This document shows, in pieces, positions 1 to 23,556 of a DNA stretch of 23,556 nt. A program made the position numbers and the translations under genes. The notes under the pieces are model-generated. The model worked only from the letters and a program-made list of their open reading frames with translations. It had not been told where the DNA came from and ran no database searches. The DNA is from a virus. How positions within the stretch are numbered: the stretch's first letter is position 1; every line of letters begins with the position of its first letter. The stretch covers positions 1-23,556 of IMG/VR virus record IMGVR_UViG_3300046369_000808; one strand, given 5' to 3'.

Positions 1-2
1 AA

Positions 3-128
3 TTAGAAGACATACTTAACAGTGATATTGCAATGGATAGGTTAAAACATAATCAAGAAGTATTTAGAGAGCAACGTCAATTTAAAAAATTATTGGTTGA
101 TCTAGAGTCTATTTGTGATAAATACTAA
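3..128 (+). CDS. 3' end of an unidentified phage protein (partial)
   Basis: An open frame runs in from the left edge and stops with TAA at 126-128, giving 41 C-terminal residues that end in ESICDKY. The visible part is charged and probably helical (DRLKHNQEVFREQRQFKKLL), like the C-terminal helix of a small phage structural or accessory protein. No family can be named from so little. Its last codons contain the late-promoter octamer of the next gene, so its 3' end doubles as regulatory DNA. Confidence 0.6.
   Translation, partial: LEDILNSDIAMDRLKHNQEVFREQRQFKKLLVDLESICDKY
117..124 (+). promoter_or_regulatory. T4-type late promoter, 5 nt before ATG
   Basis: GATAAATA at 117-124, then five bases (CTAAC), then ATG at 130. 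It differs from the T4 late consensus TATAAATA only in the first base. The 5-nt distance to the start codon recurs at eight other genes here. It lies inside the end of the preceding gene. Confidence 0.65.
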
Positions 129-129
129 C

Positions 130-513
130 ATGAACGAAATAGATAGATTACAACAATTAGCAGGAATAGTTAACGAAGACGGCGAGCCAGGTGTTGATTA
201 TAAATCAGACACTGGTGAAGGTGATACAGAGAAACAAGCAGTAGGTCATGTAGATAATGAAAGAGGTATGATTTCTAAAGAATTATATCTTATAGGCAAA
301 AATGCTATAGACTTACATAAAATGTTAAAGACTTTACCAGATTCAGACTTCCCTCATTGGTGGCAAGCAAAGATAGTTAAAGCACATGAATATTTACAAG
401 GTGCTAAGAACTATTTAGATGCAGAATTAAATGCTCCTAGAGGCGATGGTGATAGTGATATTAAACCTAGTCCAGATACTGTTGATGTAACTGATCCTTC
501 AGGCGTTAGTTAA
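130..513 (+). CDS. conserved small marine T4-like phage protein, function unknown
   Basis: The protein has 127 residues from the ATG at 130. A GTG at 115 would add five residues, but the late-promoter octamer at 117-124 sits 5 nt before this ATG, so the ATG is preferred. The N-terminus MNEIDRLQQLAGI follows a pattern I associate with many small marine T4-like phage proteins. The middle (around residues 75-105) is a helical stretch with FPHWWQAKIVKAHEYLQGA, also familiar from such phages. The C-terminus is acidic and probably disordered. There is no signal peptide or membrane segment. The last 8 bp overlap the convergent GH6 gene. A virion role is possible but not shown. Confidence 0.75.
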   Translation: MNEIDRLQQLAGIVNEDGEPGVDYKSDTGEGDTEKQAVGHVDNERGMISKELYLIGKNAIDLHKMLKTLPDSDFPHWWQAKIVKAHEYLQGAKNYLDAELNAPRGDGDSDIKPSPDTVDVTDPSGVS

Positions 514-1354
514 TATCCTTAACTAATTCAGTAGCCATCTCAGGCCAAAACTTTCCAGCTCTTGGACCACCATTACCTGTACCATCTGATTCTCCAGGTA
601 TCTTAATCCATAAAAATGCATCACATTTTTCATCACCTGTATTACATGTTGGTACTTCTCCTACATGTCTGCCTGGCGGGTTGCACCAATCATTACCGTG
701 AGGACCATTACCATTACGACTTGTATCTATAACAAAGTGATCTTGAGGTCTGTATTCGCATATCTTTAAGGCCCATTCTATACATTCTTTTGTTGATCTA
801 TAGTTACTTACATTAACACTGAACCCTCTTACACGGTCATTAGAGACCCTTGTGATCAATTCTGCGGCATCTTTAGGGTCTAACCAATTACTATGTCCTA
901 TATCTACATACACATAGGCTTCGCTTTCTTGTGTTAATGTGTGCAATCCTGCTTTGATTAAATTAATACGATAGTCAGAATCCTTATCTTCCATTAGTGT
1001 CGTGTGAGGTAATGCATCAGGTTCATATATAACAATAGGCTTATGTCCTTCTATACCCTTACAAAACTCTTGTAAGAACAAAATATATTCGGTAGCATCA
1101 CTGGCTCCACCTTTACTGTAATGTCCTAAATCTCTATTGGGTAAATTATACAGAACAAAGTAAGGAAGACCCGGAAGTGTTCTTTTAAGTAATCTTTTAA
1201 GACTCTTATCTAAATTTTTGTTTGCGTTTTTATTCTTTTTAGCACCGTACCAAAATGCTACAGGTTGCTCAAAAATAGTAGCAACGTCTGGGTGTGTAAG
1301 TCTATGATCTTTAACTCTATCAAAATCATTTACCCAAAAAGGATAAGAGAACAT
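506..1354 (-). CDS. glycoside hydrolase family 6 (cellulase/cellobiohydrolase-type) protein
   Basis: This 282-residue protein carries the GH6 motif series in order: LYNLPNRDLGHYSKGG (69-83), YEPDALP (110-116), VDIGHSNWL (150-158), GFSVNVSNY (177-185), IDTSRNGNGP (209-218), WCNPPGR (223-229) and FLWIKIPGESDG (247-258). GH6 enzymes cut beta-1,4-glucan with inversion. By family analogy the catalytic acid is D113 in EPDALP; D75 in NRD and D257 in GESDG match other conserved carboxylates. It is about the size of a bare catalytic domain. No signal peptide, linker or carbohydrate-binding module is present, so export would need lysis or virion packaging. Its ATG lies 1 bp past the stop of the deformylase gene, so it is probably co-transcribed from the late promoter at 1904-1911. 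The substrate is unknown and need not be cellulose. Confidence 0.9.
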   Translation of the reverse strand: MFSYPFWVNDFDRVKDHRLTHPDVATIFEQPVAFWYGAKKNKNANKNLDKSLKRLLKRTLPGLPYFVLYNLPNRDLGHYSKGGASDATEYILFLQEFCKGIEGHKPIVIYEPDALPHTTLMEDKDSDYRINLIKAGLHTLTQESEAYVYVDIGHSNWLDPKDAAELITRVSNDRVRGFSVNVSNYRSTKECIEWALKICEYRPQDHFVIDTSRNGNGPHGNDWCNPPGRHVGEVPTCNTGDEKCDAFLWIKIPGESDGTGNGGPRAGKFWPEMATELVKDIN

Positions 1355-1355
1355 T

Positions 1356-1898
1356 TTATTGCCTAGTCCTTTCTATTTCTTTAAAGTACTTGTCTCTTTT
1401 CTTTATGGCTCTTTGTAATTTTAATTCACTAGCATGTTCTAAAAATAATTTGCCTTGCAAGTGTTCTAGTTCATGTTGAAAGCATCTAGCATCGATTCCT
1501 TCTAACCAGTCATCTATTTGTGTTTCACCATCATAGAGTGTAAAACTTACTTTTATTTTTTCAGGCCTTGTTACATTAAAATATAATAGAGGAAATGTTA
1601 AACATCCTTCTTCCATACATACAGTGGTTTTACTGTATTCAAGTATCTTAGGATTGTATACACCTACGTCTCCTGACCCTTGTAGGTTCATTACGAACAT
1701 ATTATAACTATTGCCTATTTGAGGACTTGCTAGACCTATACCGTGTCTATACCGCATAAGCTCTTTCATGTCTACTTCTCTTTGTGCCCAATTGGCATCT
1801 TCCGGAGCAGTAAAAGGATCTATATTCGCTGGTCTGTGTAGAGCAGGGTGTTTAGGGTCTACAATCTCGCATAGCCATTTATCTGTAGGTTCTAACAT
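1356..1898 (-). CDS. def: peptide deformylase
   Basis: This 180-residue protein has all three deformylase motifs: GIGLASPQ (53-60), EEGCLTFP (96-103, C99 as metal ligand) and QHELEHLQG (141-149, H142 and H146 as ligands, E143 catalytic). The enzyme removes the N-formyl group from new proteins. Phage-encoded deformylases are known from marine T4-like phages. Motif 2 reads EGCLT where most bacterial enzymes have EGCLS, a mild change. The spacing between residues 20 and 50 is somewhat long. The ATG has no Shine-Dalgarno sequence and follows a late-type octamer by 5 nt. Confidence 0.93.
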   Translation of the reverse strand: MLEPTDKWLCEIVDPKHPALHRPANIDPFTAPEDANWAQREVDMKELMRYRHGIGLASPQIGNSYNMFVMNLQGSGDVGVYNPKILEYSKTTVCMEEGCLTFPLLYFNVTRPEKIKVSFTLYDGETQIDDWLEGIDARCFQHELEHLQGKLFLEHASELKLQRAIKKRDKYFKEIERTRQ

Positions 1899-1903
1899 AC
1901 TAG

Positions 1904-1911
1904 TATTTATT
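1904..1911 (-). promoter_or_regulatory. late promoter, 5 nt before def ATG
   Basis: On the minus strand AATAAATA is followed by CTAGT and the deformylase ATG. It differs from TATAAATA only in the first base. It would drive def and the GH6 gene, possibly as a leaderless transcript. Confidence 0.65.
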
Positions 1912-1913
1912 AC

Positions 1914-2084
1914 TTATTTGCCTTGTCCTCTATATGCTTTCGCACATCTTTTTTTGCCTTTGTTCATAGTAGACATAGCAATTTTTACTTTGCGTCCTCT
2001 ACCACCTTTACCGGTTGATGTACATTTTTTACCTGTGCCGTTGATTAACGACTTATTTACTTTTCTTCTACTTGCTTTTGCCAT
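1914..2084 (-). CDS. 56-aa very basic small protein
   Basis: This short frame has ATG at 2084 and stop at 1914. It encodes a lysine-, arginine- and glycine-rich protein beginning MAKASRRKVNKSLINGTGKK and ending AYRGQGK. It has no acidic residues by my reading and two cysteines. Such composition suggests nucleic-acid binding, for instance DNA condensation or a ribosomal-protein-like role, but no family is recognised. GGAAA about 8 nt upstream is a plausible ribosome binding site. Its first 17 bp overlap the end of the metallopeptidase gene, so the two are probably co-transcribed. Confidence 0.7.
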   Translation of the reverse strand: MAKASRRKVNKSLINGTGKKCTSTGKGGRGRKVKIAMSTMNKGKKRCAKAYRGQGK

Positions 2085-2493
2085 TTGTTTTCCAATATGT
2101 TTCTAACAGTTTATCTTCTAATAAGTATGCTTCTTTTTCCCAAGGTTGTCTACTATATACAGTATTACTATAATCTAAACTTTTCCATCTGTTTAAATTA
2201 GGATGTAATTCTCCTTTAATAAATTGCTTGGCGTGAACTAATTCATGTGCAAGGTTCAACATCATTTCTTCTAATGAGAATTTTGTATTACAACTTCCAC
2301 GTGCTAGTTCTATTTCAGCACTATTCTTATCTCCTAAACATAATGCATAATGTTGATTATCACATCTTGTCACTATGTTTACATCTATGCTTACATTTCT
2401 TTTTAATCTAGGCATAAGATGTTCTAATACATCAAATATAAATGTTTCAACCTGCTTCTTTTTTGCAATTCTACCATTTACACTGATATACAT
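2068..2493 (-). CDS. SprT-like/HExxH zinc metallopeptidase-like protein
   Basis: This 141-residue protein has a clear zinc-protease helix, LAHELVHAKQF (81-91), with HELVH at 83-87. A downstream EKEAYLLED segment (119-127) supplies a glutamate (E119 or E121) as likely third ligand. The layout matches small phage SprT-like or gluzincin-type proteins. The substrate is unknown. There is no signal peptide, so it acts in the cytoplasm or at lysis. The ATG has no Shine-Dalgarno sequence and lies 6 nt after a TATAAT box, implying a leaderless early transcript. Confidence 0.75.
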   Translation of the reverse strand: MYISVNGRIAKKKQVETFIFDVLEHLMPRLKRNVSIDVNIVTRCDNQHYALCLGDKNSAEIELARGSCNTKFSLEEMMLNLAHELVHAKQFIKGELHPNLNRWKSLDYSNTVYSRQPWEKEAYLLEDKLLETYWKTNGKSK

Positions 2494-2499
2494 ACTGTT

Positions 2500-2527
2500 A
2501 TTATAACTTAAATATATTGATTGTCAA
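2500..2527 (-). promoter_or_regulatory. sigma70-like early promoter of the metallopeptidase gene
   Basis: On the minus strand TTGACA (2522-2527) and TATAAT (2500-2505), both perfect consensus, are separated by 16 bp. The -10 box ends 6 nt before the ATG at 2493, so transcription would begin at or next to the start codon. The -35 box lies inside the last codons of the ATP-grasp gene. Confidence 0.8.
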
Positions 2528-3302
2528 GAAGTTTCTTAAACAGTTCTTTATATATATTTCGTTTTACTAAATTACTTATTCTATATAGTTTTGCAATACT
2601 ATTTACTTCTAAATAATGCACAATACCCTTAGCATCAACTAAAATATCTAGACAGCCAAATAGTAAATCTGTACCTTTCCTAAATTCTTTTAATACTTCA
2701 GTACAATCAAAAGGTATGTCTTCAAAATCTACTTTAGATCCTACCTCTAAATTAGATATTATAGAAGTTTTATCATAATTAGTATCTTTGTATTTTAATA
2801 TCACTTCATCCTTAAAAAATATTATTCTATATTTAGACGCAAATTTTCCTGTATCTATAAATTGTTGTAATATATAATCTCCTTTTAAGTTATCTATTGC
2901 AGTTTTGAGTTCTGCCTTATTAGTGCAAAGAATAACATTCTCTCCTAAAGAACCTACTGTAGGTTTAAACACCAATGGGTATTTAATTTCTTTATCATAT
3001 ATCTCCGGATGTTTAAGATTATTGTCTTTACAGTATTGAGAGAACTTAAATTTATTATATAGATTACTTACATTGTCTGTGCTAGGTATAATATTAGTAT
3101 TATCTAAATATCTATTGTAATCTTCTTCAAAGCCTGTATCGCTTGAATACAAAAATATTGTATCGTCTTTATTAAGATGTTCTCTGTTCATATCACCTAA
3201 AATTTTATATTCCAAATTTAAGTCTTCTATTGTTGCAAGGAAAAATAATCTATCTTTATTATTGATTTGTCTTCCCTTTGTATTCATATAGATGTATAAC
3301 AT
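2508..3302 (-). CDS. ATP-grasp ligase, RimK/carboxylate-amine ligase-like
   Basis: This 264-residue protein has an ATP-grasp layout. YPLVFKPTVGSLGENV (108-123) holds the ATP-binding lysine K113 and a glycine-rich loop. YILQQFID (143-150) is the hinge. CLDILVD (217-223) and YLEVNS (230-235) carry likely Mg-binding D219, E232 and N234. The first 100 residues form an N-terminal domain without clear markers. ATP-grasp enzymes activate a carboxylate as acyl-phosphate and join it to an amine or thiol. The substrate here could be a peptide, a protein tail or a small metabolite. The start at 3302 is supported by a TAAATA motif 5 nt upstream; an in-frame ATG at 3285-3287 is the alternative. Neither has a Shine-Dalgarno sequence. 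Confidence 0.8.
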   Translation of the reverse strand: MLYIYMNTKGRQINNKDRLFFLATIEDLNLEYKILGDMNREHLNKDDTIFLYSSDTGFEEDYNRYLDNTNIIPSTDNVSNLYNKFKFSQYCKDNNLKHPEIYDKEIKYPLVFKPTVGSLGENVILCTNKAELKTAIDNLKGDYILQQFIDTGKFASKYRIIFFKDEVILKYKDTNYDKTSIISNLEVGSKVDFEDIPFDCTEVLKEFRKGTDLLFGCLDILVDAKGIVHYLEVNSIAKLYRISNLVKRNIYKELFKKLLDNQYI

Positions 3303-3307
3303 ACAAT

Positions 3308-3315
3308 TATTTAAC
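3308..3315 (-). promoter_or_regulatory. late-promoter-like octamer, 5 nt before ATP-grasp ATG
   Basis: Minus strand GTTAAATA, five bases (ATTGT), then ATG. It matches the core TAAATA but not the first two consensus bases, so it is weaker than the others. The divergent cupin gene has its own copy 29 bp away. Confidence 0.5.
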
Positions 3316-3343
3316 TAAAAATTCTATTTAAAATATTTAAAAC

Positions 3344-3351
3344 GGTAAATA
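3344..3351 (+). promoter_or_regulatory. late-promoter-like octamer, 5 nt before cupin ATG
   Basis: Plus strand GGTAAATA, five bases (ATAAT), then ATG at 3357. The core TAAATA is intact; the first two bases differ from TATAAATA. With 3308-3315 it makes a compact divergent promoter pair in a 54-bp gap. Confidence 0.5.
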
Positions 3352-3356
3352 ATAAT

Positions 3357-3902
3357 ATGTATACAATAGATCAATTTAGAAAAATGGGCGGTAAAACTAT
3401 GTATGTAGGTACCGGTACTATAAAATTGCTTCTTAATAGAGGATTCAATGTATATAATTTTTACTCAGATAAAGCAGAATTGCTTATAGATGATATACAT
3501 GACCATCGCAGTGGATTTAATTCTACAATACTTAAAGGAACATTAAGAAATATCTTATATAAAATAGACGGTGAGGACCCTGAATCTAAATACAGACTTG
3601 AATACGGAGAATGTAAGGAAGGATCTGAACGTGTAATTGTACAAGACAATGTAGTGTTCAAAGAGACGTGTAGATTTGACAATATAGAAGGTACCTCTTA
3701 TTATATGGATCATGATGTTTTACATAAAATAGAATTGATGACACCTTCTGTTATAACACACATGGTTAGAGATGAACTAGTAAAACAGGCACCTAACTTT
3801 ATAATAGATACATCCAAACCTTTCAAGTGTGCCTTTAGTGAGCCTAAAACTGATAAAGAGTGTTGGGAAATAATCGAATATACAATTAATCTATCTAACT
3901 AA
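3357..3902 (+). CDS. cupin-like putative metal-binding protein
   Basis: This 181-residue protein contains IHDHRSGFNSTILKGTLRN (47-65), which resembles the first cupin motif with paired histidines H48 and H50. A later segment, YYMDHDVLHKIEL (115-127), could supply the third histidine, H123. The spacing is typical of cysteine-dioxygenase-like cupins with a long inter-motif region. The fold call rests on pattern only, and the reaction and substrate are unknown. There is no signal peptide. It is a single-gene plus-strand unit, convergent with tRNA-Glu one base downstream, so its transcript would run antisense into the tRNA. Confidence 0.65.
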   Translation: MYTIDQFRKMGGKTMYVGTGTIKLLLNRGFNVYNFYSDKAELLIDDIHDHRSGFNSTILKGTLRNILYKIDGEDPESKYRLEYGECKEGSERVIVQDNVVFKETCRFDNIEGTSYYMDHDVLHKIELMTPSVITHMVRDELVKQAPNFIIDTSKPFKCAFSEPKTDKECWEIIEYTINLSN

Positions 3903-3903
3903 A

Positions 3904-3978
3904 TGGTACCCTGTAGGAGAATCGAACTCCTGTTGCATGGATGAAAACCATGTGTCCTAACCACTAGACGAACAGGGC
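3904..3978 (-). tRNA. tRNA-Glu (UUC)
   Basis: On the minus strand the 7-bp acceptor stem is GCCCTGT/ACAGGGT with a terminal G-U pair. The anticodon stem CATGG/CCATG encloses the loop TTTTCAT (anticodon TTC). The T arm contains GTTCGATTC. Discriminator A and a genome-encoded CCA end are present. Length is 75 nt. Confidence 0.95.
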
Positions 3979-3988
3979 AAAATTTGGA

Positions 3989-4201
3989 GGGATGGTTCAC
4001 ACTTTACACTCATGTCGTGTATTTTTAAATGTGGACTGGTGATGTTTCGTGAACCTGTCCCTTACCCGAGGCTTTAAGCCCCCTATTGATAAATAGGTAT
4101 GAGGAGCGGTACACTTTGGGACTTTACTATGGAGTGGTTGTTGACTACACTTTTCACTATTTTTGCCATACCCAGTTTACGAAATACCACACGGGCTCCT
4201 C
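3989..4201. ncRNA. probable structured non-coding RNA, family unknown
   Basis: This stretch has no credible gene and is visibly richer in G and C than its surroundings. It is full of nested complementary segments. GGGA-t-GGTTCAC (3989-4000) pairs with GTGAACC-tg-TCCC (4049-4061). A small GGCT/AGCC hairpin lies at 4070-4080. CCTATT/AATAGG (4082-4097) forms a perfect 6-bp stem with a GATA loop. GAGGAGC (4101-4107) pairs with GCTCCTC (4195-4201), with GGTA/TACC just inside. It lies between the stop of the 82-aa gene and tRNA-Glu, both on the minus strand, so transcription as part of that unit is likely. The inverted repeats do not fix the strand. It does not show tmRNA or tRNA hallmarks, and it is much smaller than GOLLD or ROOL phage RNAs. 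Confidence 0.6.
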
Positions 4202-4203
4202 AA

Positions 4204-4452
4204 TTAACTTTTTCTTAGTTCTCGTTTCAACTCAGATGAAATTCTTTTTTCATCTAATTGAGCTTTGAACACTTTTAAATCTTCTACTTCTAATAGTTTC
4301 TTCATTGCATCATGCGGTCTTAAATCTAAAATTCTTGCCGCATAGGCAGTAAGTTCTATAATATCATAACGTCCTACGTTATGTTTCTTACAAATAGCCT
4401 GTACGTCTACTTGCTCTGTTATTCCTTCACTATTATAAATATCTTTTTTCAT
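4204..4452 (-). CDS. 82-aa unknown protein
   Basis: This small soluble protein is rich in charged residues and probably all-helical. The central part, VQAICKKHNVGRYDIIELTAYAARILD, could hold a helix-turn-helix-like arrangement, but this is weak. It ends in a basic stretch (ELKRELRKS). I recognise no family. The start has no Shine-Dalgarno sequence and lies 5 nt after the -10 box of a strong sigma70-like promoter, which suggests early, leaderless expression. The probable structured RNA begins 2 bp past its stop. Confidence 0.65.
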   Translation of the reverse strand: MKKDIYNSEGITEQVDVQAICKKHNVGRYDIIELTAYAARILDLRPHDAMKKLLEVEDLKVFKAQLDEKRISSELKRELRKS

Positions 4453-4457
4453 ATACT

Positions 4458-4485
4458 ATTATATGTCTATAAGTTAATTTGTCAA
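4458..4485 (-). promoter_or_regulatory. sigma70-like early promoter of the 82-aa gene
   Basis: Minus strand TTGACA (4480-4485), a 16-bp spacer and TATAAT (4458-4463), both perfect consensus. GGTTGACAA around the -35 is shared with the promoters at 7872 and 9652. The -10 ends 5 nt before the ATG, so the mRNA would lack a leader. It could also transcribe the structured RNA and tRNA-Glu. The -35 overlaps the stop region of the 95-aa gene. Confidence 0.82.
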
Positions 4486-4769
4486 CCTTTTGTATTTTGT
4501 GTGTAAGCAGATATTAGATCATCGCCATGTAATTGTGTGCCAATCCATACGGTTGTTTCGGTGCCTTTGGGACGGTCTCCTAACAGTTCTCTTTGTATAC
4601 GTTCATCATTATATCTAATGTCCATGACTCTACCATCTTCTGGTCTTGTTTCATACCACATATTGCATGTTTCAGTATTAAATGTATGTAATTCTTTTAC
4701 ACCTTTTGCCCATTCTTCTGCTTCTAGTAAGACTCGTTGTCTTTCTACTACTTCGTCATATTGTCCCAT
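4482..4769 (-). CDS. 95-aa unknown protein
   Basis: This charged, soluble protein has an N-terminal helix (EVVERQRVLLEAEEWAKGV) followed by a likely beta-rich part with two Trp (NMWYETRP, TTVWIGTQL). No family is recognised and no catalytic motif stands out. The start is fixed by a perfect late promoter whose octamer ends 5 nt before the ATG. The gene is thus probably late, although it sits downstream of the early ligase-region operon. Confidence 0.65.
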   Translation of the reverse strand: MGQYDEVVERQRVLLEAEEWAKGVKELHTFNTETCNMWYETRPEDGRVMDIRYNDERIQRELLGDRPKGTETTVWIGTQLHGDDLISAYTQNTKG

Positions 4770-4774
4770 AATAA

Positions 4775-4782
4775 TATTTATA
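4775..4782 (-). promoter_or_regulatory. perfect T4 late promoter, 5 nt before ATG of the 95-aa gene
   Basis: Minus strand TATAAATA, five bases (TTATT), then ATG at 4769. The octamer is an exact match to the T4 late consensus and overlaps the stop codon of the Api92-like gene. Confidence 0.75.
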
Positions 4783-5332
4783 CCTCAGTTCTAGGATCTT
4801 CTAATGTAATTGGTTCGTTTAACACTTCTTCCTGTTCTTCCTCAATCCACATGGCTCTGTCTTCCATTATACCAAATGCTTCATCTAATGCTTCTCCTAC
4901 ATCATCTTGCGTTAGAAAATCTTCTGTTAGTGTTGAGCACTCATACTGATTAAACTCTCCGTTTAGTAATGCACCACAAAAATCGTTACCAGGTTCATAC
5001 CAAAGTAAATCTGCTTCATAGTCTTCATTTTTATTTAACCATAGTTCAACTGCTTCTGAAGGAGGTCCCCATGCTGACTCAAAATATCCTTCTAATATTC
5101 CTCTGACTGAACCGTTGTATTCGTATTCTTCGTGTGATAAACTATGCTCTTTGACGTCCCATTTAGTCCCCCAAAGATCAATTGCTGAGTTGTAGTCCCA
5201 ATCACCTTCAAGTGGTGCTAAGGCTGTTAGTAACCCATCGTCTATCGTGTCATCTTCTAGAATATTCCATATTCTATCTATTTCTTCTTTAGGACCTTCT
5301 ATCCTTATTTGATTACTACACCAATTTGGCAT
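4778..5332 (-). CDS. Api92-like (YubB ferredoxin-like domain) phage protein
   Basis: This 184-residue protein begins MPNWCSNQIRIEG, the signature of the Api92/YubB-like family found in phages and plasmids. It also has the later family block AIDLWGTKWDV (50-60) and an aromatic, acidic middle (FESAWGPPSEAVELW). The family has a ferredoxin-like fold of unknown role; no iron-sulfur cluster is implied. The protein is strongly acidic, especially the last 50 residues. Its start overlaps the stop of the upstream membrane-protein gene as TAATG, so translation is likely coupled within the ligase operon. Confidence 0.8.
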   Translation of the reverse strand: MPNWCSNQIRIEGPKEEIDRIWNILEDDTIDDGLLTALAPLEGDWDYNSAIDLWGTKWDVKEHSLSHEEYEYNGSVRGILEGYFESAWGPPSEAVELWLNKNEDYEADLLWYEPGNDFCGALLNGEFNQYECSTLTEDFLTQDDVGEALDEAFGIMEDRAMWIEEEQEEVLNEPITLEDPRTEV

Positions 5333-5694
5333 TATGTCACCGCCTTTATAATTTCTACGAACACTTTACCGTACTTGGCAAACCATCCTTGTTCTTCGGT
5401 TAGTGCGATACCATAGTTGTTTGCAATCTGTATCGCTGTTTCTGTGTCTAAGAATGCACCACCAACAAGTACAAACCCTGCACTTGATACTAGTAAATAC
5501 ATGTGGTCGTTATCTCTGAAACTATGTACTATTATCATTAGAGTACCAGCAAATAACAGCAAATAAGAAGTAAGTTCCATGTGAGGATTTACACCTAGTG
5601 CCATAGTCATACCAAGGAATAAAAATGTACACCCTATAATTTTTAATGTAGACTGTATAAAATTATTAATTTGTTTCTTTTGTTTACTAGTCAT
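5332..5694 (-). CDS. small multi-pass membrane protein, unknown
   Basis: This 120-residue protein has three or so hydrophobic segments: IIGCTFLFLGMTMALGV (about 19-35), YLLLFAGTLMIIVHSF (about 44-59) and MYLLVSSAGFVLVGGAFL (about 65-82). A basic N-terminus (KQKKQ) suggests it begins in the cytoplasm. The C-terminal 35 residues are soluble. No family is recognised; a holin is not excluded, but it lies in an early-promoter operon, which argues against lysis timing. Both ends join neighbours by TAATG overlaps. Confidence 0.7.
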   Translation of the reverse strand: MTSKQKKQINNFIQSTLKIIGCTFLFLGMTMALGVNPHMELTSYLLLFAGTLMIIVHSFRDNDHMYLLVSSAGFVLVGGAFLDTETAIQIANNYGIALTEEQGWFAKYGKVFVEIIKAVT

Positions 5695-5867
5695 TAGTCG
5701 TCCAACCCGTGTTCGTAATTTCTAGACTTTTCATTGTATCCGTAGAAACTGCCTTCCTTCTCATTTTTGTCTTTCTTAGCCTTATCGCTTTTTTTACTTG
5801 CTCCAAGCGGGTCAAGTAGTATTCTTTCTCTTCTTGAAAGTTGTGCGTTTTCTGGTTTGTCGTACAT
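5694..5867 (-). CDS. 57-aa charged protein, unknown
   Basis: The start is taken at the ATG at 5867 ([10 protein letters not shown]), not an upstream in-frame start at 5882. That ATG overlaps the stop of the 111-aa gene as TAATG and has GGGAGAG about 6 nt upstream, a good Shine-Dalgarno sequence. The product is very hydrophilic, with SRRERILLDPLGASKKSDKAKKDKNEK in the middle, and is probably mostly disordered. Function is unknown. Confidence 0.65.
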   Translation of the reverse strand: MYDKPENAQLSRRERILLDPLGASKKSDKAKKDKNEKEGSFYGYNEKSRNYEHGLDD

Positions 5868-6202
5868 TATCTCTCCCAGCACTTATATCCTGTGCAATCT
5901 TCTACTGTATCTCCACAGTTCCATTCGCAATATACATCTGCGTCTGTTAGTTGAGATATCTGTCTTAAATAACTATCTACTTCAGGATCATTTAATCTTC
6001 CTAAAACATCATCTGTAATTGGTGTATTATAGCAAAGTTCTTCACCTTTAAGGACTGCTAGTTCCCACAATCCTTGGTCACCGCCATAACTACCTGTGTG
6101 TCTAATAACACTTGCACCATAACCATTAGGAAAGGAATATAGTTTTTGTACTCCATCCATTACTTCTTTGGTTTCTTTTAAGTAAATTGTATCCATACTC
6201 AT
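5867..6202 (-). CDS. 111-aa conserved phage protein, unknown
   Basis: This soluble protein contains [31 protein letters not shown] (around 21-52), a pattern I associate with small conserved proteins of T4-like and other tailed phages, without known function. The C-terminus has four cysteines in about 18 residues ([17 protein letters not shown]), which could bind metal. It is joined by TAATG overlaps to the ligase gene upstream and the 57-aa gene downstream. Confidence 0.7.
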
Positions 6203-7467
6203 TATATTTTCTCCCCTAATTCAAAGCCTCTAAATGTTTTAAACCTTGGGAACCTAAGACTCCAAGTGTCGCTGTCTTGCCCTATAGTAGCCGCATCAGC
6301 TCTTACTTCAACAAGTTGTCCAACAACTTTATCCTGAGCCGCCCAAACGTCTTTACGCATGTCGTCACTAAGACCACTGCCAACATTTACATGGAAGAAC
6401 TTGCCATCATCTTCTCCCTCTACTACAAGAGCACCTAACATACCTTCGTTTTTGCCTGTGCCTTCTTCTAATGATACAACTTTAAGTGTAACTTCAATAA
6501 AAGGTTTGACCTTTAACCAAGCATGTGAACGTTTACATTTGTACCCTTCACTATCAGGCTTAATCATAAGTCCTTCGTAGCCTTCTGCAAGAGCATGTTT
6601 ATTAAGTTTATCAAACTCTGCTTGGCCTTCTTCAGTATCAAAGTCTACACTAAATGCATCAACAACTTTAATTTTGCTATCTTCAATAACAGTATCAAGC
6701 ATACGTTTACGTCTTTCAATTGATGTAATTGGTGTATAACCTGCTTCAAATTCTTCAAGTGTTAGCATATCAAATAGTGCCAAGTATGCGTCTTCAGTGT
6801 TAGCACCTGATTTTCTATGTACTTGCTTCATTAATGTTTGGAAGTCATCTGACATAACTTCACCATCAAAAACTAATCCATTGTACTCAGGCTTACTAAG
6901 TGCATCTTCTATAAGATTAAAGTTAGGAAGTATTTTACCATTACGTGAATATAATGTAGCACTACCTTTTTGCACAATAGCAATAACTCTTACACCATCA
7001 TACTTGTATTCAACTGAACAAGCACCTTTAATTTTCTTAGGGTGTTTAGCACCATCATGTGCCAACATACAACCAAAAATTGGAACTGTGCCTTTTTGCA
7101 CACCATTAACTGTACCAACACTAACACCACAACGTAGGTCTTTTAGCAGTATTCTTCTATACCAGTCGTTCCATTGTTCGTTTGTTGCTAAGTCGCACAA
7201 GTCTATAATGGCATCTCTAGCCGCATGGCCAGTTAATTCTCTCTCATACAAGCCTTCAGCAAGTACATAAAAGTCTGCATTAGTAATGCCTTTACCATCT
7301 GTCTCACTAACAGGAACCTGTTGTACACCAAATGTAACTAAAGGATTAAGTGCCCATTGCAAACCCTGTCTAAAATCTGCTTCAGCAATATGATCAGCAA
7401 CAACACCCTCTTTAAAAAGTCTGCTGTTATCTGTTTCCAGTTTTTGTATTATGTTCCAAGGGTTCAT
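6202..7467 (-). CDS. ATP-dependent DNA ligase
   Basis: This 421-residue protein has the nucleotidyltransferase motifs in order: motif I EYKYDGVR (153-160, K155 is adenylated), Ia SRNG (174-177), III FDGEV (200-204), IV EGLMIK (298-303) and V WLKVKP (317-322). A C-terminal OB-fold follows (about 325-421). It seals 3'-OH/5'-phosphate nicks during replication and repair. Its length lies between T7 ligase and T4 gp30. The N-terminal 150 residues resemble the DNA-binding part of T4-type ligases. Its ATG overlaps the stop of the 122-aa gene as TAATG, placing it second in an operon driven by the early promoter at 7872-7899. Confidence 0.95.
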
Positions 7468-7835
7468 TATACATTCCTCACTAAATTTGAACCTGCATGG
7501 TCCATAATGTTACCATCTTTATCTATAGCAGGACTAGTTGTTGCATGGATTACTTTATCGTAATCTCTAATATCAATGCCTGTTCTTGATAAAATACTGT
7601 TAGCAACTCTTTCTCTCATTAATTTAAGAAAAGGAACATTTACACTTACAGGATATTCAGAACCTTCTGGGTGGTCTACATTCTCTTCATGATTAACCCA
7701 CATGGCTTCTAGACTTGTAAGTTGAATATTGACTGAATTGTCATTGTTTTCATTATAACAAGTAACAGTTGAAATCCAGTAACCATCTACTGAAACAATT
7801 TTGTCCTTGCTTTGGTTTTTTGTGTATATATTCAT
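7467..7835 (-). CDS. 122-aa unknown protein, first gene of the ligase operon
   Basis: This soluble mixed-fold protein shows no recognisable domain. The second half contains PVSVNVPFLKLMRERVANSIL and a polar C-terminus. The start has a good Shine-Dalgarno sequence (GGGAG about 8 nt upstream) and a leader of roughly 30 nt from the sigma70-like promoter at 7872-7899. Because it leads the operon with DNA ligase, it is probably an early protein. Confidence 0.7.
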   Translation of the reverse strand: MNIYTKNQSKDKIVSVDGYWISTVTCYNENNDNSVNIQLTSLEAMWVNHEENVDHPEGSEYPVSVNVPFLKLMRERVANSILSRTGIDIRDYDKVIHATTSPAIDKDGNIMDHAGSNLVRNV

Positions 7836-7871
7836 TAAATTTACTCCCGTTTTTTTATTTAATATACATAT

Positions 7872-7899
7872 AGTATAGCAAAAAACTAGGATTTGTCAA
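7872..7899 (-). promoter_or_regulatory. sigma70-like early promoter of the ligase operon
   Basis: Minus strand TTGACA (7894-7899), a 16-bp spacer and TATACT (7872-7877). It is nearly the same as the promoter at 9652-9679, including GGTTGACAA and TGCTATACTA. It drives the 122-aa gene, the ligase and the genes downstream. The repeat array at 7929-7990 begins about 30 bp upstream of its -35. Confidence 0.85.
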
Positions 7900-7928
7900 C
7901 CTTTTTCTGGCAAAAAGATAAATAGATT

Positions 7929-7990
7929 TGTAACAAGATTGTAACATAAGTGTTACATTAAAGTAACGGTTCACTAAGTGATGAGTTACT
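7929..7990. repeat. six 7-bp units at exact 11-bp spacing (Pho-box-like or operator array)
   Basis: The units are TGTAACA (7929), TGTAACA (7940), TGTTACA (7951), AGTAACG (7962), ACTAAGT (7973) and AGTTACT (7984), each followed by 4 bp. A 7-bp box plus 4-bp spacer is the layout of PhoB (Pho box) sites. Units 2 and 3 also form a perfect inverted repeat (7-bp arms, 4-bp gap), and AGTAAC (7962) and GTTACT (7985) form another, so a dimeric regulator is an alternative. The array lies between the ligase-operon promoter and the 44-aa gene; TATACA at 7996-8001 is a possible -10 for the latter. Confidence 0.6.
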
Positions 7991-8029
7991 GACATTATAC
8001 AATTTTGTTCATACATATAGGAGAATAAA

Positions 8030-8164
8030 ATGGCGAATCCATTAGGAATAGTAGCCAGGTTAACCCACCAAACATTTGGCACGGCATCTGATTACTACAA
8101 TAAATTTGATTTAATGATGAAAAGAGGGACATTAGAATACGCTCTTTATAAATTATCTAGGTAA
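8030..8164 (+). CDS. 44-aa small protein behind the repeat array
   Basis: This plus-strand frame runs from ATG at 8030 to TAA at 8162-8164. AGGAGA 6 nt before the ATG is one of the best Shine-Dalgarno sequences in the window. The product starts MANPLGIVARLTHQTFGTAS and ends LEYALYKLSR. It is helical and basic, with no signal peptide. No family is recognised. It is the only gene downstream of the 11-bp-period array on this strand, so its expression may respond to whatever binds there. Its last 12 bp overlap the convergent exonuclease gene. Confidence 0.7.
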   Translation: MANPLGIVARLTHQTFGTASDYYNKFDLMMKRGTLEYALYKLSR

Positions 8165-8692
8165 TACGTTAAAGTCTTTAAAAAACTGTTGAACGCATAC
8201 TGCTTGCCAGTGTGCGTCAGCCTGAGCATCATGTAAATTTTGCTGTATAGCCTTACGAGGATCTACAGGCATCATCTTAAATAATGTTCTGCAATCGTTT
8301 ACTTGCCAAAAGAACCAATTCATATGATGACCAAAGTCTCTGAATAGGTGTTCTATAATAACCATATCAAATTGGGGACCTTGGCACCAAATTGCTTCAC
8401 ACCCTGTTAGCCAAGCATTAAGTTCTTTCATAAAAGTATCTACAGGCACTCTACCTTCGTCTGTAAAGGCAACATCCTGTATGGCTTGGTCTTGTTTAGC
8501 CCACCACTCTAATGTTTTATCATCAACGAATCTACCTTTATCTGTTTGCTCATCAGCATCTAGTTTCCAATGCTTTCCATCATGAGGTTCATTAGGTGTG
8601 AAAGGATCAAACTTTACCCCACCCACAGATAATATGACACTTTCAGGTAGTGTACCTAAAGTTTCTATATCTATCATTGCATGTGTGGCCAT
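8153..8692 (-). CDS. dexA: DnaQ-fold 3'-5' exonuclease, DexA-like
   Basis: This 179-residue protein has the DEDD exonuclease motifs: MIDIETLGT (6-14, D8 and E10), FDMVIIEHLFRDF (about 108-120) and HDAQADAH (about 154-161). The last fits the DEDDh pattern with H154 and D159. T4 DexA, a single-strand 3'-5' exonuclease, is the closest family I can name; this copy is somewhat shorter. It would act in host-DNA breakdown or repair. It is the third gene of the operon behind the early promoter at 9652-9679, with its ATG overlapping the previous stop as TAATG. Confidence 0.85.
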   Translation of the reverse strand: MATHAMIDIETLGTLPESVILSVGGVKFDPFTPNEPHDGKHWKLDADEQTDKGRFVDDKTLEWWAKQDQAIQDVAFTDEGRVPVDTFMKELNAWLTGCEAIWCQGPQFDMVIIEHLFRDFGHHMNWFFWQVNDCRTLFKMMPVDPRKAIQQNLHDAQADAHWQAVCVQQFFKDFNVLPR

Positions 8693-9039
8693 TATGCACT
8701 CTCCTTTTTATAATTTGCCATTGCTTCTTTTATCATTTTACGATATTCGCCCATTAACTGCCAACCATTTAGATCACCAGTTGTTTGTATATCAAACCCA
8801 TAACCTGACTTTTCAGTTCTACCATTACTATAAGAAACTTGGGTAACTGGACCAAATACTATTTTGTAATACTTCTGCTCGTAGTATTTGCCTCTGCTGT
8901 CACCACTGATCCAGTAAGAATCTTCTTTACCTTTTACTGGTGTCATTTTAGCACCAGTACATCTTTCTATAAATCTTTTTAAACTTTCAGTAGGCTGATA
9001 ATCTGTTGAAAGTACAGTTGTATTTCTTTCCTTAATCAT
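8692..9039 (-). CDS. 115-aa unknown protein
   Basis: This soluble basic protein is probably beta-rich in the middle (YYKIVFGPVTQVSYSNGRTEKSGYGFDI) and helical at the C-terminus (YRKMIKEAMANYKK). No family is recognised. It is joined by TAATG overlaps to the genes on both sides, so it should be made together with the DexA-like exonuclease. Confidence 0.65.
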   Translation of the reverse strand: MIKERNTTVLSTDYQPTESLKRFIERCTGAKMTPVKGKEDSYWISGDSRGKYYEQKYYKIVFGPVTQVSYSNGRTEKSGYGFDIQTTGDLNGWQLMGEYRKMIKEAMANYKKESA

Positions 9040-9617
9040 TATACAGCCTCCGCAATTCTGTTAACCGCAATATCTGTACTGCTAATAATATTAGTAATGT
9101 CAGAAAATCCGTAACTGTCGACCATGTGGTACGTTGTATGCTTTACTATATCGCTAGGGTCCATGACCTCATAGCCGACCTGCGGAACTTCTGCTATTAT
9201 ATCTCCAACACTTAATGAGTGCATGTTTCTGTATTCAATAGTTTTACCATCTCTTACAAATGACTTCATTGTGAAACCACTTACATGACTATCAAACACA
9301 ATGTCTTCCATTGTGTCTTCATCTAAGTATTGTTGATTAAGTATAGCAAATACTTCATTTTTGCTTTTTACAGTATAGTCCATATCGCCATTACTAAGAC
9401 CATTGTATCTGCCATCTACTTCACATACTTTAGTATAATGTGAAAAGTATTCTGTTTTAAAATTTACTTTTCTGCCTTCACCTCTACCATGCATAGTTTC
9501 CATTTTTGCATGATATAGTGGATATTTTTTAGCGGCTCCTGTGTGTCCGCCTTCGTTTGAATTGACGTAATCGTGTATTTCGTCACTTACTTGGATTTGA
9601 TAAACTTCATATAACAT
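9039..9617 (-). CDS. 192-aa unknown protein, first gene of the exonuclease operon
   Basis: This soluble mixed alpha/beta protein contains YRNMHSLSVGDIIAEVPQVGYEVM (about 128-151), which resembles the SLSVGDII segment seen in several phage and plasmid accessory proteins (YodL-type), without known activity. The start has a strong Shine-Dalgarno sequence (TAGGAG) and a leader of about 30 nt from the early promoter at 9652-9679. Confidence 0.7.
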   Translation of the reverse strand: MLYEVYQIQVSDEIHDYVNSNEGGHTGAAKKYPLYHAKMETMHGRGEGRKVNFKTEYFSHYTKVCEVDGRYNGLSNGDMDYTVKSKNEVFAILNQQYLDEDTMEDIVFDSHVSGFTMKSFVRDGKTIEYRNMHSLSVGDIIAEVPQVGYEVMDPSDIVKHTTYHMVDSYGFSDITNIISSTDIAVNRIAEAV

Positions 9618-9651
9618 AAAAACTCCTACCTTTTTATTTAATTACTATACT

Positions 9652-9679
9652 AGTATAGCAGAAAAAGGAGAGTTGTCAA
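9652..9679 (-). promoter_or_regulatory. sigma70-like early promoter of the exonuclease operon
   Basis: Minus strand TTGACA (9674-9679), a 16-bp spacer and TATACT (9652-9657). The flanks GGTTGACAA and TGCTATACTA repeat those of the promoter at 7872-7899. It drives the 192-aa, 115-aa and DexA-like genes. Confidence 0.85.
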
Positions 9680-9708
9680 CCGTTTTTATGTATATTTTTT
9701 TAAGTTTT

Positions 9709-10587
9709 TTATAGTTCTAATTTAAAGTCATCTGGTAATTCTGGTGTTTCGCCTACTGGTGATAGTTGTCCTGCACCCTTTACGCCTTCTTCCCACACCA
9801 TTTTTTCAAAAGGATCTTGTTTTCCTTCTTTTACCTTACCCCAAAATTCTGAAGGAGTGCCCATTTTATCTAAAAACCAAGCAATTTTGTGTGCTGAATT
9901 TACACGAGCATTTTGCATATCTGTATGTCCAAAGTCTTTAGGGTCACTTGGGTTGCCTTCCATATACTTACGATTCTTAAATGTTTCGTCATCATTGTTG
10001 CCTGTGATGTCTGCTCTGTCATGAATAAACTCAAAGTCTACTCTTTCAAAGATATCTAACATGTATGCAATATGACTTAGCCAAGCATCGTTCTGTGCGT
10101 TTTGACTTAGATGTCCCATTAGGATAAACCAGTCTTTAGGTACAATTGGCAATATAGCATAAGGATGTCCATTGTGATTATCCTTAGGGCCTAACAGTTT
10201 AAATTGTCCATTGTACTGATCAATTACTTCGTCCCAGCCTTCTGTAACCATTAAACAGTCATCGTTCCAAAAGAAGAACCAGTCTCCTGTGGCCGCACCT
10301 GCTAATGTATTAACGTATATGTGTAAATTTTCATATCCAAGAGGTTTGAAAATACTTGCCCTTGCTTCTATTCCTACTTCTTTTAGATCTTCTGCAATCT
10401 CTTCTTTAATAAAATCTATAACACTTTGATCATCTTCATCTACACCAAATAATATTTCTAAACGTTCTGGGTGACTTGCTTTGCTTACTAAAGATTTTAA
10501 ACTTTTTCTTAATACTTCCCTACGTCCTCTTGTGGGTAGTAATACTGATATTACTGATTGTTCTGTTTTAGGTTGTTGTTTTGCCAT
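9709..10587 (-). CDS. GT-A fold glycosyltransferase family 2-like protein
   Basis: This 292-residue protein opens with ISVLLPTRGRREVLRKSLKSL (13-33), the nucleotide-sugar-binding strand and helix of GT2 enzymes. ATGDWFFFWNDDCL (about 99-112) has the metal-binding acidic pair. The C-terminal third is acidic and less conserved. Such enzymes move a sugar from a nucleotide-sugar to an acceptor; in phages this may be DNA bases, tail or capsid proteins, or surface glycans. Its first 20 bp overlap the end of the next gene, also a glycosyltransferase, so the two are co-translated. AGAGGT upstream of the ATG is the likely ribosome binding site. Confidence 0.8.
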   Translation of the reverse strand: MAKQQPKTEQSVISVLLPTRGRREVLRKSLKSLVSKASHPERLEILFGVDEDDQSVIDFIKEEIAEDLKEVGIEARASIFKPLGYENLHIYVNTLAGAATGDWFFFWNDDCLMVTEGWDEVIDQYNGQFKLLGPKDNHNGHPYAILPIVPKDWFILMGHLSQNAQNDAWLSHIAYMLDIFERVDFEFIHDRADITGNNDDETFKNRKYMEGNPSDPKDFGHTDMQNARVNSAHKIAWFLDKMGTPSEFWGKVKEGKQDPFEKMVWEEGVKGAGQLSPVGETPELPDDFKLEL

Positions 10588-11500
10588 CTTGACTTACCTC
10601 TTGTTTTCTTGAATGATCGTTTTCGCCTGTAAATAGTTTTCTTATATTTCCGCGGAATGTATAATGACCTACATGGTTAAGTGCTGTACGAGGGTCTAAG
10701 TAGACCGTACCGCCCATGTTTTGCCATGTCCTACAAAACATATAGTCCTCAGATAAGTAACGTCTGCTCTCCGGATCTATGACAGTATCAAATAATGCAT
10801 ACATAAATGGTTCAAACTTTTGATCTACATTAATGTCATTTACATATTTGTATTCAGGATGTTTATCAAACATATCTTGTATTACATCTTTTCTGATACA
10901 CATAAAGCCTGTTCCTGCGTCTTTAAGTTTTACTAAGTTATCTTCTATTTGTACTGATGGTGTCCTGTTACCTTCTTTGTCGGTTACAAAGTCAAAGTTT
11001 ACAACATAGTTTGAACTATGTCCTTCAATTGTTTCTTCTGTTTCTGAATCATCTGCTCTTGCGGCACCAATAATACTATTCCAATTGATTGCTTTCTTAG
11101 GATATGCACCAACAACTATTGGCTTGTCATATGCAACCATTCTTAAAATATCTTCAGGATTAAATTCTATATCAGCATCTATAAAAAATAAATGTGTTGC
11201 TGATGTATTTTCCATAAAGAAACTAGTAAGTGTATTTCTACCTCTAGTTACTAGACTTTCATTTGCTAGTGTACTAACAGTATATTGTATACCGTACTTG
11301 TTAAAGAGTATCGCAAGTCTCATCATACTTCTAAAGTATGGCTCGCCAAGTTGTCCACCGTAACACGGAGTTGCAATAAAAATATGTTTTTGTCTAAGTA
11401 ATCCTAACGGTACTTCTATCTTTTCGTCTAGCAACTTATACATTACATCACTGCTATTTTCTTGCACTTGCTCTTTTGCTTTTGCTTTTTTCTTTGCCAT
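10568..11500 (-). CDS. GT-A fold glycosyltransferase-like protein
   Basis: This 310-residue protein has a lysine-rich N-terminus (MAKKKAKAKEQ), then HIFIATPCYGGQLGEPYFRSM (39-59) and HLFFIDADIEF (103-113), whose DAD is the DxD metal motif. GTGFMCIRKDVIQDM (about 195-210) and EDYMFCRTWQNMGGTVYLDP (about 250-272) match the acceptor half of GT-A enzymes found in marine T4-like phages. Donor and acceptor are unknown. It shares 20 bp with the downstream glycosyltransferase and starts 3 bp after the stop of the Fe/2OG-like gene, forming a three-gene unit. AAGG about 8 nt upstream is the ribosome binding site. Confidence 0.82.
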   Translation of the reverse strand: MAKKKAKAKEQVQENSSDVMYKLLDEKIEVPLGLLRQKHIFIATPCYGGQLGEPYFRSMMRLAILFNKYGIQYTVSTLANESLVTRGRNTLTSFFMENTSATHLFFIDADIEFNPEDILRMVAYDKPIVVGAYPKKAINWNSIIGAARADDSETEETIEGHSSNYVVNFDFVTDKEGNRTPSVQIEDNLVKLKDAGTGFMCIRKDVIQDMFDKHPEYKYVNDINVDQKFEPFMYALFDTVIDPESRRYLSEDYMFCRTWQNMGGTVYLDPRTALNHVGHYTFRGNIRKLFTGENDHSRKQEVSQDGKTTT

Positions 11501-11503
11501 TTT

Positions 11504-12640
11504 TTACCTTGTGTGTCCTAATAATAAATCTGGGTCTTGTTCGTCATTTATATATTCAAATATCTTATCTAAATACTCTTTTTCTTGTTTGTTATTTAAC
11601 AATATTCTTTCGTCAACAAATAAAAGATCGGTATCATTAGCAAATGCTAGTTCAATTAGTTCATCTCTTCTTGTTTTATCATAGGTCATGCCTAATATAC
11701 TTGGTATTATTATACCTTGTATATGTTTGTCCTTAATAAAGTCCTCTAGCATTGGTTCCCAATGACAAAAACTTAATTCCAAGGGATAGTCTACTGGAAC
11801 TATTCCCATATCTTTACAAAACTGTGACATTATCATACTTGTAACAAAGAATGGTGTAGTCTCACAAAATCTGCTATTCATGTCAATGTAGTTTATCCAG
11901 TTTTTACTTGTATCCACACCTGTAAGAGGTTGTCTATATTCTCTATGTAATCTAAAATAACCACCTGGTCTACGTCTACCATAGTTACCGCCTTTAACTA
12001 GTACCCTAGTATCAAAACTCCAACGTGTGATATCAGTATCGTTATTAATATTGCCATGTATGTGACCTTGCTGAAATAACCAAGTTTGTCCTGGTGATGC
12101 ATTACATGGTATACTATGCTTTAAGCACTCTTCTTGTATTTTTTTATAGTCCCATTGCTCTTCGTAGGTACGTTGAGTAATTTCCCTACTGGCTTCCCAA
12201 GGTAAAATTTGCATACTATTAGAGTCCCATGCTTCTGTAATAGGGCTCCATATACTAAACATACCTGGCCCATGTCCATACCATATACCCTGATGGAAGT
12301 TTAATGTTCTTCCGTGTTTTGCTTGATTAGGTATAACTACTCTAACACCAACTACATCTTGTACCATAAAGTCTGCACCGTCTAAACGAGGTCTTGCAAC
12401 ATCGTCCATAAAGTCATCTAGTTTCTTAGCAAACTCTTCGGTCTTACATATACGTTGTATGTCCCACACAAAATCATTAATCTCGTTAGGAGCCATTACT
12501 TCATGTAGTTTTTCTAGTTCTTTTACTTGGGGATATTTTTCTTGTACTGCGTCTATAAAGTACTGTCGCCAATTATATTTCTCATGATCATGATCTATTA
12601 ATTGGTTGTCCCACCTTGGGTCTAATGTGTTTAATTTCAT
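11504..12640 (-). CDS. PhyH-like Fe(II)/2-oxoglutarate enzyme homologue with HxG motif
   Basis: This is a 378-residue protein from the ATG at 12640. The frame stays open upstream into tRNA-Gly, but those codons translate the tRNA, and a TAAATA motif ends 5 nt before this ATG. Residues 80-215 resemble phytanoyl-CoA-dioxygenase-type enzymes. NFHQGIWYG (114-122) aligns with the first iron motif, W131 and NSMQILP (141-147) with the usual W...ngcLqvlP, and QGHIHGN (191-197) with the distal histidine (probably H195). R206, 11 residues on, fits the 2-oxoglutarate-binding arginine. The usual HxD reads HQG (116-118), so the carboxylate ligand is missing. HxG/HxA occurs in Fe/2OG halogenases; inactivity is the simpler alternative. 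The C-terminal 150 residues are a separate, unrecognised domain. It leads the glycosyltransferase unit. Confidence 0.7.
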   Translation of the reverse strand: MKLNTLDPRWDNQLIDHDHEKYNWRQYFIDAVQEKYPQVKELEKLHEVMAPNEINDFVWDIQRICKTEEFAKKLDDFMDDVARPRLDGADFMVQDVVGVRVVIPNQAKHGRTLNFHQGIWYGHGPGMFSIWSPITEAWDSNSMQILPWEASREITQRTYEEQWDYKKIQEECLKHSIPCNASPGQTWLFQQGHIHGNINNDTDITRWSFDTRVLVKGGNYGRRRPGGYFRLHREYRQPLTGVDTSKNWINYIDMNSRFCETTPFFVTSMIMSQFCKDMGIVPVDYPLELSFCHWEPMLEDFIKDKHIQGIIIPSILGMTYDKTRRDELIELAFANDTDLLFVDERILLNNKQEKEYLDKIFEYINDEQDPDLLLGHTR

Positions 12641-12645
12641 ATCTC

Positions 12646-12653
12646 TATTTACA
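12646..12653 (-). promoter_or_regulatory. late-promoter-like octamer, 5 nt before Fe/2OG-like ATG
   Basis: Minus strand TGTAAATA, five bases (GAGAT), then ATG at 12640. One mismatch to TATAAATA. The context AAATAGAGATATG is the same as at the radical-SAM-like gene (19699-19714). Confidence 0.55.
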
Positions 12654-12662
12654 ACCTTAAAG

Positions 12663-12737
12663 TGGAGCGGATGCCGAGAATCGAACTCGGATCTAAACCT
12701 TGGCAAGGTCTCATAATAGCCGTTATACTACATCCGC
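12663..12737 (-). tRNA. tRNA-Gly (GCC)
   Basis: Acceptor stem GCGGATG/CATCCGC is perfect. Anticodon stem AGACC/GGTTT encloses the loop TTGCCAA (anticodon GCC). The T arm has GTTCGATTC. Discriminator T and CCA are encoded. Length is 75 nt. One base separates it from tRNA-Asp. Confidence 0.95.
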
Positions 12738-12738
12738 C

Positions 12739-12815
12739 TGGCGATCCAGAAGAGACTCGAACTCTCAACTTCCGCCGTGACAGGGCGGTGCTCTAACCAA
12801 TTGAACTACTGGACC
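12739..12815 (-). tRNA. tRNA-Asp (GUC)
   Basis: Acceptor stem GGTCCAG/CTGGATC has one G-U pair. Anticodon stem CCGCC/GGCGG encloses the loop CTGTCAC (anticodon GTC). The T arm has GTTCGAGTC. Discriminator G and an encoded CCA are present. Length is 77 nt. Confidence 0.95.
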
Positions 12816-12825
12816 AATTTGTATT

Positions 12826-12854
12826 AGTGTAACAAAGGTTTATTACTTTGTCAA
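12826..12854 (-). promoter_or_regulatory. sigma70-like promoter for the tRNA-Asp/tRNA-Gly pair
   Basis: Minus strand TTGACA (12849-12854), a 17-bp spacer and TACACT (12826-12831), ending 10 bp before tRNA-Asp. The -35 lies 1 bp past the CCA end of tRNA-Ala, so this pair can be transcribed apart from the upstream tRNAs. Confidence 0.7.
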
Positions 12855-12855
12855 G

Positions 12856-12931
12856 TGGTGGAGATGATAGGGATCGAACCTACGACCTACTGGTTGCAAA
12901 CCAGTCGCTCTCCCAACTGAGCTACACCCCC
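12856..12931 (-). tRNA. tRNA-Ala (UGC)
   Basis: Acceptor stem GGGGGTG/CATCTCC has two G-U pairs. Anticodon stem ACTGG/CCAGT encloses the loop TTTGCAA (anticodon TGC). The T arm has GTTCGATCC. Discriminator A and CCA are encoded. Length is 76 nt. Confidence 0.95.
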
Positions 12932-12944
12932 AACCGGAGTGTGA

Positions 12945-13169
12945 TTACTTATTATTTCTATTTAAGTATGCAGTCATTCTATCACCAACTGCTTTTGAGT
13001 TTTTAGCAATGTTGTTGCCAATTGTTTCAGCATTCTTCATAATGTTCTTGCTGATTTCCTCTGCGTTCTTTTGAACGTTTTCACCAACTTTAGTCCAATC
13101 AAACTCAGTATTAACTACCTTTTTGACTGCTTTCTTTTTCGCAGGTGCTTTTGCTTTTGCTTTTGCCAT
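12945..13169 (-). CDS. 74-aa histone-tail-like basic protein between tRNA genes
   Basis: The first 20 residues are an Ala/Lys/Pro-rich tail (MAKAKAKAPAKKKAVKKVV) like a histone H1 or bacterial histone-like tail. Residues 30-65 are a regular amphipathic helix with a repeated asparagine pattern (ENVQKNAEEISKNIMKNAETIGNNIAKN), similar to phasin-like or coiled-coil helices. The start has a perfect AGGAGG Shine-Dalgarno sequence, so high expression is likely. DNA binding or condensation is an inference from composition. It lies between tRNA-Thr and tRNA-Ala on the same strand, behind the late promoter at 13299-13306. Confidence 0.8.
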   Translation of the reverse strand: MAKAKAKAPAKKKAVKKVVNTEFDWTKVGENVQKNAEEISKNIMKNAETIGNNIAKNSKAVGDRMTAYLNRNNK

Positions 13170-13207
13170 AATGGCCTCCTGTTGCTATTGCAACATTATT
13201 AAAGTAA

Positions 13208-13283
13208 TGGTGCTGGTAGTCGGGTTCGAACTGACGACCTACTGATTACAAATCAGTTGCTCTACCAACTGAGCTATACCAGC
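13208..13283 (-). tRNA. tRNA-Thr (UGU)
   Basis: Acceptor stem GCTGGTA/TACCAGC is perfect. Anticodon stem ACTGA/TCAGT encloses the loop TTTGTAA (anticodon TGT). The T arm has GTTCGAACC. Discriminator A and CCA are encoded. Length is 76 nt. Confidence 0.95.
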
Positions 13284-13298
13284 CTTTATTACGACAAG

Positions 13299-13306
13299 TA
13301 TTTATA
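13299..13306 (-). promoter_or_regulatory. perfect T4 late promoter before tRNA-Thr
   Basis: Minus strand TATAAATA, ending 15 bp before tRNA-Thr. It could drive tRNA-Thr, the 74-aa histone-tail-like gene and tRNA-Ala late in infection. Confidence 0.65.
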
Positions 13307-13332
13307 ATTTATAAGAAATAGAAGTCAGAAAA

Positions 13333-13358
13333 AAAGAGCACAATTAATTGTGCTCTTT
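13333..13358 (-). terminator. rho-independent terminator, perfect 26-bp palindrome
   Basis: AAAGAGCACAATT followed by its exact complement forms an uninterrupted inverted repeat. On the minus strand the stem runs into seven Ts, so it ends the 56-aa gene (13371-13541) transcript. On the plus strand only three Ts follow. The next minus-strand promoter lies just beyond, at 13299. Confidence 0.88.
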
Positions 13359-13370
13359 GTTTAATAGAAA

Positions 13371-13541
13371 TTATTTATCTGAGAATGGTTTTTTAGAAAC
13401 AAATTCGTTAAGACGCTCGGCTTCTTTAAGTACTTCTTCTGTAGTAGGCATATCTTCAGGATTTTTTGCTTTTGCCTGAAGTATCTCTTTCGCCTCTCTT
13501 ACCAAATCCAAACGTATCTCGTATGGTGTTTTGTTAGACAT
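13371..13541 (-). CDS. 56-aa conserved small phage protein
   Basis: The frame runs from ATG at 13541 to TAA at 13371. The product begins MSNKTPYEIRLDLVREAKEI and continues with ILQAKAKNPEDMPTTEEVLKEAERLNEFV. It is an acidic helical protein of a kind I associate with marine T4-like phages. AAAGGAT is the ribosome binding site and GATAAATA at 13575-13582 the likely late promoter. A strong terminator follows the stop, so the gene is probably a monocistronic late unit. Function is unknown. Confidence 0.75.
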   Translation of the reverse strand: MSNKTPYEIRLDLVREAKEILQAKAKNPEDMPTTEEVLKEAERLNEFVSKKPFSDK

Positions 13542-13574
13542 CTTTTAATCCTTTAACCTATGTTATTATGCATC

Positions 13575-13582
13575 TATTTATC
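13575..13582 (-). promoter_or_regulatory. late promoter of the 56-aa gene
   Basis: Minus strand GATAAATA, 33 bp before the ATG at 13541. Here a normal leader and a Shine-Dalgarno sequence follow, unlike the 5-nt class. Confidence 0.6.
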
Positions 13583-13615
13583 GTGAATCTGATGTGCCAT
13601 TAAAACTATGTATTG

Positions 13616-13873
13616 CTATTTCTTTTTCTTTAATTTGGTAATTTCTTTTTCTAAATTATCTAATCTTTCTGCAATCAATGGAAACTGCTTTCTAAACTTT
13701 GCGTCCTTTTTAGCAACTTCTATATCGTATTTAACTGCAAGGTATTCCATAAAGTTATCAACTTTCTTTTGAAACCATATCCCCATTTTAGTTTTCTGAA
13801 ACCACTGATAAAAACTACTACCTATAATGCTAGATAGTATTGCCTTTAGTGATAGTATAATTAACCAATTCAT
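13616..13873 (-). CDS. 85-aa membrane-anchored coiled-coil protein
   Basis: One N-terminal hydrophobic segment (WLIILSLKAILSSIIGSSFYQWF, about 3-25) is followed by a charged helix ending in a coiled-coil with a lysine run (ERLDNLEKEITKLKKKK). This is an inner-membrane anchor with a soluble tail; a lysis accessory role is possible since the neighbour is a lipase. AAGGATAT upstream is the ribosome binding site. It starts 9 bp past the lipase stop. Confidence 0.7.
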   Translation of the reverse strand: MNWLIILSLKAILSSIIGSSFYQWFQKTKMGIWFQKKVDNFMEYLAVKYDIEVAKKDAKFRKQFPLIAERLDNLEKEITKLKKKK

Positions 13874-13882
13874 AATATATCC

Positions 13883-14689
13883 TTATTTAGGTAATTGTTC
13901 GCCGCTATCATCCATGTTGTATAAGTATTCATGGTACAATCCCATACTATGATCAGCAAAGCCATCTATTAAATTAAAAGATTTAAGTGCCATCCAATGA
14001 CCTCTACATTTATCTTTAAAACGTTGTGACCAAGTTGCTGGCCTAATGTTACCATATGTATTAATATATCTTAATACTCCGCTATGTTTAAAACATAAGA
14101 ATGAAGGAGGTACTGCTGTAACGGCATCGTTATTGTTTCTATATCTATAATATTTAATACCGTCTAATGCTGGTAAAAATGCCTTTGTGCCAACTCTAGG
14201 TTGTCCAAATGTATGTAGTCCGCCATTAGGTTTCAGCTCAGCCGCAACTAGTACTGCCATTGCTCCGCCTAAACTATGTCCTGTGACCCATAAAGTTTTG
14301 TTGCCTTTCTTATCATGTTTTGCAAGTGCTTCTTTAATACCAGGAATAACCTTATCATACTCTGCATAAAATCCTCTATGTACTCTACCTGCTATATGAT
14401 GTTTTACTGGAAACATTTTTAAGTCTGCAAGTACATCATTTATTGCTGTAGGCTCTGTACCTCTACAAGCAATAAGTACATCTGTTTTATCACTCATTAC
14501 ATATGCCTGTGCACCGTCTACATCTATAAATGTTGGTGGTAATGGTTTATTTAAAAACTTTTTAAGTGGTGCTAAGTCCTTTATACCCGGTCTTGCTACT
14601 AAAAGTTCCTCTGGTGATTGATAACATTGATGAGCATACATACTCAACAACAAACCGCGATCGCGGTACGACATATCTTTTACTGACAT
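13883..14689 (-). CDS. class 3 lipase (alpha/beta hydrolase)
   Basis: This 268-residue protein has the lipase class 3 signature VTGHSLGGAMAVL (135-147; nucleophile S139), LIACRGTEP (72-80; oxyanion strand), LHTFGQPRVGTKAF (158-171), YRNNNDAVTAVPP (183-195; catalytic D188) and DHSMGLY (246-252; catalytic H247). The full triad is present. The family cleaves acylglycerols or phospholipids. There is no signal peptide, so it would meet host membrane lipids from inside or after lysis. AAGGAG lies before the ATG. The late promoter at 14725-14732 suggests late expression, which fits a role in lysis or envelope damage; lipid scavenging is an alternative. Confidence 0.9.
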   Translation of the reverse strand: MSVKDMSYRDRGLLLSMYAHQCYQSPEELLVARPGIKDLAPLKKFLNKPLPPTFIDVDGAQAYVMSDKTDVLIACRGTEPTAINDVLADLKMFPVKHHIAGRVHRGFYAEYDKVIPGIKEALAKHDKKGNKTLWVTGHSLGGAMAVLVAAELKPNGGLHTFGQPRVGTKAFLPALDGIKYYRYRNNNDAVTAVPPSFLCFKHSGVLRYINTYGNIRPATWSQRFKDKCRGHWMALKSFNLIDGFADHSMGLYHEYLYNMDDSGEQLPK

Positions 14690-14724
14690 TTGTTACTCCT
14701 TAATAATAAATATTATTATAGTAG

Positions 14725-14732
14725 TATTTATC
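14725..14732 (-). promoter_or_regulatory. late promoter of the lipase gene
   Basis: Minus strand GATAAATA, 35 bp before the lipase ATG, followed by a leader with AAGGAG. Confidence 0.6.
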
Positions 14733-14758
14733 AGTTTAGACTATATTATATTGCTCCA

Positions 14759-15352
14759 TTAACCATTTTTTCTTTTGTATGAAGTATCTCCATCTGCATA
14801 CTTGTGATTGATCTCACTATGGTGTTGTTCATCTGCTCTTACTTTTTTAATTAGATCACTTAGTTTAGCAGTCTTTTTCATCTTATAATACTTTATTGCT
14901 AATTCAGGAGCAGGAACATTTTCTACTACTCCACTCTCAACCATAGCCAAATAATCTGTATAACTGCGGACTGCTTCTTCTTCAAAGTAACCTATCATTC
15001 TGTGTGCTGTTTTATAATCTATTGCATAAAGTAATGCATAAAATATCATAAAGATAAATTGTGCTAACAAAACTAGTAGCCTTTCAACAATGTTTGGTTT
15101 AGCAATCTCTATAAAGAACATTAAATGCATTCTTTCGTTTTCTGCTTCTGCCAACATTTCTCTGATATCAGGACCGTATCCTGTTTTCATTTTACGCAAA
15201 CTTTTGAAATGTAATATCATACCTGCTACCATGCCTGGCACACCTGCTACGGTTTCTAATACTACTGCTCTGTGTCCATATCTTTTTGCAAAAAAAGTAT
15301 CAGCCATAAAACGGAAAAACTTGGTCATACTCATTGCAAAAACATTTCTCAT
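14759..15352 (-). CDS. aox: alternative oxidase (di-iron quinol oxidase)
   Basis: This 197-residue protein has all four alternative-oxidase motifs: LETVAGVPGMVAGMILHFKSLR (32-53, ligand E33), AENERMHL (70-77, E73 and H76), EEEAVRSYTDYL (124-135, one of the glutamates) and RADEQHHSEINH (172-183, E175 and H178). All six predicted iron ligands are present. The enzyme oxidises quinol and reduces oxygen to water without pumping protons. Hydrophobic stretches at 36-48 and 92-112 fit its monotopic membrane binding. It is shorter than plant enzymes, as expected for a core domain. The related plastoquinol oxidase (PTOX) is known in cyanophages; here the ferredoxin next door points to a heterotroph. 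Its ATG overlaps the 48-aa gene stop as ATGA. Confidence 0.93.
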   Translation of the reverse strand: MRNVFAMSMTKFFRFMADTFFAKRYGHRAVVLETVAGVPGMVAGMILHFKSLRKMKTGYGPDIREMLAEAENERMHLMFFIEIAKPNIVERLLVLLAQFIFMIFYALLYAIDYKTAHRMIGYFEEEAVRSYTDYLAMVESGVVENVPAPELAIKYYKMKKTAKLSDLIKKVRADEQHHSEINHKYADGDTSYKRKNG

Positions 15353-15495
15353 TCTTGTTTGTCCTTGTACTTTTCTTTACGTGGTATTACTTTAGTTTTG
15401 TCTTTCTCTACTCTATGGCCGTAGGCAGTTTCTGTATCAAACAGTACTCGATGAAATCTAGTCTTCGGGACTTCTTTCTTAATTTTCTTCGACAT
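15349..15495 (-). CDS. 48-aa basic linker gene between ferredoxin and oxidase
   Basis: The ATG at 15495 lies inside the last codons of the ferredoxin gene, and the TGA overlaps the oxidase ATG. The product starts [20 protein letters not shown], ends [10 protein letters not shown], and is strongly charged. No family is recognised. The double overlap shows it is translated with the oxidase, so it may help maturation or simply pass ribosomes on. Confidence 0.65.
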
Positions 15496-15814
15496 GATTT
15501 TCACCTATTGCTATTGCCTCATCTATACTATACGGACTTTCATGTGCCATTGGCTCTTTTGTTTCCGCAATGTTAGGCCATATATCAGCCATTTTTGCAT
15601 TTATTTCTATAAACGGTATTTGTTCTGCAGGTAATTCGTCATCGCTCCAAATCGCTTCTACAGGACATTCTGGTTCGCACAAAGCACAATCAATACACTC
15701 ATCAGGATTGATTACCAGCATGTCTGGTCCTTCATAGAAACAGTCTACAGGACAAACCTCTACGCATTTTGTGTCTTTACATCCGACACATGGACTACCT
15801 ACTACAAAACTCAT
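15479..15814 (-). CDS. fdxA: 7Fe ferredoxin, FdxA/Azotobacter FdI type
   Basis: This 111-residue protein closely follows Azotobacter ferredoxin I. C9, C17 and C50 correspond to the 3Fe-4S ligands; C21, C40, C43 and C46 to the 4Fe-4S ligands; C12 and C25 to the extra cysteines. [11 protein letters not shown] (20-30) and [15 protein letters not shown] (37-51) are nearly canonical, and the C-terminal extension ([15 protein letters not shown]) is also of FdI type. It is a low-potential electron carrier in the cytoplasm. The start lies 5 nt after a perfect late promoter and below a consensus sigma70-like promoter, so it may be expressed in both phases. It heads the ferredoxin, 48-aa and oxidase unit. 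Confidence 0.93.
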
Positions 15815-15819
15815 AAACG

Positions 15820-15827
15820 TATTTATA
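15820..15827 (-). promoter_or_regulatory. perfect T4 late promoter, 5 nt before fdxA ATG
   Basis: Minus strand TATAAATA, five bases (CGTTT), then ATG at 15814. An exact consensus match with no Shine-Dalgarno sequence between it and the ATG. Confidence 0.75.
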
Positions 15828-15837
15828 TAAAATTGTT

Positions 15838-15865
15838 ATTATATATGAAATATTATCAATGTCAA
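15838..15865 (-). promoter_or_regulatory. sigma70-like early promoter of the ferredoxin/oxidase unit
   Basis: Minus strand TTGACA (15860-15865), a 16-bp spacer and TATAAT (15838-15843). Both boxes are perfect. The -35 overlaps the stop of the 55-aa membrane-protein gene. With the late octamer at 15820 it makes a tandem early/late promoter. Confidence 0.82.
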
Positions 15866-16029
15866 CTATTAATAATCAACGATGCTAAAAGCAAGAGCAA
15901 TGATATGGTTCCTAAGAAGAAAAAGGCTACGAGAAATGCAAACCAAATGATTGCCATTGGCTTAATTTCAAATTTGTCTTCGGATTTTTTACCAACGCCT
16001 AATACAGCCTTGATTGCATTTGCTATCAA
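15862..16029 (-). CDS. 55-aa small membrane protein, TTG start proposed
   Basis: The frame from TTG at 16029 to TGA at 15862 encodes a soluble amphipathic start (IANAIKAVLGVGKKSEDKFEI) and a long hydrophobic helix (IIWFAFLVAFFFLGTISLLLLLASLII). The TTG overlaps the stop of the 59-aa gene by 2 bp, which supports coupling. An internal ATG would leave about 31 residues. Function is unknown. Confidence 0.5.
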   Translation of the reverse strand: MIANAIKAVLGVGKKSEDKFEIKPMAIIWFAFLVAFFFLGTISLLLLLASLIINS

Positions 16030-16205
16030 AACAAATACTGGTTAAATAACATTACTGCTAACATCATTCCAAATACAACAACCTGTACCACTGCTGGGAT
16101 AACTACAAACAACTTCATTACATTAAAGTCGCCTTTCATAAAGAAGTCTGTTTCCATCCATTCTGCCTGTTCTTCAGGCGTTGCATCTTTTACTACGTTA
16201 TTCAT
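16026..16205 (-). CDS. 59-aa small membrane protein
   Basis: The start is taken at the ATG at 16205 (MNNVVKDATPEEQAEWMETD), which has AAGGAT 4-5 nt upstream. A longer frame to 16238 lacks such a site. The N-terminal half is acidic and soluble; the C-terminal half is one hydrophobic helix (LFVVIPAVVQVVVFGMMLAVMLF). It belongs to the micro-ORF cluster. Function is unknown. Confidence 0.65.
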   Translation of the reverse strand: MNNVVKDATPEEQAEWMETDFFMKGDFNVMKLFVVIPAVVQVVVFGMMLAVMLFNQYLF

Positions 16206-16212
16206 ACTATCC

Positions 16213-16275
16213 TTAGTTTGTTGGATGCCAAGGAGCAATCCAATATTTAAAAAATACTCTTTTAAATTCTTTCAT
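16213..16275 (-). CDS. possible 20-aa micro-ORF
   Basis: The ATG overlaps the stop of the 41-aa frame as TGATG and the frame ends with TAA before the 59-aa gene. The predicted peptide is MKEFKRVFFKYWIAPWHPTN. There is no ribosome binding site of its own. The overlap is the only support. Confidence 0.25.
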   Translation of the reverse strand: MKEFKRVFFKYWIAPWHPTN

Positions 16276-16400
16276 CAAAACAAAACTGATAGACATAAAA
16301 ACCAACTTCCCCAAAGTAGGGCATAACATAATGCCTCTAATTTGTCGCCTGTCTTTTTGAATATCCCTGATTTGTCTATAAATTTATATACTAATGTCAC
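16275..16400 (-). CDS. 41-aa small membrane protein, GTG start proposed
   Basis: GTG at 16400 follows the stop of the 79-aa gene by 1 bp. The product has a charged start (VYKFIDKSGIFKKTGDKLE) and one hydrophobic helix (ALCYALLWGSWFLCLSVLF). The packing and the membrane-helix pattern support it; the non-ATG start and weak ribosome binding site count against. Confidence 0.45.
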   Translation of the reverse strand: MTLVYKFIDKSGIFKKTGDKLEALCYALLWGSWFLCLSVLF

Positions 16401-16401
16401 T

Positions 16402-16641
16402 TTATATTCTCACTATTTCTATTTCGTCATTTCTGTATGTGCTTTCTGATATGTTCATGTTATCTAATATCATTGTGACTTGACTGCGTAATGCTGGGTT
16501 TTCCCCTACTGTACCTGTTTTAATTACTATTGGTAAATTAAACATTCTATCTGCAATCCTCTCCCTTAATCTATTTCCTAACTCTTCCTTCTCGTACTTT
16601 CTTACATCTATGACTTCGTTATTATTAACTAGCCATTCCAT
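16402..16641 (-). CDS. 79-aa unknown soluble protein
   Basis: A charged helical first half (VRKYEKEELGNRLRERIADRM) is followed by a probable beta/alpha second half (TMILDNMNISESTYRNDEIEIVRI). No family is recognised. GGGGAT about 6 nt before the ATG is a fair Shine-Dalgarno sequence. It is the only clearly soluble member of the middle of the micro-ORF cluster. Confidence 0.65.
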   Translation of the reverse strand: MEWLVNNNEVIDVRKYEKEELGNRLRERIADRMFNLPIVIKTGTVGENPALRSQVTMILDNMNISESTYRNDEIEIVRI

Positions 16642-16642
16642 G

Positions 16643-16744
16643 CTATATCCCCGGCGTTATCGCCACTAAAGAAATTATAAATATTGTTGCCAGAGCGGTA
16701 ACTTCAACTTGATCTTTAATTTTGCTTAATTTTTTCTCGCTCAT
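16643..16744 (-). CDS. 33-aa small membrane protein
   Basis: ATG at 16744 with GGAG upstream; stop at 16643, 1 bp before the 79-aa gene. The peptide starts MSEKKLSKIKDQVEV and continues as a single hydrophobic helix (ALATIFIISLVAITPGI). It overlaps the 45-aa frame by 29 bp. Confidence 0.5.
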   Translation of the reverse strand: MSEKKLSKIKDQVEVTALATIFIISLVAITPGI

Positions 16745-16853
16745 CACTAATGCTCCAGTCAACAATCTCCCGAACACTTCGTAATGCACCGTATAGGTTG
16801 TCGGATGTCTGTATAGACATACTTAACCATATTGTGAATAAACTTCTTATCAT
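16716..16853 (-). CDS. possible 45-aa protein at the head of the micro-ORF cluster
   Basis: The frame from ATG at 16853 to TAA at 16716 gives MIRSLFTIWLSMSIQTSDNL and then a charged C-terminus (VREIVDWSISDEREKIKQN) that looks like a real helix. An internal ATG at 16820 is possible. No clear ribosome binding site is seen. It lies 45 bp below the late promoter at 16899-16906. Confidence 0.4.
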   Translation of the reverse strand: MIRSLFTIWLSMSIQTSDNLYGALRSVREIVDWSISDEREKIKQN

Positions 16854-16898
16854 GATGGGAGGTTGATATAATTTCAGTTTATATTATGTTATACTGGG

Positions 16899-16906
16899 TA
16901 TTTATA
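16899..16906 (-). promoter_or_regulatory. perfect T4 late promoter of the micro-ORF cluster
   Basis: Minus strand TATAAATA in the 116-bp gap after the PP-loop gene. It is the only promoter I see for the seven micro-ORFs between 16853 and 15862. Confidence 0.65.
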
Positions 16907-16969
16907 CACATGCATTTGAAACACCTAGAATATAGGCTGATTTTGGATTATTTGGTATTTTAGTGTATT

Positions 16970-18064
16970 TTAAAAATCGAATTTGTATCGATTTACAGGA
17001 TTTGCTTCTGTTTTTATTATTTCTTTTTTATAATCTTTATACAAATTATACAAAATATCAGGCATTATTATGTTCCTGCCTCTCTTACCCTTACCTACAA
17101 TAGACTTTCTGTTTTTCAACATCATGCCTACAGTCTTAGGAGCTCTATCATGCATCGGAAATCTATATAGCATATCAAACTGATTATACACACCACTTTC
17201 AGATGCTAATATTTTCTTTAAAGATTCAAATCCTGTTGTTTCAGACTTCTGCGGTATTAATCCTTCTATAATATTATTGTACCATGCATATTTAAACAGG
17301 TAATTATCTGTTCTGTAAGGACTACGTGAACGGTACAGTTTGTTATCATCTATTTTAACATTTCTTCCATCGTTCTCTATGTAGATTTTTTCTTTCTTAA
17401 CCACATCTATATTATTTTTAAAACCAGCATAAACCAATTCAGGAGAATGGTAGTATATATCTCGTAAGCATGTAATATTGTTTTTGTTACAAAATAAGTA
17501 ATAAGGAGATAATATATCATGATAAAAATTATCACTCATTCTCATTTTGTGTTCTTTATTTTCAGAATCATATTTAAATAATGGAGGATCTCCTCCCATT
17601 AATATATTATCTATACCATAGTCTGATTTTAATATATCTAACCAATGCAGATGTACAGCAAGTTGAGGACTAAAGTTAGCATATTGTTTACCGTAATTAA
17701 AATGTAAATTTCTAGTAAAGAAATTGGATAAATCTATATCTATTATCTTTAGAGGAATATTATTAATATCAGATACATGCTGTGCCATATAAACATCTTC
17801 TGCATTACAAATTGTGCCGTTCCATATAGACCTATATGTATAGGCTGTAATATCTTTTTTAAGTTCTTTTGCAAGTGCTAAACTAAACTGACTATCAAGG
17901 CCACCACTTAAAGAAATATTTACTTTACTAATATCTTTTAATAAATCATTAGCACAAGACAAGACAGACTTGTTTGTTTCTTTGGCCAAGAACTTTACAT
18001 AGAATGCTTCAGACAAATCTATCTGTATGCCTGGGGTGTTTCCTAATTCTAAATAAGTTTCCAT
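16970..18064 (-). CDS. asparagine-synthase-like PP-loop ATP pyrophosphatase
   Basis: This 364-residue protein has VNISLSGGLDSQFSLALAKEL (48-68), the PP-loop SGGLDS of N-type ATP pyrophosphatases. The following NNIPLKIIDIDL and NILMGGDPPLF segments match the asparagine-synthase synthetase domain. It has no N-terminal glutaminase domain, so it would use free ammonia or another amine. The family adenylates a carboxylate and forms an amide; relatives close beta-lactam and lasso-peptide rings. The C-terminal 100 residues are basic and unusual. The substrate is unknown. No good promoter or Shine-Dalgarno sequence is visible before the ATG at 18064. It is divergent from the subtilase gene. Confidence 0.8.
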   Translation of the reverse strand: METYLELGNTPGIQIDLSEAFYVKFLAKETNKSVLSCANDLLKDISKVNISLSGGLDSQFSLALAKELKKDITAYTYRSIWNGTICNAEDVYMAQHVSDINNIPLKIIDIDLSNFFTRNLHFNYGKQYANFSPQLAVHLHWLDILKSDYGIDNILMGGDPPLFKYDSENKEHKMRMSDNFYHDILSPYYLFCNKNNITCLRDIYYHSPELVYAGFKNNIDVVKKEKIYIENDGRNVKIDDNKLYRSRSPYRTDNYLFKYAWYNNIIEGLIPQKSETTGFESLKKILASESGVYNQFDMLYRFPMHDRAPKTVGMMLKNRKSIVGKGKRGRNIIMPDILYNLYKDYKKEIIKTEANPVNRYKFDF

Positions 18065-18089
18065 AAATAAATTAAATTTTGCTTAATAT

Positions 18090-18097
18090 GATAAATA
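18090..18097 (+). promoter_or_regulatory. late promoter of the subtilase gene
   Basis: Plus strand GATAAATA, 46 bp before the ATG at 18144. A conventional leader with GGAGA follows. Confidence 0.6.
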
Positions 18098-18143
18098 CAT
18101 ATAGTAAATAGTTATCAAAAACTTTTAAATTTGGAGATTTATA

Positions 18144-19667
18144 ATGGCGGCATATATTGTAGCACTTAACAGCGGAACCCATGCAGATGCAACGGCGGCA
18201 CAGAATGCCATCACAGGTGCGGGGGCAACAATTACGGAAACGTACAGTTTTAACTTAACATATAAAATAGATTGTACTGCAGAACAACTTGCCGCAATAA
18301 GTGGCGTATTGCATAGTTCTTTAGACGATGCGACAGAAGATTTAGCATCACAATACTCAACAGATCATTTAAAATTCCTTTGTAATGACGTAACTAATAG
18401 TTTAGCAACGGCATATGATCCTCTTAAAACAGGTACAGATAGCCATGTTTATTTACTAGACACTGGTATTAATGCAAGTCATACAGAATTCGGCAGTTCT
18501 ACTATAAACAACTTACATAGTTTATATACAGTAGACGGCAATCCAGATTACGCAGATTCAACTGGTCACGGTACTGCAATGGCAAGTTTGATTAATGGAG
18601 ACAATATTGGTGTTTCACCAAATGCTACATTACATAACGTAAAAGTTATGAATGCATCGACTACATCCTTAACAGTAGGTAACATGGTTGGTGCTCTAAA
18701 CGAAGTATTAGTACACCATCAAGCAAACACTCCAAGTAAAGTTAAAGCAGTTTGTATCCCATGGATCACTGCTAAAAATAATTTAATTGATGCTAAACTA
18801 GAAGAATTAGAATCACATAACTTAATGGTTGTATGTTCAGCAGGTAACAATGCCGCTGATGCAGACAATTACTCTCCAGCAGGTTTAGACCAAGTTATGA
18901 CTGTAGGCTCACATAATGCAAGTTATGTAGTTGGTGGTTTTGGTGCTAATGCAACTTGGGAAGGTGGCGACGCTGGATCTAACTTAGGGGAAGAGGTTGA
19001 TATTTATGCATTAGGTTCTAATGTAAGTATTGCTGATCACAGTAATACATCAAACTACGGCTCGGCATACGGAACAAGTGGCTCTACAGCCATAGTTGCA
19101 GGATTATCTGCACAATATGTAGAATCACATCCTAGTGCAACTGCAACACAAATTAAATCATTCATGGTAGCAGAAGGAGGAGTACGTGGTAGAGGAGCAA
19201 ATATAACTTTTGATTCCGCACTTGTAACTTCAACTGGTGCTAACGTGTCATTACTAAAAAAATCTATAGCACTTAGTCCTCAAACTAACGATGTTAATTT
19301 AGCATCTTATCCTTCAGGTATTATACTTACAGTTGCTAACGGGCAAACTGGAACAGTAAACGTTGGACTTAACTCAGAGGCTTCTAATGTTAGTGTATTA
19401 GCATTTAGTCCTGTACCACCATTTGCAACCTTTAATACAGGTACTGGTGTTTGTGCTGTAGACACAACAAGTAATATGACAGGCGTAAATGTTCCTGGTA
19501 AGTACCACTTTGCTGTAAGAGGAGAAATAGGCGGTGTTACTAAAGTAGAAGAATTCACAATCGGCGTATATACTACAAGTGAAGAAGAACTAGATGCGGC
19601 TAATGAATTTTACTATGATGGTTCAAGTTACGACCAAGTTGTAAACTTTAACTCTACTAAAGAGTAA
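18144..19667 (+). CDS. subtilisin-like serine protease (S8 family) with I9-type prodomain
   Basis: This 507-residue protein has an N-terminal I9-inhibitor-like region (3-70). The subtilase domain follows, with catalytic D106 in LLDTGIN, H142 in GHGTAMAS, oxyanion N235 in SAGNN and S312 in GTSGSTAIVAG. The usual proline of GTSxAxP is replaced. Residues about 375-475 look like an Ig-type beta-sandwich, followed by a short acidic tail. There is no signal peptide, so it is cytoplasmic or packaged. The catalytic set is complete and the prodomain suggests self-cleavage. GGAGA precedes the ATG. It may mature virion proteins, act on host proteins, or process a substrate of the neighbouring modification enzymes. 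Confidence 0.92.
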   Translation: MAAYIVALNSGTHADATAAQNAITGAGATITETYSFNLTYKIDCTAEQLAAISGVLHSSLDDATEDLASQYSTDHLKFLCNDVTNSLATAYDPLKTGTDSHVYLLDTGINASHTEFGSSTINNLHSLYTVDGNPDYADSTGHGTAMASLINGDNIGVSPNATLHNVKVMNASTTSLTVGNMVGALNEVLVHHQANTPSKVKAVCIPWITAKNNLIDAKLEELESHNLMVVCSAGNNAADADNYSPAGLDQVMTVGSHNASYVVGGFGANATWEGGDAGSNLGEEVDIYALGSNVSIADHSNTSNYGSAYGTSGSTAIVAGLSAQYVESHPSATATQIKSFMVAEGGVRGRGANITFDSALVTSTGANVSLLKKSIALSPQTNDVNLASYPSGIILTVANGQTGTVNVGLNSEASNVSVLAFSPVPPFATFNTGTGVCAVDTTSNMTGVNVPGKYHFAVRGEIGGVTKVEEFTIGVYTTSEEELDAANEFYYDGSSYDQVVNFNSTKE

Positions 19668-19698
19668 TCGTTCTTTACAAACAAATCTTATAAGATCT

Positions 19699-19706
19699 AT
19701 TAAATA
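19699..19706 (+). promoter_or_regulatory. late-promoter-like octamer, 5 nt before ATG
   Basis: Plus strand ATTAAATA, five bases (GAGAT), then ATG at 19712. The core TAAATA is intact. The context AAATAGAGATATG equals that of the Fe/2OG-like gene. Confidence 0.5.
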
Positions 19707-19711
19707 GAGAT

Positions 19712-20698
19712 ATGGAAAATATCTTTATAGATCTTACATCTAAAAATAATCAATATATCTGCATTGAGTCACAAGGTTCTTGGTTATTTCATAGGTTCGG
19801 TAAAAGACAAATAGACAACAAAGAATTAAATTTTGCTGTCCTAAAGAAGTACCTTAAAAAACAATCCCCAAAGCAAATAACTCTTTATAGTATTTTAGGT
19901 GATCCAATGGAATACACTAAAATATTAGATTTATTACACTTTTGTAGGAAATCAGACATAGTTGTAAATATTAATACTAATGGTTTCAGTAAAAAGATAG
20001 AAAAAACTTTAGCACATAATATAGAGTTCTGCTTTAAGATATATGGATACAAGGATACGTTAGATATTATCATACCTGATGTAGATAAAAATTTATATAA
20101 AAATCTTGATCTTGACTTTAAATGCAAACCAAGAATACAATACATGTTGTACCAACACAATTTACATGATGTTATAAATGTAATAGACCTATGTGAAAAG
20201 AAAGGCTTTGCATTAGAATTACATCCAGGAGTATGTGTATACAACGACCTTAATCATATTATAACTCAAGAAGGTGAATGGTTATATGACATTAAAGGAA
20301 TAAACGAACAAGACTTTACTTGCTTATATACATCTTATACTGACTTTACTGAACTAAAAGAAATATTTAAAAAGTATAAAAAGGATAATTTAAATCTTAT
20401 TCAATCTAATGAGGGATACCATTTATTAAAAAATTATATTAAAGATACAGGTTTAAGTATAAATGAAGTATCACTGCCAAATGTTAATTGTACTGAAGAA
20501 TATAATTATCAGGATTGTATATCATACAAAGGTCATTTATTTAACAGTATAGAAAAAATGACAATAGTATCTAATTCTTATGTACCAGATTGGTTACCTG
20601 ATAAGTTTGATACTCTTAATCCATATCAACGTAATATATTTAATGTTCTATGCGAGTTTGCAAATAGTGATAAAAAGACTATAGAGTCTTTGATATAG
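19712..20698 (+). CDS. radical-SAM-like protein lacking the cluster cysteines
   Basis: This 328-residue protein resembles the first half of a radical SAM barrel. ITLYSILGDPMEYTKILDLLHFCRKSDIVVNINTNG (56-91) lines up with the GGEPll...inTNG segment, and FCFKIYGYKDT with the following strand. The CxxxCxxC loop expected 25-40 residues earlier is absent; C17 is the only cysteine there. It therefore should not bind the catalytic cluster unless ligands lie elsewhere; later cysteines (C149, C178, C239 or nearby, C259, C268) are scattered. It may be a partner or decoy subunit of the true radical SAM enzyme encoded convergently next to it. The last 20 bp of the two genes overlap. Confidence 0.6.
   Translation: MENIFIDLTSKNNQYICIESQGSWLFHRFGKRQIDNKELNFAVLKKYLKKQSPKQITLYSILGDPMEYTKILDLLHFCRKSDIVVNINTNGFSKKIEKTLAHNIEFCFKIYGYKDTLDIIIPDVDKNLYKNLDLDFKCKPRIQYMLYQHNLHDVINVIDLCEKKGFALELHPGVCVYNDLNHIITQEGEWLYDIKGINEQDFTCLYTSYTDFTELKEIFKKYKKDNLNLIQSNEGYHLLKNYIKDTGLSINEVSLPNVNCTEEYNYQDCISYKGHLFNSIEKMTIVSNSYVPDWLPDKFDTLNPYQRNIFNVLCEFANSDKKTIESLI
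20674..20691. terminator. possible bidirectional stem-loop at a convergent gene overlap
   Basis: AAAGACT and AGTCTTT form a perfect 7-bp stem around the loop ATAG, flanked by A- and T-rich bases. It sits where the two convergent radical-SAM-type genes overlap, which suits a bidirectional terminator. The stem is short and AT-rich, so it would be weak. Confidence 0.5.
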
Positions 20699-21692
20699 AT
20701 ATATCAGAAATATTATTACAGAAGTCAAAGGGACATACAGTTTTTGTCTCGGGTAACTCCCAATAATCATTTGATATATTACCAAATGTTTTTGCACCAC
20801 ACCAACTACTGTAAATTTCGCCACTAGCATCTATATTTAAACTTTCAAATCCTAAGTGACATCTAAGTCCTCTAAATGTATTTAAACCTTTATCTATAAT
20901 TTGATGACCTTGTACATATTCTGCGGTGCCATCGTCGTATAAAAATTCCGTCATAAATGCATTTGGATCAGGAGCCGGGAAATCATCTTCTACATCTGAT
21001 TCTCTTCTTGTTTCCTGTTGCTTAATTCCTGGTTGTTGTAAGACGTTTTTTTCTTGCTCTGTGTATTCCCAGTATGTTTTTTGCTTACTATGACGCCCTA
21101 AGAGCTTCTGATACATGGTCTTTACACATATACTTACATTATTGTAATGGTTAAGTTCACAGTCTAAAAATAAATTTCTTAGTTCTTCTGCAAAATATCC
21201 TAATTCTTCTACCCGTCCGCCTATGCCAGCAATATTAATATCTATAAAAACATCTTCTTTTATTTCGTTTATTACATTTATAAAATGTTGCTTGTCTTGT
21301 GATAAAGGATGAAAGGTTAGTACTACTGCATTCATATAATCTTTAGCCTTAGACCACCATTTAACTGTTCTACTGGCGTTTGTGTAGACTGTGCTGTTAG
21401 TATTATGCTCACTTATTGTTCTTATTATATCTTCAAATCCAGGTATAACTGTGACTTCGCCACCTATTAATTCATAATCAACACGTTTACCTAAACTATT
21501 GTAATATGTAGAAAACCTATTAATAGCATCAATATATTGATCTTTACCTAACCATGGCTTACTGCCATCGTGTAATTGGGGAGGACAATACTCACATTCG
21601 TAATTACAAGAATTACCCATGTTCCATTGTATTCTAATATAATTGTTATCGTTTCTGGCGTGGGGACCTTTTACGGAGACCAGATTGGGCAT
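20679..21692 (-). CDS. radical SAM enzyme with C-terminal cysteine cluster (SPASM/twitch-like)
   Basis: The start is taken at the ATG at 21692, 1 bp past the PAAR stop; an upstream frame to 21740 overlaps PAAR and is less likely. The 337-residue protein has C29, C33 and C36 (CNYECEYC), the radical SAM cluster, then YELIGGEVTVIPGF, the SAM-binding GGE motif. A C-terminal block with CHLGF, SSWCG, VCPFDFC carries at least four cysteines, fitting an auxiliary iron-sulfur cluster as in SPASM/twitch enzymes that modify peptides or proteins. The substrate is unknown. It is probably co-transcribed with PAAR from the late promoter at 21966-21973, which would make it late. Confidence 0.85.
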   Translation of the reverse strand: MPNLVSVKGPHARNDNNYIRIQWNMGNSCNYECEYCPPQLHDGSKPWLGKDQYIDAINRFSTYYNSLGKRVDYELIGGEVTVIPGFEDIIRTISEHNTNSTVYTNASRTVKWWSKAKDYMNAVVLTFHPLSQDKQHFINVINEIKEDVFIDINIAGIGGRVEELGYFAEELRNLFLDCELNHYNNVSICVKTMYQKLLGRHSKQKTYWEYTEQEKNVLQQPGIKQQETRRESDVEDDFPAPDPNAFMTEFLYDDGTAEYVQGHQIIDKGLNTFRGLRCHLGFESLNIDASGEIYSSWCGAKTFGNISNDYWELPETKTVCPFDFCNNISDISISKTL

Positions 21693-21693
21693 T

Positions 21694-21960
21694 TTAAGGA
21701 GTGAAAACTGAGATAGCACCAAATGATACAGAGTGTCCACAACTTGTAGGACTTCCTGTTCTTGCTACGTTTCTTCCTTCTACAAAAACTGTAAAACTAC
21801 CTGATATTATAAAAGAAGATGTATGAGGGGGTTCGCCGTGAGGTGAGACAAAATCTCCTATCAGTGATACTGGCATTCCTTCACAAAAGACAGTTTTTGC
21901 ACAAGGCTCCATAACCATGCCAGGTCCTACTAAACTATATTTTTTTGCCAATTGTCCCAT
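21694..21960 (-). CDS. PAAR-motif spike-tip protein (T4 gp5.4-like)
   Basis: This 88-residue protein has the PAAR layout: DFVSPHGEPPHTSSFIISGSFTVFVEGRNVARTGSPTSCGHSV (36-78). Histidines and a cysteine near the tip (H41, H46, C74, H76) could coordinate the metal. In T4-like phages this protein caps the gp5 spike and sharpens the tail tip for membrane piercing. The size is typical. The ATG lies 5 nt after GATAAATA and has no Shine-Dalgarno sequence, as expected for a late gene in this genome. Confidence 0.9.
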   Translation of the reverse strand: MGQLAKKYSLVGPGMVMEPCAKTVFCEGMPVSLIGDFVSPHGEPPHTSSFIISGSFTVFVEGRNVARTGSPTSCGHSVSFGAISVFTP

Positions 21961-21965
21961 AATAG

Positions 21966-21973
21966 TATTTATC
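21966..21973 (-). promoter_or_regulatory. late promoter, 5 nt before PAAR ATG
   Basis: Minus strand GATAAATA, five bases (CTATT), then ATG at 21960. It sits in the 16-bp gap after the Sm-like gene. This is the clearest case of the 5-nt class at a gene that must be late. Confidence 0.72.
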
Positions 21974-21976
21974 TAA

Positions 21977-22306
21977 TTAACTATCGTCTTCTGGCTCTTC
22001 TTTTGGTTTTTCTTCTACTATCCTTAAATAATCTTCAGCACTTTCTTCTATAGTTTCACTTATAGATAAAATTTTATCTGTTGTGAATTCTACTTGTTCT
22101 GTTATAGACGTAAATGTAAAAGGAACTACTGCAATTGAGTTGTCTTGATTATCGCCTGCGTTGCTTAATACAACCATTTTAGGATGTGTTAGAACCATTA
22201 ACTTATTGTCATCGTCGGTACCTATAAATTTACCTATGATTTCTAATCCTGTTAATGTTTTTATAGTTACTACTTTATTGAGGAACTTTTTTAATTCTAT
22301 AATCAT
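21977..22306 (-). CDS. Sm-like (LSm/Hfq-fold) protein
   Basis: This 109-residue protein has a first half that reads as an Sm1 motif: FLNKVVTIKTLTGLEIIGKFIGTDDDNKLMVLTHPKMVVL (8-47), with the short helix, beta strands and the conserved glycine and acidic positions. A variable strand and an acidic tail (EEKPKEEPEDDS) follow. Sm-fold proteins form rings that bind RNA. Bacterial Hfq is the cellular member, but the sequence is not Hfq-like in its second half. The start overlaps the nrdB stop as ATGA, so it is translated with the reductase. A role in phage RNA control is an inference. Confidence 0.6.
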   Translation of the reverse strand: MIIELKKFLNKVVTIKTLTGLEIIGKFIGTDDDNKLMVLTHPKMVVLSNAGDNQDNSIAVVPFTFTSITEQVEFTTDKILSISETIEESAEDYLRIVEEKPKEEPEDDS

Positions 22307-23400
22307 AAACTAAAGCCTTTAAATGTGTCTTCATTTACGTCTTGTTTTGTACCACCTATAACGTATGATGAAATTTCTGTTTCTTGAGGGGCAACCTGTA
22401 CTGAACTCCCTGTTATCCATTGTTGAGTCCAAGGTAAAGGATTACTACCACTATTATATACCTTTTCTAAGCCTACGGCATGCATTCTTTTGGCCGCGAT
22501 AAACTCTACATATTGCTTTAATAGTTCAGCATTAAGTCCTATTATACTTCCATCTTTAAACAAATACTCTGCCCATGCTTTCTCTTGCTCTACTGCTTCT
22601 ATAAACATTTCCTTACATTCTTCTGCACACTCTTTTTGTATCTTTGCAAAGTCTTTATCCTCTTGTGGTAAAAACTTTAGCATTTGTTGTGTACTTGCTA
22701 GGTGGACATTTTCGTCTCTGGCTATTAGTTTAATAATTTTAGCATTACCTTCCATTCTTTTAAGTTCAGCAAATGCCCAACTACATGCAAAGGATACATA
22801 AAAACGTACACCTTCTAATATGTTTACACTCATTAAACATTTGTATATTCTTTTCTTATGCTCGTATAGATCATATTTTTTACTGCCGGTATCTCTAAGC
22901 AAATTATATTCTATTAATTTATCATAGTTTTCTGTAATACTATCTGCACAATCGCATATTTCTTTAATATCTAACATTTCGTCAAATACTTTACTAGGAT
23001 TTGCATACACATTCCTGATTATATGTGTGTAACTTCTACTATGTATAGTTTCTGAAAATGCCCATGTCTCTATCCATGTTTCTAACTCCGGAAGACTAAC
23101 TACAGGCAGAAGAGCAATATTAGGTGAACGACCCTGCACACTATCTAATAGTATTTGTCTTTTTAAGTTACTTGTAAAGATATGCTGTTCATGATCTGAT
23201 AAGTTTTTAAAGTCAGTTGCATCTTTAAGGATATCAACTTCTTCAGGTCTCCAAAAGAACCCTAATTGTTTATCAGTAAGTTTATCAAACTGTTTATATT
23301 TAAGTGTATCATATCGTTGTACTACAGGACCTCCTGATGGATCTAAGAACATTTTAACCTTTGTATGGTCAACTCTATTTTTTGTATTTAAAACTGTCAT
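22303..23400 (-). CDS. nrdB: class Ia ribonucleotide reductase, beta subunit
   Basis: This 365-residue protein has the full di-iron set and radical tyrosine: D86 in LLDSVQG, E117 and H120 in SETIHSRSY, Y124 as the radical site, E196 in ILEGVRF, and E230 and H233 in ARDENVH. The C-terminal tail (EDTFKGFSL) is the part that docks to NrdA. The enzyme makes deoxyribonucleotides for phage DNA synthesis. Its ATG overlaps the nrdA stop as TAATG, the usual nrdAB order. Confidence 0.96.
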   Translation of the reverse strand: MTVLNTKNRVDHTKVKMFLDPSGGPVVQRYDTLKYKQFDKLTDKQLGFFWRPEEVDILKDATDFKNLSDHEQHIFTSNLKRQILLDSVQGRSPNIALLPVVSLPELETWIETWAFSETIHSRSYTHIIRNVYANPSKVFDEMLDIKEICDCADSITENYDKLIEYNLLRDTGSKKYDLYEHKKRIYKCLMSVNILEGVRFYVSFACSWAFAELKRMEGNAKIIKLIARDENVHLASTQQMLKFLPQEDKDFAKIQKECAEECKEMFIEAVEQEKAWAEYLFKDGSIIGLNAELLKQYVEFIAAKRMHAVGLEKVYNSGSNPLPWTQQWITGSSVQVAPQETEISSYVIGGTKQDVNEDTFKGFSL

Positions 23401-23556
23401 TATATTTTACAACTCTCGCAATCGTCTTCGTCTACTTCACTTATAGCAAGTTGGTCAGTAGCATCGTCTTTGTTTATATCTATTTCACCTTGGCCATCGT
23501 ATGTATTGTTATAATACAACTGTTTGCCGCCATACTTATAGAACATTAGAATATCC
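23400..23556 (-). CDS. nrdA: class Ia ribonucleotide reductase, alpha subunit, C-terminal end (partial)
   Basis: The frame enters from the right edge and ends with TAA at 23400-23402. The 51 visible residues contain ILMFYKYGGKQLYYNNTYDG and end in DEDDCESCKI, the swinging-arm tail with the two cysteines that re-reduce the active site (E. coli NrdA ends in a similar ESGACKI). The CxxC spacing is slightly shorter than in E. coli. Confidence 0.92.
   Translation of the reverse strand, partial: DILMFYKYGGKQLYYNNTYDGQGEIDINKDDATDQLAISEVDEDDCESCKI

Follow-up and report, generated by a model that had tools for sequence, protein, structure and literature searches.

Does the short noncoding interval upstream of a phage tRNA-Glu gene encode a structured RNA, and if so, of what kind? 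The window, meaning the whole stretch of 23,556 nucleotides analysed here, is a viral contig of 23.6 kb to which no cultured phage is closely similar, and its DNA ligase is less than 60% identical to any ligase in 50,697 phage records. Positions 3989–4201 are flanked by an 82-aa open reading frame and by tRNA-Glu, both on the minus strand (coordinates are collected in the table). A preliminary description made from the letters alone had noted high G+C, a tRNA-Glu neighbour, an outer stem ending close to a stop codon and several nested complementary pairs, and had suggested a new small phage RNA class. The compositional contrast is borne out (44% G+C over the 213-bp region vs 34% for the window, a value reached by 1.3% of equal-sized windows), the tRNA-Glu does lie 3′ of the region, and the outer stem sits 2–3 nt from the stop codon of the open reading frame. 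Folding of the region as a single sequence is mildly unusual (z = -2.3 for the minus strand and -1.7 for the plus strand) and not decisive, and so a comparison with relatives was undertaken. It is this comparative evidence, not single-sequence folding, that establishes the structure as real: the region consists of two distinct, hitherto uncatalogued folded RNAs set end to end, which we call modules A and B, and each of the two families is represented in dozens of uncultured phages. The RNA strand is the minus strand. That both structures are real and new to Rfam is, in our judgement, almost certain.

Table. Position of the two RNA modules, their structural elements and the flanking features in the window.
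Feature	Position	Strand	Remarks
82-aa open reading frame, upstream of module A	4204..4452	-	stop codon 2–3 nt before module A
Module A	4100..4202	-	103-nt structured RNA; 52 distinct homologues, covariation; model match 84 bits
P1 of module A	4202-4195/4107-4100	-	
Bulge of module A	4194-4189	-	CCGUGU
P2 of module A	4188-4185/4111-4108	-	GGUA with UACC
Invariant segment of module A	4184-4176	-	UUUCGUAAA
P3 of module A	4173-4171/4120-4118	-	GGG with CCC; variable apical hairpin between
A–B spacer	4088..4099	-	12 nt; contains CCTATT
Module B	3986..4087	-	102-nt structured RNA; 44 distinct homologues, covariation; model match 85.1 bits
AAUA of module B	4087-4084	-	
Hairpin of module B	4082-4078/4072-4068	-	GGGGC with GCCUC
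Stem of module B	4061-4058/3992-3989	-	GGGA with UCCC
Helix of module B	4055-4049/4000-3994	-	GGUUCAC with GUGAACC; then an inner stem and ~17-nt apical loop
tRNA-Glu (TTC)	3904..3978	-	ARAGORN and Rfam; 7 nt 3′ of module B

Relatives reached through the ligase and the upstream open reading frame, homologues of which precede module A in several of them, carry the region at about 84–92% identity, and some hold only its first hundred or so nucleotides. A pattern built from the conserved core of that half, module A, identified 43 loci in IMG/VR (individual loci are denoted by L numbers below), and looser patterns added more. Alignment A3 and covariance model R1 were built from the first 35 distinct sequences, and alignment A4 and model R2 from the full set of 52. 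In place of the variable spacer anticipated there, the second half turned out to hold another RNA family, and a pattern drawn from six close and a few distant copies of this module B recovered 77 IMG/VR stretches, most of them lacking module A. Because collection relied on conserved-core patterns, the invariance of the cores is in part imposed and more divergent members were missed; the covariation in P1 and P2 of module A and in the variable helices of module B is not imposed, since those positions were left free.

Module A is built from a stem with a fixed bulge, a 4-bp helix, UUUCGUAAA, a GGG/CCC helix and an optional apical hairpin. Its conserved unpaired parts are the bulge NCG[A/U][G/A]U, UUUCGUAAA and a GUG segment before P2, and its size varies through P1 (8 to 19 bp) and the apical insert (3 to 49 nt). 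Across the 52 sequences, 98.3% of pair cells hold standard pairs and 206 are double-change cells, and the covariation score of 0.703 compares with 0.187 for shuffled alignments and at most 0.156 when pairing partners are slid. Compensatory changes occur in all eight P1 pairs and in two of the four P2 pairs. P3 is invariant in A4, partly because the search patterns demanded it; the copy in L223, which was found via module B, has AGG/CCU in place of GGG/CCC. At the first P2 pair, 35 of the 52 sequences have G-U and 17 have G-C, and none has A-U. A protein-coding gene was considered and rejected, in agreement with the earlier statement that the interval holds no gene: the apical inserts vary in length across all three classes modulo 3, so that no reading frame can be conserved, and one sense frame is interrupted by a stop in 35 of 35 sequences.

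Module B combines a short hairpin with a long stem. From 5′ to 3′ it consists of AAUAGGGG, a hairpin GGG-N...N-CUC in which the Gs of AAUAGGGG pair with CUC, the segment GGG-N-A-GGGACAGG, a covarying helix, an inner stem with an apical loop of 15–17 nt, and a terminal CCAUCCC-N-CC. In 44 sequences, 97.8% of pair cells are standard and 97 are double-change cells, with a covariation score of 0.326 vs 0.084 after shuffling and at most 0.087 with partners slid. RNAalifold recovers the same helices, and six members folded singly adopt the same shape (z between -1.5 and -4.3). At one hairpin pair, 43 of 44 sequences have G-U, and such lasting G-U pairs in both modules argue for RNA rather than DNA structure.

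These data allow the pairings originally proposed to be sorted. The arms GAGGAGC (4201-4195) and GCTCCTC (4107-4101) belong to P1 of module A, and GGGA-CA-GGTTCAC (4061-4049) and GTGAACC-A-TCCC (4000-3989) to the long stem of module B; in both modules the paired bases covary among homologues. Both arms of CCTATT/AATAGG are likewise present, but this pair is not conserved past the closest relatives: CCTATT sits in the A–B spacer and is absent from L090, L107, L161, L163, L164 and L223. The helices are thus real, and they form two side-by-side domains, not one nested set. The idea of a new small phage RNA class is supported in amended form, as two separate families that stand in tandem here and that each also occur alone.

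By sequence comparison, A and B are restricted to phages in the collections searched and are evidently selected for structure and for conserved unpaired cores. As originally suggested, Rfam offers no match: a scan of the whole window against Rfam 15 at gathering threshold returned tRNAs only, positions 3880-4260 gave nothing else up to E = 10, and scans of relatives matched neither module. Searched for in 84,980 bacterial and archaeal genomes, the strict core of module A was found in none, and the loose core gave 37 stretches in prokaryote genomes, none convincing; model R1 scores these loose bacterial matches as noise except L176 (Mycetocola, 30.7 bits), which owes its selection to the pattern, does not have the conserved residues that precede CGTAAA and is judged a chance match. 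Three matches to the B pattern (L231, L249 and L258) fail the extended motif and were dropped as chance; the record holding L249 has no match to R3, the module B model. BLAST of A, B and A–B sequences against cultured phage records found no true match: a 26–36-nt similarity between the A–B junction and Klebsiella Drexlerviridae phages (E 0.02) does not include the A and B cores and was treated as chance. An exact 18-mer pattern search gave no matches, and a search with the tRNA included returned tRNAs only. Module A is absent from 14 cultured phages chosen as gp23-type kin or references, and module B from the eight tested. A search of the literature in open-access PubMed Central, which excludes subscription papers and undeposited motif lists, turned up no description of either family.

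Within the sequenced stretch of each record, many of which are fragments, both modules are single-copy: the 39 A records, among them ones of 333, 339, 259, 217 and 152 kb, have exactly one significant module A apiece, and the 34 B records one strong module B apiece. Five large module A records encode gp23, the major capsid protein of the T4 type; judged by gp23, their nearest cultured relatives include Pelagibacter and Methylophilales myophages and, for a jumbo record, PA5oct- and GAP32-type phages. There are A-only records without module B and B-only records without module A. Where the two co-occur they are adjacent, in the order A then B and on the same strand in 12 of 12 distinct cases, with a spacing of 6–12, 59 or 107 nt. 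Retention of one copy per record from ~150 kb T4-like to 330 kb jumbo phages points to a function worth keeping in compact genomes.

The surroundings of module A were tabulated for 55 loci, with tRNA counts made by hand. A tRNA lies within 21 nt downstream of A in 15 loci (at 3–7 nt in ten) and behind module B or another RNA-like stretch in 13, and 27 loci have none. The tRNA adjacency first noted in the window is therefore common among relatives (28 of 55 module A loci) but not universal, and all 28 of these tRNAs are on the module A strand. Approximately 25 of the 55 copies begin right at the preceding gene's stop codon and lack a promoter of their own. Ten loci have predicted sigma-70 promoters matching 11–12 of 12 positions, with the -10 box ending 5–12 nt before P1, a spacing that would make P1 the 5′ end of the transcript. 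L107, L161 and L163 have a predicted promoter followed by A, B and tRNA-Glu and then a new promoter; L153 has a predicted promoter, A, and 15 nt later another promoter; and in L089 and L096 a terminator-like hairpin with a T run lies between A and tRNA-Glu. Many module B copies end 13–25 nt before a start codon. Features downstream include tRNA-Glu, -Asp, -Lys and -Thr, a SleB-like hydrolase, a SprT-like protein, DNA ligase and unknowns, the protein names being our own reading of the neighbour sequences. The protein neighbours differ, yet certain gene families occur at both A and B loci, as though the two modules occupied related genomic sites in related phages.

The covariation, the conserved cores, the promoter units, the terminator-like hairpin and the variety of neighbouring genes favour a small RNA, and we tentatively read A–B as an autonomous small noncoding RNA of the phage that acts in trans and owes its 3′ end to RNase P or a terminator, a reading that we place slightly short of an even chance. 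In some phages the RNA would be transcribed from its own sigma-70 promoter. In others, this window included, A–B would be the tail of an upstream transcript, beginning just past the stop codon. RNase P cleavage at the 5′ end of tRNA-Glu would release the A–B leader and set its 3′ end, while elsewhere a terminator would do so. In trans, the conserved loops may bind a single partner of host or phage origin, be it a protein, an RNA or a small molecule, with A and B serving as separable domains used singly or jointly. One copy per record is more in keeping with a product acting in trans than with a processing signal that is repeated. It is doubtful, and clearly less probable than not, that A and B are specifically two domains of a new trans-acting phage RNA class, unrelated to catalogued RNAs, and that when gp23-type phages infect their uncultured bacterial hosts this RNA interacts with part of the host machinery, such as RNA polymerase, a ribonuclease or the translation apparatus.

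The position of A right after a stop codon without a promoter, together with that of B 13–25 nt before a start codon, also fits action in cis. The nascent RNA could bind RNA polymerase and suppress pausing or termination in the untranslated tRNA region or in genes downstream, as in HK022 put (PMC9378689), likewise a structured phage RNA of modest length that may be found close to a promoter. In favour of this reading, A is always on the strand of the adjacent tRNAs and in a ribosome-free position, at the transcription start or just past a stop codon; a processive effect needs one copy per genome; and the genes downstream vary. Set against this, the window has only one tRNA directly downstream of the region, followed by a convergent gene, the next gene has its own predicted promoter in L153, L107, L161 and L163, the terminator-like hairpin of L089 and L096 lies inside the unit, and R2, the module A model and the one applied here, finds nothing in HK022 (NC_002166). 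We regard antitermination in cis as unlikely, though the likeliest of the alternatives. Control of the following gene or tRNA by a riboswitch or a protein-binding leader would account for the aptamer-like internal loops, the intergenic location and the placement of many B copies before start codons; it is improbable given that the downstream features are unrelated, that no constant expression platform is seen and that a fresh predicted promoter follows A in L153. A link to genes of one pathway, as for a metabolite riboswitch, was not found among the neighbours, which vary.

Compact helices around invariant unpaired loops could also belong to self-cleaving ribozymes that process the precursor of an adjacent tRNA or mRNA. 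Phages do carry small HDV-like motifs adjoining tRNAs, the theta ribozymes of gut phages, whose cleavage sites are reported to lie beside tRNAs and are tied to tRNA 3′-end processing (PMC10879173). Module A instead sits 5′ of the tRNA, where RNase P already acts; half of the A loci lack an adjacent tRNA, and for copies that begin exactly at a transcription start, cutting at the 5′ end of P1 would bring no benefit. No Rfam ribozyme, the HDV-family models included, matches either module, and self-cleavage appears slightly less probable again than a leader. An element acting as DNA, for instance a replication origin or a packaging site with a folding single strand, would suit one copy per record but is very improbable in view of the conserved G-U pairs, the fixed strand relative to tRNA and promoter, and the predicted transcription start at P1.

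Among the closest known systems are rnaC and rnaD of T4 (the species 1 and 2 stable RNAs), which are likewise small (119–139 nt) and lie beside a tRNA gene in a gp23-type phage. Their order differs, rnaC and rnaD being 3′ of tRNA-Arg and A–B 5′ of tRNA-Glu, and R2 and R3 find nothing in T4, so that no homology is seen. The novelty here lies in the RNA families themselves; a small stable RNA beside phage tRNAs has this precedent. To our knowledge, phages have few small RNAs whose structure is conserved, and those next to tRNA genes, such as rnaC and rnaD, have no known function. GOLLD and ROOL are large ornate RNAs of bacteria and phages, often found near tRNAs; the contrast in size drawn at the outset stands, both being several times larger than A–B. 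Marine T4-like myophages of the Melnitz/Mosig group carry RNA elements as well, namely a glutamine riboswitch and a two-piece tmRNA (PMC9004378); the A and B models match nothing in the Mosig and Melnitz-3 records, and ARAGORN and Rfam find no glutamine riboswitch or tmRNA in the window. Sequence sets and covariance models now exist for the two families, together with predicted start sites and with single and tandem forms that occur naturally, which makes processing, self-cleavage, antitermination and partner binding each directly testable.

Several further features were observed at these loci. A third conserved noncoding stretch, GTCAACNGCACTTGGACT...AAATAGTGCATNAGAGTAG, lies 3′ of tRNA-Glu in L092 (2734-2823, minus strand) and between A and tRNA-Glu in L089 (2109-2179, minus strand) and L096 (7505-7576, minus strand), with no Rfam match in L092 or L089. 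A long-hairpin subclass of module A (e.g., L101, L111 and L223) has an AGAGTAG-like string in its apical part that resembles the AGAGTAG in this stretch. Long noncoding and apparently structured segments unlike B lie directly 3′ of A in L164 (716-774, plus strand) and L104 (980-1180, plus strand). Downstream of A in L136, a 274-aa open fragment is homologous to the ATP-dependent DNA ligase of L148 and appears to be interrupted by an intein-like segment. In the window itself, positions 2508-3302 (minus strand) encode a RimK-like ATP-grasp protein (PF08443, E 2e-15) without a PHROG match, and positions 506-1354 (minus strand) encode a glycosyl hydrolase family 6 protein (PF01341, E 5e-51), here in a phage contig and adjoined by a peptide deformylase gene at 1356-1898.
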